Notes under the pieces: model-generated
Databases searched by the model: none
Seen by the model: the letters and a program-made list of their open reading frames with translations, nothing else
Told to the model about the DNA's origin: nothing
Program-made: the position numbers and the translations under genes
Source: an uncultured bacterium
GTDB taxonomy: Bacteria > Cyanobacteriota > Vampirovibrionia > Gastranaerophilales > Gastranaerophilaceae
Direction: 5' to 3'
Assembly: GCA_949284985.1 (NCBI GenBank)
Contig: CASDWY010000005.1
Span: forward strand, 62,001-126,000
DNA length: 64,000 nucleotides
Part shown: positions 1 to 64,000 of the stretch, one piece after another
How the letters are laid out: each line of letters opens with the position of its first letter
Position numbering within the stretch: the stretch's first letter is position 1

Positions 1-26
1 AAGTAGAGTTTAAATTTTTAGAAAAT

Positions 27-56
27 AAAAAGAGATGATAAATATCATCTCTTTTT
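27..56 (-). terminator. Terminator of tRNA-Asn, possibly bidirectional
   Basis: A perfect inverted repeat (27-40 against 43-56; the innermost pairs must open to make a loop) whose minus-strand end is a T run. It lies 7 bases beyond the 3' end of the minus-strand tRNA, so it most likely terminates that gene. A and T runs on both sides mean it could also stop plus-strand transcription entering from the left. Confidence 0.8.
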
Positions 57-63
57 AAAAAAA

Positions 64-135
64 CTCCTCGGGTGGGACTCGAACCTACAACCTATCGGTT
101 AACAGCCGATTGCTCTGCCATTGAGCTACCGAGGA
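64..135 (-). tRNA. tRNA-Asn (anticodon GTT)
   Basis: Read on the minus strand this folds as a standard tRNA. The acceptor stem TCCTCGG pairs with CCGAGGA and leaves discriminator G. The D arm is AGCTCAATGGCAGAGC, the anticodon loop is CTGTTAA with anticodon GTT (complement of 101-103), and the T loop is GTTCGAGTCCC. The gene is 72 bases and CCA is not encoded (the base after the discriminator is T). It decodes AAC and AAU. Confidence 0.97.
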
Positions 136-242
136 ACATCTACATGACTATAATAACAAAAAAAATTTTCTTGTAAAGCTTTTTTTTAAAATTTCACTTT
201 TATTTGTTTCTTACTAATTATTAAGAAATACTAACTGTACTA

Positions 243-271
243 TTGACAAATATTATACCTTTTGATATAGT
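243..271 (+). promoter_or_regulatory. Strong sigma-70 promoter for the gene at 368
   Basis: TTGACA (243-248), a 17-base spacer, then TATAGT (266-271), close to consensus. The predicted start near 278 leaves a leader of about 90 bases. TTACA (281-285) and TGTAA (296-300) could pair as a weak stem just after the first base. Bases 136-242 hold nothing I recognise. Confidence 0.8.
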
Positions 272-367
272 ATTAAAAATTTACAAAAAACCCAATGTAA
301 GTTTTCTAAAAATGTATTTCTAATGAGAGATATAGTCGATACAAGTAAGTAGTTAAGGTGACTAACT

Positions 368-895
368 ATGTCAGTCAGTGTAACAAAAATTCAACAACAA
401 AATAACTTTAATCCAACAAGATGGGCAATTGCAGGCGCTCTTGGGGGATATATAGCAAAGGATTTGCTTCCAATTACAAAAGCCGAAAAAGAACACTATC
501 AGTTTGATGAATTTGTAATTGATAGAAAACGTTCAGTGCGAGAAGCGGTTGCTGAGGAGTTGGAGGCTATAAGAAAAATTGTAGCTAACGGTACTCAAGA
601 TAAGGGCTATGATGCATATTTAAAATACGTTAGTATTGGTAAAAATAATGAAGCCAGAGAAGGTTTTATGAAGGAATTGGAAACCCTACCTGAAAATGCT
701 CAAGCTACTTTTACGCGTCTTAGAACTATGGTTGATCAAAAGGTTCGTGATGTTAAAAAAAGTCATAATTTTATTTTTGAAGCAGCAATAAAAAGGTATC
801 GTCCATTACTCAGATATGTTTTTATAGGTGCTTTATTAGCAACAGGTGCTGCTTTTGTTAAGTATGTTCTTTCTAAAATGGCGTCTCCTCAATAA
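368..895 (+). CDS. Small membrane-anchored protein of unknown function
   Basis: A 175-residue protein I do not recognise. A short Gln/Asn-rich N-terminus is followed by a weakly hydrophobic stretch (residues about 19-35, including AIAGALGGYIAKDLL). Then comes a long charged, mostly helical body (about 40-140). A clear hydrophobic segment near the C-terminus (about 148-168, YVFIGALLATGAAFVKYVL) probably anchors it in a membrane. The start ATG has AGGTG eight bases upstream. It has its own strong promoter (243-271) and probably a weak terminator (931-960), so it looks monocistronic. Translation is well supported; the role is unknown. Confidence 0.85.
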   Translation: MSVSVTKIQQQNNFNPTRWAIAGALGGYIAKDLLPITKAEKEHYQFDEFVIDRKRSVREAVAEELEAIRKIVANGTQDKGYDAYLKYVSIGKNNEAREGFMKELETLPENAQATFTRLRTMVDQKVRDVKKSHNFIFEAAIKRYRPLLRYVFIGALLATGAAFVKYVLSKMASPQ

Positions 896-930
896 TATTT
901 TTTAGCGGAACTTTGAATAAATTTGTTCGT

Positions 931-960
931 CAACCCATATATAGCCAGGTTGGCTTTTTG
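931..960 (+). terminator. Weak rho-independent terminator
   Basis: CAACC (931-935) can pair with GGTTG (948-952) and is followed by a T-rich run (955-959). An overlapping alternative stem is AGCCA/TGGCT. It lies between the gene ending at 895 and the sigma factor. The stem is short, so it may only attenuate. Confidence 0.45.
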
Positions 961-985
961 TTATATATGAGTTGGAGGATTTATC

Positions 986-1954
986 GTGGAATTTAAAACC
1001 TTGCAGCAAGACTATTTTGAGGAATTGGAAGAAAATACAAAGCTTTTGGATATGGTTGAGTTTGAAGAACGCCAAGAGGACATTGCAGACAGCCCTGTTA
1101 CTTTTAATGCGATAGCTCACAAGGACGATATTTTGCAAATTTATCTTAAGGATATTGGAAAATATAAATTATTGAAGCGAGATGACGAAGTGGAGTTAGG
1201 CAAAATAATTAGAACTGGGAAAAAGAAAGAATCTGATTATGCATTAAAAAAATTAATACAGGCGAATTTAAGATTGGTTGTTAGTATTGCCAAAAAGTAC
1301 GTTGGACATGGTATACTTTTTATGGATTTGGTTCAAGAAGGTTCTTTGGGGCTTATCAAAGCCGCAGAAAAGTATGATTATTCCAAAGGTTTTAAGTTTT
1401 CGACTTATGCAACCTGGTGGATAAAACAAGCTATAGTACGGGCTATTGCAAACAATGCCCGTACAATTAGAATCCCTGTTTATATGGCGGATAAAATAAG
1501 GCTGCTAAAGAAAACAATGGTCGAGTTGACTTTTTCTACGGGAAAAGAACCTACCGAAGAGGAGTTGGCTGTTGCGATGAATTTGCCTTTAAAAAAAATT
1601 AAAGCAATAAAAAAAGCAATGATTCCATCTCCATTAAGCCTTGATGTGCCTATTGCAGAGGATTTATGCTTAGAAGATTATATTGCAGATGATTCTTATA
1701 AAGCACCCGAACTTATTGTAGAAAAAGAAAACATGTGTGCAGATGTAATGAAGTGTTTGGAAATTCTTTCAGAACGTGAAAGAAATATATTGATTAGCCG
1801 GTTTGGATTGTGTGGGGCTAAAATAAAAACATTAGAAGAATTAGGTGTACAGTATGGCTTTTCAAAAGAGAGAATAAGACAGTTGGAAAATGGGATAATT
1901 GCTAAAATAAAAAGTTATGAAAATGTTGCACATCTTAAAGATTATTTGAATTAG
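986..1954 (+). CDS. Sigma-70 family RNA polymerase sigma factor (primary-like, group 1/2)
   Basis: A 322-residue promoter-specificity factor. Region 1.2 is visible at about 49-70 ([15 protein letters not shown]). Region 2, for -10 recognition and core binding, follows ([48 protein letters not shown]). Region 3 is followed by a region 4 helix-turn-helix ([25 protein letters not shown]). There is no long acidic region 1.1. The C-terminus (HLKDYLN) resembles primary factors, but the diverged region 4 and the length would also suit a group 2 alternative factor. It is not a FliA-type factor. The GTG start is chosen because GGAGG lies seven bases upstream (974-978). Confidence 0.93.
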
Positions 1955-2014
1955 GGTTGAAAAAAAAACAATTTATTGTTATTATAATGATAGGTAACAT
2001 TGTGCGAGGTTAGG

Positions 2015-2335
2015 ATGAGCAAAGATTATTTGAAATTGGACAATGGTGACAAAAATCTGGAAGTTGGAATTAATTTCGGATACGTTGATCGTGTTGCGGG
2101 AGTATTTGACTTCAAGCGAAGCTTGCCGCAGAATGTTACTGGATACAGATTATCTTTGGATATTGAACATATAAAAAAAGAAGACTTTAGTCTTTTAGAA
2201 AAGTTTCTTCATTCTGAAAACAAGTTAATAGATGCTATTATTTCACTGGATGGGATTATTTCTAAAGGGAAAGCAAAACTTGCAGCGATGTTTTCTTTTG
2301 ATGGAATATCTTATGATTTGGAATTGATTAATTAA
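2015..2335 (+). CDS. Small conserved-looking protein of unknown function
   Basis: A 106-residue soluble protein with no signal peptide or membrane segment and no motif I can name. Alternating hydrophobic and charged stretches suggest a compact alpha/beta fold. The start ATG at 2015 is preferred over an upstream in-frame TTG at 2000 because GAGG (2006-2009) sits five bases before it. A TATAAT box (1983-1988) precedes it but with no -35 at proper spacing, so it may be cotranscribed with the sigma factor. It is followed by a strong terminator (2371-2400). It could be a regulator partner of the sigma factor, but nothing in the sequence shows that. Confidence 0.75.
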   Translation: MSKDYLKLDNGDKNLEVGINFGYVDRVAGVFDFKRSLPQNVTGYRLSLDIEHIKKEDFSLLEKFLHSENKLIDAIISLDGIISKGKAKLAAMFSFDGISYDLELIN

Positions 2336-2370
2336 ACCACCTACATGAGTTGGTATTTATTAAATAACCC

Positions 2371-2400
2371 GCGCAGGATATAACAGCCTGCGCTTTATTT
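2371..2400 (+). terminator. Rho-independent terminator
   Basis: GCGCAGG (2371-2377) pairs perfectly with CCTGCGC (2387-2393) and is followed by TTTATTTTATTT. This GC-rich stem closes the sigma factor / small protein unit. Confidence 0.9.
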
Positions 2401-2417
2401 TATTTATTTCTTGTTTC

Positions 2418-2446
2418 TTAACAAAACTTAGGAGCATGGCTATAAT
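2418..2446 (+). promoter_or_regulatory. Promoter of the gatC-pyrG-gltD-glyA run
   Basis: TTAACA (2418-2423), a 17-base spacer and a consensus TATAAT (2441-2446). The predicted transcript starts near 2453, about 40 bases before the gatC start. I see no equally good promoter before aroH ends at 10023, so this may drive the whole housekeeping run. Confidence 0.8.
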
Positions 2447-2492
2447 TGGTATACTCATGGTAAAATTTTTTTAGAAGTGAGGATATTGTATA

Positions 2493-2774
2493 ATGATTGA
2501 AATTAAAGATGTTGAACACGTTGCAAAGTTGGCGAGGCTTGAGCTTACAGAAGAAGAAAAAAGGAAGTTTGCGAACCAACTTAGCAGTATTTTAGAATAT
2601 GTTGAGGAGATGAATGAGGTTGATACAGAAGGTGTTGAGCCGATGTCACATGCCATTCATTTTGTTAATGTAATGAGAGAAGATGAAGTAAAATACGAAC
2701 AAACAAAAGAAGAACTTATGAAAAATGCGCCGTTTGAGGAAGATGGATTTTTTAGAGTTCCTAAAATTAGTTAA
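2493..2774 (+). CDS. gatC: Asp-tRNA(Asn)/Glu-tRNA(Gln) amidotransferase subunit C
   Basis: A 93-residue protein matching GatC in length and pattern. It begins with an N-terminal helix (VEHVAKLARLELTEEE) and has the central FANQLSSILEYVEEMNEVDT and PMSHAIHF segments. The C-terminus ends FFRVPKI, the conserved tail. GatC stabilises the GatA/GatB complex that converts Glu-tRNA(Gln) to Gln-tRNA(Gln), and Asp-tRNA(Asn) where needed. gatA and gatB are not in this window. GAGG lies upstream of the ATG. It is the first gene of the run. Confidence 0.95.
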   Translation: MIEIKDVEHVAKLARLELTEEEKRKFANQLSSILEYVEEMNEVDTEGVEPMSHAIHFVNVMREDEVKYEQTKEELMKNAPFEEDGFFRVPKIS

Positions 2775-2807
2775 AAAGAATTAGTTCAGTTATTGAATTG
2801 GGGAAAG

Positions 2808-4415
2808 ATGACAAAGTATATTTTTGTAACAGGTGGAGTAGTATCATCCTTGGGGAAGGGAATAGTTGCTGCCTCTTTGGGTAAATTATTGACGGCTCGG
2901 GGATACTCTGTTGTTATACAAAAATTTGATCCATACATAAATGTTGATCCCGGAACAATGAGTCCTTTTCAGCATGGAGAAGTCTTTGTTACGGAAGATG
3001 GAGCAGAAACAGATTTAGATTTAGGTCATTATGAACGTTTTACAAATACAAATTTAGGAAGAATTAATAATGTTACTTCCGGCAGTGTTTACCAAACAGT
3101 GATAAAAAAAGAGCGCCGAGGTGATTATCTGGGAGCAACGGTTCAAACTATACCTCATATTACAAATGAAATTAAATCACGGCTAAAAAAGGCGACAGCT
3201 CAATTTAAACCGGATTTTTTGATTGCAGAAATAGGTGGTACAATAGGAGATATAGAGAGTTTACCGTTTATAGAATCTATAAGACAGTTTAGGTCTGAAG
3301 CCGGGTTTGGAAATACTATTTCTATTCATGTAACTTTGATTCCTTATCTTGCAGCAGCAGGTGAAATGAAAACAAAACCATCTCAGCACAGTGTTACTAC
3401 ATTGAGGAGTTATGGTATTCAACCGGAAATACTCGTTTGTAGAACATCTCGTCCAATTCCTAAAAAAGAAATAGAAAAATTGGCACTTTTTTGTTCTGTT
3501 CCAAAAGAAGCAGTAATAGAATGTAAGGATTTAAAAAGCATATATGAGGTTCCGTTGGCTTTAGAGGCTCAAAATCTTGCAGGGGTAGTGTTGGCTCGTT
3601 TACAAATGAAAGATAAAAAGCCAAAGTTAGAATCTTGGAAGGAGCTTGTTGAAAAAATAAAGAATCCTAAAAAGACATTTAATGTCGTAATTGCAGGAAA
3701 GTATACAAAGCTTAGTGATGCTTATATTTCAGTAGTTGAGTCACTTAAGCATGCAGGCTATGCGTATGATGCTCAAATTAATATTAAATGGGTTTCAGCA
3801 GATGATTGTATTGATTTATCAAAGGCAAAAGAAGCGATGAGCGGTGCAGATGCGCTTGTTGTTCCTGGTGGATTTGGAGTGCGAGGTATTGAAGGTAAGT
3901 TGAATGTAATAAAAATAGCCAGAGAACAAAATATTCCTTTTCTTGGTTTGTGTTTGGGAATGCAGTGTGCAGTAATCGAATATGCCAGAAATGTTGTCGG
4001 GTGGAAAGATGCAAATTCTACGGAGTTTGAGGAAGGAACAGCTTATCCGGTAATAGATTTAATGTTAGAACAAAAAAACGTAGAAGGTTATGGTGGAACA
4101 ATGCGTCTTGGCAAATATGAATGCCATTTGAAAAAAGGGACAAAAGTTCATAAAGCATATGGAAAAGATGTTATTTTTGAACGTCATAGACATAGGTATG
4201 AAGTGAATCATGAATTGCGAGAGCAGATTGCTGCTGCAGGATTAGTTTTTTCAGGCATGTCGCCGGATGGAATGTTGGCAGAAATAGTAGAGCTTCCGGA
4301 AAATGATTGGTTTGTAGCTTGTCAGTTTCATCCGGAATTTAAGTCGCGACCGGAAAATCCCCATCCGTTATTTAAAGGGTTAATTTCGGCAGTAAATAAT
4401 CAAAAATTAAAATAG
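2808..4415 (+). CDS. pyrG: CTP synthase
   Basis: Makes CTP from UTP using ATP and glutamine. The 535-residue length fits the family. The N-terminal synthetase domain starts KYIFVTGGVVSSLGKGI (P-loop) and contains the Mg-binding DPYINVDPGTMSPFQHGEVF region. The C-terminal class I glutamine amidotransferase domain has the nucleophile in LGLCLGMQ and the His/Glu pair in FHPEFKSRP. The ATG at 2808 is chosen because it gives the family's usual N-terminus and follows GGGGAAAG; an upstream in-frame TTG at 2793 would add five atypical residues. It lies 33 bases after gatC. Confidence 0.98.
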   Translation: MTKYIFVTGGVVSSLGKGIVAASLGKLLTARGYSVVIQKFDPYINVDPGTMSPFQHGEVFVTEDGAETDLDLGHYERFTNTNLGRINNVTSGSVYQTVIKKERRGDYLGATVQTIPHITNEIKSRLKKATAQFKPDFLIAEIGGTIGDIESLPFIESIRQFRSEAGFGNTISIHVTLIPYLAAAGEMKTKPSQHSVTTLRSYGIQPEILVCRTSRPIPKKEIEKLALFCSVPKEAVIECKDLKSIYEVPLALEAQNLAGVVLARLQMKDKKPKLESWKELVEKIKNPKKTFNVVIAGKYTKLSDAYISVVESLKHAGYAYDAQINIKWVSADDCIDLSKAKEAMSGADALVVPGGFGVRGIEGKLNVIKIAREQNIPFLGLCLGMQCAVIEYARNVVGWKDANSTEFEEGTAYPVIDLMLEQKNVEGYGGTMRLGKYECHLKKGTKVHKAYGKDVIFERHRHRYEVNHELREQIAAAGLVFSGMSPDGMLAEIVELPENDWFVACQFHPEFKSRPENPHPLFKGLISAVNNQKLK

Positions 4416-4442
4416 CATAGAAGAATAAAAAGAGGTAATAAA

Positions 4443-5819
4443 ATGGAAAAAATATCTAGACAACGTCCAAAAGAGCAAGATAAAATTGCTCGTCGTTCGA
4501 ATTTTAATGCAGTAGAGGAGAATTTAACCGCAGAACAAGTTAAGCTTGAAGCATCAAGATGTTTGACTTGTAAAAATGCTCGTTGCGTGCAAGGGTGTCC
4601 TGTAAATATAAATATTCCCGAGTTTATTAAAGCTTTGAAAGAAGATGACTTAGAAAAAGCAGGGGATGTTATTAGAGAAACTAGTCTTTTACCATCGGTG
4701 TGCGGTCGTGTTTGTCCGCAAGAAAGACAATGTGAAGGAAAATGCGTTCTTGGTATTAAAGGGGAACCTGTTGCTATTGGTGCATTAGAAAGATATGTTG
4801 GTGATAATACAGCAATGAAAATCGGTGAAATAAAACCATCAGGTAAAAAAGTTGCTATTGTAGGTTCAGGATGTGCAGGAATTACTGCCGCTGCAGATTT
4901 AAGGAAAGCTGGTCATGAAGTTGTTGTTTTTGAGGCATTACATAAGCTTGGTGGTGTATTGAGATATGGTATTCCTCCTTTTAGACTTCCAAGAACAGTA
5001 TTGGATCGTGAAATTGATACTCTTAAAAAAATTGGAGTTAAATTTGAAACTAACGTAATTGTAGGTAAATCTATTACGATAAAACAATTAAAAGAAGATG
5101 GATTTGATGCAATTTTTATATGTTCAGGAGCCGGTTTGCCTAAAATGATGGGCGTACCTGGAGAAAATTTAAATGGAGTTTATTCGGCAAATGAATTTTT
5201 AACAAGAGTAAATTTAATGGGAGCAAATAAAGCAGAAAATCCAACTCCTTTACGTGTCGGAAAGAAAGTTGCAATTATAGGCGGAGGAAATGTGGCAATG
5301 GATGCAGCAAGAACAGCTGTACGTGTTGGGTTTGAAGATGTTTCTATTTTGTATCGCCGGACAGAAGCAGAACTTCCTGCGCGTTTAGAAGAGATTAGAC
5401 ATGCTAAAGAAGAAGGAGTTGTGTTTAAGTTTTTGCATGCACCTGCAGAAATATATGGTGAAGATGGATACGTTAAGGGCATGCGTTTTGATTTGATGGA
5501 ATTAGGTGAACCGGATGAGTCAGGAAGAAGACGTCCGGTTGCTACAGGAGAAAGTGTTGATATGGATTTTGACACAGTTATTGTTGCACTAGGAACTGGT
5601 CCAAATCCGATTATACAAAAATCAGCAGAGAATGAAGGCTTAAAAATAGAAACCGATAAAAAAGGGTACATTGTTGTGGAAGAAACAACTCGTGAAACTT
5701 CATTAGAAAATGTGTATGCCGGAGGAGACGTTGCACCGGTAGGGGCTTCAAATGCCATTAATGCAATGGGGGCAGGTAAAAAAGCTGCGGCAGCGATAAA
5801 TGAACTTTTAGCAAAGTAG
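4443..5819 (+). CDS. gltD: Glutamate synthase small chain-type NADPH oxidoreductase
   Basis: A 458-residue flavoprotein of the GltD family, which passes electrons from NADPH through FAD and Fe-S clusters to a partner. The N-terminal Cys clusters are visible (CLTCKNARCVQGCP at about 37-50 and CGRVCPQERQCEGKC at about 83-97). They are followed by the FAD-binding VAIVGSGCAGITAA, the NADPH-binding VAIIGGGNVAMDAA and the C-terminal GGDVAPVGASNAINA. In classic GOGAT the partner is GltB, which is absent here. It could equally be the NfnB/SudA-like subunit of another complex. Spacing of 21-28 bases to pyrG and glyA indicates cotranscription. Confidence 0.9.
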   Translation: MEKISRQRPKEQDKIARRSNFNAVEENLTAEQVKLEASRCLTCKNARCVQGCPVNINIPEFIKALKEDDLEKAGDVIRETSLLPSVCGRVCPQERQCEGKCVLGIKGEPVAIGALERYVGDNTAMKIGEIKPSGKKVAIVGSGCAGITAAADLRKAGHEVVVFEALHKLGGVLRYGIPPFRLPRTVLDREIDTLKKIGVKFETNVIVGKSITIKQLKEDGFDAIFICSGAGLPKMMGVPGENLNGVYSANEFLTRVNLMGANKAENPTPLRVGKKVAIIGGGNVAMDAARTAVRVGFEDVSILYRRTEAELPARLEEIRHAKEEGVVFKFLHAPAEIYGEDGYVKGMRFDLMELGEPDESGRRRPVATGESVDMDFDTVIVALGTGPNPIIQKSAENEGLKIETDKKGYIVVEETTRETSLENVYAGGDVAPVGASNAINAMGAGKKAAAAINELLAK

Positions 5820-5839
5820 AAACAAGAAAGAGGTACTAA

Positions 5840-7075
5840 GTGGAACTCGAAATTATAAGGAATACAGATCCGGAAATAGCAGAACTTGTTGAAAAAGAGC
5901 TTAAGCGTCAAAGAAACACACTTGAGCTTATAGCAAGTGAAAATTTTACTTCAAAGGCTGTTATGGCGGCATGTGGAACAGTTTTAACAAACAAATATGC
6001 AGAAGGGAAACCATATAAAAGATTTTATAATGGCTGTGAAAACGTAGATAAAATCGAAGAATTAGCGCAGAAACGCTGCTGTGAGCTTTTTGGTGTTGAG
6101 CATGCTAATGTCCAGCCGCATTCTGGTGCACAGGCGAATATGGCTGTATTTATGTATGCACTTAAGCCTGGTGATACGGTTTTGGGCATGGATCTTTCTA
6201 ATGGAGGTCATCTTAGTCATGGTTCGCCGGTCAATTTTTCCGGAATTTATTTTAATATTATAAGCTATGGTGTTAATTCAGATGGTGAAATTGATTATGC
6301 TGAAGTAGAAAAATTAGCGCTAGAGCACAAGCCTAAAATGATTATATGTGGTGCATCTAACTATTCAAAAATTATAAATTTTAAACGTTTTAAAGAAATT
6401 GCAGATAAGGTAGGGGCATATTTAATGGCAGATATAGCGCATATAGCAGCGCTTGTAGCAGCCGGCGAGCATCCGTCTCCGGCACCATATGCAGACTTTG
6501 TAACAACTACAACGCATAAAACATTGCGTGGGCCAAGAGGCGGAATTGTTATGTGTAAACAAGAGCATGCTTTGGGGATTGATAAAGCTGTATTTCCTGG
6601 AATTCAGGGTGGACCTTTGGAACATATTATTGCGGCAAAAGCTATAGCTTTTAAAGAAGCTCTTGAGCCCTCATTTAAATCTTATGCAAAGCAAATTATT
6701 AGGAATGCTAAGGCTTTGGCAGCTTCGTTGATAAAAAATGATATGGACATCATAGGCGGTGGTACAGAAAATCATTTGATGACATTGGATTTGAGAAGAT
6801 ATAATAAAACAGGTAAGGATATTGCTAATGTTTTAGAAATGGTTGGTATTACGGCAAATAAAAATACAGTACCTAATGACCCACAAAGTCCTTTTGTTAC
6901 AAGTGGTATACGTCTTGGAGTTCCGGCTCTTACAACAAGAGGACTTCAAGAAAAAGATATGGAGGAAGTTGGGGAAATTATAGCTCTAGCTGTTAAAAAT
7001 TCTGATGATTCTGCATATTTGCAGGAATTAAAGAAACGTTCTCAAAAACTTTGTGATAAATATCCGTTATATTAA
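5840..7075 (+). CDS. glyA: Serine hydroxymethyltransferase
   Basis: PLP enzyme interconverting serine and glycine with one-carbon transfer to tetrahydrofolate. The 411-residue length is normal. Visible are [14 protein letters not shown] at the N-terminus, [29 protein letters not shown], and the PLP lysine in [14 protein letters not shown]. The GTG start follows AGAGG, and the stop of gltD is 20 bases upstream. Its place before def-fmt puts it next to another formyl-folate user, but that is ordinary clustering. Confidence 0.98.
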
Positions 7076-7095
7076 AGAGGCAAAAATAAACAAAA

Positions 7096-8133
7096 ATGAC
7101 ACTTTTACAATTATCAGATGCACATATAGTAGGGACAATTATTTCTTACCTTTTAGGTGTATTTATAGTACCTTTAGTTATTGCTTTTTCAAAGAAAAAA
7201 GGATTGGTAGATAAGCCAGGGGAACGAAAAATACATGATCATCCAGTTTCAAGACTGGGGGGCGTTGCTATTTGGATAAGTACAATGACTACATTTTTAT
7301 TGTTGATAGTTTTGAGTTTTTATCCTAAAGGTTCTTTGTTGTCTGGTATATTGCTTGGTGGCTCATTGATGTTCTTTTTAGGGCTTATAGATGATGTTTA
7401 TTGTCTTAATGCAAAGTTTAAGCTTCTTATTCAAGTATCCATTGCTACAATAGTTTTTCTTTTAGGAATTAGAATTGATACAATTTACAACCCGTTTGGG
7501 AATTTAATTCAATTAAACTTGATAATTTCATATATTTTAACAATATTATGGATTGTGGGGATAAGTAATGCAGTTAATTTTATTGATGGTATAGATGGGC
7601 TTGCAGGTTCGATTATAACAATAAGCTCAGTTACATTAGGAGTTATATCTGTATCTTTGGCACCGGCAAATGTATCTTCATTGATAGCATTTATTTTGGC
7701 AGGTTCAATGTTAGCATTTTTAACATATAACTTTAATCCGGCAAAAATCTTTATGGGCGATTCAGGAGCGTTGTTTGGTGGTTTTATGCTTGCTGTTTTG
7801 TCTATAACCGGAGTTATGTATATGGATACAATTGCAATGTATGTGCCGATTTTAATTTTATCTGTACCTATTATGGATATTACTTTTTCCAGTTTGCGCC
7901 GTATTGCAAAAGGAAATTCACCTTTTGTAGCTGATAGTGAGCATATCCACCATAAACTTTTACATGTCGGTTTTTCACAAAATAAAACTGTTTTAGTGCT
8001 TGCTCTAGTTGCAATTGTGTCAGGTGCTGTTGCATCTATTGTAATTAACACTTCTTTGTTAAAATATTTCTTGTATGCGGTTGCTGTATCTGTTATATTG
8101 TTGTTGTTAAGTTTTTTTGCAAAACAAAAGTAG
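7096..8133 (+). CDS. WecA/TagO-type polyprenyl-phosphate sugar-1-phosphate transferase
   Basis: A 345-residue multi-pass inner-membrane protein of the MraY/WecA superfamily, transferring a sugar-1-phosphate (typically GlcNAc-1-P) from a UDP-sugar to undecaprenyl phosphate to start a surface glycan. About ten or eleven hydrophobic segments are visible. Family signatures are RLGGVAIW, the Mg-binding LIDDVYCL, NFIDGIDGLAGS, KIFMGDSGALFGGF and the C-terminal HIHHKLLHVG. The HIHH motif points to WecA/TagO rather than MraY. The nearest AGAGG is about 15 bases before the ATG, which is unusually far. No glycan-assembly genes adjoin it, so the polymer it serves cannot be told from here. Confidence 0.93.
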   Translation: MTLLQLSDAHIVGTIISYLLGVFIVPLVIAFSKKKGLVDKPGERKIHDHPVSRLGGVAIWISTMTTFLLLIVLSFYPKGSLLSGILLGGSLMFFLGLIDDVYCLNAKFKLLIQVSIATIVFLLGIRIDTIYNPFGNLIQLNLIISYILTILWIVGISNAVNFIDGIDGLAGSIITISSVTLGVISVSLAPANVSSLIAFILAGSMLAFLTYNFNPAKIFMGDSGALFGGFMLAVLSITGVMYMDTIAMYVPILILSVPIMDITFSSLRRIAKGNSPFVADSEHIHHKLLHVGFSQNKTVLVLALVAIVSGAVASIVINTSLLKYFLYAVAVSVILLLLSFFAKQK

Positions 8134-8145
8134 TAGGATAAAATT

Positions 8146-8718
8146 ATGGCAGTAAAAAAGATATTAACATATGGTGATGAGACGCTTAGACAACCTTCTA
8201 AAGAAGTACATAAAGTTTCTAAAAAGGTTTTAGATTTAATTCATGATTTATTGGATACAATGTATGCAAAAAATGGGGTAGGACTTGCAGCTCCGCAGAT
8301 AGGTGTTCATTTGAGAGTGTTTGTTATAGATGTTTCAACAAATGATGAACCTCTTAATCCTATGGTTTTTATTAATCCTAAAATAATAAAAAAAGAAGGA
8401 GCCGTAGTAAGTCATGAGGGTTGCTTAAGTTTTCCGGAAGCATATACCGATGTTCGTCGATACAGAGATGTTATGGTTAAAGCCATTGATCGTAAAGGAA
8501 GGGCATTTGTTCTGGAGGCTAAAGACGGAAGTCTTTTGGCAAGAGCTATTCAGCATGAGTTTGATCATCTTGATGGAGTGTTATTTATTGACCATGTAAG
8601 AAATAGGTTTGAAGCTGATAAAATTCTTCAAGAAAATAATTTGCCACCAGTTGATGAATCGAGGTTAATTGAAGAATCAGAACTTGAAGAATTGATAAAA
8701 GAGGACACTCAAGAGTGA
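8146..8718 (+). CDS. def: Peptide deformylase
   Basis: Removes the formyl group from nascent N-terminal Met. The 190-residue protein has all three metal-site motifs: GVGLAAPQIG near the N-terminus, EGCLSFPE with the metal-binding Cys, and QHEFDHLDG with the two His and the catalytic Glu. An acidic C-terminal tail extends past the catalytic domain. AGGA precedes the ATG by seven bases. It overlaps fmt by four bases, so the two opposing activities on formyl-Met are translationally coupled. Confidence 0.98.
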   Translation: MAVKKILTYGDETLRQPSKEVHKVSKKVLDLIHDLLDTMYAKNGVGLAAPQIGVHLRVFVIDVSTNDEPLNPMVFINPKIIKKEGAVVSHEGCLSFPEAYTDVRRYRDVMVKAIDRKGRAFVLEAKDGSLLARAIQHEFDHLDGVLFIDHVRNRFEADKILQENNLPPVDESRLIEESELEELIKEDTQE

Positions 8719-9656
8719 TAAAAATTGTTTTCTTTGGGACTCCAGCGATAGCAGTAAAGTCTCTTGAATATTTGGTGCAATCAGAAAAATTTGAAGTGTT
8801 GGCAGTAGTTACCCAACAGGATAAACCAAGTGGAAGAGGTCATAAAGTTTGTGCATCACCGGTTAAGCAAGCTGCATTAAGATTAGGAATACCTGTTTTT
8901 CAACCGAAATCGATAAGAAAAGATGCTGAGCTGATGCAAAAATTGCGAGACTTGGCACCTGATTTTTTTCTAACTTTTGCTTTTGGGCAAATTTTATCAC
9001 AAGAGGTGCTTGATATACCTAAATATTATACGGTTAATTTGCATGCTTCTCTTTTGCCATCATACCGAGGTGCTAATCCTATACAGCGTTGTATATACAA
9101 TGGAGATTGTGTTACAGGTATAACAACAATGCTTACTGTTTTAGATTTGGATGCAGGAGATATATGCCTTAGTGAAGAAATTGATATTGATGCGGAGATG
9201 ACAGATGTTGTTTTGGCAGAGATAATTTCAAATAAATCGCCGAAGTTGATAGAAAAAACTTTGTGTGGGCTTGTTAATGGAGAAATTCAACCTCAAAAAC
9301 AAGATGAAACTAAAGTTACTTTTGCTAATAAATTTAATAAATCTGATGGAAAAATAGATTTTACAAAGTCTGCGAAAGAAATTGTATGTCAAGTTAGAGC
9401 AATGTATTCTTGGCCAAATGCATATACCACATATAAAGGTAAACATATAAAAATAATGAAAGCATGCTCAGTATCATATGAAGGTTGTGAAGAAAATGGA
9501 AAAGTGATATCTGTTACTAAAGAAGGAATAGAAGTTTGCGCCGGAAAAGATAAGCTTGTTTTGCAGTTAATAAAACCGGAGGGAAAAGGTATTATGAGTG
9601 CGTATTCTTGGTCAAACGGTTCTGGTATAGTTAAAGGTGATAAATTTGGGGAATAA
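8715..9656 (+). CDS. fmt: Methionyl-tRNA formyltransferase
   Basis: Formylates initiator Met-tRNA using 10-formyl-THF. At 313 residues it is full length. The N-terminal Rossmann-type domain has IVFFGTPAIAVKSLEYL. The active site is NLHASLLPSYRGANPIQ (catalytic Asn and His) with the partner Asp in LDLDAGDI. The C-terminal OB-like domain starts near 210. The start is GTG, overlapping the TGA of def, with GAGGA nine bases upstream inside def. Confidence 0.98.
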   Translation: MIKIVFFGTPAIAVKSLEYLVQSEKFEVLAVVTQQDKPSGRGHKVCASPVKQAALRLGIPVFQPKSIRKDAELMQKLRDLAPDFFLTFAFGQILSQEVLDIPKYYTVNLHASLLPSYRGANPIQRCIYNGDCVTGITTMLTVLDLDAGDICLSEEIDIDAEMTDVVLAEIISNKSPKLIEKTLCGLVNGEIQPQKQDETKVTFANKFNKSDGKIDFTKSAKEIVCQVRAMYSWPNAYTTYKGKHIKIMKACSVSYEGCEENGKVISVTKEGIEVCAGKDKLVLQLIKPEGKGIMSAYSWSNGSGIVKGDKFGE

Positions 9657-9657
9657 T

Positions 9658-10023
9658 ATGAAAATTGTAGGGATACGTGGAGCAATAACTTTAGATGAAA
9701 ACACTGAAAAAGCTATAGAAGAAGCGACAGTAGAGCTTTTTAATACATTGATGGAACAAAATGATATTGCGCCGGAAGATGTTGCATATGTAAATTTTTC
9801 AGCGACAAAAGATATAACCAAGGCACATCCTGCAAAATTTATACGTACCAAATTGGGCATAACATCAATACCTATGATGTGTTCACAAGAAATGGATGTA
9901 GAAGGTGCATTGGGCATGTGCCTAAGAATATTAATTGTAATAAATACAATTAATGATGAGTTTGCGCCTAAACATTTCTATTTAAAAGGGGCAAAAATTT
10001 TAAGACCGGATATTAATAATTAA
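9658..10023 (+). CDS. aroH: Chorismate mutase, AroH type
   Basis: Converts chorismate to prephenate for Phe/Tyr synthesis. A 121-residue protein of the trimeric AroH (Bacillus subtilis-like) class, not the helical AroQ class. The conserved N-terminal RGAIT arginine, SATKDITKAHPAKFIR, the glutamate in QEMDVEGALGMCLR and the terminal HFYLKGAKILRPD are present. The ATG at 9658 is chosen because GGGGA sits five bases upstream and it gives the family N-terminus; an in-frame ATG at 9637 lies inside fmt. It starts one base after the fmt stop. The DAHP synthase of the same pathway is at 33750. Confidence 0.96.
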   Translation: MKIVGIRGAITLDENTEKAIEEATVELFNTLMEQNDIAPEDVAYVNFSATKDITKAHPAKFIRTKLGITSIPMMCSQEMDVEGALGMCLRILIVINTINDEFAPKHFYLKGAKILRPDINN

Positions 10024-10276
10024 AAGGTACAATAAAAAAAAATAGGGGCATTTGCCCCTAGCTGTCTGGAATTAAGAATAGTTGGAAGTATGAAAAAGAT
10101 TAATTATATATAACAATATTTTAGACCTTAGTACAATTACCCACGTGTCTATAATTTTGTAGGTTTTTTAGTAGCCAAGCTGGGGAATCTTTTGGGAGTT
10201 GATTAAGTGTACTTTTTCCACTTTATGTAAACATCAGTGTTTTTAATGGTTTTGGGCGTCTTAATTATTTTTAACA
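10024..10276. other. Gene-free stretch with a terminator-like hairpin; possible minus-strand ncRNA
   Basis: No ORF is convincing here. TAGGGGCA (10043-10050) pairs with TGCCCCTA (10053-10060). There is no T run on the plus side, but on the minus strand the stem runs into eight T's, so it would terminate a minus-strand RNA better than the fmt-aroH message. AGTACA (about 10129-10134) can also pair with TGTACT followed by five T's about 80 bases on. Upstream on the minus strand TTGTCA-17-TAATTA is only a weak promoter. I cannot assign a known RNA family. Confidence 0.3.
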
Positions 10277-10351
10277 TTAACACTTGACAAAAAAAATAAT
10301 ATGTTGCATAATAAAAGTGTTAAATGAAGTGTAAAAAAAACACTTATTAAC
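10277..10351 (+). repeat. AACACTT inverted repeats around the promoter of the gene at 10412
   Basis: TTAACACTT (10277-10285) and AAGTGTTAA (10315-10323) are a perfect 9-base inverted repeat bracketing the promoter. Two more half-sites, AAGTGT (10327-10332) and ACACTT (10340-10345), follow. The last pair plus GTTAA (10319-10323) and TTAAC (10347-10351) can form a stem-loop at the very 5' end of the predicted RNA. It may be an operator, a 5' stabilising hairpin, or both. Confidence 0.6.
10284..10312 (+). promoter_or_regulatory. Near-consensus promoter for the gene at 10412
   Basis: TTGACA (10284-10289), exactly 17 bases, then CATAAT (10307-10312). The predicted first base is near 10319, giving a leader of about 93 bases. 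The -35 box overlaps the left AACACTT half-site, the usual position for a repressor-competing site. Confidence 0.85.
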
Positions 10352-10411
10352 AAAGAGAAAGAAAAAGTACAAAATTCGAAAGGATACCATAAAATAATTT
10401 GGTAAAGAAAA

Positions 10412-10777
10412 ATGAAAGTAAATTCTATTAACAACAATCAAATAAATACTAAAAGACAAACATTTAAAGGATATTCAAATCCGGGATTTTATGCATTAAG
10501 ATCTCAAATAGTTTCTGCAGAAGATGCAGATAAGTTTGTTAAGGCGATGAAGCAAGCAACAAAACAAGATGCTACAGCTACAAACTTTATGTCAGCATTT
10601 GTAAATAAAGTTATTATTGCTGGAGAAATTCTTGGTTTTAAAAATCTTCAACAAGCAGGAAAAGTTATGTCGACTCCGCAACATAAAGCGTTGGTTAAAG
10701 AAATTGATAAAGGTGTTGACGCCTTGCTTGAAGCTACAGGATATGCTTCAGCTCAAAGTTTAGATAAAATTATTTAG
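10412..10777 (+). CDS. Lineage-type small helical protein with N-terminal FKG motif
   Basis: A 121-residue protein of unknown function. The first 20 residues are Asn/Lys-rich and end in TFKGYSNPGF. The rest is predicted helical, with a mildly hydrophobic middle (NFMSAFVNKVIIAGEILGF) that is short of a clear membrane span. No catalytic motif is visible. The N-terminal pattern recalls the paralogs at 29550 and 31267. The ATG has only a weak purine stretch upstream; a GAAAGG lies about 30 bases away. A near-consensus promoter, a possible 5' stem-loop and a strong terminator suggest an abundant, monocistronic product. Confidence 0.85.
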   Translation: MKVNSINNNQINTKRQTFKGYSNPGFYALRSQIVSAEDADKFVKAMKQATKQDATATNFMSAFVNKVIIAGEILGFKNLQQAGKVMSTPQHKALVKEIDKGVDALLEATGYASAQSLDKII

Positions 10778-10818
10778 CACAAATAATGACCATATAGCAC
10801 AAAAATAATAAGCATACA

Positions 10819-10846
10819 CCATAACGTAAGTTATGGTTTTTTTTAT
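10819..10846 (+). terminator. Rho-independent terminator
   Basis: CCATAAC (10819-10825), loop GTAA, GTTATGG (10830-10836), followed by eight T's. It ends the 10412 gene and separates it from the convergent gene at 10865. Confidence 0.92.
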
Positions 10847-10864
10847 TTTTAAATTTTTATAATT

Positions 10865-11233
10865 TTACAAAGTTGCGCAGGATAAAAGGTGTATGGAGGG
10901 AGGTGTCTTTTGTATCCAAGATTGAGTATAGTCATTTTTAGGATATTTAGGGCTTACTTTTAGCAAAGTTGCGTAATTGATGTCGATAAAGTTTAGTTTT
11001 TTAAGTTCTTCTATATAGTAGCCTGTTTCTCCACAATTTGTACAAAAGAGTTCACTTGGCATAATTTTATTGCCTTTAGTTATTGCGATGCGTTTTACCC
11101 CACAGCAAGAACATCTGACAAGATACCATCGATTTTCGACGTATTCTCCGCAATCAGGGCAATATCCGCATTTTACATTGAGATTCATTTTGTCATGTGT
11201 GCATTTTCTTTTAAATAAATATATTATACTCAT
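10865..11233 (-). CDS. Zinc-ribbon protein of unknown function
   Basis: A 122-residue basic protein with three Cys pairs typical of zinc ribbons: CGYCPDCGEY (about 22-31), CSCCG (about 41-45) and CTNCGET (about 63-69). The spacing suggests one or two treble-clef/ribbon zinc sites. No enzyme domain is visible, so a nucleic-acid or protein-binding adaptor role is possible but not shown. The ATG follows GGGG by five bases (taaggggtaaac). It is transcribed away from yidC. Confidence 0.8.
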   Translation of the reverse strand: MSIIYLFKRKCTHDKMNLNVKCGYCPDCGEYVENRWYLVRCSCCGVKRIAITKGNKIMPSELFCTNCGETGYYIEELKKLNFIDINYATLLKVSPKYPKNDYTQSWIQKTPPSIHLLSCATL

Positions 11234-11256
11234 GTTTACCCCTTAATCGTTTATAA

Positions 11257-11286
11257 ATTATTTAATAACAATTTGTTACAAGTCAA
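11257..11286 (-). promoter_or_regulatory. Promoter of the zinc-ribbon gene
   Basis: On the minus strand TTGACT (11281-11286), an 18-base spacer and AATAAT (11257-11262). It is a moderate match, about 17 bases before the predicted start of the 10865-11233 message. Confidence 0.5.
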
Positions 11287-11342
11287 TAATTATGTTTATA
11301 TTAAAATAGAATTGTACGATTAGAGAACATGAGGAACATAAC

Positions 11343-12458
11343 GTGGATTTTACAGTATTAACTATAGATATATTAAAAAGTTTAGGGCATATAATGGGTA
11401 ATTACGGATGGGGGATAATTCTTCTTACTGTGATAATCAGATTAGCAATGTGGCCATTGGGGGTTTCACAGCAGCGTTCAATGAAAACAATGCAGATGTT
11501 GCAGCCCAAAATGAAAGCGATACAGGACAGATATAAATCAAATCCTCAAATGATGCAACAAAAAATGATGGAGTTTTACAAAGAGCATAAGTTTAATCCC
11601 ATGGCCGGATGTTGGCCTGTTGCAATACAGATGCCGATATTTATTTTGTTGTATTCTGCTTTAATGAGCCCTATGTTTATACAAGTGGCAGGAAATGAAT
11701 CATTTTACTTTATAAAGAGGCTTGATGCTACCCTTAGAGGGAATGCCGGTGTATCTTATGATAATGAGTTTAATGTTTCTCAGAATGATACTTTTTCTGC
11801 AACAAAAGCAATAAAGGTGTATTTAAAAGGTGAAGAAACACCAGTAGAGCAAAAGGTTTCAAATCCTAGAAAAATAATAAAAGTTCAAGGAGATATTATT
11901 CCTGGAGAAACTTTAGATTTAAAAATCAGTTTAGACGATTTAAACATGAAGTATTCACAGCTTGAAAAGGTGGAACGTGCAGAAATTGGTGTTATAGATA
12001 ATAATACACGTGAGATTGAAACGATTAATTTTGTTAAATCAGGTGATATATTAAAGGCTCAAGTTCCGACAAAAGCAGTTTCTACATCTATTCATTATGA
12101 TGTTTTGATTTTAGTACTTATTTTTGGTTTGTCTATGTTTGTAACTCAAAAAATAATGATGGCTACAAACAAGCAAGCTCAGCAGGATCCTACTCAAGCA
12201 GCGATGCAAAAAACCATGGGAACAATGATGCCGATTATGTTAACCGCAACATTTATTTTTATTCCAATTCCTGCAGGTGTTTTATTATATTTAATTTCAA
12301 GTAATCTTATCCAAGTAGTGCAAACAATTATTATAAATAAGCAGCTTGATATGGAAGAAGAAGCAAATAAAGCAGCAAAAGCGGCAAATATAGATAAGCT
12401 TAATGCAAGAAAAATAGAAGCAAAAGAAGTAAAAAATGTTGGAGAAGATAAGGAATAA
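11343..12458 (+). CDS. yidC: YidC/Oxa1 membrane protein insertase with a periplasmic insertion
   Basis: Inserts and folds inner-membrane proteins with or without SecYEG. The first core span (about 22-40) carries the groove arginine (R33). The cytoplasmic helical hairpin (QPKMKAIQDRYKSNP) and second core span (CWPVAIQMPIFILLYSAL) follow. The last three spans lie at about 251-330. Between the second and third core spans sit about 125 extra residues (about 124-250), predicted beta-rich and periplasmic. The E. coli-type N-terminal P1 domain is absent. The GTG start follows GAGGA. It overlaps queA by one base (TAATG). Confidence 0.95.
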   Translation: MDFTVLTIDILKSLGHIMGNYGWGIILLTVIIRLAMWPLGVSQQRSMKTMQMLQPKMKAIQDRYKSNPQMMQQKMMEFYKEHKFNPMAGCWPVAIQMPIFILLYSALMSPMFIQVAGNESFYFIKRLDATLRGNAGVSYDNEFNVSQNDTFSATKAIKVYLKGEETPVEQKVSNPRKIIKVQGDIIPGETLDLKISLDDLNMKYSQLEKVERAEIGVIDNNTREIETINFVKSGDILKAQVPTKAVSTSIHYDVLILVLIFGLSMFVTQKIMMATNKQAQQDPTQAAMQKTMGTMMPIMLTATFIFIPIPAGVLLYLISSNLIQVVQTIIINKQLDMEEEANKAAKAANIDKLNARKIEAKEVKNVGEDKE

Positions 12459-13498
12459 TGAAACTTTCAGAGTTTGATTATGACTTGCCGGACAAGCTGA
12501 TAGCTCAATTTCCGGCGCAGAAAAGAGAAGATTCAAGACTTTTAGTATTGGACAGGAATAATAAAAAGATAGAGCATAGGCATTTTTACGATATTGTTGA
12601 GTATCTTGGAGAAAATGATGTTCTTGTTTTGAATAATACTCGGGTTATACCTGCACGAATTTATGCTACAAAGATTACCGGCGCTCATATAGAAATCTTT
12701 TTGTTGAAGGAAATTAAGAAAGATTATTGGGAAGTTTTATTAAGACCAGCAAAAAGAATTAAATCGGGCGATATTATGACAGTTAGTCCTGAGTTGTCAG
12801 TAGAGGCAATAGAAAAATATGATGGTGGTAAGGCTCTTGTTAAACTTAATTATAAAGGTGATTTTTTTGAAATATTGGATAGAGTTGGAAAAATCCCATT
12901 ACCGCCATATATAGAGCGTAAGATGACGAATGAAGAGCTTGATAGACTTGATTATGAGCGTTATCAAACGGTTTATGCGGAAGATAAGGGGTCTGTTGCT
13001 GCGCCAACAGCTGGGTTGCATTTTACAAAAGAAATTTTGGATAAGTTAAGGGATAAAGGTGTACAAGTTTGTTTTGTTACGCTGAATGTGGGGTTGGGAA
13101 CTTTTAAGCCGGTAACAGTCGAAAATATAGAAGATCATAAAATGGATAATGAGGTTTTTTCTATTAATGAGGATACGGCAAAAATTATTACTGAAGCGAT
13201 GAGACAAAAAAAGCGTATTGTTGCTGTTGGTACAACGACTACAAGAACTTTAGAAACTACTTTTCAAAAATATGGAGAGATAAAAGCAGTAAAAGATAGC
13301 TCTGAAATGTTTATATACCCGGGTTATAAATTTAAAGTGGTTGATGCACTAATTACTAATTTTCATTTGCCAAAATCTACATTAATTATGTTGGTTAGTG
13401 CCTTGGCAGGAAAAGATAATATTTTTAATGCTTACAAAGAAGCAATAGAAAAGAAGTATAGGTTTTACAGTTATGGCGATTGTATGTTTATAAAGTAG
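12458..13498 (+). CDS. queA: S-adenosylmethionine:tRNA ribosyltransferase-isomerase
   Basis: Adds the ribosyl part of SAM to 7-aminomethyl-7-deazaguanine in tRNA, giving epoxyqueuosine. At 346 residues it is normal length. Family segments are FDYDLPDKLIAQFPA, SRLLVLDR, VLNNTRVIPARI, SVAAPTAGLHFT and LNVGLGTFKPV, ending YRFYSYGD. The ATG overlaps the yidC stop, so translation is coupled. No other queuosine gene is in the window. Confidence 0.97.
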   Translation: MKLSEFDYDLPDKLIAQFPAQKREDSRLLVLDRNNKKIEHRHFYDIVEYLGENDVLVLNNTRVIPARIYATKITGAHIEIFLLKEIKKDYWEVLLRPAKRIKSGDIMTVSPELSVEAIEKYDGGKALVKLNYKGDFFEILDRVGKIPLPPYIERKMTNEELDRLDYERYQTVYAEDKGSVAAPTAGLHFTKEILDKLRDKGVQVCFVTLNVGLGTFKPVTVENIEDHKMDNEVFSINEDTAKIITEAMRQKKRIVAVGTTTTRTLETTFQKYGEIKAVKDSSEMFIYPGYKFKVVDALITNFHLPKSTLIMLVSALAGKDNIFNAYKEAIEKKYRFYSYGDCMFIK

Positions 13499-13533
13499 AA
13501 AGGTGATTGCAATAAAATCTTATCAAAACTTTA

Positions 13534-13562
13534 CCGACATTGTTTCAGGTTCGTGCTAAATT
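13534..13562 (+). promoter_or_regulatory. Promoter giving a leaderless dnaE mRNA
   Basis: CCGACA (13534-13539), 17 bases, TAAATT (13557-13562). The predicted first base, seven on, is the A of the dnaE ATG (13569). There is no ribosome binding site before dnaE. Confidence 0.5.
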
Positions 13563-13568
13563 TATATT

Positions 13569-16500
13569 ATGACCAAATACGTACCATTGCATTTACATAC
13601 TGAATATAGTTTGCTCGATGGAGCAATAAGATTAAAAGATTTGTGTGCTTTTGCTAAACAAAATGACATGCCGGCTGTAGCAATTACTGATCATGGTGTT
13701 ATGTACGGAGCAATGGAGTTTTGTAAAATAGCCAAGGAAGCAGGAGTAAAGCCTATTATAGGTTGTGAATTTTATGTCTATGAGGGAGATATAAAAGAAA
13801 AAAAGTCTACTCAAAATGAGCTTTTTCACTTAGTATTGTTGGCGAAATCAAAAAAAGGTTATGAGAATTTAGTAAAATTAGCTTCAATAGCGGCGGTTGA
13901 TGGATTTTATTATAAACCACGGATAAATCATAAGCTATTGGAAGAATATAAAGAAGATTTGATATGTCTTTCTGCTTGCGTGCAAGGAGAGGTCGCAAAA
14001 TATATATTAAAAGGAAACAAAGATGAGGCAAAGAAACGAGCTGAATATTATAAATCTTTGTTTGGCGAGGATTATTATATAGAAATACAAGATCATGGGT
14101 TGGATGTACAAAAACGATCTAACCCCGATTTAATAAGAATTGCAAATGAACTTGGTATAAAGCTGGTTATTACAAATGATAGTCATTATTTACAAAAAGA
14201 TGATGCAAATTGGCATGATACTTTGTTGTGTTTGCAGACTAATGCCTCGAAAGATGATGATAGCAGATTTAGATTTCCAAATAATGAGTTTTATGTGAAA
14301 AATGTATCAGAATTGAGAGATGCATTTAAATGGTTAGATTCAGAGGTTTTTGAGCAAGCCATAAAAAATACTGTAGATATTGCAGAAAAATGTCACTTTA
14401 TGTTAGATAAAGGACGAGCACCGCTGCCAAATTTTGAAGTGCCTGCAGGGTATACAGTAGATTCATATTTGCATTATCAAGTTATAGAGGGTTTGAAGAA
14501 GCTTTATGGGGAAATTACTCCGGAGTTAAAAGAAAGATATCAATATGAGTTGGGTATAATTGAGCAAATGGGATTTTCTGCGTATTTTTTGATTACGTGG
14601 GATTTTATTAAATTTGCAAAGGATAATGATATACCTGTTGGACCTGGTCGGGGTTCAGCGGCTGGTTCTTTAGTTGCGTATGCTTTAGGGATAACAGATT
14701 TGGACCCTATTAAGCATAACTTGTTGTTTGAAAGATTTTTGAATCCTGAAAGATATACTATGCCTGATATAGACATAGATTTTTGTATTGAAAGGCGTGG
14801 AGAAGTTATAGATTATGTTGCCAAAAAATATGGTACAGATAAAGTTTGTCAAATTATAACATTTGGAACATTGGCAGCAAAAGCAGCGCTAAAAGGAGTG
14901 GCAAGAGTTTATAATATACCTTTTGCTGATGCAAATAAGTGGTCACAGTTAATTCCAAGCGGACCTAAAGTTCATATTGATGATGCGTTGCAGCCTGGCA
15001 TGGAGTTAAAGGAGTTGTATGATGCCAATCCACAAGTAAAAGAGATTGTGGATATGGCAAAGCAGCTTGAGGGAATAAAAGTTAATTTTGGTATGCATGC
15101 TGCAGGAGTGATAATTTCATATATGCCTTTGAATGAGATTGTTCCTGTTCAGCCATCAAAAGAAGGAATTATTATAACTCAGTATCCGATGTCGGATTTG
15201 GAAACTTTAGGTCTTTTAAAGATGGACTTTTTGGGGCTTCGTAACCTAACGATGATTAATCATACTTTGAAATTAATTAAAAAACGACATGGTATAGATG
15301 TTGAGATAAATAAAATACCTCTAGATGATGAAAAAACATATGAATTGTTGCAACGGGGTGATACAGATGGAGTTTTTCAATTAGAATCATCAGGGATGAA
15401 AAATCTTGTTAGACGACTTAAGCCAAATGTGTTTGAAGATATGGGAGCATTGGTGGCACTTTTTCGTCCTGGACCATTAGATTCGGGGATGGTTGATGAC
15501 TTTGTAGAAAGAAAGCATGGCAGGCAAAAGGTTGTATATGCACATGATCTTTTAGTGCCTATTTTAAAAGATACTTATGGTACTATTGTTTATCAAGAAC
15601 AAATTATGCAAATATTTCAGGCTTTAGCCGGATATACCCTGGGACAAGCGGATATGGTTCGCAGAATGATGGGTAAGAAAAAATTTGAAGAAATGGCAAA
15701 GCAGAAAGAAAAATTTATTGAGGGGTCAGCTAAAAATGGAATGTCAGCAAAAGATGCTACAGAATTATTTGAGCAGATAGAAAAATTTGCGGCGTATTGT
15801 TTTAACAGGTCTCATTCTGCAGCTTATGCTTTTGTGTCGTATCAAACCGCGTATCTTAAAGCGCATTATTTTGTGGAATATATGTCAGCATTGTTATCCA
15901 GTGTTAAAGGTGATCAGGATAAAACACAAATGTATATTGCAGAGTGTCAAAAGCATGGAGTTAAAGTTCTTGCACCTGATATTAATAAGTCATATTCTGA
16001 TTTTTCACCGGATGAAGATAATATTAGGTTTGGTTTAGGTGCAATAAAGAATGTAGGTGAGGCTGTAATTGAAAATATTTGCAGTGAACGTGAACTCAAT
16101 GGTGAATTTAAATCGTTTTATGATTTTTGCACTAGAGTAGATATGAAAAGTTTAAATAAAAGAACGTTGGAAAGTTTAATTAAAGCAGGAGCTTTTGCGA
16201 ATATTGAAAAAAGTAAAAAACAATTAATGTACAACCTCGATTCTATTGTGGCACAGGCGCAAAGAGAAAATGAAGCTAAATCTCTTGGCCAGGCAAGTTT
16301 ATTTGCTTCATTGGGTGCGAATAGTGGCTTTGGTGGTGGTTCATATGTATTGCAAGGTGATGATAGTGAGTATACGGATAAAGAAATTCAGCAATATGAA
16401 AAAGAATACCTTGGTTTTTATGTAACTAGTCATCCGTTGTCTTCGATAAGAAATAGTTTACCTTTTTTGACTACTCATAACATAGCTGAGTTGGCTGAAA

Positions 16501-17009
16501 TGCCGAGTGATAAGCTTGTTACAATATGCGGTCTTTTATCTCAAGTAAGGCAAGTTCCTTTTAAAAAAGATCCGACAAAGTTTTTGAAAGCAGGAATGAT
16601 AGAAGATTTAACAGGAAAAGTTGAATTTGTAGTATTTTATAAAACTTTATTAGAGGTTAATTCTTTTGTTGAAAATGAACAAAAAGTAATTTTTTCCGGA
16701 AAGATTCAGCGAAAAGATGAAGATCAATTAAATATAATTGTAGATAGCGTAAAACCTGTAGAAAATTCAAATGTTGTTACTTTGACGATAAAGAAAAATA
16801 TACCATTTGAAATTTTGATGAGTTTAAAAGATACGATGCTTCGATTTAAAGGTTCTGATCCATTGTTGTTTAAGCTTGATAACATGGATGGAGAAAAGAT
16901 TTTAGCAGGGTCAGGATTTTGGGTTAATGCAAATAATGATTTAGTTAATACTGTAGTTTCAAATTATGATGAATTTGTAGATATTGGAATAAAATCATTG
17001 GATAATTAA
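13569..17009 (+). CDS. dnaE: DNA polymerase III alpha subunit
   Basis: The replicative polymerase, 1146 residues, DnaE1 type. The N-terminal PHP domain opens VPLHLHTEYSLLDGA and continues to about residue 210. The polymerase core contains GPGRGSAAGSLVAYALG and the metal-binding PDIDIDF, followed by HAAGVIIS and FQLESSGMKNLVRRLKP. A fingers/HhH region (FNRSHSAAYAFVSYQTAYLKAHY) precedes an OB-fold near the C-terminus (about 985-1060). No 3'-5' exonuclease domain is inserted, so it is not PolC. The ATG has no Shine-Dalgarno sequence and a -10-like box only six bases upstream, suggesting a leaderless message. Confidence 0.98.
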   Translation: MTKYVPLHLHTEYSLLDGAIRLKDLCAFAKQNDMPAVAITDHGVMYGAMEFCKIAKEAGVKPIIGCEFYVYEGDIKEKKSTQNELFHLVLLAKSKKGYENLVKLASIAAVDGFYYKPRINHKLLEEYKEDLICLSACVQGEVAKYILKGNKDEAKKRAEYYKSLFGEDYYIEIQDHGLDVQKRSNPDLIRIANELGIKLVITNDSHYLQKDDANWHDTLLCLQTNASKDDDSRFRFPNNEFYVKNVSELRDAFKWLDSEVFEQAIKNTVDIAEKCHFMLDKGRAPLPNFEVPAGYTVDSYLHYQVIEGLKKLYGEITPELKERYQYELGIIEQMGFSAYFLITWDFIKFAKDNDIPVGPGRGSAAGSLVAYALGITDLDPIKHNLLFERFLNPERYTMPDIDIDFCIERRGEVIDYVAKKYGTDKVCQIITFGTLAAKAALKGVARVYNIPFADANKWSQLIPSGPKVHIDDALQPGMELKELYDANPQVKEIVDMAKQLEGIKVNFGMHAAGVIISYMPLNEIVPVQPSKEGIIITQYPMSDLETLGLLKMDFLGLRNLTMINHTLKLIKKRHGIDVEINKIPLDDEKTYELLQRGDTDGVFQLESSGMKNLVRRLKPNVFEDMGALVALFRPGPLDSGMVDDFVERKHGRQKVVYAHDLLVPILKDTYGTIVYQEQIMQIFQALAGYTLGQADMVRRMMGKKKFEEMAKQKEKFIEGSAKNGMSAKDATELFEQIEKFAAYCFNRSHSAAYAFVSYQTAYLKAHYFVEYMSALLSSVKGDQDKTQMYIAECQKHGVKVLAPDINKSYSDFSPDEDNIRFGLGAIKNVGEAVIENICSERELNGEFKSFYDFCTRVDMKSLNKRTLESLIKAGAFANIEKSKKQLMYNLDSIVAQAQRENEAKSLGQASLFASLGANSGFGGGSYVLQGDDSEYTDKEIQQYEKEYLGFYVTSHPLSSIRNSLPFLTTHNIAELAEMPSDKLVTICGLLSQVRQVPFKKDPTKFLKAGMIEDLTGKVEFVVFYKTLLEVNSFVENEQKVIFSGKIQRKDEDQLNIIVDSVKPVENSNVVTLTIKKNIPFEILMSLKDTMLRFKGSDPLLFKLDNMDGEKILAGSGFWVNANNDLVNTVVSNYDEFVDIGIKSLDN

Positions 17010-17188
17010 AAATGTATTTCTTTCTAATTATATCTTGGTTTTTAATAGTTCTTTTGTAGTGTATAGTTGTAGTACTTTTTGGTATTTTTTTAGCGTATAA
17101 ATAAAAGTAAACTATAATTGGAGATGCGTATAAATAAATTTTACGTATTTTCCTGCGGTTTTAGAGTAGTATACTTTGGAGATTTGCT

Positions 17189-17497
17189 ATGTTAACAGAA
17201 AGATACCAGGGAGAACTTAATAATAGAAAGCAAATTGAAGTTAAGGACGTCAATAAGGATATAGTAGCGTGGCTCGAAGATCTTGCAGAAGAAATTAATT
17301 GCAGAGTAGACAGAAAAGAGTGGAAAAGTAAATATAATAGCTATGTAGTGTATGATTATGAGCCATTTTGCTCAGACGGATTTGAAATAAATATGTTCTT
17401 GTCCTCTACAAGTAAACCCCATTTAAATTTTTTAAAATATCTTTATGATAATAAAATTAGTACACTTAAATATCTTGATAGTTGTGTAAAAAAATAA
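17189..17497 (+). CDS. Small protein of unknown function
   Basis: A 102-residue protein without signal peptide or membrane segments. It is rich in Lys, Asp, Asn and Tyr, with two Cys in the body (INCRV, EPFCSDG) and one near the end. I recognise no family. GGAG lies seven bases before the ATG. The 179 bases between dnaE and this gene hold a TATAAT (17113-17118) without a good -35 and a TATACT (17170-17175) too close to the start; nothing else is clear. A bidirectional terminator follows. Confidence 0.75.
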   Translation: MLTERYQGELNNRKQIEVKDVNKDIVAWLEDLAEEINCRVDRKEWKSKYNSYVVYDYEPFCSDGFEINMFLSSTSKPHLNFLKYLYDNKISTLKYLDSCVKK

Positions 17498-17520
17498 CTG
17501 CTTTTGACTATTGTTCTAAA

Positions 17521-17550
17521 AATACCCTTTTTTATTTAAAAAAGGGTATT
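17521..17550. terminator. Bidirectional terminator between convergent genes
   Basis: A perfect 13-base inverted repeat: AATACCCTTTTTT (17521-17533), loop ATTT, AAAAAAGGGTATT (17538-17550). It separates the plus-strand gene ending at 17497 from the minus-strand glycosyltransferase ending at 17557 and has U-rich ends in both directions. Confidence 0.85.
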
Positions 17551-17556
17551 CCTGTT

Positions 17557-18633
17557 TTAATATTCACCAAAAGATAGGTTGCGATTTAGTAAAAGATTTT
17601 TAAAATCATCAAATGTAAGGTTAAAAGTTTTATCTAAAACTTTACAAACTCCATTTACAGTTGGTTCGCAAAGAAAGCAGTTTATGTTGTCATAAAAAAT
17701 GCCATCAATACCTGTTTGTTTGGTACCAATGCACAGACAACCTTTTGCGGCAGCTTCGAGGTATACAAGCCCTAGTGTTTCATTAATGCTGGGTAGTATA
17801 AAAACGTTGGCAAGTTGCATTTTGTTTAAAACTTCATCATGTGGAAGTTTACCACAAAAAGTTATTTTATTCTCTAATTCAAGAGTTTTAACCAATTTGA
17901 TAAGGTTATTTTTTTCTTTTCCATCTCCTATAATTTCAAATGAAAAATTTTTATCTTTAAATTTGGCAAGGGCTTTTATTATCAGGTCTATATTTTTTCG
18001 TCTTATTAAGTTTGCGGCAGTAACAAATTTTATACTATCATTCGGTTTAATCTTATCCAGCATTTGTGCATCAGAAATAAAATATTTGGGAGGTATTTTA
18101 GAAATACGAACTTCTGTTTTTGACATACATTCTGGCATAATCTTTGCAAGTTTTTCTTTTAAGTGAGCAGAGCGACAAATAATTTTGTCACATTCTTTAT
18201 AAGCTGTTTTCATTTTATTTTTAAAGTAAATGGCGTATTTTAATGAAGTAAGCACCTGAATGTCTGATTGGTGAACAGCATATGTCACTATCGGACGTTG
18301 ATTTTTAGGACAATTTTTAAGGAGTCTTTGTGCAAATAATATTCCACTGGGCATATGCGCAATTATTTTATCGTAATTAGAAATATCTATACAATTAGGT
18401 TTTAGCAAAAAAGGAGTGTGAAAATTGAGGTTTTTAATTTTTATTCCATTGACTTCGTAAAGTCCGTTTGGTTTTAATTTTTTACCTCTTAAAAGACTGT
18501 TAAACAAGAAATTTGGTCTTATTATATCTACTGAGTTTGTGAGTTGAAGTTCTTTTATAATTGGAACCAATGCTTTTGCACATTGTTCGTTATCGTCAAT
18601 AGGAATTAAATCAGATAAAAAAAGTATTTTCAT
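17557..18633 (-). CDS. Family 4 glycosyltransferase (GT-B fold)
   Basis: A 358-residue retaining glycosyltransferase of the GT4 type, transferring a sugar from a nucleotide donor to a cell-surface acceptor in the cytosol. The N-terminal acceptor domain starts KILFLSDLIPIDDNEQC. The donor domain starts near 200 (FVTAANLIRRKNIDLIIKAL), has basic residues R211 and K213 and FEIIGDGKE. The donor-binding EX7E motif is E285/E293 in NETLGLVYLEAAAKG. It stands alone, so the substrate cannot be deduced. TATAAT lies seven bases before the ATG with no ribosome binding site, suggesting a leaderless mRNA. Confidence 0.92.
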   Translation of the reverse strand: MKILFLSDLIPIDDNEQCAKALVPIIKELQLTNSVDIIRPNFLFNSLLRGKKLKPNGLYEVNGIKIKNLNFHTPFLLKPNCIDISNYDKIIAHMPSGILFAQRLLKNCPKNQRPIVTYAVHQSDIQVLTSLKYAIYFKNKMKTAYKECDKIICRSAHLKEKLAKIMPECMSKTEVRISKIPPKYFISDAQMLDKIKPNDSIKFVTAANLIRRKNIDLIIKALAKFKDKNFSFEIIGDGKEKNNLIKLVKTLELENKITFCGKLPHDEVLNKMQLANVFILPSINETLGLVYLEAAAKGCLCIGTKQTGIDGIFYDNINCFLCEPTVNGVCKVLDKTFNLTFDDFKNLLLNRNLSFGEY

Positions 18634-18640
18634 GATTGTT

Positions 18641-18646
18641 ATTATA
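18641..18646 (-). promoter_or_regulatory. -10 box for a leaderless glycosyltransferase mRNA
   Basis: Consensus TATAAT on the minus strand, seven bases before the ATG at 18633. The best -35 (TTTACA) is 19 bases upstream, a poor spacing. Confidence 0.55.
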
Positions 18647-18736
18647 GCACTGTTGTTTAATGTGTTGTAAATATTTAAAAAAAGTTGTAATATTTACTAA
18701 GGATAAAACAGAATACTAAAGAAAAGGGGACGAATA

Positions 18737-19201
18737 ATGACAAATGTAATACAAGGTAATTTGGTTGGAGGAAGTGAAAAATATTGTATAGTAATAGCGA
18801 GATTTAATGAGTTTATCGGATCAAAATTATTATCTGGAGCGATAGATGAACTCGTAAGACATGGTGTTGAGGAAAATAATATAGATGTAGTTTGGACGCC
18901 AGGAGCGTTTGAGATTCCAATAGTAGCGAAAAAAACAGCAGAGTCAAAGAAGTATGCGGCTGTAATAGCTTTAGGTGCTATAATAAAAGGTTCAACACCT
19001 CATTTTGATTATGTTTCTGCGGAGTTATCAAAAGGAATTGCCCATGTAGCTTTAGAAACAGGTGTCCCTGTATTGTTTGGAGTTTTAACTACAGACAACA
19101 TAGAACAAGCTATAGAGCGTGCAGGTACTAAGGCTGGAAATAAAGGTTCTGATGCTGCGAAAAGTGCAATTGAAATGGTTAATTTGTTGAAGCAATTATA
19201 G
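18737..19201 (+). CDS. ribH: 6,7-dimethyl-8-ribityllumazine synthase
   Basis: Penultimate riboflavin step, condensing the ribityl-uracil with dihydroxybutanone phosphate; forms an icosahedral or pentameric shell. The 154-residue length is typical. Signatures are [38 protein letters not shown] (with the catalytic His), [13 protein letters not shown] and the phosphate-binding [12 protein letters not shown] precedes the ATG. The other rib genes are not here and I found no FMN riboswitch pattern in the roughly 100 bases upstream. The next gene starts 27 bases downstream. Confidence 0.97.
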
Positions 19202-19228
19202 AGTTTACGTTTATAGGAGAAAAAAGGT

Positions 19229-20005
19229 ATGTCTATAAGTTTTGTTAAGTCGTTAACTTTTATGTTTAAGGAAAAGAATTGGTTTGCAAAGTTTTTAATA
19301 GGCTCTGTCCTTTTATTTTTTGTGAAGGTTATATCTTTATCTTTAGATGTAGTTCATTCTGATATGATGCCTAAAATTGAATTAGCTACAATAACACAAA
19401 AAGGTTCTGTTTCGATTATTTTACTTTATATCGGAGCATTATTTTTATTTTTGTTAGCTTTTTGGATGTATTCGACGGTTCTTGGTTATATGGTAACTAC
19501 AGTTCGCAGATATATGCGCAGTGAGGAAGATATTATTCCTGACTGGGATGATGTTATGGGTAAACTTTTCTTTAGGGGCGCTAGATTGGCTATCGCATTA
19601 GGAGTTTATTTTGCATTATTGTTTTTGGTGTTTTATTTTATTTTATTTTTCTTAATTATTTTCCTGTCTATACATTTAAATGTCTTATTAGTACTATTAT
19701 ATTTGTTTAATTTGTGTTTTATTTATATTTTACCTGCTATGATTTTGTCTTATTGTGAAAAAGACAGATTTAGTGCAGCATTTGACTTTAAAAGAATAAA
19801 AGACATCTCGGCAATGTCTTTGAAAAATTATTTACTTATGTTGTTTATGTTAATAGTTTTGGTAATCGGTTTGACGGTTGTAACAGTTATTTTTTATCAT
19901 ACAACTGTGGGGATTTTGATATTACCAATTGTTTGTTTCTATTTTTGTATAGTGTTGGGTAATATTGTTTCTCAATATTATGTTAGTTGTTGTATTAAGG
20001 AATAA
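19229..20005 (+). CDS. DUF4013-like multi-pass membrane protein
   Basis: A 258-residue integral membrane protein with about six hydrophobic segments, including one long pair at about 117-155. The cytoplasmic stretch VRRYMRSEEDIIPDWDDVMG followed by LFFRGARLAI resembles the conserved core of DUF4013 proteins, whose function is unknown. The later segment SAAFDFKRIKDI also fits that family. AGGAG precedes the ATG and the gene follows ribH closely, but there is no evident functional link. A strong terminator follows. Confidence 0.75.
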   Translation: MSISFVKSLTFMFKEKNWFAKFLIGSVLLFFVKVISLSLDVVHSDMMPKIELATITQKGSVSIILLYIGALFLFLLAFWMYSTVLGYMVTTVRRYMRSEEDIIPDWDDVMGKLFFRGARLAIALGVYFALLFLVFYFILFFLIIFLSIHLNVLLVLLYLFNLCFIYILPAMILSYCEKDRFSAAFDFKRIKDISAMSLKNYLLMLFMLIVLVIGLTVVTVIFYHTTVGILILPIVCFYFCIVLGNIVSQYYVSCCIKE

Positions 20006-20014
20006 AAAAAATAT

Positions 20015-20047
20015 ATCCGCGGTAGTTAAAGACCGCGGATTATTTTT
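20015..20047 (+). terminator. Rho-independent terminator
   Basis: ATCCGCGGT (20015-20023) pairs with ACCGCGGAT (20032-20040) around an 8-base loop and is followed by TATTTTT. It is the most GC-rich stem in the region and ends the ribH / DUF4013 unit. Confidence 0.92.
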
Positions 20048-20081
20048 ATATAAAATAATTTATTCTTTAAAAATTTTTTGA

Positions 20082-20087
20082 TATAAT
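20082..20087 (+). promoter_or_regulatory. -10 box for a leaderless helicase mRNA
   Basis: Consensus TATAAT six bases before the ATG at 20094, so the predicted first transcribed base is the start codon. The -35 position holds TTTATT, a weak match. Confidence 0.55.
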
Positions 20088-20093
20088 AGTGAA

Positions 20094-23000
20094 ATGGAAA
20101 ATGAAATAAAGCAGAAAGACTTTAAATATAAAACTTTTACTTCACTTAAAAAAAATAATATAGATGATTTATTTTTAAATTTGAGTGAAAATCCTGTAGG
20201 ACAAGAAAATAAAGATTTTCGTTTGCAGCTTAGTACAATTTATCAATTATTTGAGGATGAATTTTCTGATTTGTTTGCAACGCCAAATATTCCATTTAGA
20301 AACACTGATTTTTATTTTTTGTTTAATGATAAAGATATTAGTGTTTTTGTTACTCCTACCAATAATTTTGATTTTTATGCCAAAGCGAAAGGTTCATTGT
20401 TTAGGTTTAGTTCCGAGTATATAAAAATTAATGGAAAACAAACATGCGGCTATATAGTTCCATTAAATTTTATTTGGGATTATTTTACTCAACTTGATGG
20501 TATTGTTGAGTTTGAAGCCGGTACTGACAGTTTTAATTATGTAAATAGACTTACCCAAACGATACTTAAGCTTATTGAAAAGTTATATTTTATACCTTTT
20601 GTCAAAGAGAAAAATACAACTTTCAAAATTGTATGGGAGTTGTTTATAAAAAATCGTGACGCAATAAGATTGTTAAATGAAATAAAACAACAAGCAGATC
20701 AAAATTATTTTGTAGTTAATTCGCCTAATTCAACTACATCTTCATTAGTGGATAAGCTTATAGCAAATTATGTAAATTATATTATTTATAAGTTTTTGGG
20801 CTTAAAAAGTGTTAGGTTTAAAGATGCAAAAGCTGCGGTATATTTTGTAAAAGAGTTTGATCATAAGCGCTATATAAGATCGGTTGATTTGGCAGATACA
20901 ATAGCGCAGTGGCTTGATGAATTGTATATAGGCAAGTACGATTTGCTTCCATTTATAGAAATAAAAAAAGTTGGGGAAGACGATTTTGAGCTTAAAATTA
21001 AGATAAAAAACAAATTAACATCAGAAGTAGGAACTTTAGATGACTTAATGGAGCAAAAACCCATATTTGGATTAGATTTGGAGTCAACTTCTCAAATTGT
21101 AGAAAAGCAGTTGAGATACGTTCATAGGTATATGCCGGAAATTGAAAAAATATTTGAAGAAGGTAGCAATTATGCACTCCATTTAAAATTAAATGAAGTG
21201 TATAAAATTATGACTCAAGTTATATATTATCTAAACAAAGCTAACATAGATGTTATTTTGCCTGATGGGCTGGATAATATTGTAGTTCCAAGAGCGTCCA
21301 TAAATGCTAAAATTAAAGCAAATAGAACTCAGGAGCTTCATGAGCTTTTAAATTCTAATAATCCTGATACGTTGGTTTTGGAAGAAATTTTGAGCTTTTC
21401 ATATTCTATTGCAATAGGTGATGAGCGTTTGAGTGCAGAAGAATTTGAAGAGCTTGCAAGAAATGCCCAAGGACTTATAAAGTATAAAAATCAATATGTA
21501 CTTATTGATAAGGCAGAATCAGAAAAATTAATTAAAAAAGTTAAAAATCCAGATATTAAAAAGTTAACAAAGCTTGATTTGTTGCATGCTTCTTTGTCTG
21601 GAAATATAGATGAGTTTGAGTTTGATTATGATGCAGCGTTTGCAGAAGTCTTAAAGGATTTAACGAAAACAGAAGATATAACAGTTTCCGAACATCTTGC
21701 AGGGGTGTTAAGACCATATCAGGAAAAAGGTTTTAAGTGGTTATATACTAATACCCAAAAAGGTTTTGGCTGTTGTATGGCAGATGATATGGGTTTAGGA
21801 AAAACTATTCAAGTAATTAGTCTTATAACAAAGTTGAAAGAAGAAAAAAAATTAAAAAATCCTGTTTTAGTTGTTTGTCCTACAACGCTTGTTGGAAATT
21901 GGGTAAAAGAGTTAAAAATGTTTGCTCCAGATTTGAGTGCTTCTGTATATCATGGTTTAGAGCGTAAATTGGATAATAAAAAAGATATTGTAATAACAAC
22001 CTATGCGATTTTAAGAATAGATATAGAAATACTTAAAAAGCAAGCCTGGGGGGCGTTAGTAGTGGATGAGGCACAAAATATTAAAAATCCGGATACCTCG
22101 CAAACGCAAGCTGTAAAAACACTTAAAGCTCCTATTAGAATTGCTATGACAGGAACCCCTGTTGAAAATAGACTTAATGAATTGTGGAGTATTTTTGATT
22201 TTATAAATAAAGGGTATCTTGGCTCGTTACGTGATTTTCAAAAGAGTTATGCTATACCGATAGAGCGATTTAAAGAGTTAAAACGTGCTGAAAAATTACG
22301 TTTGGCAGTCTCTCCATTTGTTTTAAGACGGTTAAAAACTGATAAAACAGTTATAGCTGATTTGCCGGAAAAAATGGTTATTGATGATTATTGCTATCTT
22401 GCAAAGTCTCAAGCTGTTCTTTACCAAAAAGTGCTTGAAGATATTATGGGAGAAATTTCTAAGGTTAGCGGTATTAATCGTAGAGGTTTAATTTTTAAAT
22501 TAATAACGGCATTAAAGCAAGTGTGTAATCATCCTTATCAATATTTAAAATCCGGAGATCTTACAAAAGAAATGTCCGGTAAGACAGAAAAGTTTATTTC
22601 TCTTTTGAGCGGAATAAATGAAAATAATGAAAAAACACTTGTATTCACTCAATATAAAGAAATGGGTCATTTATTAGAAAATATAATCAAAGATGAAATG
22701 GGCTATGACCCTTTATTTTTCCATGGCTCGTTAACTCGTTCACAGCGAGATGAAATGTTGGATAAGTTTCAAAATGATGATAGTATAAAGACTATGATTT
22801 TGTCTTTAAAAGCTGGGGGAACGGGGTTAAACTTAACCAGTGCTACAAATGTTATTCATTATGATCTTTGGTGGAACCCGGCAGTCGAAGACCAAGCTAC
22901 AGACAGAACATACAGAATAGGTCAAGATAAAAATGTTATGGTTCATAGGCTTATAACCCTTTCTACTTTTGAAGAAAAGATTGATGAAATGATAAAATCC

Positions 23001-23099
23001 AAAAAAGAGCTTGCTGACTTAGCTGTATTTGAGGGTGAAAAAATTATTACTGAGCTTTCAGATCAAGAAATTTATGATATATTTTCACTTTCAGGTTAA
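20094..23099 (+). CDS. SNF2-family DNA helicase/translocase
   Basis: A 1001-residue SF2 ATPase of the bacterial SNF2/Rad54-like group, which moves on duplex DNA and remodels protein-DNA complexes. The N-terminal 530 residues have no motif I recognise. Motif I (DDMGLGKT) lies near 564 and motif II (DEAQ) near 656, followed by MTGTPVENRLNELWSIFDF. The C-terminal helicase lobe has SLKAGGTGLNLT and DQATDRTYRIGQ. It lacks the SWIM finger of the second SNF2 protein (46665-49841). There is no ribosome binding site before the ATG. Confidence 0.95.
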   Translation: MENEIKQKDFKYKTFTSLKKNNIDDLFLNLSENPVGQENKDFRLQLSTIYQLFEDEFSDLFATPNIPFRNTDFYFLFNDKDISVFVTPTNNFDFYAKAKGSLFRFSSEYIKINGKQTCGYIVPLNFIWDYFTQLDGIVEFEAGTDSFNYVNRLTQTILKLIEKLYFIPFVKEKNTTFKIVWELFIKNRDAIRLLNEIKQQADQNYFVVNSPNSTTSSLVDKLIANYVNYIIYKFLGLKSVRFKDAKAAVYFVKEFDHKRYIRSVDLADTIAQWLDELYIGKYDLLPFIEIKKVGEDDFELKIKIKNKLTSEVGTLDDLMEQKPIFGLDLESTSQIVEKQLRYVHRYMPEIEKIFEEGSNYALHLKLNEVYKIMTQVIYYLNKANIDVILPDGLDNIVVPRASINAKIKANRTQELHELLNSNNPDTLVLEEILSFSYSIAIGDERLSAEEFEELARNAQGLIKYKNQYVLIDKAESEKLIKKVKNPDIKKLTKLDLLHASLSGNIDEFEFDYDAAFAEVLKDLTKTEDITVSEHLAGVLRPYQEKGFKWLYTNTQKGFGCCMADDMGLGKTIQVISLITKLKEEKKLKNPVLVVCPTTLVGNWVKELKMFAPDLSASVYHGLERKLDNKKDIVITTYAILRIDIEILKKQAWGALVVDEAQNIKNPDTSQTQAVKTLKAPIRIAMTGTPVENRLNELWSIFDFINKGYLGSLRDFQKSYAIPIERFKELKRAEKLRLAVSPFVLRRLKTDKTVIADLPEKMVIDDYCYLAKSQAVLYQKVLEDIMGEISKVSGINRRGLIFKLITALKQVCNHPYQYLKSGDLTKEMSGKTEKFISLLSGINENNEKTLVFTQYKEMGHLLENIIKDEMGYDPLFFHGSLTRSQRDEMLDKFQNDDSIKTMILSLKAGGTGLNLTSATNVIHYDLWWNPAVEDQATDRTYRIGQDKNVMVHRLITLSTFEEKIDEMIKSKKELADLAVFEGEKIITELSDQEIYDIFSLSG

Positions 23100-23144
23100 A
23101 AGATTGTATGGTTTATAATTGAGTGTGTATTTATATTTCTCTAT

Positions 23145-24812
23145 TTAAACTTCAAAAAGACTGTGAATCTTTTCCATAATTTCTTCTTCAGTTAAATCCC
23201 AAGATATTCGATTTAGCTCGAGCGCTTTTTGATAATATTTTGCAGCAACAGTGTTATGGAGTAGAATTTGTTCGGCACGTCCTGCGTTGAAATAAGCAAG
23301 AGCATAATTTTCATTTATATTAATGGCTTCTTTAAATAATCTAAGTGCTTCTTTTGTGTTACCAATTCCATCGAGATAAATAACTCCAAGATTGTTGTAT
23401 GCAATATCATATTGAGAATTAAAAGAAATAGCTTTGTTGTAAGCAATAATAGCTTCTTCGATGTAATCTTTTTCCCATAAAGCAATTCCCATTTTACAAT
23501 AAGCACGAGCATTGTCAGGAGCTAGTTTTATAGCCTCGCAATATGCATTTATAGCACTGTCTAGGTCGTCGCAATCCAAATACAAATCTCCTATTGCAAT
23601 ATATGCATCAAAACTGTTAGGATCAAGTACCAGCGCTGTTTGATATAATGTTAAAGCAGCATCTGGGTTTTCTTTGATTTGCAGATAAATTGAACCAAGT
23701 GCTTGGCATACAATAGAAGTCCATTCGTTGTCAGGATTTGCGTTTATTGCATATTGATAATGTTCTATTGCATCATCGTATTGTTCTGCTTGAAGCAAAG
23801 CAAATGCAAGACTATTGTGATAAAAAGGATTGTCTTCGTCCTTCTCAAGGGCAAGTTTAAAGGCATTTATGGAGTTTATAATGTCTTTTTTGTTAACATA
23901 AAGATGACCAAGTTCATAATAAATTCGGGAGTTATCCGGTTCAAGGTCAAGTAATTTTGTATAACAGTCAATTGCTTCATCTGTGCGTTCTTCAAAATGT
24001 GTTTGTAAAAGTGTTGCAGTTTTAATAAGTGCTTCACGATTGTATGGGTTTGATTGTAAAACTCGTTTGTATGCATCGAGAGCAATTTCCGGTGCAGAGT
24101 TTCTTAATGATACATCTCCAATTTTTTCGTAAAAAAGTTCATTTCTTCCGGTTTTTTCTGCAGCTATGTCATAAGTTTTTACAGCAAGTGAGTCTTTGTT
24201 AAATTTTTGTAAAATGTTTCCTGTCCATTTATAAGCCATGACAGAAAAATTATCAGTAAAATTTTTATAAAGCATGCGCATTGTAGGATAATCAAGGAGT
24301 ATCATGAGGCTACCTGAGCACATATAGTAAACGCTTTTTATAAAATCAACGAAGCCAGCTTTTTGATTGTGCATTTTTTGAAGCAGCATAATCCCAAGTA
24401 CAACTCTTGCGCGGGCTGAGTTAAAGGGCATAAGTTTCATTGCTTTGGTAAATTCTTTTTCAGCTTCTTCAAATTTTTCAGCTAGTTTTAAAAAATATCC
24501 TGTATAAAGATGTGCATTGTAGTTTTTTGGATCAAGTTTTAGAGCTTCTTTGCATTGTTCTATAGCTGTTTCGATACCTATTTGCCCATCTTCAAACAAT
24601 AAACTAGCTAATCTATAGTATGTTTCCGGCATTTCAGGAGATGTTTTGATTGTTTGAATATAGTAATCTAATGCTTCGTTAAGATCATCGTGCGAAAGCC
24701 TTAGTAGATATCTTTCGTGAGCTTTTCTGGCAAGTTCCAGAGTTTGGGATCCATTTGTCTTTAATTGATTATCCGCGCTTAGGGGTATTGTTTTATCTTT
24801 TTGCTTAAGCAT
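23145..24812 (-). CDS. Tetratricopeptide-repeat protein
   Basis: A 555-residue soluble protein built almost entirely of TPR units from about residue 60 to 545. Clear copies contain YYRLASLLFEDG, YYELGHLYVNKKD, AYIAIGDLYLDCDD, AYCKMGIALWEKD and AYNNLGVIYLDG. TPR solenoids bind other proteins, so it is probably a scaffold, but no catalytic domain shows a partner. No signal peptide is visible. The ATG follows GAGG by six bases. CATAAC/GTTATG near the ribosome binding site could pair in the leader. It is downstream of the 24909-25394 gene on the same strand. Confidence 0.92.
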   Translation of the reverse strand: MLKQKDKTIPLSADNQLKTNGSQTLELARKAHERYLLRLSHDDLNEALDYYIQTIKTSPEMPETYYRLASLLFEDGQIGIETAIEQCKEALKLDPKNYNAHLYTGYFLKLAEKFEEAEKEFTKAMKLMPFNSARARVVLGIMLLQKMHNQKAGFVDFIKSVYYMCSGSLMILLDYPTMRMLYKNFTDNFSVMAYKWTGNILQKFNKDSLAVKTYDIAAEKTGRNELFYEKIGDVSLRNSAPEIALDAYKRVLQSNPYNREALIKTATLLQTHFEERTDEAIDCYTKLLDLEPDNSRIYYELGHLYVNKKDIINSINAFKLALEKDEDNPFYHNSLAFALLQAEQYDDAIEHYQYAINANPDNEWTSIVCQALGSIYLQIKENPDAALTLYQTALVLDPNSFDAYIAIGDLYLDCDDLDSAINAYCEAIKLAPDNARAYCKMGIALWEKDYIEEAIIAYNKAISFNSQYDIAYNNLGVIYLDGIGNTKEALRLFKEAININENYALAYFNAGRAEQILLHNTVAAKYYQKALELNRISWDLTEEEIMEKIHSLFEV

Positions 24813-24908
24813 TATAGCCTCATAACATAGTTTTCTTCTGTTATGGTAACGGCAAAAAGATCTTAAAATTTAAGTGTAAAACAAAAATATAGTATAAAAG
24901 ATGTAGAA

Positions 24909-25394
24909 TTATAAGTTGTGATATTTTGAAATATCTTCAAAATATCTGTTTAGTGCCATGTAGCCGTTGTAAATTTCATTTGTAATATTTGCGTAGCTGC
25001 TTGATACAATAAATTTCAGTTCTTTGCAGCGAATTTGCATAATTTCTTCTGCTTCTTTTTTGAGTGTTGGTTCTACAGACACAGCCCATTTTTTGAGATA
25101 CACAAGTTCTTCATTGATTTGTTTAATTGTTGAGTATTCAAGCGGATTAAAATCATATTTAGCAAGTAATGCTTTTTCTGCGTTGGTAAGTCTGCTTTGA
25201 ACGGCTGAAAAACCGTAGATTTTTTTAATTATCATATAGTTATCCGCTACACGTCTGTGTGATGGCGGAACTTCACTTCTTGCCAAGAGTGCTGAGGTAG
25301 ACAAAGATGAAAATTTGTCTGATTCTGTGCTTAGTGCAGAAAGTCCTGTTGTTTGTGTTACCCAATTATTATCCGAATATGTGTAAGCTTCCAT
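24909..25394 (-). CDS. Helical protein of unknown function
   Basis: A 161-residue protein I do not recognise. A Ser/Thr-rich N-terminus (about 1-45) is followed by a charged, mostly helical body and an aromatic C-terminus (YMALNRYFEDISKYHNL). There is no membrane segment. The start at 25394 (MEAYTYSD) is chosen over an upstream in-frame ATG at 25445 because AAGGGG sits seven bases before it and because a near-consensus promoter (25417-25445) covers the extra codons. It shares a strand with the TPR gene and may be cotranscribed. Confidence 0.8.
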   Translation of the reverse strand: MEAYTYSDNNWVTQTTGLSALSTESDKFSSLSTSALLARSEVPPSHRRVADNYMIIKKIYGFSAVQSRLTNAEKALLAKYDFNPLEYSTIKQINEELVYLKKWAVSVEPTLKKEAEEIMQIRCKELKFIVSSSYANITNEIYNGYMALNRYFEDISKYHNL

Positions 25395-25416
25395 AATAAA
25401 TCCCCTTGTATTCAAC

Positions 25417-25445
25417 ATAATAAATGAATAGAGGTTTTTTGTCAT
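25417..25445 (-). promoter_or_regulatory. Promoter of the 24909-25394 gene
   Basis: On the minus strand ATGACA (25440-25445), 17 bases, TATTAT (25417-25422). The predicted RNA starts near 25410, leaving a leader of about 16 bases that contains AAGGGG. Confidence 0.7.
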
Positions 25446-25502
25446 TGTTTTTTTGTTGTTTGTAAAGAAGTTGTAAACAACGGAGTAAATGTATTTGTTA
25501 AA

Positions 25503-26261
25503 TTATTTGTTATTTACACCGTATCCAAATAAGGCAAAGTCGTATTTTATTGGATCTATTGGATCAAATGTCTTTAAAATATTTGTTATTTCTTGTGCTG
25601 TTTTGAAATTTCCAGCGGCTTTTTTGATTAACCCTGTTTCAACTGAAAGCCTTGCAACGTGTGTATCTAGGGGGATAATTAATTCTGATGTCGGCATAAA
25701 ATTCCAGATTCCTGTGTCTACGGGGCTTTTTCTTATCATCCAACGTAGGAACATATTCATTCTTTTTAGTGAACTTGATTTGTGAGCATTAGGTATAAGG
25801 TGGTAAAAACCTTTTGTTACATTGTTTTTTACATTTGCATAAAAATAATCACTAACTGTTATTAGCATGCCTTTTACATTTTTATGTGTTTCCCAACCAT
25901 ATTGAAAGAGCTTTTCGAGACTTGAGTTATCTTTTTTGTATAACTTATTTAGTATTAAAATTATTTCTTTTATATCTTTTCCTTTTGAAAATCTATAATT
26001 GAAGTTATCGAGATCTTTTTTATTAGGTGTAAAGTTTAAAACGTAATTTAAAGGTGTATAGTTCATAATAGAAAATAGTTCATCGAGTTTTGCGATAAAA
26101 GCTTTTCTATTTCCATAGGAAAAAATGCTGGATATAAATCCGGCGATTTCAATGTCTTTTTTGTTTTTAAACATATGAATAAATTTAACCGGATCTGTAG
26201 TTATAAAGTTTTTTGTTTCGTATTTTTTAACAAGTTCATCTAATTTTGTTTTTGTTATCAT
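25503..26261 (-). CDS. TIGR02757 (DUF2400) family protein
   Basis: A 252-residue protein matching the TIGR02757 pattern. It has FITTDPVKFIHMF and KDIEIAGFISSIFSYGNRKAF near the N-terminus, MNMFLRWMIRKSPVDTGIW in the middle and IPLDTHVARLSVETGL near the C-terminus. The late helices resemble helix-hairpin-helix DNA glycosylases, but the biochemical role is unknown. The start overlaps the end of tadA by 26 bases. It belongs to the two-component / tadA operon. Confidence 0.88.
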   Translation of the reverse strand: MITKTKLDELVKKYETKNFITTDPVKFIHMFKNKKDIEIAGFISSIFSYGNRKAFIAKLDELFSIMNYTPLNYVLNFTPNKKDLDNFNYRFSKGKDIKEIILILNKLYKKDNSSLEKLFQYGWETHKNVKGMLITVSDYFYANVKNNVTKGFYHLIPNAHKSSSLKRMNMFLRWMIRKSPVDTGIWNFMPTSELIIPLDTHVARLSVETGLIKKAAGNFKTAQEITNILKTFDPIDPIKYDFALFGYGVNNK

Positions 26262-26694
26262 TTCTTAGTGTCTCAAAATAAGTTCTTAAAATATTATCGC
26301 ATTCTTTTTCCAGAATGCCACCTTTTACTTTTAGTTTAGAATTTAGAAGTGTTCTTAGATCAAGTTTTGAACCTAATGCACCATATAAAGGGTCGTAGGT
26401 GCCAAAATATACATTTTTAATACGACTTTGAATAATAGCCCAAGCACACATTGGGCAAGGTTCGAGCGTTACATATAAGCAGCAATCATCAAGATGCCAA
26501 GTCTTAAGTTTTTGGCAAGCTTTTTCAATTGCAATTATTTCAGCGTGTCTGGTTGGATTTTGTTGTTCTTCTTTTTTGTTACACGTTGAAGCCAGAATTT
26601 CATTATTTTTTACAATAACGGCTCCAACCGGTATATCTGTATTTGAGTCGGCTGCTTCTTTAAGTGCTAGGTACATGTAATCTGTGTTAATCAT
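26236..26694 (-). CDS. tadA: tRNA-specific adenosine-34 deaminase
   Basis: Converts the wobble adenosine of tRNA-Arg(ACG) to inosine. At 152 residues it is typical. The zinc site is H and E in RHAEIIAIEKA and the two Cys in LEPCPMCAWAI. GAVIVKNNEILA near the N-terminus is also conserved. The start overlaps the histidine kinase stop by eight bases. A general cytidine/guanine deaminase cannot be fully excluded, but the motif context fits TadA best. Confidence 0.94.
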   Translation of the reverse strand: MINTDYMYLALKEAADSNTDIPVGAVIVKNNEILASTCNKKEEQQNPTRHAEIIAIEKACQKLKTWHLDDCCLYVTLEPCPMCAWAIIQSRIKNVYFGTYDPLYGALGSKLDLRTLLNSKLKVKGGILEKECDNILRTYFETLRNDNKNKIR

Positions 26695-28369
26695 TGACCA
26701 CCGGAAGTGTTATATTGGCTATAAAACGATTATCGTTGGTTGAGTGGATTTTTATGTTCCCGCTCATTGCTTCAACAAGACCTTTAACTATATATAGACC
26801 AAGCCCTGTTCCTCTGGTTGTGCGAGTTGTTGAGTCATCTATACGTGTAAATTTATCGAATAGAGTAGCTAATTTTTCTTTTTCTATATATGGTGCTTCG
26901 TTTTCTACTTTAATGTATGCTATATCTTCTTTTGCATAGGCGCTAAGTGTTATTTCTGTATTTTCATTTGCATATTTTTTAGCATTTTCAAGAAGGTTTA
27001 TTAAAATTTGTTCAAGTCTGTCTTTGTCTGCATATATGTATGGGAAATTTTGTGGTATATCAATTTTAATGTTAGAACATTCTACTTCTTTTAATGAGTG
27101 TAGAGATAATTGAGCTACTTCATTTATGTCTACTTTGTCAATATTTATATTTAAATTTGCTCGTTCTATATCTGGGATAACAAGCAGGTCTTCTACCATT
27201 CTTGATAGCCTTTCTGCTTGTCGCTTAATTACTTTGAGTGATTTAAGTTCAGTTTCTTTGTCTATTTCAATATCTTGTCTAAGCAGTCTTGATGTGTAGC
27301 CTTTTATGCTTGTCAGCGGAGTTCTAAATTCATGACTTACCGTATCAATAAGATTTGATCTGAGTTCATCAAGCTGCTTAAGTTCCTTGTTTTTTTGCAA
27401 TATACGTCTGTATGAAAGATTAATTTCTTCAACCATTCTATTAAATTCATTTGCGAGGAATATAAGTTCAAAAGGAGTAAAAATATTTGATATTAAACGA
27501 ATTTTGCGTTTATAGTTACCCTTGGAAATTGCCATAATTCCTTTAAATAATTGTTTTATATTTATATATAAATATGAAGTGTAAAGACCCACCATTGTAA
27601 ATATAAATAAAACGGAAAGGACAATTGAAAGGATAATTTTGTACCTTGCAATATTTATTGTATTTTCTGTTATATCACGAGTTGTATTTACAATAACTGT
27701 TAATGCTGGATTTGTTATTTTGTAATATGCAAGAGGTTGGTTTTTTACTTTTCCAAATCCTTTAGCTTTATTTTCAACAAGCTTTTGCGGTAGCGAGTTC
27801 ATTGTATAATCATATTCTTTTTGTGAAAAATTGTTTGATAATAGAAGGTTTCTTTCGTTATCAAGAATGTATATTTGTCGAGAATCATTTTTAAAGATTT
27901 CAAATAGTTTATTGGTAAAATTTTCTCTATTTATTGTAGCTATTATGCAATTTTTGTTGTCTAAAGGTTGAGCTAAAAGAATTTTTTTGCTTTGTTTATC
28001 ATAGTAGTGATCTTTATTGTCTTTAAAATATTTGTTGTATATAGAGATATCTGCTATTTCGATGTTACTTATTTCTGGAGAGTATTCTCGAATAGATTTT
28101 AAAAATTGTTTACTATATGAGTTGCGAGGTAAGTATTTTATTGCCATTGCAACTGTATTTAATTCACCTTTTGCAGCATAAAAAAATGTTTCTATATTTT
28201 TTACAACAACCTCACTAAGTATTGAAACAGAATAATCCAGTTCTCTTCTTATTGTGTGTTGGCTTATGTTGTTAATGATTATGCCGCTTATAACCATTGG
28301 TGTTAGCACTGCTATTACCATTACAACAATAATTTGTTCAATAATTTTAAATCTGTAATTAAATTTCAT
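26687..28369 (-). CDS. Membrane sensor histidine kinase
   Basis: A 560-residue kinase. A first span (about 13-33) and a second (about 243-268) enclose a 200-residue extracytoplasmic sensor that looks Cache-like (SNIEIADISIYNKYF; a small-ligand fold by resemblance only). A HAMP domain (about 269-318) follows, then the dimerisation domain with phospho-acceptor H346 in DTVSHEFRTPLTS. The ATPase domain has the N box NLLENAKKYA and G box RGTGLGLYIVKGL. It phosphorylates the regulator encoded just upstream (11-base overlap). The signal is unknown. Confidence 0.95.
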   Translation of the reverse strand: MKFNYRFKIIEQIIVVMVIAVLTPMVISGIIINNISQHTIRRELDYSVSILSEVVVKNIETFFYAAKGELNTVAMAIKYLPRNSYSKQFLKSIREYSPEISNIEIADISIYNKYFKDNKDHYYDKQSKKILLAQPLDNKNCIIATINRENFTNKLFEIFKNDSRQIYILDNERNLLLSNNFSQKEYDYTMNSLPQKLVENKAKGFGKVKNQPLAYYKITNPALTVIVNTTRDITENTINIARYKIILSIVLSVLFIFTMVGLYTSYLYINIKQLFKGIMAISKGNYKRKIRLISNIFTPFELIFLANEFNRMVEEINLSYRRILQKNKELKQLDELRSNLIDTVSHEFRTPLTSIKGYTSRLLRQDIEIDKETELKSLKVIKRQAERLSRMVEDLLVIPDIERANLNINIDKVDINEVAQLSLHSLKEVECSNIKIDIPQNFPYIYADKDRLEQILINLLENAKKYANENTEITLSAYAKEDIAYIKVENEAPYIEKEKLATLFDKFTRIDDSTTRTTRGTGLGLYIVKGLVEAMSGNIKIHSTNDNRFIANITLPVVND

Positions 28370-29090
28370 TTTCTAAATCTTTAAATGGTGTGAGTTTATA
28401 GCCTACGTTTATAACAGTATGAAGATATTTTGGGGTTTTGGGATTTTCTTCTATTTTTTGTCTTAAACCGCCAACATGAACTCTAAGCATTCTCACATCT
28501 TCATCAGAATCATATCCCCAGACTTCATTTAGTAATGTTGCTAGTGATACAGCTTTATTAAAATGCTGCATAAGACAGTATAAAATTTCAAATTCAGTGG
28601 GCGTAAGCTTAGATCGAGTTCCACTAATACTTACTTCAAGTTCATCAGGAAATATTTCTATTTCCCCAGCTTTTAAAACTTCATTTTTAAAGGAGTCTTC
28701 TTTTGTATTATCCTGAGCTTTATTATCACCGCGTCTCATCAATGCTCTTACTCTGAGAAGAACTTCTTGTATATCAAACGGCTTAACGAGATAATCATCA
28801 GCTCCGCAATCAAAGCCCTCAGTTTTGTCGTTTATGGTTCCTTTTGCAGTTAATAACAAAATAGGTACGGAATTTTGTGATTTACGAATATTCTTGCATA
28901 CGTCAAAACCGTTCATCTTTGGCATCATTACATCGAGCAAAATTAAGTCGTATCTTGAAACGAGTGCTTTTTCAAGTCCTTGGATCCCGTCTGATGCTGT
29001 ATCTACCTTGTACCCGCTTTGCTGTAAGTCAAATTCAAGTAAATCTCGAATTTCGTCATCATCATCCACTACAAGAATATTTTTAGTCAT
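28359..29090 (-). CDS. OmpR/PhoB-family response regulator
   Basis: A 243-residue two-domain regulator. The receiver has the acidic pocket VVDDDDEIRDLL, phospho-acceptor Asp in LILLDVMMPKMNGF, and Lys in DDYLVKPFD. The C-terminal winged helix ends VHVGGLRQKIEENPKTPKYLHTV, slightly diverged from the usual recognition-helix region. It is the first gene of the unit with the kinase, tadA and the TIGR02757 gene. A TATACA box lies about 30 bases upstream; the leader has only a weak GGG-type ribosome binding site. Confidence 0.95.
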   Translation of the reverse strand: MTKNILVVDDDDEIRDLLEFDLQQSGYKVDTASDGIQGLEKALVSRYDLILLDVMMPKMNGFDVCKNIRKSQNSVPILLLTAKGTINDKTEGFDCGADDYLVKPFDIQEVLLRVRALMRRGDNKAQDNTKEDSFKNEVLKAGEIEIFPDELEVSISGTRSKLTPTEFEILYCLMQHFNKAVSLATLLNEVWGYDSDEDVRMLRVHVGGLRQKIEENPKTPKYLHTVINVGYKLTPFKDLENEI

Positions 29091-29549
29091 GCATGTAAGT
29101 TCCCTAACCTGTATAGGCTTATTTTGGCATGATTTTGTCCAATATACAAGTGGGTAAAGTAAAATTTTTTAAATTAAATCTAATGTAGAAAATCTTTTTT
29201 TTCTTGATATAAATTTTAAAAATAAGTATGACATAGTGCTCTCCTGTATATATTAAATATATATATAGAAAATAATTGCTTGGTTTAATACAAATTTATT
29301 AATTTTTGTAAATGTAAATTTAAAAAAAATTGTTTACTTAGCTTTGTAAAAATAGAGTGGTTAATGAAGCTAAATGATATATTATCATTAAACTTGAAAA
29401 AACAACAAGTGCTTTTTTATTTGAATTTGTTCTAAAAACAATAATTGTGAAAAATGTATTTTTTTTCAACTAGCAAATAATTTTTTGGTCTATTTTAATA
29501 TATTTGCGGACTTGTTAGAATGGAGTTGTCGGTATTTATTTTGAAAATT
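29091..29549. other. Long AT-rich gene-free stretch between divergent genes
   Basis: About 460 bases separate the response regulator from the paralog pair. It contains a TATACA -10 box for the regulator, an alternating TA tract (about 29249-29269), and a perfect palindrome AATGATA-TAT-TATCATT (29373-29389). A 23-codon ORF starts at ATG 29364 with only a weak GAGTGG upstream. TATTTT (29537-29542) sits seven bases before the ATG at 29550, as in the leaderless candidates. No RNA family is recognised. Confidence 0.4.
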
Positions 29550-31187
29550 ATGAATATAAATTTAAATATAAATGCACAACAAAATAGCCGGATCAATACA
29601 CCCTTTTTCCCAAATAAAGCACAAAAAAAATCAAAGCCTACAAGTTTTGGGATAGGTGGGCAGCTTTTGACGTTAGGATTACAGGCATGTGAGCAGCATC
29701 CGATGATTGGTGTTTCTGTTATTGATGCCGCGACTTGTATAATTCCACGTGCGGCTGTAGACTTTCATACAAACATGCATGCGGGTTTAGAAACTCTCCG
29801 TAGAGAATCTTCAGGATTATTAGTTAATTGTATATTGCCCAGTTATTTTGTAATGGGGATAGCCGGATTTTTAAAGTATTTGTCTTTACCAAAAGAATAT
29901 CGGCATTTGGGCTTGGCTTCGTCTTGGGCAGATGAAACTTCTATTCTAAAGTTAGCTTCACATTATAAAAATAGTACTAAAAATGTTGAAAATAATTCAA
30001 AAGTATATGCTTATGTAAAATCTGTTTTGTCTGATATGGAAGGATTTAATTCTTCAAAAGGCGGATGGGTAGGGTATGCTAATGATAAAACTATTTTAGA
30101 TAATGCTGTTAGTAAGCTTACAAGTGCAATTAAAGGGGAAACAAAGGTTAAAGATGCTATATCTTCAGCATATAGACTTTTAGCAGATGCAAGTAACGCT
30201 ACTGAGACCATAAGATTTATTCAAGATGATGGGGCAGAGTTTGGTTCTAACCTTAAGGCTGTACTTAGAGATATTGTAGATATGGGTAAAAAATTTAATG
30301 ACCCGGCAGTTTCAAAAAATATTGATGCATTTTCTGCTACGGCAATTAAGTTTGTAAAACAAAAAAGTTTTGCAGGCTTAGCGTTAATATTGCCATTGGC
30401 GGCTTCAATGCAGTATATTAACAGGTGGATTACAAGAAAAAAATCGGGGATAAAGGGTGCTCCGATTTATAGGGATTTTGGTTCGGAAAACAAGTCACAA
30501 AAAGAGCAGCCACAAAAACTTTTATCGCATAAAATAGCAGGCGTTGCTGCAATGATGGGATTGGCTATTGCTTCAATGATGAAAAAACCTAGCTTAAAAA
30601 TGTTTCAGTTTAAAGGGCTTTTTCCAACACTTGATCAAGCACGTTGGATTGCGGCAATAACATTTTCGAGTAGAATTCTTGCAGCAGAAGATTGTAATGA
30701 GGTTAGAGAATCCACTATAAGGGATATGGCAGGATTTGCAAGTTTATATTTTTTGGGAGATTATGTTGCCAAATCTTTTGCATCTTTAATGCATAAAGTT
30801 AATCCACGGATTGATTTAATTAATAAGCATAAAGATGTTGGCGCAAATGCTAATATTTTTAGAAAATTTGGAAATTGGATGAAAAATCATAGTTTAAAAT
30901 CATTTGATGAAGTTCCAAAAGAATTTAAAAATTATAGATCAATATGTCAAGCTACATCACTTGGAGCATCGATGCTTTTATTAGGCTTGTTTATTCCGAT
31001 ATGGAGCAGAAAACAAACAGAAAAAAATAGAGCTAAGGAGCTTGAAAACCAAGTTTCATTAGTTAAAAATATAGAGAGAAATCCATTAGAGCTTGGTCCT
31101 GAATCAACAGTATCTATGTTGTGGCACAAGTGGACGTCGGAAAATAGTGCGTTTGGCAGATTTGAAAAAATGGCTAATTTTAAGTAA
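29550..31187 (+). CDS. Lineage-type membrane-associated protein, first of a tandem paralog pair
   Basis: A 545-residue protein of unknown function. The Asn-rich N-terminus ends PTSFGIGGQ. A hydrophobic stretch near 95-120 and others near 275-295, 325-345 and 455-475 suggest membrane association. It shares with the next protein an N-terminal block (GVSVIDAATCIIPRAAVDF against GATLVDFGFMAMPRTLVDA), a middle NRWITRKKSG and a later FQFKGLFPTLDQA. No catalytic motif is visible. I chose the ATG at 29550 because it gives the MNIN start of the paralog; an in-frame ATG at 29520 is possible. Neither has a ribosome binding site. Confidence 0.85.
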   Translation: MNINLNINAQQNSRINTPFFPNKAQKKSKPTSFGIGGQLLTLGLQACEQHPMIGVSVIDAATCIIPRAAVDFHTNMHAGLETLRRESSGLLVNCILPSYFVMGIAGFLKYLSLPKEYRHLGLASSWADETSILKLASHYKNSTKNVENNSKVYAYVKSVLSDMEGFNSSKGGWVGYANDKTILDNAVSKLTSAIKGETKVKDAISSAYRLLADASNATETIRFIQDDGAEFGSNLKAVLRDIVDMGKKFNDPAVSKNIDAFSATAIKFVKQKSFAGLALILPLAASMQYINRWITRKKSGIKGAPIYRDFGSENKSQKEQPQKLLSHKIAGVAAMMGLAIASMMKKPSLKMFQFKGLFPTLDQARWIAAITFSSRILAAEDCNEVRESTIRDMAGFASLYFLGDYVAKSFASLMHKVNPRIDLINKHKDVGANANIFRKFGNWMKNHSLKSFDEVPKEFKNYRSICQATSLGASMLLLGLFIPIWSRKQTEKNRAKELENQVSLVKNIERNPLELGPESTVSMLWHKWTSENSAFGRFEKMANFK

Positions 31188-31266
31188 TATTAAAAAAGTA
31201 CAGGAAATAAACCCCAAACTAGCAATTTTATAAATTTATAAGTATTGGTTAAATGTGAAAAGTAGC

Positions 31267-32988
31267 ATGAACATTAATAATATTAATAATTATAGAGTTA
31301 GCAACTATAAGCGGTCTCCGGCATTTGGATCTGCTTCAGATCTTTTAAGCCAAGGTTTGAGGTATTTAAATGTTAATGAGGCTGTTGGAGCAACGCTTGT
31401 AGATTTTGGCTTTATGGCAATGCCAAGAACGTTGGTTGATGCAAGAAGAGGGTTGGATGCGGGTGTTGAAACAGGAATACGTGAAAATTCGGGGACGCTT
31501 AACCATGTTTTGATTGGTACTGTAGGTGGTCTTTCAGCTTTGGCATTGAGTGGAAAATTTAATAAGCAGTATGATGTTTATTCTCATTCAATTTTTGCAA
31601 ATAATGAGACTATAGATATTTTGGGGCGTATTTGGCATAAAAATTTTGCTAATTTAAAATATGATAAAAAGAAGTTACAGCATACTTTTTACAAAGAAAC
31701 AATGGAAAGACTGAGAGGTCTTAATTCTGAAGATGGAGTTAGTGCAAAATGGGTTAAATTAAGTGATGAAACTGTTGATAAAATTGCACAAACATATACA
31801 GAATTATCTCAAGATAGATCTCTTAGAGGTAAAAAATTACCAAGTGATAAAATTAATTATCTTAGAAATCTTATAGTTTCAGATACAGGGGCAGAAAAAG
31901 GCTTTAAACTTTTAGCTTCAAATGGGAAAGAGGTAAATTTCCCTATAATATCATTTTTAGATGATTTGTTTTCTTTAGGCAGAGCTTTTTCTACGCACAA
32001 AGTAGCAAGAGCATTTGAAGCTTCAATTAATGATTTTAATTCAAATACATTTATTAAAGAATTAAAAGGGTTAAAAATAAGATCTGCACTGTTGGCGTTA
32101 AGTATTTCAAGTGCAATGGGTGCAAGTGTTCAACCTTTTAATAGATGGTTAACAAAAAAAAGAACAGGTAGTGATGGGTTTGTTGGTGTTGCAAATCACC
32201 CTGATGTCAAAGAGAATAAACTAGAGGTATCAAAAAGTTTTATAGCAGCTAAAATTTTTGCTGCTTTAGGAATGCTTGGTGTTTCTCTAGCGTCAATAAG
32301 TACAAATTTTAAAGAAATACCAAATAAAATACAGTTTAAGGGTAAAATTCCTACTTTAAATCATTTTAAATTTGTATATGGTTTTACAGTAGCGTCAAGG
32401 TTTTTGGCAGCAAGAAGCAGCGATGAGCTGCGAGAAGCTTGTTTTAAGGATATTTTAGGTTTTGTTAATTGGCTTATATTGGGTGGCTTTGTTACAAAAG
32501 GAATTGTTACTATGCTTAATAGTAAGGAGCTTTTGAATTCAACATCTGATTCTAAAACCAAAGGTGTTATAAATTGGTTAAAAAACAAATCGGTGAAAAC
32601 AGTGGACGAAGTTCTCCAGTATGATTTAGTTAAAAAAGCTGGTATTTCTACAGTTACTTCGGATAATAAAGCAATACCATTTAAGGATATGTTGAAAAAG
32701 GCACGTGAGTTAAAAATGACTGATACTCTTAAGAAAATAAAGATTCTCAGTTTTGCTCAAGCAGCAGGATATGTTTATTCCGGATTGGTATTGGGAATTC
32801 TTATACCAAAATTGAATATAAAAATGACGGAGTGGAATAATAGAAAAAAAGCTACTCAGGAAGAAACAGATAAAGCTCTGCAAGCCATGACTTATACGCA
32901 GGTAATGAACAAGACAAACACAATTATAGGGCAAAATATAGATGCCTCTCAAAAAGATGAAAAAATATTTGCAGAATTTATGAAATAG
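31267..32988 (+). CDS. Lineage-type membrane-associated protein, second of the pair
   Basis: A 573-residue paralog of the 29550 product. The N-terminus (MNINNINNYRVSNYKRSPAF) is again Asn-rich and leads into FGSASDLLSQGL. Shared landmarks are LVDFGFMAMPRTLVDA, NRWLTKKRTGSDG, QFKGKIPTLNHFK and SRFLAARSSDELREACFKDI. Hydrophobic stretches occur at matching places. The start could instead be an in-frame GTG at 31255; neither has a good ribosome binding site. Function is unknown, and the duplication implies related but separate roles. Confidence 0.85.
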   Translation: MNINNINNYRVSNYKRSPAFGSASDLLSQGLRYLNVNEAVGATLVDFGFMAMPRTLVDARRGLDAGVETGIRENSGTLNHVLIGTVGGLSALALSGKFNKQYDVYSHSIFANNETIDILGRIWHKNFANLKYDKKKLQHTFYKETMERLRGLNSEDGVSAKWVKLSDETVDKIAQTYTELSQDRSLRGKKLPSDKINYLRNLIVSDTGAEKGFKLLASNGKEVNFPIISFLDDLFSLGRAFSTHKVARAFEASINDFNSNTFIKELKGLKIRSALLALSISSAMGASVQPFNRWLTKKRTGSDGFVGVANHPDVKENKLEVSKSFIAAKIFAALGMLGVSLASISTNFKEIPNKIQFKGKIPTLNHFKFVYGFTVASRFLAARSSDELREACFKDILGFVNWLILGGFVTKGIVTMLNSKELLNSTSDSKTKGVINWLKNKSVKTVDEVLQYDLVKKAGISTVTSDNKAIPFKDMLKKARELKMTDTLKKIKILSFAQAAGYVYSGLVLGILIPKLNIKMTEWNNRKKATQEETDKALQAMTYTQVMNKTNTIIGQNIDASQKDEKIFAEFMK

Positions 32989-33002
32989 ATTTTTTCTTTT
33001 GA

Positions 33003-33031
33003 TTGACATTTAATAAAATATATTGTAGCTT
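33003..33031 (+). promoter_or_regulatory. Promoter for the DUF429-like gene, probably leaderless
   Basis: Consensus TTGACA (33003-33008), 17 bases, TAGCTT (33026-33031). The predicted first base coincides with the ATG at 33038. Confidence 0.5.
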
Positions 33032-33037
33032 TTAGAT

Positions 33038-33682
33038 ATGAGGGATTTTTCAACAAAACAAACATTTGTAGGCATATCGCTTGGTAATCAATCTTCAAAT
33101 GATACGGGTGTTGCAATTTTAAATAAGAATTTAAAAATAGTGACTTTGGACAAGTTGTATACTCTTGATGATATTATATTTTTTCTTAATAATCTTAATG
33201 GAAAAGAAGATGTATTGTGTTTAATATCAATGGCAGATAATGCAGTGATGTTGTCACATAAGTGGAAATATACGTCTAAGAAGTATCAATTAGTTCAAAC
33301 AACAGGGAATATAAAAAATGTTGATGATTGGCAGGAGAGGTTTTCTGCCAGAGGAGCGGAATATTTTGCTACATTAAAATCGTCTGGGTATGATTTATAT
33401 AGGTATGAAATTGCAGATATAAAAATGAAGCTTGGACTTGGCGGGCTTTTTAAAAGTCGTTCTCCACAGGATTGTAAGTTTATGCAAAATGTCCTTAAAA
33501 CAAGATTTGGATTAAGTGAATTACCGTCAAATATGATTCCTGTTTCCCAACTAGAAGCAATACTTGGAGCAATAGCAGCATATAAAGTAGCGCAAAGTTC
33601 AAAGTTAAATGTTATGTATAATTACAAAGGATTAGAGGTTTTGACTTTACCTTTAGGGGATTGTGAATGTAAAGTTAGTTGA
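33038..33682 (+). CDS. DUF429-like protein (possible RNase H fold)
   Basis: A 214-residue protein whose outline resembles DUF429 or RuvC-like RNase H-fold proteins. The N-terminal strand-loop FVGISLGNQSSNDTGVAIL could supply the first acidic or polar site. LCLISMADNAVML sits in the middle, and a helical C-terminal part (PVSQLEAILGAIAAYKVAQ) matches the usual final helix. The classic catalytic Asp after the first strand is replaced by Ser/Gly (GISLG), so nuclease activity is doubtful. There is no ribosome binding site. It lies 67 bases before aroF. Confidence 0.7.
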   Translation: MRDFSTKQTFVGISLGNQSSNDTGVAILNKNLKIVTLDKLYTLDDIIFFLNNLNGKEDVLCLISMADNAVMLSHKWKYTSKKYQLVQTTGNIKNVDDWQERFSARGAEYFATLKSSGYDLYRYEIADIKMKLGLGGLFKSRSPQDCKFMQNVLKTRFGLSELPSNMIPVSQLEAILGAIAAYKVAQSSKLNVMYNYKGLEVLTLPLGDCECKVS

Positions 33683-33749
33683 TAGTTTTGCAATTTTTTT
33701 AAAATTAAATTAAAGTATAGATCATAGAAAAAGAAAAAGGAGAAGTTTT

Positions 33750-34808
33750 ATGATAGTTGTAATGGAGCCTAAAGCAACACAAGAACAAATTCAAAAAATG
33801 GTGTCAATACTTGAAAGTAAAGGATTTAAAATTGTTCTTAATGAAGGTGAAGTTATGACTGTTATTGCAGCAATTGGAGATAGGCGACTTGTAAATCCAG
33901 AAGCATTGTCTTCATATGAAGGAGTGAGAGAGGTTAAACTAATACAAGAGCCATTTAAGCTTGCTTCAAGAGAAAGTTGCCCGGAAGATAGTGTAATTAC
34001 ATTCCCAAATGGAGTTAAAGTAGGTGGTTATGAAAAACCGGTTATGATGGTTGGACCTTGTTCAGTAGAGCAGGATTTTGATGGGTTAATGCGAGTTGCA
34101 ACAGCAGCCAAAGAAATGGGCTGTCAGTTTTTGCGAGGAGGAGCATTTAAGCCCAGAACCTCACCTTATGATTTTCAAGGTTTAGAAGAAAAAGCTTTAG
34201 TTTATTTAAAAGAAGCAAGTGAAAAGACCGGAATGCTTGTTGTAACTGAAGTTATGGATACTTTAGATCTTCCTTTAATATTAGATTATGCAGATTTAAT
34301 ACAAATAGGGGCAAGAAATATGCAGAATTTTAAGCTTTTAAAAGCTGTAGGGAAATCAAACAAGCCCGTTTTGTTAAAGCGAGGTCCGGCAGCTTCTATA
34401 AGGGAGTTTTTGTTGGCAGCTGAGCATATTATGTGTAATGGAAACCAAAATGTAATTCTTTGTGAACGAGGTGTAAAAGGGTTGGATTCAACTTATTCAA
34501 GGAATGTTTTGGATATAGCTGCAATTCCTATAGTTAAAAAGTATTCTCATTTGCCGATAATAGCTGATCCTAGTCATGGCTGCGGAAGAAGATATTTGAT
34601 AGAACCTATGGCAAAAGCAGCTTTGGTTGCTGGTGCTAATGGTATTATGATGGAAGTGCATCATGATCCTGACAATGCATCTTCTGATGGTGCACAAAGT
34701 TTGTCTATAGAACAATTTAAGCAGGTTCAACGCAGGTTAAATAAGCTTATTGGTCGTATTGATTATGATAATAAAGTTGAACAGAAAAACCATAAGGTTG
34801 AAGTATAG
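33750..34808 (+). CDS. aroF: 3-deoxy-7-phosphoheptulonate (DAHP) synthase
   Basis: First step of the shikimate pathway, joining phosphoenolpyruvate and erythrose 4-phosphate. The 352-residue protein is the type I-beta form with an N-terminal ferredoxin-like regulatory domain (about 1-70), as in Thermotoga, which often mediates Tyr/Phe feedback. The barrel shows GPCSVEQDFDG, LRGGAFKPRTSPYDFQG, IGARNMQNFKLL, LKRGPAASIREF, DPSHGCGRR and MMEVHHDPDNA. AAGGAG lies before the ATG. A palindromic terminator follows. Confidence 0.97.
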   Translation: MIVVMEPKATQEQIQKMVSILESKGFKIVLNEGEVMTVIAAIGDRRLVNPEALSSYEGVREVKLIQEPFKLASRESCPEDSVITFPNGVKVGGYEKPVMMVGPCSVEQDFDGLMRVATAAKEMGCQFLRGGAFKPRTSPYDFQGLEEKALVYLKEASEKTGMLVVTEVMDTLDLPLILDYADLIQIGARNMQNFKLLKAVGKSNKPVLLKRGPAASIREFLLAAEHIMCNGNQNVILCERGVKGLDSTYSRNVLDIAAIPIVKKYSHLPIIADPSHGCGRRYLIEPMAKAALVAGANGIMMEVHHDPDNASSDGAQSLSIEQFKQVQRRLNKLIGRIDYDNKVEQKNHKVEV

Positions 34809-34824
34809 ATTACTTAGAAAAATA

Positions 34825-34848
34825 AATCTCTGACAATTGTCAGAGATT
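34825..34848. terminator. Palindromic terminator shared by convergent genes
   Basis: A perfect 24-base palindrome (arms AATCTCTGACAA and TTGTCAGAGATT) lies between aroF (+) and the hook/rod gene (-). On the minus strand it is followed by TATTTTT, so it is best suited to end the flagellar operon; on the plus strand the following tail is not T-rich. Confidence 0.75.
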
Positions 34849-34875
34849 AAGTAACGATATTAGGGTATGTGTGTA

Positions 34876-35709
34876 TTAGCTTAGTAATCCTAAGGCTTGT
34901 TCCAGCAATTGTTTGTTGGTTGATATGATTTTGTTTGCCATATCAATTTGTACTTTTGCTTGTTGGAAGCTTGAAATATTTGCTTTTAAGTCGACATTTG
35001 ATTGTTCAAGGAGTCCGCCTCTTACGTTGGCACGACCAAATACTGCTTTACCTGAATCTTCCGTCTCTATGAATACGCCCTCTTTAATTTCAAAAAGTCC
35101 TTCTGGGTTGTGAAAATTCATAACTGCGATTTTGTAGAGAGGAACAATTGTTTTGCCAGCATCAGATTTGCCGTAAATAATTCCGTCGTCTTTAATTTCA
35201 AATTCTTCATATTTGCCCAAGTATTTACCGTTATTTGGATCTATCCACATTTTAATGTTTGTTGTTGGAATATTTATTGCTCCACCTTCAAGTGCGGTAT
35301 CTTCATAAATATTTGCATCAACGGGTTTTGCACCTTGCATGATTTCACCTTTATCATTTAAGATAAAGCCTTGAACTTCTTCTCCGGAAGCATTTTTGTA
35401 AATGCCTTCACCATCAAATCTAAATTCGCCGAGTCGGGAATAAACTATTTTTCCATCATTTCTTCTCAGCATAAAATATCCGTTACCTTCAAGAAAAACA
35501 TTTTCATTACTGGTTCCCGGAATTGATTTTCCTTGTCCTGTATTTTTCATGTGACTATCTGCTATAGTTCCTGTGAGAAATGTTTTAAATGTTAGTGCGC
35601 TTTCTCTATACCCGGGAGTATACATATTTGACATGTTTTGTGTTAATGCGTTTATCCAGGTATCTGTTGACTTTTGGGTGTTGAGTGAGTTTATAAATGC
35701 ATCATTCAT
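34876..35709 (-). CDS. Flagellar hook/basal-body rod protein (FlgE/FlgF/FlgG family)
   Basis: A 277-residue axial flagellar protein. The N-terminal helix carries the family motif in NALTQNMSNMYTPGYRE (normally N-x-x-N-x-x-T-x-G). The mid-region has GNGYFMLRRNDG and YSRLGEFRFDGEG. The C-terminal helix is VRGGLLEQSNVDL followed by about 40 residues. Its length suits FlgF/FlgG better than full FlgE, but the sequence is too diverged to name. It is exported by the flagellar type III system. It is the last gene of the fliJ operon, one base overlapping the gene before it. Confidence 0.88.
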   Translation of the reverse strand: MNDAFINSLNTQKSTDTWINALTQNMSNMYTPGYRESALTFKTFLTGTIADSHMKNTGQGKSIPGTSNENVFLEGNGYFMLRRNDGKIVYSRLGEFRFDGEGIYKNASGEEVQGFILNDKGEIMQGAKPVDANIYEDTALEGGAINIPTTNIKMWIDPNNGKYLGKYEEFEIKDDGIIYGKSDAGKTIVPLYKIAVMNFHNPEGLFEIKEGVFIETEDSGKAVFGRANVRGGLLEQSNVDLKANISSFQQAKVQIDMANKIISTNKQLLEQALGLLS

Positions 35710-36422
35710 TATTTATTTCCTCCGTTTTTGCGGTTTTGTTTGCTGTTATTTTTGTAGGGTTTGTACATAATGTCTCCGTAATCAATATTTTGGTCTTCTA
35801 GTCTTGTTTTAAGAAAACCAATATTGTCTTTTAGATATTTCTCAACAGCCTTGTCTCCAGGAATAAATTCGGCAGAAACTTTGCCTTCTTTGGAAATTTT
35901 TAATATAACAGACACGTTGTTGTCAAAATCTATTCTTGTCGGTTTTTGTGTTTGGTATGCTTCTTCAATCAAATTCATTAATGATTTTGATACTTCTGCG
36001 GATTTAAGTGATTTTGTATCAGAGTCGTTTACAACTTTTAGAAGAGTTGTTTGGAAAGATGTTTTATCTCCTTTTTCACCAATAATGTATTTTGTTTTTT
36101 CAACAAGATCATTAAAAAACAAAGCATCGTCTTTTGATATTGTCATTGAGTCATAGTTGAAAGCTGATCTTACTTTGCTTAGGCTATTGGCGTAGTTTAA
36201 AAAATTATTTTTTGGGTCATTTTGATTAGCGGACATTATTGCTAAGAGTTGGTTTTGTTCGTTAATGCCTAAATTTATTCCATTTTGTAATAGAAGTTGG
36301 TTATATTCTTCTGAAAAGGAGGTTTTCTCATCTTTATCTTCATTTGTTTTTAATGAGGATTGTGATGTTGTTTCATTTATTTTTTCTGTGGACGATGTTG
36401 AACTAATATTCATTTTGTTCAT
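35709..36422 (-). CDS. FliK-like hook-length control protein (probable)
   Basis: A 237-residue protein with a low-complexity Ser/Thr/Asn/Lys N-terminus (about 1-40) and a compact C-terminal domain. Residues about 165-220 (including NNVSVILKISKEGKVSAEFI and LKDNIGFLKTRLEDQNI) resemble the FliK C-terminal switch domain, in which beta strands and a final helix contact FlhB. The position between fliJ and a hook/rod gene agrees. It overlaps both neighbours. Resemblance is by pattern only, and it is shorter than most FliK. Confidence 0.65.
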   Translation of the reverse strand: MNKMNISSTSSTEKINETTSQSSLKTNEDKDEKTSFSEEYNQLLLQNGINLGINEQNQLLAIMSANQNDPKNNFLNYANSLSKVRSAFNYDSMTISKDDALFFNDLVEKTKYIIGEKGDKTSFQTTLLKVVNDSDTKSLKSAEVSKSLMNLIEEAYQTQKPTRIDFDNNVSVILKISKEGKVSAEFIPGDKAVEKYLKDNIGFLKTRLEDQNIDYGDIMYKPYKNNSKQNRKNGGNK

Positions 36423-36897
36423 ACCCTTCTTTTTTTAGTGCGAGTTCTTTTTCTTTATCTTCTTTTTGTTCTTGAGTTTTTCTGAAATATTTTTGAACAG
36501 CGACTTCTGATAGTCTTTTTAATTCGGTTGCTTTTTCTTCTTCAAGATAAGCTTCTTTCATTTTTTCTTTGTGTTTTTCAAGAATTTTTACGTCTTTTTC
36601 TCTTTCAACAAGTATACTTTTTTCGTGTTCAAGTTGAGCAATTGCTTCTTGTTTTTGAGTTTCCAGTTGTTCTGCTACTTCGTATAAATGATGAAGATAG
36701 TTATCATAGCTTTCGTACATCATTGGGTCTGCGGTTCGCATGTCTTGACGTGTTTTTATAATTGTTTGATTATTTTGTTCAATTAATCCTTCAATACGTC
36801 TTACTTCTGCTTGTGCTTTTATGACTATTTGCAGTTGTTCTTCTTTTTTTCTTATTCTGAATTCAACTACTTTTTGAAGTCTGTACTTAAAGGGCAT
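36403..36897 (-). CDS. fliJ: Flagellar export chaperone FliJ
   Basis: A 164-residue, almost wholly alpha-helical coiled-coil protein with the FliJ opening PFKYRLQKVVEFRIRKKEEQ and the late charged helix LEKHKEKMKEAYLEEE. FliJ is the stalk-like cytoplasmic subunit that binds FliI/FliH and FlhA and helps load export substrates. It is the first gene of this unit; fliI, normally adjacent, is not present here. The ribosome binding site is weak (only GG about ten bases upstream). Confidence 0.85.
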   Translation of the reverse strand: MPFKYRLQKVVEFRIRKKEEQLQIVIKAQAEVRRIEGLIEQNNQTIIKTRQDMRTADPMMYESYDNYLHHLYEVAEQLETQKQEAIAQLEHEKSILVEREKDVKILEKHKEKMKEAYLEEEKATELKRLSEVAVQKYFRKTQEQKEDKEKELALKKEGYEQNEY

Positions 36898-36986
36898 ATT
36901 TTACCAAAATATTACAATTATACAAGTAACATTATGAACTAACCTTCAAAAACCTGCTACATCTATTTGTATGAGGTCTTTCTTGA

Positions 36987-37014
36987 ATTTTAATGAGTGT
37001 AAAAAAAAAGTCAA
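36987..37014 (-). promoter_or_regulatory. Promoter of the fliJ operon
   Basis: On the minus strand TTGACT (37009-37014), 16 bases, TAAAAT (36987-36992), directly after the methyltransferase stop. A second TATAAT (36917-36922), 19 bases before fliJ, lacks a -35. Neither resembles a sigma-28 or sigma-54 site. Confidence 0.6.
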
Positions 37015-37881
37015 TTATTTTATAGCTTTTATGTAGACAACGTTAGATTTAATGCTTACAGTTTTATTTTCAAGAGCTTGTTGTAGCTCGGAAATATAAT
37101 TGTCTACTTTAGGTTCATCAAAGTATGTTAAAAATTTTTCTTTCATTGTTTTGGTTCCTGGGCTTGGCGGAGTGCAAAGCCAAGATTTAACCATATTTGG
37201 TTTAATAATATAATTAGATTCAACTATTTGTTTATCAATAATTCCGTTGGAAAAACCGGCGGAGTCAAGATCTTGTGATAAGGTAGTTTCATCAAAATTT
37301 GTAAGCGGGTCTGTGTTGGAGTTTAGGCATTCGTCTTCTGCTTGCTTAAAGTCGTTATAGTCGCTTAGTGCATCTTTTGGAACTAGTTCCCAGCATCGAG
37401 TATTTGATTTAATTATAGGTTCGAATGCTGAATAAATTCCCCCAGGTTTTAATATTTTGTATATTTCTAGAAAGACTTGTTTTTTGTCTAAAATATGAAC
37501 GAGAACAGATCTCATAAGTGCTTTGTCAATTGAGTTTGCAGGTAGTTTAATATTGTTACAGTCTGAAAGTATAAAGTCATGTGGTTTGGTTATTTTATTT
37601 TTTTTTGCAAATTCACGACAAGCATTTAGGCAGTCTTCAAACTTGTCTAAAAAAAATACTTTTCCGCTGTTGTCAATAAAATCTAAAGCCCCGAAACCTA
37701 AAAGTCCTGTTCCGGTACCCAAATCTATAATTGTATCAGATTTTTTTAAGTTTGCATTATACAAGACGGCGTCTCTAACACTTAATAGCCATTTAAGAGT
37801 TTGTTGCTTTTGTTCTTCTGTCATGTAGTTAAATCTTGTTTTTAATAGCCATTTAGACCAATTTAGAGTAGCGTCAGACAT
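37015..37881 (-). CDS. Class I SAM-dependent methyltransferase, substrate unknown
   Basis: A 288-residue Rossmann-fold methyltransferase. The SAM-binding motif I is TIIDLGTGTGLLGFGALDF (about 50-68). The acidic residue that binds the ribose is in VFFLDKFEDC, then ILSDCNNIKLPANSID and the KILKPGGIYSAFEP segment. About 100 residues beyond the core presumably hold the substrate site; no family is recognisable there. AAGG precedes the ATG. It lies 20 bases after tsaB and may be the last gene of the bamA-tsaE-tsaB run. Confidence 0.88.
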   Translation of the reverse strand: MSDATLNWSKWLLKTRFNYMTEEQKQQTLKWLLSVRDAVLYNANLKKSDTIIDLGTGTGLLGFGALDFIDNSGKVFFLDKFEDCLNACREFAKKNKITKPHDFILSDCNNIKLPANSIDKALMRSVLVHILDKKQVFLEIYKILKPGGIYSAFEPIIKSNTRCWELVPKDALSDYNDFKQAEDECLNSNTDPLTNFDETTLSQDLDSAGFSNGIIDKQIVESNYIIKPNMVKSWLCTPPSPGTKTMKEKFLTYFDEPKVDNYISELQQALENKTVSIKSNVVYIKAIK

Positions 37882-37901
37882 TTTTTTCCTTGTTAATTTA
37901 G

Positions 37902-38567
37902 TTATAGTAGTGTTTTATTTGATATAGTTATGGACGGCTTTTGAAGGTATAGTGGTTTTACTTCTGCCCAATGATGAGAGCCTGTTTTTGCTTTTTTAGC
38001 TGTAAGGGCTCCAAGGTGTTTTCCAAGATTATGTGTAGCTGCGTTGTAGCATATGTTTTTAATATTTTGTTTTATGAGTAAATCGCTCATTGATTTGTCA
38101 GTTATAATCATGTGTGTTGCATCGTTTAGATGCAAATTTTCAATCGATTCGAGTTTTGCTTCTTGAATGGTATTTCCATTTTTGTCAAATTCAGCAAAAT
38201 AGCACATACCTTTTCTTGCGTCCATGATAACGATAGAGGGTTTATTTGATGAATTTAAATTAGATAAAATTTCTAACGAAGAAATTCCTATGAGAGGACA
38301 ATTAAGTTGTTGAGCCATTACTCTTGCAATTGTAAGGCAGGCTCTTATCCCAGTAAAGCTTCCCGGACCGATATTTACTCCTATTGCACTAAGATTTTGT
38401 GGGGTAAGTCCTTTTTCTTTTAAGATATTTACTAAATTTTGAACTAAAAATGCTGAATGATATTTGTCGTCAGTGCTTTCAATTATTTTTGAAACAAGTT
38501 CTTTGTCATCTTCAAAAAGTGCTATGTATGTTTTGTCTAAAGCTGTATCAAATGTTAGAAAATACAT
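37902..38567 (-). CDS. tsaB: tRNA threonylcarbamoyladenosine protein TsaB
   Basis: Partner of TsaD and TsaE in making t6A at position 37 of ANN-decoding tRNAs. The 221-residue ASKHA-fold protein opens YFLTFDTALDKTYIALFED and has the conserved GVNIGPGSFTGIRACLTIA and LIGISSLEIL. It starts one base overlapping the stop of tsaE, so the two are coupled. tsaD and tsaC are not in the window. Confidence 0.95.
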   Translation of the reverse strand: MYFLTFDTALDKTYIALFEDDKELVSKIIESTDDKYHSAFLVQNLVNILKEKGLTPQNLSAIGVNIGPGSFTGIRACLTIARVMAQQLNCPLIGISSLEILSNLNSSNKPSIVIMDARKGMCYFAEFDKNGNTIQEAKLESIENLHLNDATHMIITDKSMSDLLIKQNIKNICYNAATHNLGKHLGALTAKKAKTGSHHWAEVKPLYLQKPSITISNKTLL

Positions 38568-39031
38568 TAGTTTAAGTTCTCCAGTATTTTTTGAGCCTTG
38601 TTTCCAAAAGCTGTAAACGAAAACTTGCGCTCATTTTCATTAATATAGTCAATTTTTATTTCGATTCTTTCCAGAGGAATTACGCCTTGTGAAAATTCTG
38701 CCCATTCAGCAAAAGTTAAGTAACCATCTTTTGAATATTCTTCAAGTTCATCAATTATAGTTTTGACTCCTTCGTTTTCAAGTCTGTATAGGTCAAAATG
38801 AAAAATTGGTAATTTACCGCTATGATATTCATTTAGTATTACAAAACTTGGGCTGGTTACTTTTTGAGTAACACCAAGATATTTTGCTACGCATTTTACA
38901 AAGGCAGTTTTCCCTGCGCCGATATCTCCAAACAAACAAACAAAACATCCGTTATTATTTTCAACGAGATTGGCAAATTTTTGTGCCAGCAAGTCAGTTT
39001 GTGTAATGTTTTTGCAGACAAAAATTTTCAT
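38567..39031 (-). CDS. tsaE: tRNA threonylcarbamoyladenosine ATPase TsaE
   Basis: A 154-residue P-loop ATPase that energises the TsaB-TsaD complex. The Walker A is LFGDIGAGKTAFVK, followed by TSPSFVILNEY, FHFDLYRLE and LTFAEWAEF, all characteristic. The ATG overlaps the bamA stop by one base (TAATG on the minus strand). Confidence 0.96.
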   Translation of the reverse strand: MKIFVCKNITQTDLLAQKFANLVENNNGCFVCLFGDIGAGKTAFVKCVAKYLGVTQKVTSPSFVILNEYHSGKLPIFHFDLYRLENEGVKTIIDELEEYSKDGYLTFAEWAEFSQGVIPLERIEIKIDYINENERKFSFTAFGNKAQKILENLN

Positions 39032-40992
39032 TAATAGAACTCACCTACCCCAAAAGTGAATGCTCCTCTACGGTTTCCATCTCCAACATTAGTAAGAGGA
39101 TAGCCCCAATCAACGCTAAGAGGACCAACACCTGGTACAAAAACTCTAAGCCCTACACCAACAGAGATTGCTTCTCCAGGTCTGTTGTACATCTTATCAC
39201 TAAGAGAACTGTTAAATAGCTTACCTGCATCAGCAAAGAAAGCAAGTCTTATGTTATCCATAAACTTGATTTTTTCAATTCTATCAAGGAATAAAAGAGG
39301 AGTAAGCAACTCAGCAGAAGCCATCATAAATCCATCACCTGTACCAACTTCGCTCATACGGAAGCCTCTAATGGTATAAGGACCACCTAGTCGATATGCC
39401 ATAACTTCAGGCATATCTCCATATAATCGTCCTCCTGCTCTACCCATAATTGAGAAGCTTGATTTTTTCATTACAGGAAAATATTTTTTTATACTAGCTG
39501 TAATTTTACCATGTGTGTTGCTTATTTCATCAAGACCTATGTTTTGATCAAATCGTATAGAGGCAAGTGCACCATTACGTGGGTTTATTGCATTATCTCG
39601 TGTGTCATAAACAAGGCTTGGCGCAATTCCTATAAATAACCCACCTTCAAGTTGTTTTGCACGTTCTGCAATTGGAATATTATGTTGGTTGAAAAGTTTT
39701 TTAATTTGAGTTGAATCCCCTTCTCTTACGTCAATATTTTCTAATCCAAGAGTGATTTGACCTCTTAAAGTTTTTTCTGGATTAAGCGGTTTTGAAATTG
39801 TACCTTCTATCCCAAGACGTCTTTCTATTGCCAATGGAACTTGGTAGCTGGCATAGTCTCTGTAAAATATTTTAGATAAAAAAGAGTTATCTGTTCCTTT
39901 TAGTCTTGGTTCATAAAAGCTTAATTCCGATTGAATATTAGCACGATTTAACATTGATTGGTCGTTAAGCATAATTCCTGTACCGGTCATAACGTTTAGA
40001 GATACTCTTTGACCTAAGCCTCGGAAGTTGTTTTCTGCAAAACCAAGAGTTGCGAATAAACCTGTAACGGTATCAACACCACCACCAAGTGATAGGGTTC
40101 CTGTTCTTTGTTCTTCAACATTTATAGTTACGTCATATAAGTCTGAATCAGAGTTAGTTTTTTGGATGCTTCTTGTTACATCTTTAAATGCTTGAGTTCC
40201 ATAAAGTCTGGTAAGATCAGCTTTTATCTGATTTTCGTTGTATACTTCTCCAGGCTTTGAAAGGATGTTTCTTTCTATAACAAAGTCTTTTGTTTTTTTG
40301 TTGCCTTCTATCGCTATTGAATTAATGTGTCCTTCTTCTATTTCAAAGTTTAATATTCCATCAGGATCATCGTATACAGAGGTTACTCTAGCCAGAATAT
40401 AGCCTTTGGAGGCATAAAGCTCTTCTATATTTGTTATAGCTTGATTAATCATAATCATGTTTTGCGGTTGACCTTTGAGTGAAGAAATTGCTGCTGTTAT
40501 ATCTCCGGCACTTAAAACTTCATTTCCTTCAATCGTAAAACCAGTTATTGGGAGATTTTCTTCTACTGTAACTTTTAGTATGATGTTATTGTCGTCAACT
40601 TTTATAGGGATAGCTTTAATTTTTTCGGTAAAATATCCCATTTGATAAAGTTGTTTTAGCCCTTGTTGAACCATATCACGACTATAGATGTCTCCGGCTT
40701 GAATATTCATCATTTTTGCCATATCAGAGCTTTTTATCAATTTGTTACCATCAAATTTAATATCTTGAATATAAACTGCATTTTTTATATCTTTGTTGCT
40801 TTCTTTCTTAATTTCTTCTTCTGTTTTTAACAATTCTGGTTCTTTAAAAACAGTAGGTTCACTTACTGGTGTTTTATGGGGGGATTTTTTGAAATTCCAT
40901 AGTGCAGCACATGCTGGAGTGTAGCTTTGTATAATTAGCAAAGCCCCAAGCAGTATCCCTATAAAAGTTTTATTTTTTATGAAATTAACTAT
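39031..40992 (-). CDS. bamA: Outer-membrane assembly protein BamA (Omp85), non-canonical start
   Basis: The outer-membrane insertase. POTRA domains (three recognisable, about residues 60-280, for example FDGNKLIKSSDMAK, ITGFTIEGNEVLSAGDI and SIAIEGNKKTKDFVI) precede a 16-strand barrel with FAENNFRGLGQRVSL, AYRLGGPYTIRGF and GPLSVDWGYPL. The first canonical start is TTG at 40941, but the frame stays open upstream and encodes a good signal peptide (KNKTFIGILLGALLI ending PACAA). No ATG, GTG or TTG occurs before the stop at 41008-41010. GAGG (41002-41005) is nine bases before an ATA codon at 40990-40992, which I take as the likely start. Confidence 0.9.
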   Translation of the reverse strand: MVNFIKNKTFIGILLGALLIIQSYTPACAALWNFKKSPHKTPVSEPTVFKEPELLKTEEEIKKESNKDIKNAVYIQDIKFDGNKLIKSSDMAKMMNIQAGDIYSRDMVQQGLKQLYQMGYFTEKIKAIPIKVDDNNIILKVTVEENLPITGFTIEGNEVLSAGDITAAISSLKGQPQNMIMINQAITNIEELYASKGYILARVTSVYDDPDGILNFEIEEGHINSIAIEGNKKTKDFVIERNILSKPGEVYNENQIKADLTRLYGTQAFKDVTRSIQKTNSDSDLYDVTINVEEQRTGTLSLGGGVDTVTGLFATLGFAENNFRGLGQRVSLNVMTGTGIMLNDQSMLNRANIQSELSFYEPRLKGTDNSFLSKIFYRDYASYQVPLAIERRLGIEGTISKPLNPEKTLRGQITLGLENIDVREGDSTQIKKLFNQHNIPIAERAKQLEGGLFIGIAPSLVYDTRDNAINPRNGALASIRFDQNIGLDEISNTHGKITASIKKYFPVMKKSSFSIMGRAGGRLYGDMPEVMAYRLGGPYTIRGFRMSEVGTGDGFMMASAELLTPLLFLDRIEKIKFMDNIRLAFFADAGKLFNSSLSDKMYNRPGEAISVGVGLRVFVPGVGPLSVDWGYPLTNVGDGNRRGAFTFGVGEFY

Positions 40993-41028
40993 TGCACTAT
41001 TCCTCTGTCAGACAGTTTGTCTAATAAA

Positions 41029-41057
41029 ATTATACTTCTAAAAAAGTCATTTTCCAA
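41029..41057 (-). promoter_or_regulatory. Promoter of bamA-tsaE-tsaB
   Basis: On the minus strand TTGGAA (41052-41057), 17 bases, consensus TATAAT (41029-41034). The predicted RNA starts near 41022, with GAGG about 17 bases on, so translation is expected to start well upstream of the TTG at 40941. Confidence 0.8.
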
Positions 41058-41089
41058 TACTTAATAAATATTAACACACTTGTATTTAA

Positions 41090-41542
41090 TTAGCTATTGA
41101 TTTTTGAAGCTCTTTGTAAATCTCTTTTAATAGCTTTTTCTTTGATAGAATCTCTTTTGTCGTGAAGTTTTTTACCTTTAGCAAGTGCAATTTCTATTTT
41201 TGCCCATCCGTTTTTAATATAAAGTTCAAGCGGTACAATTGCGTAATTTTCTTTTTTTATTTTTCCGAGCATTTTAAGGATTTCTTTTTTGTTTAAGAGT
41301 AGCTTTCTCACTCTTTCTGCTTCGTGGTTATAGCGATTTCCTTGCTCATATGGACTAATATGGCAGTTATAAAGAAAGGCTTCTGTGTCTTCAATTTTTA
41401 CAAAACTATCTTTAAGATTGATAGCACCTTTCCGTATTGATTTTATTTCGGTTCCGCATAAAACTATACCTGCTTCGAACTTGTCAAAGAGTAAAAAATC
41501 ATGAAACGCTTTGCGGTTAGTTGTTATAATTTTTTTTCCCAT
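41090..41542 (-). CDS. smpB: SsrA-binding protein
   Basis: Binds tmRNA and brings it to stalled ribosomes. The 150-residue protein has the SmpB OB-fold signature: NRKAFHDFLLFDKFEAGIVL, CGTEIKSIRKGAINLKDSF, HISPYEQGNRYNHE and the basic tail GKKLHDKRDSIKEKAIKRD. The tmRNA gene is not in this window. A TGCTATAAT element ends six bases before the ATG and there is no ribosome binding site, so the message is probably leaderless. Confidence 0.97.
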   Translation of the reverse strand: MGKKIITTNRKAFHDFLLFDKFEAGIVLCGTEIKSIRKGAINLKDSFVKIEDTEAFLYNCHISPYEQGNRYNHEAERVRKLLLNKKEILKMLGKIKKENYAIVPLELYIKNGWAKIEIALAKGKKLHDKRDSIKEKAIKRDLQRASKINS

Positions 41543-41548
41543 ATACGG

Positions 41549-41557
41549 ATTATAGCA
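41549..41557 (-). promoter_or_regulatory. Extended -10 promoter for leaderless smpB
   Basis: Minus-strand TGCTATAAT (extended -10, 41549-41557) six bases before the smpB ATG; no -35 match at 16-18 bases, which an extended -10 can dispense with. Confidence 0.65.
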
Positions 41558-41572
41558 TAAAAGTTGTGTGTA

Positions 41573-42466
41573 CTAGTCCAAAATTCTAACAGAGCAATTT
41601 GAGTTAACGCTTGTATTTGAATTGTACCACGTCGGGATTGTATTATAAGAGTTTGTTGGTCTACGATTATAAGATGGACGGCAGATTGGGTTGTAAGGTC
41701 TATAAGGTAAATGATTGCAAGAACCGCAGTTGTTATAGGGAGTGTGGCGGAAACCATAAGGTATATTATAGCCGTATCTGGATATTGGAGGTGTAAATCC
41801 GGTTATATAGCCTGGACCAAAAAAAGAACCAAATACATTCTTAAGAGAATTTTTAAATCTACCGCCTCCACTAGTAGCAAATCCTGTTGAATAACCATTG
41901 CTGTTTATGCCGTTTGATATGCCTACAGTTGAGAGATCATTGCTGCCAAACCCATTTGTCCCACCCATAAAGGTTGTTAGTGCTGGTGAGCTACCTAAAT
42001 CTTGGTAGTGATTCGACGCTGTTAAAAGTGTTTGAAATCGTTCATCTGGTTTACCGCTTTGGGTTGCTCCAAGCATTTGAAACTCAAGTCTTGATAACCT
42101 ATCTTCTATGTTATCTTTTTTGTAGCTTTTTCCCAAAACTTGTTTTTCTATTTCTGCCAGTTTCTTTGATGGAATATTATAAATTTCTGATTGGTCAGTT
42201 TTTGATATTATATTTTCAACCCTCCATGCCAAGTCGGCGTTAGGAAAGGTTTGTGAGCAAACTTTTTTTTCCAGCCTTGAGAGCCGAGTGTTGATATCTT
42301 GGTTTTCATATGTTCGTTTTAGGATGATTTTTTCAAGATTTGTTATTTTAGGGTACGAATTGTAGTTTTCTTCCTGGTTTGATATCGGCTCGTAAGTTGT
42401 AAGTGTGTAGCTTTCTGCCGGAAAATGAATACAGATAAGCAATAATAATGATATAATGTATCGCAT
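41573..42466 (-). CDS. Secreted LE-repeat protein with Pro/Tyr/Asn-rich tail
   Basis: A 297-residue exported protein. A signal peptide (MRYIISLLLLICIHFPAES) is followed by repeats of a pattern built on Leu-Glu, a Gly/Lys-Tyr pair and Arg-Leu-x-Arg-Leu-Glu: INTRLSRLEKKVCSQTF (about 59-75) and IEDRLSRLEFQMLG (about 120-133), with a degenerate copy between. Similar repeats occur in secreted proteins of Cyanobacteria and relatives. The C-terminal half is Gly/Ser- then Pro/Tyr/Asn-rich with three Cys. AGGAG six bases before the ATG is paired in a long leader hairpin (42466-42520). Confidence 0.8.
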   Translation of the reverse strand: MRYIISLLLLICIHFPAESYTLTTYEPISNQEENYNSYPKITNLEKIILKRTYENQDINTRLSRLEKKVCSQTFPNADLAWRVENIISKTDQSEIYNIPSKKLAEIEKQVLGKSYKKDNIEDRLSRLEFQMLGATQSGKPDERFQTLLTASNHYQDLGSSPALTTFMGGTNGFGSNDLSTVGISNGINSNGYSTGFATSGGGRFKNSLKNVFGSFFGPGYITGFTPPISRYGYNIPYGFRHTPYNNCGSCNHLPYRPYNPICRPSYNRRPTNSYNTIPTWYNSNTSVNSNCSVRILD

Positions 42467-42520
42467 TAAACTCTCCTAATTTTTGTTATTTTAATATAAC
42501 CCTTAAAAAGGAGAGTTTAA
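42466..42520 (-). promoter_or_regulatory. Leader hairpin covering the ribosome binding site of the LE-repeat gene
   Basis: A perfect 12-base inverted repeat: TTAAACTCTCCT (42466-42477) against AGGAGAGTTTAA (42509-42520), 31-base loop. In the mRNA the downstream arm contains the AGGAG ribosome binding site and touches the start codon. A TATATA box (42528-42533) predicts a first base near 42521, so the leader is essentially just this hairpin. It may be a translational switch, a stability element or a thermometer. Confidence 0.65.
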
Positions 42521-42537
42521 ATTGCTCTATATACTAA

Positions 42538-42567
42538 AAATAAACTGTCCGGTAGGACAGTTTATTT
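42538..42567 (-). terminator. Terminator of the five-gene cluster, overlapping the last stop codon
   Basis: AAATAAACTGTCC (42538-42550), loop GGTA, GGACAGTTTATTT (42555-42567): a perfect 13-base stem followed on the minus strand by TTTTAGTATAT. The stop codon of the 42566-42889 gene is inside the stem. Confidence 0.85.
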
Positions 42568-42889
42568 AATATTTAAAAGTTCTTTGAATATTTTTGTCTA
42601 TCATTTGTTCACAAGATTGATATTCTGTTTCTATAGCTTTTAGTCGTGTTTTGTATTGTTCCATTTGCATATCCAGTTTCTTTTCAAGCAGATAAAGCCG
42701 TTCTTTTCGTTGCTCTAGTTTTTTTACTACAGGTGAATCCGGCTCAAGATCGGTTCCTACGTTTACCAAATCTGTTATTGTTCGTCCGAGATTCATTTTG
42801 GCATCTGCAATAAGTTGGACTTTGTATTCTAGATCCAATCTTTCTGCATTTAGCTGCATTAACCTTATTGTTGCTACTGCGTAACCCAT
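42566..42889 (-). CDS. Small coiled-coil protein sharing the ends of the 44324 and 45518 proteins
   Basis: A 107-residue, wholly helical protein. The N-terminus (MGYAVATIRLMQLNAERLDL) and the C-terminus (YQSCEQMIDKNIQRTFKY) follow the same pattern as the two larger paralogs (MG-x-x-A, R(F/L)-x-L-x-A-(R/E)-(K/R), and MDAVKKVIDKNVENTFKTFA), but the 200-residue middle is missing. It could be a minimal family member, a chaperone or a filament cap; none is shown. AGGTAGG precedes the ATG, five bases after the gene upstream. It is the last gene before the terminator. Confidence 0.8.
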   Translation of the reverse strand: MGYAVATIRLMQLNAERLDLEYKVQLIADAKMNLGRTITDLVNVGTDLEPDSPVVKKLEQRKERLYLLEKKLDMQMEQYKTRLKAIETEYQSCEQMIDKNIQRTFKY

Positions 42890-42894
42890 TTTAC

Positions 42895-43167
42895 CTACCT
42901 AAGTTCATTGATTTTTTTGCCTCTTAGAAACACGTGCTCATTGTTCTCAGCAATAAGTTGTTCCATTTGACGAAGTTTAAATTGTTGATAGTTAACTCTG
43001 TATTGAGCCATTTTGAGTTTTTTCTTTACTGTAAAAATGTCTTTGAGAGTAGTTGTTATTGATTTTTTAATTGATGCTATTAGATTTTGTCTTCTCAAAA
43101 AGCCTTTCGCAAAATTTGTGAAGTTGATAAATCTTTGGAGATTAGTCATCAATGTTTGTTGTAACAT
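42895..43167 (-). CDS. Small basic helical protein of unknown function
   Basis: A 90-residue Lys/Gln-rich helical protein (MLQQTLMTNLQRF to GKKINELR) without membrane segment or known motif. The later half (MAQYRVNYQQFKLRQMEQLI) is a likely coiled coil. I start it at 43167, where AAAGG lies five to six bases upstream, rather than at in-frame upstream Met codons. It is followed five bases later by the 107-residue coiled-coil gene and is probably translated from the same mRNA. Confidence 0.75.
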   Translation of the reverse strand: MLQQTLMTNLQRFINFTNFAKGFLRRQNLIASIKKSITTTLKDIFTVKKKLKMAQYRVNYQQFKLRQMEQLIAENNEHVFLRGKKINELR

Positions 43168-43274
43168 TTTTACCTTTACTTTCCACAAAGATAAACTCAT
43201 GAATATAAACACTGTTTATCTTTATTTATTGCTTAATTTCTACTGAATTGTAAATATTCTTAACATTGTTATAT

Positions 43275-43433
43275 TTACATTGGGCAGGTAAAAATAATAA
43301 TAGTTTTACCCTGTAAATTATTAATCGGTTTTTTGGGCATTTTCTTTATTAGAAATTTATCAAAACCAAGGTTTTTGAAATAAAAATTTACAATATTATC
43401 TAAGAGCCAAGAATAGAGAATTCTATGCTTCAT
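43275..43433 (-). CDS. Small basic protein (52 residues)
   Basis: A short gene accepted mainly for its excellent ribosome binding site: AGGAGG (43439-43444) five bases before ATG 43433. The product is basic and aromatic (SWLLDNIVNFYFKNLGF) and ends IIIFTCPM. It could be membrane-peripheral. A longer frame starting at 43505 would overlap the upstream gene and is less likely. It lies between the Gly/Ala-rich gene and the 90-residue gene of the same cluster. Confidence 0.55.
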   Translation of the reverse strand: MKHRILYSWLLDNIVNFYFKNLGFDKFLIKKMPKKPINNLQGKTIIIFTCPM

Positions 43434-43470
43434 TTTTCCTCCTATACATATCCGTCTTTTATTATTGGAG

Positions 43471-44283
43471 TTACATATTTTGAATAGTTTTGCTATCACC
43501 TTCAATAGATTCTTTAAGCATTTTCTTTAGAACATCACCTTGTGCATCAAGCATTTTAACAACAGTTTCAATATTTCTAACCTTGTTGCTTAAAATTGTA
43601 TCAGCATTTGATGTAATGTTTCCAGTGACTCTTTGGTATGCTGCTAAAGCAGAGGAAGAAGTTCCTTGCATTAGGTTACCTATTACAGTAGCAGGAAGCC
43701 CGAATGCATCCAGATAAGGCGCAGCAGCTTGTAAAATTCCGCCCCAGCCTGATATAACACCAGCTGCAGGGAGTATCCAGTTGTTTCCAAATCCAAAACC
43801 GGTACCTGCGCCAACTCCATAGGCTGCAGCATTTAACCCTGCCATTCCGGCAATATCACTAGCGAGGCTCATGCTTGCTGCAGCACCTGTTGCTACACCA
43901 GAGGAAGAGCCAAACCCCCATTGGATTGGAGCAGCTCCGCTTGGAAAACCTGGATAATTACCAAGGTTGCTTGTCCCAAAGGCAGAATTCGAACCATCCC
44001 ATATTACGTTTCCACCGCTTGATGGTGTCCAGTATGATGTTCCAGGAATATTCATTGTTGTATTGCCGCCCATAACAGTCATAAATGAGCTTGGTGCAAT
44101 TAATCTTGCTATTTCCCATAAAAAATTTCCTGCAGTTCCAAAACCGCTTCCATCCATTGCAGAACCACTTACTGTTAAGTCACGTAAACGATCATATGTT
44201 TCAAATAAGTGTGCTTTTGCATCACTTGATGCTTTTGAAAATTTGTTTGCTATTACTAAGTATGAATCATTTTTGTAAGACAT
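43471..44283 (-). CDS. Gly/Ala/Ser-rich protein with helical ends, possible exported or translocator-like protein
   Basis: A 270-residue protein with no recognised family. A charged helical N-terminus (about 1-40) leads to a long Gly/Ser/Asn/Pro-rich centre (about 40-135). A hydrophobic Ala/Gly-rich zone (about 130-185) follows, then a predicted amphipathic C-terminal helix (NKVRNIETVVKMLDAQGDVL). Helical ends around a hydrophobic, small-residue centre are reminiscent of type III translocators, but this is only an analogy. There is no signal peptide. GAGGG precedes the ATG. It follows the 44324 gene by 40 bases with no terminator between. Confidence 0.75.
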   Translation of the reverse strand: MSYKNDSYLVIANKFSKASSDAKAHLFETYDRLRDLTVSGSAMDGSGFGTAGNFLWEIARLIAPSSFMTVMGGNTTMNIPGTSYWTPSSGGNVIWDGSNSAFGTSNLGNYPGFPSGAAPIQWGFGSSSGVATGAAASMSLASDIAGMAGLNAAAYGVGAGTGFGFGNNWILPAAGVISGWGGILQAAAPYLDAFGLPATVIGNLMQGTSSSALAAYQRVTGNITSNADTILSNKVRNIETVVKMLDAQGDVLKKMLKESIEGDSKTIQNM

Positions 44284-44323
44284 TTTAACCCTCGTGTTAT
44301 CCTATTAGTTATTTTTAATGTTT

Positions 44324-45286
44324 TTATGCAAAAGTCTTGAATGTATTTTCAACGTTTTTATCAATAACTTTTTTGACTGCATCCATTTCTGTTTGGAGTG
44401 CTTCTTGTTCTGTATCAAGTTGTTTTAATCTAAGTTCAAGAGTTCTGTCTTGAGCTTGGATTACTTCTGTTTTTGCGTTGATATCAGCAATTGTTTTGTC
44501 GTATACCATTTTTTCATAGTTGTAGTCTTGCATTGCTTTATCATATCCGGCATCGTCTGAAACTTCTTCAAGTCCGAGTGAATATTGGCTTCCATCAGGA
44601 AGTGTTATGTAGCTGAATTTTCCTGTTGAATCAGCAATAAGATTTACGTTGTTGTAGGTTGTATCTTGAACTTGTTTAGAGTTATCTTGCCTATAGGCAT
44701 TCATTATGCCGCTGTAGCCGGTTTCTGTTGCGTGGTTGAGTACTTCGGCTTCAGTCATGTAATAGTTTGCACCGTCTCTGTTGTATGAATAATATTTTGT
44801 ATCTGCAGGTAAGCCTTTTTCTTCGGATAAGGTTGTATTTACTGTTGGACCAACCATTGCATATTCTGTTGAACTAGCTCCAAAACGCATAAAATAGCTT
44901 GTTTGACCGGATTGTGAATCTGTTTTGGAATATAGTGTTTGAATAATTTGTGTTTGTGGATTTTCGTTTAAAACTATATCAGTGTATTTTACTACGTCGT
45001 AAGCTGTTCTTACAGTTACATCATATGCCCCTGCTTGAGTTGAACTTGCTGTGTAGTTGATTATTTCGTACTCTTGACCGTTTTGTTCATATGAGTATCT
45101 CATGTTATAGTAATCTGTTGCAGATGGAGGAACAGGAACTTGTAAAGTTAACATTTGATTGAATAAGCCTGCACTTTGATTTGATAGGGCAGTACGTTGT
45201 TGGTTAACTTGTTGTCCTTCATACTCTGTATTGGTTTTTCTTGCTGTTAAGCCTAGAAATCTGGCTTGTGATGCTGCCATTCCCAT
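44324..45286 (-). CDS. Sigma-28-type controlled protein with conserved helical ends (copy A)
   Basis: A 320-residue protein whose first 52 residues (MGMAASQARFLGLTARK, QQVNQQRTALSNQSAGLF) and last 75 (GYDKAMQDYNYEKMVYDKTI, ending VIDKNVENTFKTFA) are nearly the same as in the 45518 protein, while the middle differs. The ends are predicted helices and coiled coils; the middle looks beta-rich. This resembles the layout of flagellin and other axial proteins, although no flagellin signature is visible. GGAG lies ten bases before the ATG. A sigma-28-like promoter lies upstream. It is the first gene of a probable five-gene operon. Confidence 0.85.
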   Translation of the reverse strand: MGMAASQARFLGLTARKTNTEYEGQQVNQQRTALSNQSAGLFNQMLTLQVPVPPSATDYYNMRYSYEQNGQEYEIINYTASSTQAGAYDVTVRTAYDVVKYTDIVLNENPQTQIIQTLYSKTDSQSGQTSYFMRFGASSTEYAMVGPTVNTTLSEEKGLPADTKYYSYNRDGANYYMTEAEVLNHATETGYSGIMNAYRQDNSKQVQDTTYNNVNLIADSTGKFSYITLPDGSQYSLGLEEVSDDAGYDKAMQDYNYEKMVYDKTIADINAKTEVIQAQDRTLELRLKQLDTEQEALQTEMDAVKKVIDKNVENTFKTFA

Positions 45287-45326
45287 TTTATTTTATCTCC
45301 ATGTTTTTCCACTTTTTACATATTGT

Positions 45327-45354
45327 TAATCGGCATAAACATCTAAAAACTTTA
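45327..45354 (-). promoter_or_regulatory. Sigma-28-like promoter for the 44324-42566 operon
   Basis: On the minus strand TAAAGTTT (45347-45354), 12 bases, GCCGATTA (45327-45334), against the flagellar class III consensus TAAAGTTT-N11-GCCGATAA. Counted from TAAA the spacing is 16, inside the 14-16 range known for sigma-D. The predicted start near 45320 leaves a 34-base leader with GGAG. Confidence 0.75.
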
Positions 45355-45422
45355 GAGGATGAAGTAATACCTTTACTTTTCTTTACATTAGTATAAATTA
45401 TTCTATAACACTTTTCTAACAT

Positions 45423-45470
45423 AAAAAGCACCCATTAAACCTTTATATTTTGTGTTTAAGGATGCTTTTT
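45423..45470 (-). terminator. Terminator after the copy B gene
   Basis: On the minus strand the arms AAAAAGCATCCTTAAAC and GTTTAATGGGTGCTTTTT pair with two small mismatches around a loop of about 13 bases; the distal arm ends in five T's. It lies 48 bases after the 45518 gene, so copy A depends on its own promoter. Confidence 0.75.
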
Positions 45471-45517
45471 TAAAAGTCAACATATATTGTTTATTTAGTT
45501 TGCATTTTATTAAAATT

Positions 45518-46561
45518 TTAAGCAAATGTTTTGAATGTATTTTCAACGTTTTTATCGATAACTTTTTTAACAGAATCCATTTCTGTTTGGATGGCTTCTT
45601 GCTCTGTATCAAGTTGTTTTAAGTGTAATTCAAGGTTTTTATCTTGTTGTTGAATAATTTCTGTACGAGTATTTATATCGTCTATAGTTCTATCGTAGAG
45701 CATTTTTTTGTAGTTGTAGTCTTGCATTGCTTTATCATAACCTTCATCGTCATGGATTTCTTCAATAACAAGTTCTGTTTCTTTCATGCTTGAAGGATCA
45801 TTTGTTGGTGAATACTTCATGCCTGTAAATCTGCCTGTATCATCTGTTTCCATTGTTACTCCAATGTAGGTTATATATTCAACTGTTTTTTCACCTTTGT
45901 AGTAGGATTCTTCTGTATCTTCTTGATTTTCTTTAGTAATATGTGCAGTCTTTGTACCAGTTTGTTCAGTTACATTGAATTTGTCACTTTGTTCACCAAA
46001 CATGTTATTTAATAATTCTTCTGATACAAAATATGTTCTTCCACCGCGTTGATAGCTGTAGCTTGGAATATAGGTGTCTTTTCCGTCTTCTTTTTTAACG
46101 CCGTTAACATCTTTATCAGATTTAGTTAATTCATATGTAATCATGCGTCCATCGCTATCAGGAATTGCCATAGTATATATTGGGCTTCCTGCAGAATCAA
46201 CTTCATCTGAAAGACTTATAGTTGTTCCAACAGCCATTTCTGGTGTTTTTATACCAACGTCGTTAATTGTCTTTTTAACTTCAACGTTGTAGGCACCCAT
46301 TGAAGGATCAGAACTTGTTCCCCAAGATAAAATTCTGCATTCTTCATTTGATGCTTCACCAGGGAAAGTATATGCCATGCTGTAAAAATCTGTAGCTGAT
46401 GGCGGAGTTGGAACTTGTAATGCCAACATTTGGTTAAACAAACCCGCACTTTCGTTTGCAAGAGATGTGCGCTGTTGGTTAACTTGTTGACCTTGAAATT
46501 CAACGTTGGATTTTCTTGCGGTAAGCCCAAGAAATCTTGCTTGTGATGCTGACATACCCAT
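45518..46561 (-). CDS. Sigma-28-type controlled protein with conserved helical ends (copy B)
   Basis: A 347-residue paralog of the 44324 product. The ends match (MGMSASQARFLGLTARK; C-terminal VIDKNVENTFKTFA) and the middle (about 75-255) is unrelated in sequence, Asp/Thr/Ser/Gly-rich and probably beta-structured. Over the last 35 codons the two genes differ at about 10 of 105 bases, so the ends are either recently duplicated or kept alike by recombination. GGAG precedes the ATG. No signal peptide or Cys is needed for a Sec route, fitting type III export, but export is not shown. Confidence 0.85.
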   Translation of the reverse strand: MGMSASQARFLGLTARKSNVEFQGQQVNQQRTSLANESAGLFNQMLALQVPTPPSATDFYSMAYTFPGEASNEECRILSWGTSSDPSMGAYNVEVKKTINDVGIKTPEMAVGTTISLSDEVDSAGSPIYTMAIPDSDGRMITYELTKSDKDVNGVKKEDGKDTYIPSYSYQRGGRTYFVSEELLNNMFGEQSDKFNVTEQTGTKTAHITKENQEDTEESYYKGEKTVEYITYIGVTMETDDTGRFTGMKYSPTNDPSSMKETELVIEEIHDDEGYDKAMQDYNYKKMLYDRTIDDINTRTEIIQQQDKNLELHLKQLDTEQEAIQTEMDSVKKVIDKNVENTFKTFA

Positions 46562-46598
46562 AATCCGATACTCCTTATTGTACTTACTTGTGTTATAA

Positions 46599-46625
46599 CT
46601 ATCGGAATTTAAATGTCAAACTTTA
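46599..46625 (-). promoter_or_regulatory. Sigma-28-like promoter for copy B, overlapping a sigma-70-like site
   Basis: On the minus strand TAAAGTTT (46618-46625), exactly 11 bases, TCCGATAG (46599-46606): a full match in the -35 and six of eight in the -10. An overlapping TTGACA (46614-46619), 16 bases, TATAAC (46592-46597) could be read by the housekeeping sigma. CCGATA also recurs inverted beside the ribosome binding site (46565-46570). Confidence 0.75.
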
Positions 46626-46664
46626 GGATTTTAATTTTATTGTAACATTTTTGTTACAAATATA

Positions 46665-49600
46665 TTAATCAATTGATAAGATATCTTTAATATCATCCAT
46701 TGTTAAAGACTTACTAATGTTTCTATCTACTGATATTACGCTATCAACCAAGTCACGTTTTCTGGATTTTAATTTTTGGATTTTTTCTTCTACAGAGTTT
46801 TTTGTGATTAATCTGTAAACAAAGACTTTTTTGGTTTGTCCAATACGATAAGCTCTGTCTGTAGCTTGGTCTTCAACAGCAGGGTTCCACCAAGGATCAT
46901 AATGTATTACGTAGTCTGCACCGGTAAGGTTTAGACCTGTTCCACCTGCTTTTAAGCTGATTAAGAAAATTGGGATTGTAGGGTTATTATTAAAGTTGTC
47001 TACAGCTTTTTGGCGATTTTTTGTTTTTCCGGTTAGGTATTCGTGTTTTATATTTTCTTTTTCAAGCCATTCTTTTATTATATCAAGCATATCAACAAAT
47101 TGACTGAATAGTAAAACCCTATGACCTTCACTTATAATTTCTTTTAACATTTCTTTAAGTTGTTCAAATTTACCGGATTCTTTTATTCCTTTAATATTTT
47201 CTTTATCGTAGAGTTTCGGGTGACAGCATATTTGACGCAATCTAAGTAGTGCTGAAAAAATCGACATCTTTGATTTTTCAAACCCAACTTCTTCAATTGA
47301 CTTAAATATTTCTTCTTTTGTAGAATCCAAGACATCTAAGTAAAAATCTTTTTGTTCAGGCGTCATTTCGCAGAATGCAACGTTTTCTATTTTGTCCGGA
47401 AGGTCTTTTGCAACGTCTCGTTTCATTCGACGTAAAATGAATGGATAAATTTGTTGTTTTAGGCGTTTTTCTGTTGTTTTGTCTTCTCTTTCCATAATAG
47501 GAGTTACGTATCTATAGTTAAATTCACTCTTATCAAATAAAAATCCCGGCATTAGAAAATCAAATACTGACCAAAGTTCTTCAAGTTTATTTTCTATTGG
47601 TGTACCGGAAAGAGCAAGCTTGTGTCTGCATTTTAGCTGTTTTACACTTTGTGCTGTTTGAGAATCTGCATTTTTTATATTTTGTGATTCATCAAGAATA
47701 ATATATCGAAAATCTTTTCTCTTAAGTTTTTCTATATCTCGCCTAATTAGAGCATAACTTGTTATTACAATATCGTGGTTTTTAATTTCTTTAAATAATT
47801 CTTTTCTTTCTGTTCCTGTTAGTATTAAGCAAGATAAATCTGGTGCAAATTTTTCTATTTCATTTTCCCAGTTGAAAACAACAGACGTTGGACAAATAAC
47901 AAGAGATGGCTGCTTGCCATTTTTTTCTTTTGCTTTTTTTAGCAAGACAAGAGCTTGCAATGTTTTACCTAATCCCATATCGTCTGCCAGAATGCCATTT
48001 AGTCCATATTGATACAAGAACCAAAGCCAGCCAAAACCTTTTTGTTGGTATTCTCTGAGCTCAGCATTTATGCCTTTTGGAATAGCAGGTGTATCTGTGA
48101 TTGAGAATGTTGAAATTTGCTTCCAGAATTTTGAAAATTTCCTTGACATTTTTAATATAAGCCCAAGGTTTTCCATCTCTGAAATTACACCTGCTCGGAA
48201 TGTTTTCACTATGTATTTATTGTCATCATTTTTGTACACATCAAAGGTGTTGAATGCTCTAAGCAAGGAGTATACATCTTGTGAAGGTACTTCAACGAAA
48301 CCGGCATTTTTTACACGATAGTATTTATCTCCCTCAATTACTATGTCATAAACTTCGCTAAAGGGAATTTCTTCATCGTTTAGTAATCCAAAAAGTTCTA
48401 CTTCAAAACTGTCTATTGTATCCGGAGAAAAGTCAATTCTTGCACATAAATGGAATTTGTTTTTTGCAAGTTTAAAAAATGTCATATCATCTTTTTCTTC
48501 AAATTTCCACCCGTCTCCGGCTTGTTGCATATAATAGTTATAAAAATCAACAGCGTTTTCTTTTTCAAGTGCAAGGTTGTTAGTTTGCATTGGTGCAAAT
48601 TTACATGCCAAAAGCATTTGATATGCCATTTGTTCGTGCCTTGTGTTTCTTTTAACCCAGTAAAGCAGGTCTTCTTTCGGTTTTTTGACGGTAACATATG
48701 GAGTTTTTTCAGTATTTTTTGAGTATGGAACTCTTGTTCCATCATATTCAAACTCTAGTGATGCTTTGAGCGAGCCATCATAGTCTAGCCCCATTGTTAC
48801 AATGTTTAATGGAGGTCTTTGTTCTAATGTAAGTTTATCTATAATTTCAGAAACTTCTGTGGGCATAAGTTTTCTGAGTTTTGGGAGTTCTTCGTATAAG
48901 AACTTTGCCCCATCAGCATCTTTAACGTCAGTAAAGGTAGATTTGGTAAGATTTTGTGGAATGGCAGCTACCTCTATATTGGTTGGAAATATTAAATTTT
49001 TATATCTTCCCCATTTCAGTTGGCGAGAGAAGTATCTTACTTCATCAAAAGGTATAATATCCTTTCCGTCGCTTCTGTGCCAGTGTAAAGACAAAAGAAC
49101 ATTACCAACCATTGAAAAATTCACTGATAAAACCAAATTCCAAGGTTCATCTATAAATTTTAATCTGTTTTTTGTTTTGCCGTCAATTACTTCATCTGCT
49201 TTTGCTAAAATTTGGAAAAAATCATCAAATTTTGTTATAGGCACATCGTACCAACCGGCTTTTTTATCCAATCTGGATTTTTTAAGTAATAATTGAAAAA
49301 TAGCTATTTCAACTTTTTGAGAGTTGTTGAGTGGTATTTCAGGATTTTCTTTTTGTTCTTGAATAATTTTTCTTAATACTGCTTCTATGTCTCTAATAAC
49401 TTTGCCAGTATTTCTATCCATAACCAGAAGTGAGAAAAAATTTTGACGGCGTTTGGGGTTAAAGTGAAAAATGTAGTCTCCATCAGGTTCTTCTGTTAAA
49501 TTAGTATCTATATCAGACAGATCTGGACTTATTCCATGTGTTTTTTCTAAATATTGGTCGTAAATGCCTTCTTCGATAACTTTTAAGGCAACAGCGATTG

Positions 49601-49841
49601 AATGCTTGCACCATTCTTCTTTTAAAGGACAGCTGCATTGAGCTTTAACGCCGGACTTTGTAAAACTTAGGCTTACATCATAGGAATCTTTATAATTTCC
49701 TTTAACTTTTGCTTCTACCCCGGCAAGTTTTTGTTGCAGGTGAGATACAATCCCAGTCTTGGAGGCTTCGTAGCCTCGTCTCCAGCTTCCGGGCGTTGCT
49801 TTCTCTTTTATATATTTGTAATTAAAGCTACATACACTCAT
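46665..49841 (-). CDS. SNF2-family helicase with SWIM zinc finger
   Basis: A 1058-residue SF2 translocase. The N-terminal SWIM finger (AQCSCPLKEEWCKHSIAVAL, about 70-90) is a zinc site for DNA or protein binding. A long unassigned region precedes motif I (DDMGLGKT, about 619), motif II (DESQ, about 717), LSGTPIENKLEELWSVFDF, and the second lobe with SLKAGGTGLNLTGADYV and DQATDRAYRIGQ. It is related to, but distinct from, the SNF2 protein at 20094. No clear ribosome binding site precedes the ATG, and a palindrome CGGTTTAACCG lies just upstream. Confidence 0.95.
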   Translation of the reverse strand: MSVCSFNYKYIKEKATPGSWRRGYEASKTGIVSHLQQKLAGVEAKVKGNYKDSYDVSLSFTKSGVKAQCSCPLKEEWCKHSIAVALKVIEEGIYDQYLEKTHGISPDLSDIDTNLTEEPDGDYIFHFNPKRRQNFFSLLVMDRNTGKVIRDIEAVLRKIIQEQKENPEIPLNNSQKVEIAIFQLLLKKSRLDKKAGWYDVPITKFDDFFQILAKADEVIDGKTKNRLKFIDEPWNLVLSVNFSMVGNVLLSLHWHRSDGKDIIPFDEVRYFSRQLKWGRYKNLIFPTNIEVAAIPQNLTKSTFTDVKDADGAKFLYEELPKLRKLMPTEVSEIIDKLTLEQRPPLNIVTMGLDYDGSLKASLEFEYDGTRVPYSKNTEKTPYVTVKKPKEDLLYWVKRNTRHEQMAYQMLLACKFAPMQTNNLALEKENAVDFYNYYMQQAGDGWKFEEKDDMTFFKLAKNKFHLCARIDFSPDTIDSFEVELFGLLNDEEIPFSEVYDIVIEGDKYYRVKNAGFVEVPSQDVYSLLRAFNTFDVYKNDDNKYIVKTFRAGVISEMENLGLILKMSRKFSKFWKQISTFSITDTPAIPKGINAELREYQQKGFGWLWFLYQYGLNGILADDMGLGKTLQALVLLKKAKEKNGKQPSLVICPTSVVFNWENEIEKFAPDLSCLILTGTERKELFKEIKNHDIVITSYALIRRDIEKLKRKDFRYIILDESQNIKNADSQTAQSVKQLKCRHKLALSGTPIENKLEELWSVFDFLMPGFLFDKSEFNYRYVTPIMEREDKTTEKRLKQQIYPFILRRMKRDVAKDLPDKIENVAFCEMTPEQKDFYLDVLDSTKEEIFKSIEEVGFEKSKMSIFSALLRLRQICCHPKLYDKENIKGIKESGKFEQLKEMLKEIISEGHRVLLFSQFVDMLDIIKEWLEKENIKHEYLTGKTKNRQKAVDNFNNNPTIPIFLISLKAGGTGLNLTGADYVIHYDPWWNPAVEDQATDRAYRIGQTKKVFVYRLITKNSVEEKIQKLKSRKRDLVDSVISVDRNISKSLTMDDIKDILSID

Positions 49842-49981
49842 TTGTTGCGGTTAAACCGATAATCCTCACAAGCAGTTTAATTGAACTAAATATTTTAGGC
49901 ATGCTTTTGTGCAATACTCTTATACTTAACTGCTATAACAATTTAATTATACAGAAAAAAAATCAATTAGCAAGTTTTATT

Positions 49982-50845
49982 TTAGTGTGAGTTTGAGCGT
50001 TTAATTAAAAGTTGTTTGTATACTTGGGAGTTCATTTCTCCTCCGATAAGAAGAACTATTGATGTATAGTACAGCCATACCATTAAAATAGCTACAGCAC
50101 CTATTGTTCCATATACTTTGTTATAGGTATTTAAATTATTTAGGTAAACAGAAAAAAGCCAAGAACCAAGCAACCAAAATACACTGAAAAATAATGTTCC
50201 GGCAAGGATGCTTTTACGTCTGTATTTATTGTGTTTTGTAATACAAGGTAGAAAGTAATAATTGAGAAAAGTCATTACATATAAAGCTACAAATGCGACA
50301 GGCCATCTTGTTACAAGAATCCAGTGTATAATTTCTTGTGGAACATATATATATTGAATAATAAATTCTATTATTACTTTGCCAAAGACAATAAGGTTTG
50401 TGCTGATAAAAAGTAAAAAGGCATTTATGAAGAGCATAACTACTGACAAAATTCTTGTGTAAATAAAGCTCCTTGTTTCTTGTAATCCGTATGCTCGATT
50501 TAGACCTTTCATAATTACTGCAAAAACATTTGAAGACAGTCCCAAAACTATAGAAAAACCTATAATTGCCATTAAACCACCGTGTTCGAATATTATTACT
50601 TCTCCAAGAACTTTTTTAAGAAGGTTTATTGCATCATTTGGTGCAACATTGCTCAAAAAATCTAATATTGGAAAAAGGATATATTTTTTACCTAGCCAAC
50701 CGTAGAGTGACATTAAAAGGAGCATTAGCGGAAAAATTCCTATTACAAACATATATGCCATTTCTGCAGCCATTCCCGGAAAGTCATCTGCAATAATTCT
50801 GTTGATTAGATTTAATATGTAAGCTTTTAGTGTTTCTTTATTCAT
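49982..50845 (-). CDS. YihY/BrkB-family inner-membrane protein
   Basis: A 287-residue protein with about six membrane spans. It has the family's opening DDFPGMAAEMAYMFVIGIFPL and the loop GLNRAYGLQETRSF. The end is YNKVYGTIGAVAILMVWLYYT followed by LLIGGEMNSQVYK. Once annotated as ribonuclease BN, the family is now thought to be transporters or channels of unknown substrate. The start overlaps nrnA by eight bases. Confidence 0.93.
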   Translation of the reverse strand: MNKETLKAYILNLINRIIADDFPGMAAEMAYMFVIGIFPLMLLLMSLYGWLGKKYILFPILDFLSNVAPNDAINLLKKVLGEVIIFEHGGLMAIIGFSIVLGLSSNVFAVIMKGLNRAYGLQETRSFIYTRILSVVMLFINAFLLFISTNLIVFGKVIIEFIIQYIYVPQEIIHWILVTRWPVAFVALYVMTFLNYYFLPCITKHNKYRRKSILAGTLFFSVFWLLGSWLFSVYLNNLNTYNKVYGTIGAVAILMVWLYYTSIVLLIGGEMNSQVYKQLLIKRSNSH

Positions 50846-51809
50846 TTAAACTTTTTTTAACTAGTTCTAATAGTTTTTCTATAGCAATTGTCGGAGGTTT
50901 TTGGATTGTACAGCCGGCTGCATAATGATGTCCGCCCCCTCCAAAACTCTCGGCTATTTTGGCTACATTAATTGTTTTGCTTCTAAGGCTAACTTTTGTT
51001 GTTTGATTTTCTGCTTCTTTGAGCAGCATAGAAACTTCCGTCGAGTTTATTTGGCGTAAAGCTTCTGATATACCTTCTGTGTAATCGCTTTTTGCGTTAA
51101 AATTTTTCATATCTTCTTTTGTTATTATAGTGTATGCTATTTTATCATTTTCTTTAAATATTGCATTTTGAATGGCATAAGCGTTTAATAGTGCCATTGC
51201 TTTGGGTTTTGATTCGTAGCATTTTCTATATATATTTGTAGGGTTTGCACCATTAGCTGTAAGTTCTGATGCAAAATTGAAAACTCTGGCAGAGGTGTTC
51301 TCAAACCTAAATCCGCCTGTATCTGTAAGAATTGCAACATACAAAAGCTCTGCTATCTCTTTGTTAATTTTCCAGTTTAATTTTTTAACTATATCAAAAA
51401 GGACTTCCCCTGTCGAAGATGCATTTCCATCTATAATATTTATGTTTCCATATCCGTTGTTTGTGATGTGGTGGTCAATATTGACTGTATTTTTTGCGTT
51501 AAAGTAGACATCTTGCATATCTACCATTCTGTCTTTTGCCGCGATATCAACAGCAATAGCCAGATCATAGCAAACTTCTTTATCAAGATTTATGCTGCTT
51601 GTACATTGGTCAATTGAGTTTAAAAAAGCGTAGGTATCTGGCGTTTTTCCAATAATAACTGTTGTTGGCTTTTTGTTATAATTCAGCTCAATAATTTTTG
51701 CTAAACCTATCATGGAACCTAGTGTATCGCCGTCTGGGTTAACATGTGAAAAAATAACGATATTTTCTGATGAGTTTATTGCTTTTTCAAAAAGGTTTAT
51801 ATTATCCAT
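50838..51809 (-). CDS. nrnA: DHH-family phosphoesterase (NrnA-like)
   Basis: A 323-residue DHH/DHHA1 enzyme, of the group that degrades short oligoribonucleotides and 3'-phosphoadenosine 5'-phosphate. The metal motifs are FSHVNPDGDTLGS, AVDIAAKDRM, VNIDHHITN (the DHH) and LTDTGGF. The DHHA1 domain has the substrate loop FGGGGHHYAAGC near the end. I start it at ATG 51809; an in-frame TTG at 51821 is possible. A GGA about eight bases upstream is the only ribosome binding site. Confidence 0.93.
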   Translation of the reverse strand: MDNINLFEKAINSSENIVIFSHVNPDGDTLGSMIGLAKIIELNYNKKPTTVIIGKTPDTYAFLNSIDQCTSSINLDKEVCYDLAIAVDIAAKDRMVDMQDVYFNAKNTVNIDHHITNNGYGNINIIDGNASSTGEVLFDIVKKLNWKINKEIAELLYVAILTDTGGFRFENTSARVFNFASELTANGANPTNIYRKCYESKPKAMALLNAYAIQNAIFKENDKIAYTIITKEDMKNFNAKSDYTEGISEALRQINSTEVSMLLKEAENQTTKVSLRSKTINVAKIAESFGGGGHHYAAGCTIQKPPTIAIEKLLELVKKSLNE

Positions 51810-51836
51810 TTTATATTCCAAATAAATTTTGATTTT

Positions 51837-51857
51837 ATTATAACAGTATGTTACTGT
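51837..51857. promoter_or_regulatory. Divergent promoter region with palindrome ACAGTA-TGT-TACTGT
   Basis: The minus-strand TATAAT of nrnA (51837-51842) abuts a perfect 6+6 palindrome (51843-51857), followed by a plus-strand TATTAA (51877-51882) six bases before the antiporter ATG. A regulator bound here could affect both genes. Confidence 0.5.
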
Positions 51858-51888
51858 AAAATCAGTTTATCACAAATATTAAAGAACA

Positions 51889-52929
51889 ATGGAATATTTT
51901 ATTCATTTTTTATTAACAATTATTTTTCTTGCGCTTATAACATATGTTTGTGTGTTGTTTACAAACTCTGTTGAAAATTTAGGTCAGGAATACGGAATGC
52001 AAGAAGGAGCAGTTGGAGGAATCTTGGCGGCAATAGGCACTGCTTTGCCTGAAACTATTGTTCCTATTGTAGCGGTAAGTAGCGGTTTTTTGGCGGGAAA
52101 AAGTGTTGCAGTGGGAAAGGAAGTTGCACTGGGGGCTGTTTTAGGCTCTCCGTTTTTACTTTCAACTGTCGCCTTTTTTGTGACGGGGGTTTCTGTTTTA
52201 TTATGTTCTTTTTTAAAAAAAAGAGAGTGTAAAATGTGCGCAAACCCTATTATATTACTTAGAGATTTGAAGTTCTTTTTATTTTCATATACTATTGCTG
52301 TTTCGTGTGCATTTGTTTCTTCTAAAATTATAAAATGCTTTGTTGCTTTATTTTTGATTATTTATTATTTATGGTATGTTCAAAGGACTTTAAAAAAAGA
52401 CTTTGGGTGTGAGTTGGATTCTAATAATGTACATGAACTTATTTTTCTCAAGTTGTTTAAGCAGATGAAGCATCATAAAAGAATTTTTATTATTTTACAA
52501 GTGATTTTTTCGTTGGTTGGATTAGTGGTAATTTCTGATTTGTTTGTAAACGAAATTAAATATTTTTCGCAAATTCTTCATATTCATCCGATGGTTATGG
52601 CATTGCTTTTGGCACCTGTTGCAACTGAGTTGCCGGAGTGTTTTAATAGTGCTATTTGGATTGGTGCATCTAAAGATTCTTTGTCTATAGCAAATATCAC
52701 AGGTGCTTTGGTTTTTCAAAGTTGTATACCTGCTGCTATAGGACTTGTATTAACACCTTGGCATTTTAATGTACCTGCTTTTTTTAATGTAATTTTAGTG
52801 TATTTTTCAATAATTTTTGTTTATATTTTTGCTTTCAAAAATAAAGGAATATTGAATTATAGAATACTCATTGCATGTGGGGGGTTCTATGTTGTTTATG
52901 TTGTGTATGTATTAAAAATGTTAATATGA
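51889..52929 (+). CDS. CaCA-family cation (Na+/Ca2+-type) antiporter
   Basis: A 346-residue inner-membrane protein with about ten spans arranged as two inverted halves. Each half carries an alpha-repeat: AAIGTALPETIVPIVAV with GAVLGSPFLLS in the first, and LLLAPVATELPECFNSAIW with NITGALVFQSCIPA in the second. The paired acidic residues (the Glu in PET and PEC) bind the cation. Exchange of Ca2+ or a similar cation for Na+ or H+ is inferred from the family. There is no ribosome binding site; TATTAA is six bases upstream. Confidence 0.92.
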   Translation: MEYFIHFLLTIIFLALITYVCVLFTNSVENLGQEYGMQEGAVGGILAAIGTALPETIVPIVAVSSGFLAGKSVAVGKEVALGAVLGSPFLLSTVAFFVTGVSVLLCSFLKKRECKMCANPIILLRDLKFFLFSYTIAVSCAFVSSKIIKCFVALFLIIYYLWYVQRTLKKDFGCELDSNNVHELIFLKLFKQMKHHKRIFIILQVIFSLVGLVVISDLFVNEIKYFSQILHIHPMVMALLLAPVATELPECFNSAIWIGASKDSLSIANITGALVFQSCIPAAIGLVLTPWHFNVPAFFNVILVYFSIIFVYIFAFKNKGILNYRILIACGGFYVVYVVYVLKMLI

Positions 52930-52942
52930 AGTGTCAAAAATT

Positions 52943-52971
52943 TTGATTTTATGAGCGTCTTTTTGTATAAT
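52943..52971 (+). promoter_or_regulatory. Promoter of ssb
   Basis: TTGATT (52943-52948), 17 bases, consensus TATAAT (52966-52971). The predicted RNA starts near 52978. Confidence 0.85.
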
Positions 52972-52982
52972 TTCAGAATAAG

Positions 52983-53005
52983 CTGATGGAGGAGAATTAA
53001 ATCAG
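52983..53005 (+). promoter_or_regulatory. Leader stem-loop presenting the ssb ribosome binding site
   Basis: CTGAT (52983-52987) pairs with ATCAG (53001-53005), putting GGAGGAG in the loop and the ATG directly after the stem. Unfolded, the ribosome binding site would be 11 bases from the ATG, longer than usual. Confidence 0.45.
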
Positions 53006-53326
53006 ATGAATAATGTAATAGTAGTAGGTAGAGCAGGACAGGATCCTGAAATGAAATATTTTGAGTCCGGAAAGGTTAAAACTTCTTTTTCTGTTGCTGT
53101 AAATCGTTGGGATGCAAAAGTAAAAGAAGAAGTTACTGATTGGTTTAGTATAGAATTGTGGGATAAGTTGGCAGAAGTTGCAGGTGAGTATGTAAAAAAA
53201 GGGAAATTAGTTGCAATTGATGGTCGTTTGACTTGCAATAAATGGCGTGATCCGTCTGGTATACCAAAAGAAAGATTTTTAATCAGAGCCAATAATTTGA
53301 GATTGTTAGGTGGAAAAAACGAATAG
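53006..53326 (+). CDS. ssb: Single-stranded DNA-binding protein
   Basis: A 106-residue OB-fold protein opening NNVIVVGRAGQDPEMKYFES, with FSVAVNRWDAK, WFSIELWDKLAEVAGEYVKKG and VAIDGRLTCNKW. It lacks the Gly/Pro-rich linker and acidic DDDIPF tail that recruit partners in the usual SSB, so it is a short form (as in some Cyanobacteria) or a second SSB. It protects ssDNA in replication or repair. It has its own strong promoter. Confidence 0.93.
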   Translation: MNNVIVVGRAGQDPEMKYFESGKVKTSFSVAVNRWDAKVKEEVTDWFSIELWDKLAEVAGEYVKKGKLVAIDGRLTCNKWRDPSGIPKERFLIRANNLRLLGGKNE

Positions 53327-53342
53327 TTGATCCGGAGCTTTT

Positions 53343-54647
53343 ATGTTTGTTTCTAATAATATAGGCATTATTGCAGACGATTTAACAGGTGCAAATGATA
53401 CTGCACTCCAGTTTCATAATCATGGATGTAGTACTCAAATGATATTGGAATTGAATGCTGAAATCGTCAATAAGGATCTGATTCAGTGTTGGGCAATTTC
53501 AACAGAAAGTCGCAACATTCCGTCTTTTGAGGCGTTTGATGCAGTAGAAGCGGCTGCAACTTTTATGAAAAATGAGCTTAATATTGAGCATTTTTATAAA
53601 AAAATTGACTCGACACTCAGAGGTAATATTGCACGTGAGACAATAGCTATGTTGAATGTGCTTGAATTTGATGCTGCTATAATAGCACCTGCATTTCCAA
53701 ATGAAGGTAGAATTACGATTGGTGGTTATCAACTATTGAAGGGTGTTCCAATTGAAAGAACAGAATTAGCAAGAGACCCTTATTCTCCAATTTACGAATC
53801 ACATATTCCTACAATACTAGAGCGGCAACTAATTGAAGAAGAACGCGACATTGTAGGATTAATTGAACTCAAAACAGTTATAAAAGGTGCCGGCCCTATT
53901 TTAATGAAGTTAAACGAATTAATAAAAAATGGGAAGAAACTTATTGTTGTTGATGCAGTATCAACTACGGATTTGGAGCAGATTATTTTAGCGACAGTGA
54001 AAAGTAATTATAATATTTTACCATGCGGTGCTGCTGCTTTGGCACAAGGATATTCAAAAGTTTGGTTACCGGATGTTAAGTATCAACATATTCAAAAAAC
54101 TATACCGGAATTGCCTAAGTTGGTTATTTCTGGCTCTGCTACAGAATTAACGGCTTGCCAAATAAAAAAACTTGAGGAAGATGATGATTTTTTAAATACT
54201 TATTTTATTCCTTTGAAAATAGAAGATATTATGCAAGGCGTTACGGAAGAAATGGTAGAAAGAGTTTGTAAAAATTTTGGTAAGTCTAATATTGTTACTG
54301 TTCATTCATCAAATATTGCAATTAATCCTGATGCGGATGGAAATGCTCTTTTGCTGCAAGGAATTACAAAAGAACGTTTCTTGACAATGATTACGAGTTA
54401 TTTGGCGGAGCTTACAAAGCGAGTTATCCAAAGAGCTGAAGTTGTGTTGGTTACTTTGGGTGGTGAAACATCTTGTAAATGTTGTATGGCTATAAACAGT
54501 AAAGTTTTGCATATCATTGATGCAGTTTTACCTGCAATGCCTTTATGTATGGATTATAACGCACAATGGATTGTTACAAAATCAGGTAATCTTGGTAATA
54601 GCGCAACTTTAGTTGATATTTTAAAATATTTTGATTCACATAAATAA
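53343..54647 (+). CDS. Four-carbon acid-sugar kinase (DUF1537/OtnK type)
   Basis: A 434-residue two-domain kinase of the former DUF1537 family, which phosphorylates four-carbon acid sugars such as D-threonate or D-erythronate. The N-terminal domain has IGIIADDLTGANDTALQF and FYKKIDSTLRGNIARE (substrate binding). The C-terminal ATP domain has LVISGSATELTACQIKK and LVTLGGETSCKC. GGAG precedes the ATG, 16 bases after ssb. The stop is one base before the PdxA-family gene. In known pathways this pair converts the sugar acid to dihydroxyacetone phosphate. Confidence 0.9.
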   Translation: MFVSNNIGIIADDLTGANDTALQFHNHGCSTQMILELNAEIVNKDLIQCWAISTESRNIPSFEAFDAVEAAATFMKNELNIEHFYKKIDSTLRGNIARETIAMLNVLEFDAAIIAPAFPNEGRITIGGYQLLKGVPIERTELARDPYSPIYESHIPTILERQLIEEERDIVGLIELKTVIKGAGPILMKLNELIKNGKKLIVVDAVSTTDLEQIILATVKSNYNILPCGAAALAQGYSKVWLPDVKYQHIQKTIPELPKLVISGSATELTACQIKKLEEDDDFLNTYFIPLKIEDIMQGVTEEMVERVCKNFGKSNIVTVHSSNIAINPDADGNALLLQGITKERFLTMITSYLAELTKRVIQRAEVVLVTLGGETSCKCCMAINSKVLHIIDAVLPAMPLCMDYNAQWIVTKSGNLGNSATLVDILKYFDSHK

Positions 54648-54648
54648 T

Positions 54649-55608
54649 ATGAAAAAAATTGTTTTAACGTATGGAGATATAAATGGTATAGGCTTTGAGG
54701 TTATGGTCAAAGCTTTAAATTTTTTAAATATTGATGAATCAGAGATTGTTATAGTAGGAGCAGCCAAGGTTTTTGATTTTTACGTTAAAAAGTATAATTT
54801 GAAATTAAATAAACGCTATGAAATAGTAGAAGTGCCTGTCGAAAAAACAGCCTTTGAGATTGGTAAAGAAAATATACAAAGTGGTGAGCATTGCTTCTTA
54901 TGTTTGAAAAAAGCGTGTGAGTTAATTTTAGATAAAAAAGCAAAAAATATTGTTACTGGAACTGTTTCAAAGCATGTTCTTAATATGGCAGGGTATAATT
55001 TTTCAGGGCAGACTGAAATTATTGAAAAATTTTTAGCACAATCTGGTGAAAAGTCAGAAATGCTCTTTTCCGCAGGTGATTTTAGAGTTTTGTTGCTGAC
55101 CAGGCATGTTGCATTAAAAAATGTTCCAGAATCTATTACCAAGGAGAGCTTAATTGAAAAAATAAATAGGTTGAACACCTGTTTGAAAAATAATTTTAAA
55201 ATAAAATGTCCACGCATTGGTGTGCTTGCTTTAAATCCTCATGCAGGTGAGAGTGGTGTTTTGGGAGTAGAGGAGCTGCAAATTATTTCTCCGGCATTAA
55301 ATTATTTGCGTGATAAAGGAATAAACGTTGACGGACCGCTTGTTGCTGATGCAGCGTTTGCTCAGCTTGCGCAAAGTGTAAAATCTAGGCAAAAACCTAA
55401 TTATGATTGTTATGCTGCTATGTATCATGATCAGGGACTTATTCCTATGAAGCTTTTTGCAGGGGATTGTGCAGTTAATACTACTATAGGGCTAAGTGCA
55501 ATTCGTACGTCTCCATCACATGGAACAGCATTTGATATTGCAGGTAAAAACATTGCTCGTTACGATAGTATGGTTGCTGCTATAGAGCTTGCTTTGAAAT
55601 TGCAGTAA
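54649..55608 (+). CDS. pdxA: PdxA-family dehydrogenase (PdxA or PdxA2)
   Basis: A 319-residue NAD-dependent 4-phosphate dehydrogenase/decarboxylase. It shows LTYGDINGIGFEVMVKAL, TGTVSKHVLNMAGYNFSGQTEI, LALNPHAGESGVLG, the metal His in AAMYHDQGLIPMK, and RTSPSHGTAFDIAG. It could be PdxA of vitamin B6 synthesis. The tight coupling to an acid-sugar kinase favours PdxA2, which oxidises D-threonate/D-erythronate 4-phosphate. The ATG starts one base after the kinase stop without its own ribosome binding site; an in-frame ATG at 54631 is less family-like. Confidence 0.9.
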   Translation: MKKIVLTYGDINGIGFEVMVKALNFLNIDESEIVIVGAAKVFDFYVKKYNLKLNKRYEIVEVPVEKTAFEIGKENIQSGEHCFLCLKKACELILDKKAKNIVTGTVSKHVLNMAGYNFSGQTEIIEKFLAQSGEKSEMLFSAGDFRVLLLTRHVALKNVPESITKESLIEKINRLNTCLKNNFKIKCPRIGVLALNPHAGESGVLGVEELQIISPALNYLRDKGINVDGPLVADAAFAQLAQSVKSRQKPNYDCYAAMYHDQGLIPMKLFAGDCAVNTTIGLSAIRTSPSHGTAFDIAGKNIARYDSMVAAIELALKLQ

Positions 55609-55626
55609 TTTATTTGTTAGATAAAA

Positions 55627-56259
55627 TTATTTTGATATGACAAAGATAACTTCTTCTGTAAAAAAGTTCGAAATAGCTTTTATGAGGACGCCATGTCGTA
55701 CTTTTGCTCTAGTCATGTAAATTTCTTGTAGAATGTTTATAGATCTTTTGTGGCAAAATTTGTAAAAATCATTTATTGTTAAAAGATGAATATTGGGTGT
55801 ATTGTACCACTCAAAAGGTAAAATTTTGGATTTTGGCATTCTGCCCATAAATAATAAATATAGTCTCACTTTCCAATATGCAAAATTTGGAAAAGAAACT
55901 ACAACTTTTTTTCCGACCCTGAGCATTTCTTCAATAACAAAGTCAGGTCTGTCGGTTGATTGAACTGTTTGATTTAGTATTACCCAGTCATATTCTTTGT
56001 CATTAAATTCTTTAAGTCCTTCATCAATATTGCCTTGAATAATAGACAGACCTTTTTCAATCGAAGTAATTACAGAATCTTGGTTAATTTCAACCCCAAT
56101 ACCTCTGACTTTTTTTTCTTCTATAAGTTGTTTTAAAAGTGTTCCATCGCCGCAGCCAAGATCAAGAACTTTTGAATTTTCATCAACAAGTTCGGTGATT
56201 ATTTTGTAATTGAGTCTTAGCCCTTTAGTTTTACCGTAGTCTTTGTTTTGTTTTAGCAT
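55627..56259 (-). CDS. metW: MetW methyltransferase-like protein
   Basis: A 210-residue class I SAM-fold protein with VLDLGCGDGTLLKQLIEEK, IGVEINQDSV, DWVILNQTVQSTDRPDFVIE and VVSFPNFAYWKVRLYLLFMG, all characteristic of MetW. It partners MetX in methionine synthesis, where it is needed for homoserine acetyl/succinyltransferase activity. It overlaps the end of metX by seven bases, the usual order. Confidence 0.95.
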   Translation of the reverse strand: MLKQNKDYGKTKGLRLNYKIITELVDENSKVLDLGCGDGTLLKQLIEEKKVRGIGVEINQDSVITSIEKGLSIIQGNIDEGLKEFNDKEYDWVILNQTVQSTDRPDFVIEEMLRVGKKVVVSFPNFAYWKVRLYLLFMGRMPKSKILPFEWYNTPNIHLLTINDFYKFCHKRSINILQEIYMTRAKVRHGVLIKAISNFFTEEVIFVISK

Positions 56260-57377
56260 AAATGATTTACCTTATTTAAAAAGCTTTTAATGATTTTAGT
56301 TTGAGTCTCAAACTCCAGTAAAAAAGCATCATGTCCGCATGGACTCTTAATTTCGCAAAAAGAGACATCTTTATGAGCTTTTACTAGTGCGTTAACAATT
56401 TCTTTAGATTGATATGTGGGAAATAACCAATCACTGGTAAAAGACATCACAAGAAATTTTGCGTGAGAGTCTTCGAAAGCTTTTTCCAAAGAGCCATAGC
56501 CTTGAGCTGTATCGTAATAATCAACAGCTTTTGTTATATAAAGATATGAATTTGCATCAAATCTGTTTACGAAAGATTTTCCTTGGTGTTCAAGGTAACT
56601 TTCAACTTCAAAGTCAATATTAAAGTCAAAATCTGGTTTATCTTTGTCTTGAAATCTTCGTGCAAATTTGTTTTGCATTGCTTCTTCGCACAGATAAGTT
56701 ATGTGACCTACCATTCTTGCTATAGATAAACCTCTTTTGGGTTGATTTTCGCATTGGTAATAGTTTCCGTTATTAAAGTTTGGATCAGATAGAATAGCGT
56801 TGCGCCCCACAGCATTAAAGGCTATAGCTTGTGTGGATAGTTTGCTAGTTGAAGCAATAATTATGCAAGCTTCAACCATGTCACTATGAGTTGTAGCCCA
56901 TTCAAGTGCTTGCATTCCTCCCATTGACCCCCCTGCTACCATAATTTTGTTTACGCCTAAAAAGTCTACAAGTTTTTTTTGAACTTTTACAGCGTCGCCA
57001 ACAGTTATTACAGGAAATTCAAGACCATATTCTTTTCCTGTTTGAGGGTTTATTGAGCTTGGTCCTGTTGTTCCGGAGCACCCACCTAGCATATTGGATG
57101 ATATTACAAAGTATTTTGTTGTATCAAACGCTTTGTTTGGTCCAATCATTTCATCCCACCAACCTACTTTTTTGTCGGTAATTTGGTGTTTGCCTGCAGC
57201 ATGTGCATCTCCGGTTAGGGCATGTAAAACTAAAATTGCATTACTTTTTTCTTTGTTAAGTTCACCGTATGTTTCATATGCTATGTCGTACTCCTGCAAT
57301 ATCTTACCGCTGTCAAGGATAAGCGGCTCGTCTATGTGTAGGTATTTTGTTTCTACAATTCCAACGCTATTTCCCAA
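56253..57377 (-). CDS. metX: Homoserine O-acyltransferase (MetX)
   Basis: Acylates homoserine with acetyl- or succinyl-CoA to begin methionine synthesis. A 374-residue alpha/beta hydrolase with DIAYETYGELN, LHALTGDAHAAG, the nucleophile Ser in VAGGSMGGMQALEWA, the Asp in SFTSDWLFPTYQS and the His in SPCGHDAFLLE. The TTG start has GAGG five bases upstream, which overlaps the end of valS. Whether acetyl or succinyl is used cannot be told by eye. Confidence 0.96.
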   Translation of the reverse strand: MGNSVGIVETKYLHIDEPLILDSGKILQEYDIAYETYGELNKEKSNAILVLHALTGDAHAAGKHQITDKKVGWWDEMIGPNKAFDTTKYFVISSNMLGGCSGTTGPSSINPQTGKEYGLEFPVITVGDAVKVQKKLVDFLGVNKIMVAGGSMGGMQALEWATTHSDMVEACIIIASTSKLSTQAIAFNAVGRNAILSDPNFNNGNYYQCENQPKRGLSIARMVGHITYLCEEAMQNKFARRFQDKDKPDFDFNIDFEVESYLEHQGKSFVNRFDANSYLYITKAVDYYDTAQGYGSLEKAFEDSHAKFLVMSFTSDWLFPTYQSKEIVNALVKAHKDVSFCEIKSPCGHDAFLLEFETQTKIIKSFLNKVNHLC

Positions 57378-57378
57378 T

Positions 57379-60027
57379 TTAACCTCTTAAGTTATCTATA
57401 AGTTCTTTTATTGTCTCTACTTGAGTTGTTAATTCTTCTATTCTGGCTTTTGTTGTTTCTATAAGTTCTTTTGGAGCATTTGAAACAAACTTGTCATTAT
57501 TGATTCTACACTCAAGAGAGTTCTTTTCATTTAAAAGTTTTTCAAGCTTTTTATTTTGACGGGCTATTTCTTCATCAATATTAATTAACCCTGCAAGGGG
57601 AATTATAATTTTTGAGTTACCGACTACAGCTGAGGCAGATTGTTTTGCTGCAGGTGAGCCTGAGTCGCTAAAGGTTATTTCGTTTACCCTTGCAAGTCTT
57701 TTTATATAAGAGGTAACTGCTTCAAATACAGGTTTTTCTTCTTGTGAAGCGTGAATATCAATATCTATTATTTTTGAAACCGGAATATTTAAGCTTTGAC
57801 GAGCATTACGTAAAGCTTTAATAGTCTCAAAAACAAGTTCCATCTCTTGTGCTTCTTTTTCAAATGAAAGCTCTTTATTATACACAGGAAAATCTGATAG
57901 CATAATTGCTTTTTGAGCTTTTTTCATTGGAATAATTTGCCAAATTTTTTCAGTAATATGAGGCATAAGAGGGTGTAGCAACCTCAATGTCATGTCAAGA
58001 ACATATCTTAAAACTCTTTGAGTATTTGCTTTTTCTGCTTCATTTTTTAGTTGAATTTTTGCTATTTCAACATACCAGTCGCAATATGAATTCCAGAAGA
58101 AATCGTATAAAATATGTGCTGTTTCACCTATTCTATAGGATTGGAGGTTATCATTAATTTCTTTTGCTGTATTGTTAAGCTTGTTGAGAATCCATTTATC
58201 AGCGATTGTTAAATTATCAAAATCAATAGGATTATTATCTACGCCATCAAGGTTCATTAGTACAAATCTGGAGGCGTTCCAAATTTTGTTAGCAAAGTTT
58301 CTTCCGTATTCAAATTTATCGTTTGACACTTTTATGTCTTGACCACCATATGTGCATAATGAAACTAGAGTAAACCTTAATGCGTCACAGCCGTATTGAT
58401 CGATAATTTCAACAGGATCAATTGTGTTCCCTTTTGATTTTGACATTTTTTGACCTTGTTCGTCTCTGATAAGACCATGAATGTACACTGTAGAGAAAGG
58501 TGCTTTTTGAGTAAATTCATAGCCCATAGTTATCATTCTTGCAACCCAGAAGAAAATAATATCAAACCCTGTAACAAGTACAGAAGTTGGGTAGAATTTT
58601 TTGAAATCAGGGCTGTTAGTGTTTGGCCAACCCATTGTTGAAAAAGGCCACAATCCGGAAGAAAACCACGTATCCAGAACATTAGTATCTTGAGTGTAGT
58701 TTGCAGGATCCGGATTTTCTTTTGCTACAATCATTTCTCCAGTAGTGTTGTGGTAATATGCCGGAATTTGATGTCCCCACCATAACTGGCGAGAAATACA
58801 CCAGTCACGAATATTTTCCATCCAGCCTAGATAATTCTTTGTCCAGCGTTCTGGTATAAATTTTATTTCTCCAGTATGAATTGCTTCTATTGCTTTCTTA
58901 GCAAGAGGTTTCATTCTAACAAACCATTGTTCGGAAAGAAGAGGTTCGATAGTTGTTCCGCAGCGTTGACATTTTCCGACATTATGCTCGTGGTCTATTA
59001 TTCTTAATAAGAAATTTTTATATTTAAGCATATCAACAGTCCACTTACAAGCTTCGTAGCGGTCTTTTCCTTGTATATCTTTTGGAACATCATCGCAAGT
59101 AATCATTTTGCCTTCTTCATCTATAACCCAAACAGGTTGAAGCTTGTGTCGCTTTCCGACTTCGTAATCATTTGGATCATGGGCGGGTGTTATCTTGACA
59201 GCTCCTGTTCCAAAAGTTTTATCAACATATTCATCTGCTATAATAGGAATTTCCTTTCCTGTAAGAGGGATGCATACTTTTTTACCGATTAAATCTTTAT
59301 ATTTGAAATCATCTGGGTGAACGGCAATCGCAACATCTCCATACATTGTTTCAGGACGAGTTGTTGCTACCAAAATAGCTCCTTGTTCATCTTTAAGGGG
59401 GTAAGATATTTCCCACATATGACCTTGTTCTGTTTCGTATTCAGTTTCAATATCTGAAATGGCACTTTGACATCTTGGACACCAGTTAACAATATATGCA
59501 CCTTTGTAGATGAGGTCTTTTTCGTAAAGTTTAACGAAAACTTCTTTTACTGCATCAGAGCAACCTTCGTCAAGAGTAAATCTTTCACGTGTACGGTCAA
59601 ATGATGCGCCTAAACGTTTACATTGATCAAGAATACGGCTTTTATGATTATTTGCCCATTCCCAAGTGCGTTTTAAAAACTCTTCACGACCAAGCTCGTG
59701 GCGGTTTGTTCCTTCGTTTCTAAGTTGTTTTTCAACAACATTTTGAGTGGCAATTCCTGCATGATCAGTTCCTGGAACCCATAATGTTTCATAGCCTGAC
59801 ATTCTGTGGTATCTAACTAAAATATCTTGTAATGTTTCGTCTATAGCATGTCCCATATGCAATACGCCAGTTACATTTGGTGGCGGAATTACTATTGAAA
59901 ACGGTTTTTTAGGGCTATTTGCATTTGCTTTAAAAGCTTGTATATGTTCCCAGTAGCTATAAATTTCTTCTTCTGTTGCCTTTGGATCGTAAACCGTCGG
60001 CAGATTTTGTAAATCCAGTGTTTCCAT
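57379..60027 (-). CDS. valS: Valyl-tRNA synthetase
   Basis: Class Ia synthetase of 882 residues. The HIGH-type motif is PPPNVTGVLHMGHAID and the KMSKS loop is GQKMSKSKGNTIDPVEI. The CP1 editing domain contains TTRPETMYGDVAIAV and GTGAVKITPAHDPNDYEVG. A Cys pair (KCQRCGTTIEP) marks a zinc site, and the C-terminal arm (about 815-882) is a coiled coil. GAGG precedes the ATG. metX starts one base after its stop. Confidence 0.98.
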   Translation of the reverse strand: METLDLQNLPTVYDPKATEEEIYSYWEHIQAFKANANSPKKPFSIVIPPPNVTGVLHMGHAIDETLQDILVRYHRMSGYETLWVPGTDHAGIATQNVVEKQLRNEGTNRHELGREEFLKRTWEWANNHKSRILDQCKRLGASFDRTRERFTLDEGCSDAVKEVFVKLYEKDLIYKGAYIVNWCPRCQSAISDIETEYETEQGHMWEISYPLKDEQGAILVATTRPETMYGDVAIAVHPDDFKYKDLIGKKVCIPLTGKEIPIIADEYVDKTFGTGAVKITPAHDPNDYEVGKRHKLQPVWVIDEEGKMITCDDVPKDIQGKDRYEACKWTVDMLKYKNFLLRIIDHEHNVGKCQRCGTTIEPLLSEQWFVRMKPLAKKAIEAIHTGEIKFIPERWTKNYLGWMENIRDWCISRQLWWGHQIPAYYHNTTGEMIVAKENPDPANYTQDTNVLDTWFSSGLWPFSTMGWPNTNSPDFKKFYPTSVLVTGFDIIFFWVARMITMGYEFTQKAPFSTVYIHGLIRDEQGQKMSKSKGNTIDPVEIIDQYGCDALRFTLVSLCTYGGQDIKVSNDKFEYGRNFANKIWNASRFVLMNLDGVDNNPIDFDNLTIADKWILNKLNNTAKEINDNLQSYRIGETAHILYDFFWNSYCDWYVEIAKIQLKNEAEKANTQRVLRYVLDMTLRLLHPLMPHITEKIWQIIPMKKAQKAIMLSDFPVYNKELSFEKEAQEMELVFETIKALRNARQSLNIPVSKIIDIDIHASQEEKPVFEAVTSYIKRLARVNEITFSDSGSPAAKQSASAVVGNSKIIIPLAGLINIDEEIARQNKKLEKLLNEKNSLECRINNDKFVSNAPKELIETTKARIEELTTQVETIKELIDNLRG

Positions 60028-60112
60028 TATTTTGCCTCAAAGTCTCTAATTCTATAATAAGAACATAGCACAAAGGTATTTAGTATGGGAGTATTTAATT
60101 TGTTTTGTAAAT

Positions 60113-61453
60113 TTACTTATCGTAAATTTTCTTGATAATATCATCTTGCAGTTCTTTTGCGAGATTTGGATCTTCTTTGAAATTAGCAATAAGGATTGTA
60201 AATATATGTTCTTCTCCATTTTTATCAATCAAGTACCCTGCTATAGTGCAGTTATTTGCGAGTGTTCCTGTTTTAGCTTTTAGATTGTTTTTGTATTCTG
60301 GTAAGCGGTTAGACAATGTTCCAATAGTGGGTGCTGCCATATTTTCTTTTATAAGTTCAAAGTTTTTATCTTTTTGTATTTTGAAAAGAGCATTGGAAAT
60401 CCAATCAGCAGAGAATAAGTTATTTCTGGAAACGCCACTGCCATCAGCTAGTATAATTTCTTTTGTATCCAAGCCTAATTTTTTGTAATAGGTATCGAAC
60501 ATTTTTAGCGCGTTGTTGAAAGTTCCTTGTTGATTTTCTTTTACGCCGCCAGCTGTTTTAAATATTGTTTCTGAGTAAAAATTGTCGCTGTCTTGTAAAA
60601 TTTTGGGTAGTAATGAGTTTAAATCATTTTGTATTGTATATATTGTTGTAGCTGATTTTGGGTAGTTCTCGAGTTGAAATTGCAGGTGAGAAATATTTTT
60701 TGTTTTTAAAATATTGGAGAGGTTTGTTATGAAAAATCTTTCAGGATTGCCTATAGGGATTTTTACTATTTGAGGGTTTGCAATAGTTCCATATAGAAAA
60801 ACTGCGTTTGGCGAGATTGAATTTTGTCGATATACAATAATTTCGTCTTTTGAGCCGGTTGTTACCATATTCATTACTGTTGCTGTACCAACTGCCAGCG
60901 GAGTTATTTGAGCTGGCTGTTTAGGGCTTGTCGGGGTGATTTTTACGTTTAAAATATTTTGGTTAAGGTTGTAGGGGCTTATTTTTGCCATTCTGGGGTT
61001 TGTTTCATCATCCCACATCCAGCCTATTCCCCATTCATAGCGATCTAAAACTTTGTCATCTATATAGATGTTATTAAGATCTTTGCATTTTATAGAATCA
61101 ATGGCTTCTTTAAGCTGGTTTGAAGTTAATGATGGATCTGCTGAAAGCTTAATGTACAGATTTTTGTTTTTATCTAGCGCAAATTTTGTTTGAAATTTAT
61201 AATCTGGAGTTAGTTCATTTAATGCTGCAGGTATAGTTATTAGTTTTAGAACCGAGGCTGGATGAAGTAATTTGTTTTGGTTATATTCATATTCAACATT
61301 TCCTGTTTTTGCATTTCTTACAGAAACAGCTATGGTTGCTGTTTTATTGAGTTGTGAGTTTTTTATTGTGTTATTTAAATCAATTTTTTTTGCAAAAGCG
61401 CATTGTCCTGCAAAAAAAATAGCAATTACTGTTATTGTTAATAATTTTTTCAA
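60113..61453 (-). CDS. dacB: D-alanyl-D-alanine carboxypeptidase, PBP4/S13 type
   Basis: A 446-residue periplasmic serine peptidase trimming or cutting peptidoglycan cross-links. A signal peptide (MKKLLTITVIAIFFAGQCAFA) is visible. The active-site motifs are SVLK (nucleophile Ser, about 68), SGVSRNN (S-x-N type) and KTGTL near the C-terminus, with the S13 insert domain between the first two. The TTG start has AAGGAG nine bases upstream, inside the stop region of the upstream hydrolase gene. Confidence 0.95.
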   Translation of the reverse strand: MKKLLTITVIAIFFAGQCAFAKKIDLNNTIKNSQLNKTATIAVSVRNAKTGNVEYEYNQNKLLHPASVLKLITIPAALNELTPDYKFQTKFALDKNKNLYIKLSADPSLTSNQLKEAIDSIKCKDLNNIYIDDKVLDRYEWGIGWMWDDETNPRMAKISPYNLNQNILNVKITPTSPKQPAQITPLAVGTATVMNMVTTGSKDEIIVYRQNSISPNAVFLYGTIANPQIVKIPIGNPERFFITNLSNILKTKNISHLQFQLENYPKSATTIYTIQNDLNSLLPKILQDSDNFYSETIFKTAGGVKENQQGTFNNALKMFDTYYKKLGLDTKEIILADGSGVSRNNLFSADWISNALFKIQKDKNFELIKENMAAPTIGTLSNRLPEYKNNLKAKTGTLANNCTIAGYLIDKNGEEHIFTILIANFKEDPNLAKELQDDIIKKIYDK

Positions 61454-61455
61454 AA

Positions 61456-62271
61456 TTATATCTCCTTAAGTTTGTACGGTAGTGCTTTTCTGTCTTTTAA
61501 TATATTGAAATCTTTTTTGAGTTTTTTAGATTCGGTTAAATCCAATTCTATAACTTTGGTACAAGCGTCAAAACCTGTTTCACAAAGGACCTCTCCGTAG
61601 GGTGCAATTACCATTGAATGTCCAAGGTTCCATTCATCGTCCATAATATGACCGCTTTGAGAAACAGCGATCATAAAAGATTGATTTTCTATTGCTCTAG
61701 CTTTTGCTAGTGTTTCCCAATGATTTTGGCGGTATTTAGGCCAAGCGGCGACTTCGACAAGTAAGTCTGCTCCTGCAAAGGCATATGTGCGAAAAAGTTC
61801 CGGAAATCTTATATCATAACATATTGATATACCAATTTTGCCTATGTCTGTATTAATTAGTAATCCGTTATCTCCGCTTGTTAAGTCTTTACCTTCATTG
61901 TATACAAAATGTGAAAACAGATGCATCTTGTAATAATAGCCTTTAATGTTTCCGCCTCTGTCAATAAATGGGCAAGCGTTACGGAGAGTGCCGTCTTTTT
62001 CTTCCAATATAAAACTGCCTCCGATAACGTTGGAATTAAATTTTTTTGCCGTTAATTTTAGTAAATCAAGTGTTGGACTGTTTTCTTCAGTTTCTTTATT
62101 CTCAATAAAGGAGTCCGGATGCCAGCCTACTGCAAACAATTCAGGGAAAATAATCAAGTCAAATTGTTCTGAATTGTGTTGATCCAGCATTTTTTCAACT
62201 GTTTTAAGATTGTCTAATTTCCTTTTGATTATAGGAGCATTTTGAACTATTAAAATCTTTGATTTGGTCAT
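61456..62271 (-). CDS. Nitrilase-superfamily amidohydrolase (omega-amidase-like)
   Basis: A 271-residue carbon-nitrogen hydrolase with the Glu-Lys-Cys triad: Glu in IIFPELFAVG, Lys in YYKMHLFSHF and Cys in GISICYDIRFPELFR. The pattern best fits the omega-amidase/YafV subgroup that deamidates alpha-ketoglutaramate-type metabolites, a repair role linked to methionine salvage in some bacteria, but substrate choice is not certain. It starts one base after the small gene upstream. Confidence 0.9.
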   Translation of the reverse strand: MTKSKILIVQNAPIIKRKLDNLKTVEKMLDQHNSEQFDLIIFPELFAVGWHPDSFIENKETEENSPTLDLLKLTAKKFNSNVIGGSFILEEKDGTLRNACPFIDRGGNIKGYYYKMHLFSHFVYNEGKDLTSGDNGLLINTDIGKIGISICYDIRFPELFRTYAFAGADLLVEVAAWPKYRQNHWETLAKARAIENQSFMIAVSQSGHIMDDEWNLGHSMVIAPYGEVLCETGFDACTKVIELDLTESKKLKKDFNILKDRKALPYKLKEI

Positions 62272-62272
62272 T

Positions 62273-62479
62273 TTAGTTTTTTCCTAATGATGATGTTCTT
62301 TCAAACATATAACGAGAGGTTGAAAGAGCTATTCCTTTTAATGAACACAATCCGTTTTCCTTGTCATATACTCCTATAGAGGTTAGTCTTGCGCTGACGA
62401 GTTCATTTAAATCTTCTGGTGCAATAAACAGTGCACACTCTTTTGTACATTCTTCGTGGTTAAAAGGACATTTTTTCAT
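62273..62479 (-). CDS. Small Cys-containing protein of unknown function
   Basis: A 68-residue protein starting KKCPFNHEECTKECALFI, with four Cys in the first half (positions about 4, 10, 14 and one later in LCSLKG), which could hold a metal. The ATG at 62479 is chosen because GGGGAG lies five bases upstream. An in-frame upstream Met would place the start inside the comEC stop region. It is cotranscribed with the nitrilase-family gene. Confidence 0.75.
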   Translation of the reverse strand: MKKCPFNHEECTKECALFIAPEDLNELVSARLTSIGVYDKENGLCSLKGIALSTSRYMFERTSSLGKN

Positions 62480-62538
62480 TTTTACTCCCCTACGTTGTGA
62501 TTTAATTATACCATTATTTAAAAAATTGGCTACAAGTT

Positions 62539-64000
62539 TTAATTCGTTTTTTCCCATTTTTTTCGTTTACTATTGAAAACAAAAATTTCTGTATCTTTAT
62601 TTGAAATAATTGTTTTTATTGCATTATCAACGTCAGTTCTCAAAATTTGTACTTTGCTTGCTTGTAAATTGTAGAGTGTTTCGAATGCAGGATGTGCGTA
62701 TTGGTTAGGTCCTGTAGATATGATAGCTGTTTTGATATTTTTATCTTTTAGAAATTTAATGTCAGTTGTTTTAAATGCACCGTGGTGAGCGATTTTTAAA
62801 ATATCAATTGTTTTAGGCAGATTAAAATTTTTAATTGTGTTTAAATCTGCATCTCCAGTGAAGAGAATATTTTTTCTATCTTTGGTAAATAATGTCACAA
62901 TAGATGAGTTGTTGGAATTTTTGCTTTTTGTATTTATAAATATTTTCATTTCTCCGTCTTTATATGGATAGATAGAATTATTTTTTGCGTAAATAATATT
63001 TATACTTTTATCTTTAGCTGTTTTTTCAATTTCTTTTGAAAGTTCTGTATCTTTTATTGGGTTTAGCAATATGTTTTGAACTTTAATTAACTTCATTAGT
63101 TCACAAGCACCGCCGGCGTGGTCTGTATCGTAGTGAGTTATTATTAAATATTCTATTTCTTTTATTCCATTGTCTTTTAAGTATTCATATAAAATAGCTT
63201 TGACCTGTGAGAATCCTCCTTTGTAAGAGGGGCGCGCAGTATCTATAACGGTATATTTATTGTTTGGTGTTTTTACAAGGATGGTTTCTGCATTTCCAAC
63301 ATTAAAGAATATAGCTTCAAGATTGTTGTTTTTTAATTGAATGGTTGACAGTAGGATTATTATTATTGTTGTACATAATGCAGTAGTTATTTTTTTGTTA
63401 AATCCGTTTTTTGTTCCAAAGAATATAAACGTTAAAGTTAGATAATAAATAATTATTTGAAAAGAATTACATTGAGTTGTTTGTAAAAGAGCATTCGGAA
63501 GCGATGAAAAAAAGTTTGAAATCCATATCAAAGCAGACAGAATAGGATTCATTATGTAGTCGAAGACGGATATAATAAAATTTGGACATTTAGGAATAAT
63601 AGTAAGTATAGAGCTTGTAAATCCTAAAAAACTTATTGCACTAACAAGAGGGAGCGAAACAATATTTGCGATAATAGAATAAAGAGCAAATGTGTTAAAA
63701 TAATACATCTGAATTGGAGCAACAACAACTTGAGCTATAAAAGGGACATATATAGCCCCTGCGATAGACTGCGGAATGGATTTAGTTTTTTCTGCAAAAA
63801 TTGGACAAAAAGATAAAAGTCCCAATGTAACTATAAAAGACAATTGAAAACCAACATCAAAGAGATATGCTGGGTTATAAATTAGGATTAATGTTGCAAC
63901 GAGGAACAAAAGAGCAATATTATCCGCATCTCTGTCAATAAGTTTTCCAATAAGCCCAAAAATTAACATAAGAGCTGCTCTTAGCACAGGAGGTCCAAGC
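62539..64000 (-). CDS. comEC: ComEC/Rec2 DNA-uptake channel, N-terminal part cut by the window
   Basis: The C-terminal 486 or so residues of ComEC, the inner-membrane channel for transforming DNA. The visible part opens with LGPPVLRAALM, the conserved start of the competence domain, so the gene continues beyond 64000. About seven spans follow, then a metallo-beta-lactamase-like domain (from about 225) with THYDTDHAGG, LFTGDAD and IAHHGAF, thought to degrade the non-entering strand. It implies natural transformation, though no other com gene is in the window. Confidence 0.93.
   Translation of the reverse strand, partial: LGPPVLRAALMLIFGLIGKLIDRDADNIALLFLVATLILIYNPAYLFDVGFQLSFIVTLGLLSFCPIFAEKTKSIPQSIAGAIYVPFIAQVVVAPIQMYYFNTFALYSIIANIVSLPLVSAISFLGFTSSILTIIPKCPNFIISVFDYIMNPILSALIWISNFFSSLPNALLQTTQCNSFQIIIYYLTLTFIFFGTKNGFNKKITTALCTTIIIILLSTIQLKNNNLEAIFFNVGNAETILVKTPNNKYTVIDTARPSYKGGFSQVKAILYEYLKDNGIKEIEYLIITHYDTDHAGGACELMKLIKVQNILLNPIKDTELSKEIEKTAKDKSINIIYAKNNSIYPYKDGEMKIFINTKSKNSNNSSIVTLFTKDRKNILFTGDADLNTIKNFNLPKTIDILKIAHHGAFKTTDIKFLKDKNIKTAIISTGPNQYAHPAFETLYNLQASKVQILRTDVDNAIKTIISNKDTEIFVFNSKRKKWEKTN

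Follow-up and report, generated by a model that had tools for sequence, protein, structure and literature searches.

Sigma-28-type promoters precede a paralogous gene family in Gastranaerophilales that may serve a second, non-swimming type III export machine

In flagellated bacteria the core genes of the flagellum are expressed early, and the late exported parts depend on the sigma factor FliA (sigma-28), whose class III promoters have the consensus TAAAGTTT-N11-GCCGATAA. Sigma-28 is usually read as a marker of flagella; non-flagellar FliA targets occur in other bacteria. Flagellins and hook-associated proteins, which are under FliA control, share an arrangement of terminal helices around a variable middle domain.

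Several described systems resemble the one reported here. Non-flagellated Legionella, such as L. oakridgensis, have kept FliA; the whole flagellar regulon is reported to be absent there, save for FliA and FlgM homologs (PMC5655016). A secretin-less type III system of Myxococcales has no FlgBC or FliE (Abby and Rocha 2012, PMC3459982). Genomes of Gastranaerophilales contain full or partial flagellar gene sets, and the partial set has been interpreted as flagella loss or genome reduction (Di Rienzi 2013, PMC3787301; Soo 2014, PMC4040986; PMC5877343). A search of the literature available without subscription found neither a second type III system nor regulation by FliA described for Gastranaerophilales.

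The window analysed here is a stretch of 64,000 nucleotides from a Gastranaerophilales genome of 1.78 Mb (35 contigs, 99.9% complete). It contains a block of genes on the minus strand with the following features.

46625-46599, minus strand: sigma-28 type promoter of copy B, TAAAGTTT-N11-TCCGATAG, 37 bp from the end of the -10 element to the ATG (-35 element TAAAGTTT at 46625-46618, 11 nt, -10 element TCCGATAG at 46606-46599)
46561-45518, minus strand: copy B, 347 aa, member of the paralog family
45470-45423, minus strand: terminator-like hairpin between B and A, with a long stem, a 13-nt loop and a T run
45354-45327, minus strand: sigma-28 type promoter of copy A, TAAAGTTT-N12-GCCGATTA, 40 bp from the end of the -10 element to the ATG (-35 element TAAAGTTT at 45354-45347, 12 nt, -10 element GCCGATTA at 45334-45327)
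45286-44324, minus strand: copy A, 320 aa, paralog with 48-53% identity to B
44283-43471, minus strand: companion protein, 270 aa, beginning 40 nt past A
43348-43322, minus strand: weaker sigma-28 like box, TAAAGAAA-N11-ACCGATTA, upstream of the 105-aa gene
43212-42895, minus strand: small protein, 105 aa as called, conserved member of the block; its true length is probably about 90 aa, from an internal ATG
42889-42566, minus strand: 107-aa relative of the paralog family, with the conserved N- and C-terminal parts only and without the middle domain

The boxes of copies A and B agree with the FliA consensus at all eight positions of the -35 element and at six (B) or seven (A) of the eight positions of the -10 element, and both fall within the definition of a FliA promoter used here [-35 TAAA(GTTT), -10 (G)CCGAT(AA), spacer of 10-12 nt]. 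A sequence-only reading of this DNA had proposed both as sigma-28-like promoters; the boxes are present as it wrote them, on the minus strand, and only their placement needs amending, since the positions 45518 and 44324 that it gave are the 3' ends of the two genes. Its observation that the fliJ operon has no comparable site is borne out by a best score of 9.8 there. The hairpin that separates B from A is terminator-like (-17.9 kcal/mol, z -4.0), so that copy A would need a promoter of its own. The box of the copy B ortholog was also found in two relatives of the same genus (L068 and L069).

Two further sites in the window lie outside these promoters. A perfect palindrome, TTGTAACA-AAAA-TGTTACAA (46640-46659), lies in the gap that separates the end of an SNF2-type helicase gene from the copy B promoter, 14 bp ahead of the -35 element, and could be an operator or a weak terminator. 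On the minus strand at 24872-24846, TAAATTTT-N11-GCCGTTAC lies 33 bp before a gene for a 555-aa TPR-like protein (23145-24812); this gene is possibly another FliA target, since the -10 variant GCCGT also precedes some of the paralogs.

The sequence-only reading had expected a FliA homolog elsewhere in the genome and had named a genome without any FliA-type sigma factor as the finding that would speak against it; the genome encodes a full-length FliA (TIGR02479, 238 bits against a cut-off of 189.6). A genome-wide search with the exact pattern TAAAGTTTN{11,12}NCCGAT gave five sites and none for the reversed control. Three of these precede members of the paralog family, namely A, B and one of 264 aa on contig 29; the remaining two are followed by ORFs of 57 and 67 aa. 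Allowing two mismatches gave no clear enrichment over the reversed control (88/113 versus 85/98), so that a box has to be near-exact to be informative. When 214 kb of the same genome were scanned with a weight matrix based on the textbook consensus, the seven top-ranking sites were those that precede four large paralogs (A, B, C29 and C16), one flagellin gene and two short ORFs, a ranking that speaks for specificity and is not a random sample, since the 214 kb had been picked around flagellin, FliA, paralog and pattern matches. The comparison with flagellin genes that had been suggested yields one case, a near-exact box (TAAAGTAT-N11-GCCGATTA) 38 bp before the ATG of one of the five Flagellin_N genes (C13). 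A FliA-type box also lies 26-31 bp upstream of the gene for a conserved 51-aa protein (..NI.[ED]GVEF.LRGAKKRRSMAIAS..), both in this flagellated genome (C28:45043-45068, L022) and in the flagellin-less genome G077 (L319).

Conservation of the box was examined upstream of 109 full-length homologs. A score of at least 16 was found for 51 of them (25/57 in flagellin-bearing and 26/52 in flagellin-less genomes) and in none of the shuffled or reversed upstream regions, the shuffle being one of two-base blocks and hence cruder than a full dinucleotide-preserving shuffle. For 77 of the 109, the distance between the best box and the ATG is 25-50 bp, against an expectation of 8.8 for a uniform distribution. 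These 77 sites give the consensus TAAAGTTT-N12-GCCGATAA; N12 is the commoner spacing in this lineage (60/77) and the spacer of copy A is thus not odd. In a second set, taken from named genomes and in part overlapping the first, 29 of 79 loci score at least 16, and 38 of the 41 sites scoring above 12 sit 28-49 bp from the ATG. For 45 of the 109 homologs no box reaches a score of 12, and control by the box is consequently not universal in the family. The resemblance to the FliA class III promoters of flagellated bacteria extends to both elements, the distance to the gene, a FliA in the genome and a flagellin gene with the box; the differences are that N12 is the commoner spacing here and that the main conserved target family is non-flagellar and persists where flagellin is absent. 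With FliA encoded, a boxed flagellin gene in the same genome and the box conserved before homologs in many genera, the assignment of these sites to the FliA type stands, and the two promoters are very probably functional.

We followed the distribution of these elements through 146 Gastranaerophilales genomes, all of the same family. The paralog family is present in 145, FliA above the cut-off in 140 and flagellin in 59; paralogs occur in 86 of the 87 genomes in which flagellin is absent, absence here being judged from Pfam searches of draft genomes (77 of the 126 good-quality ones are without flagellin). The loss of flagellin agrees with the loss of the flagellar-class FlhA and FliP described below. 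Exact boxes number 966 over the 146 genomes, against 43 for the reversed control: 413 in the 59 flagellin-bearing genomes (control 20) and 553 in the 87 flagellin-less genomes (control 23). The proposal that the paralogs belong to the late flagellar regulon is not supported by this comparison and appears too narrow: the family, FliA and the box persist in the genomes without flagellin, near a second type III export system. The situation recalls that of L. oakridgensis in that FliA is kept without flagella and needs other targets, but here a large second set of export and rod genes is kept as well, and among the targets is a family that is linked to this set. One flagellin-bearing genome (G127) has a greatly enlarged regulon, with 33 exact FliA-type boxes (mean about 7, control 0).

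Boxes are frequent at members of the paralog family and also, at a longer distance, at the 90-105-aa gene; many of the 24 loci orthologous to that of the 105-aa gene have one at a comparable position. The core machine genes tested (rod operon, fliE, fliM-like and fliA) had no box, which is what a restriction of FliA to late genes would predict. In the flagellin-less genome G077, 15 of the 16 exact boxes have an ORF within about 100 bp downstream, including a family member, an HD-domain protein with GAF, large EF-hand-like proteins of ~500 aa and many short ORFs. Large proteins (about 490-505 aa or more) were also observed behind FliA-type boxes at L313, L315, L317 and L329 in flagellin-less genomes; three of the four give weak EF-hand matches, and they are candidate exported proteins.

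Matches to FHIPEP (FlhA) fall into two classes, one of 847-885 bits, found in 58 genomes that all bear flagellin, and one near 720-735 bits, found in genomes both with and without flagellin. At least one FlhA is present in 145 of the 146 genomes, and 86 of the 87 flagellin-less genomes have a match. A second, divergent type III export gate was found in all 28 genomes tested. Among these 28, FliP occurs in two copies in nine flagellated genomes and in one copy in 18 flagellin-less genomes and in G083; none of the 18 flagellin-less genomes tested has a flagellar-class FliP. The genome studied here has both FliPs, and its FliP2 shares 75% identity with the FliP of a flagellin-less relative and 41% with its own flagellar FliP1. 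G083 has one flagellin match and neither a flagellar-class FlhA nor a flagellar-class FliP; its flagellin is apparently a leftover after loss of the flagellar export gate.

The genes of the second system are grouped in three clusters. Cluster 1 of the flagellin-less genomes G006 and G073 has the order family member, 272-aa companion, 90-aa protein and 108-110-aa protein, followed about 4-7 kb downstream of this block by fliE-fliF-[340 aa]-fliH-flhA2. The block at 42566-46561 of the window corresponds to the first part of this cluster, its three companions being 63%, 51% and 57% identical to their counterparts. The same linkage of the paralog block to fliE-fliF-fliH-flhA2 is seen in two loci from named genomes (L240 and L291), and in the flagellated genome G111 a FliI-like ATPase follows FlhA2. 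The 270-aa companion is conserved in the vicinity of a family member in 39 of 80 loci, with a mean column identity of 66%; its structure model (pLDDT 41) is unusable. The 340-aa protein, which occupies the position of FliG between fliF and fliH (L205:15294-16316; also L207, L240 and L291), has no Pfam match. Cluster 2 contains FliM/N-like, FliO, FliP, FliQ and FliR genes, and cluster 3 contains FlgF/G-, FlgB- and FlgC-like rod genes, in flagellin-less genomes at a distance of about 4 kb from FliA. Orthologs of clusters 2 and 3 are found on contigs 1 and 34 of the genome studied here, with 52-65% identity for the rod proteins.

The second system thus has the export core (FlhA/SctV, FliP/SctR, FliQ, FliR, FliI/SctN and FliF/SctJ) together with the rod proteins FlgB, FlgC and FliE, and does not show the absence of FlgB, FlgC and FliE that marks non-flagellar type III secretion systems (PMC3459982). 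As in the Myxococcales type, an export gate derived from the flagellum would be used apart from swimming; unlike that type, this system has FliE and rod proteins resembling FlgB, FlgC and FlgF/G, and its neighbouring genes are served by FliA promoters. The organisms are those of the published partial flagellar sets, but here the set appears to be a separate, conserved second system that is additional to the flagellar genes in flagellated relatives. A link between the family to which copies A and B belong and this export system appears reasonably likely.

The paralog family has no Pfam or NCBIfam match, including the Flagellin_N/C domains, and a sequence search of the PDB gave no name. An AlphaFold2 model of copy B from a 78-sequence alignment (mean pLDDT 88.5, pTM 0.59) consists of a long N-terminal helix (residues 2-47), a beta-rich middle (60-270) and a C-terminal helix (272-346), and the family alignments show conserved ends and a variable middle. 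The predicted layout is flagellin-like, with terminal helices that enclose a variable middle, and FliA control is a further likeness to flagellin and the hook-associated proteins; no sequence similarity or significant fold similarity to these was found. Profile comparison of the family with the flagellins of the same genome gave a probability of 1.4%, and the best Foldseek match of copy B in the PDB (FliC, E 0.014, TM about 0.1) is not significant, for which reasons the family is not filed under flagellin. Foldseek against viral models gave nothing usable. The suggestion that the family works in a flagellin-like manner draws on layout, linkage and regulation.

The persistence of promoters, sigma factor and family without flagellin, beside a second flagellum-like export machine, suggests that copies A and B probably encode components or cargo of a type III structure without a swimming function, and not flagellar parts. 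In the explanation that we prefer and regard as fairly probable as a whole, the subunits exported late by a rod-bearing type III machine, one that is not used for swimming, are under FliA control. Both boxes would be working FliA promoters, and FliA in this family would serve the flagellum and, in addition, the late class of the second machine, which would comprise its own gate (FlhA2 and FliP2/Q2/R2), FliH, a FliI-like ATPase, an M-ring and rod proteins, and no flagellin. Copies A and B, which we infer to be transcribed by FliA, would probably be late substrates that have a variable middle between conserved terminal helices and that exit via the channel of the machine, after which they may polymerise on the rod as a hook- or filament-like part or be released. 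A more specific version, in which Gastranaerophilales, common bacteria of animal guts, share a conserved second flagellum-derived machine (rod and export gate, no flagellin or motility role) and the near-universal A/B family forms its sigma-28-controlled external structure, in effect a substitute filament or hook whose tip varies strongly and which is kept where the flagellum was lost, is put forward tentatively, at somewhat less than even chances.

The promoters may also be real and the proteins cytoplasmic or envelope components of a wider FliA life-style programme, surface attachment for example. The mixed regulon of flagellin-less G077 (HD domain with GAF, EF-hand-like 500-aa proteins and short ORFs), the location of family members at several genomic sites and the retention of FliA in non-flagellated Legionella (PMC5655016) would all agree with such a programme, which we nevertheless consider unlikely: the paralog block is recurrently linked to the fliE-fliF-fliH-flhA2 cluster, the layout of helix, variable domain and helix fits late export substrates, and so does the lack of boxes at the core machine genes. 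Some family members may well act otherwise, since there are up to 18 matches per genome and some are distant from machine genes. That copies A and B are ordinary late flagellar proteins of flagellated species, such as a filament accessory or cap, is very improbable; they share their promoter class with one flagellin gene of a genome that has flagellar genes, but the family has no flagellar Pfam match and occurs in 86 of 87 genomes without flagellin, 18 of which, when tested, had no flagellar-class FliP. A simple flagellar role is largely refuted by this distribution. Least credible of all is that the boxes are chance matches or remnants and that transcription starts from sigma-70 promoters. 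Two weak sigma-70-like matches (46668-46639 and 46657-46628) do lie immediately upstream of the box of copy B, but such matches are no commoner than in shuffles (15 observed, 17.1 expected). Many genera retain both the position and the sequence of the sigma-28 box, which led us to reject a chance match.

Most members of this gut family that have no flagellin still possess sigma-28 and its promoters, tied to a gene family that has been left unannotated. If the proposed link to the second export system holds, the 'incomplete flagella' of these bacteria would be a functioning machine of a different kind. A candidate for its external part could then be named, and the promoter signature would list the regulon in any genome of the group.
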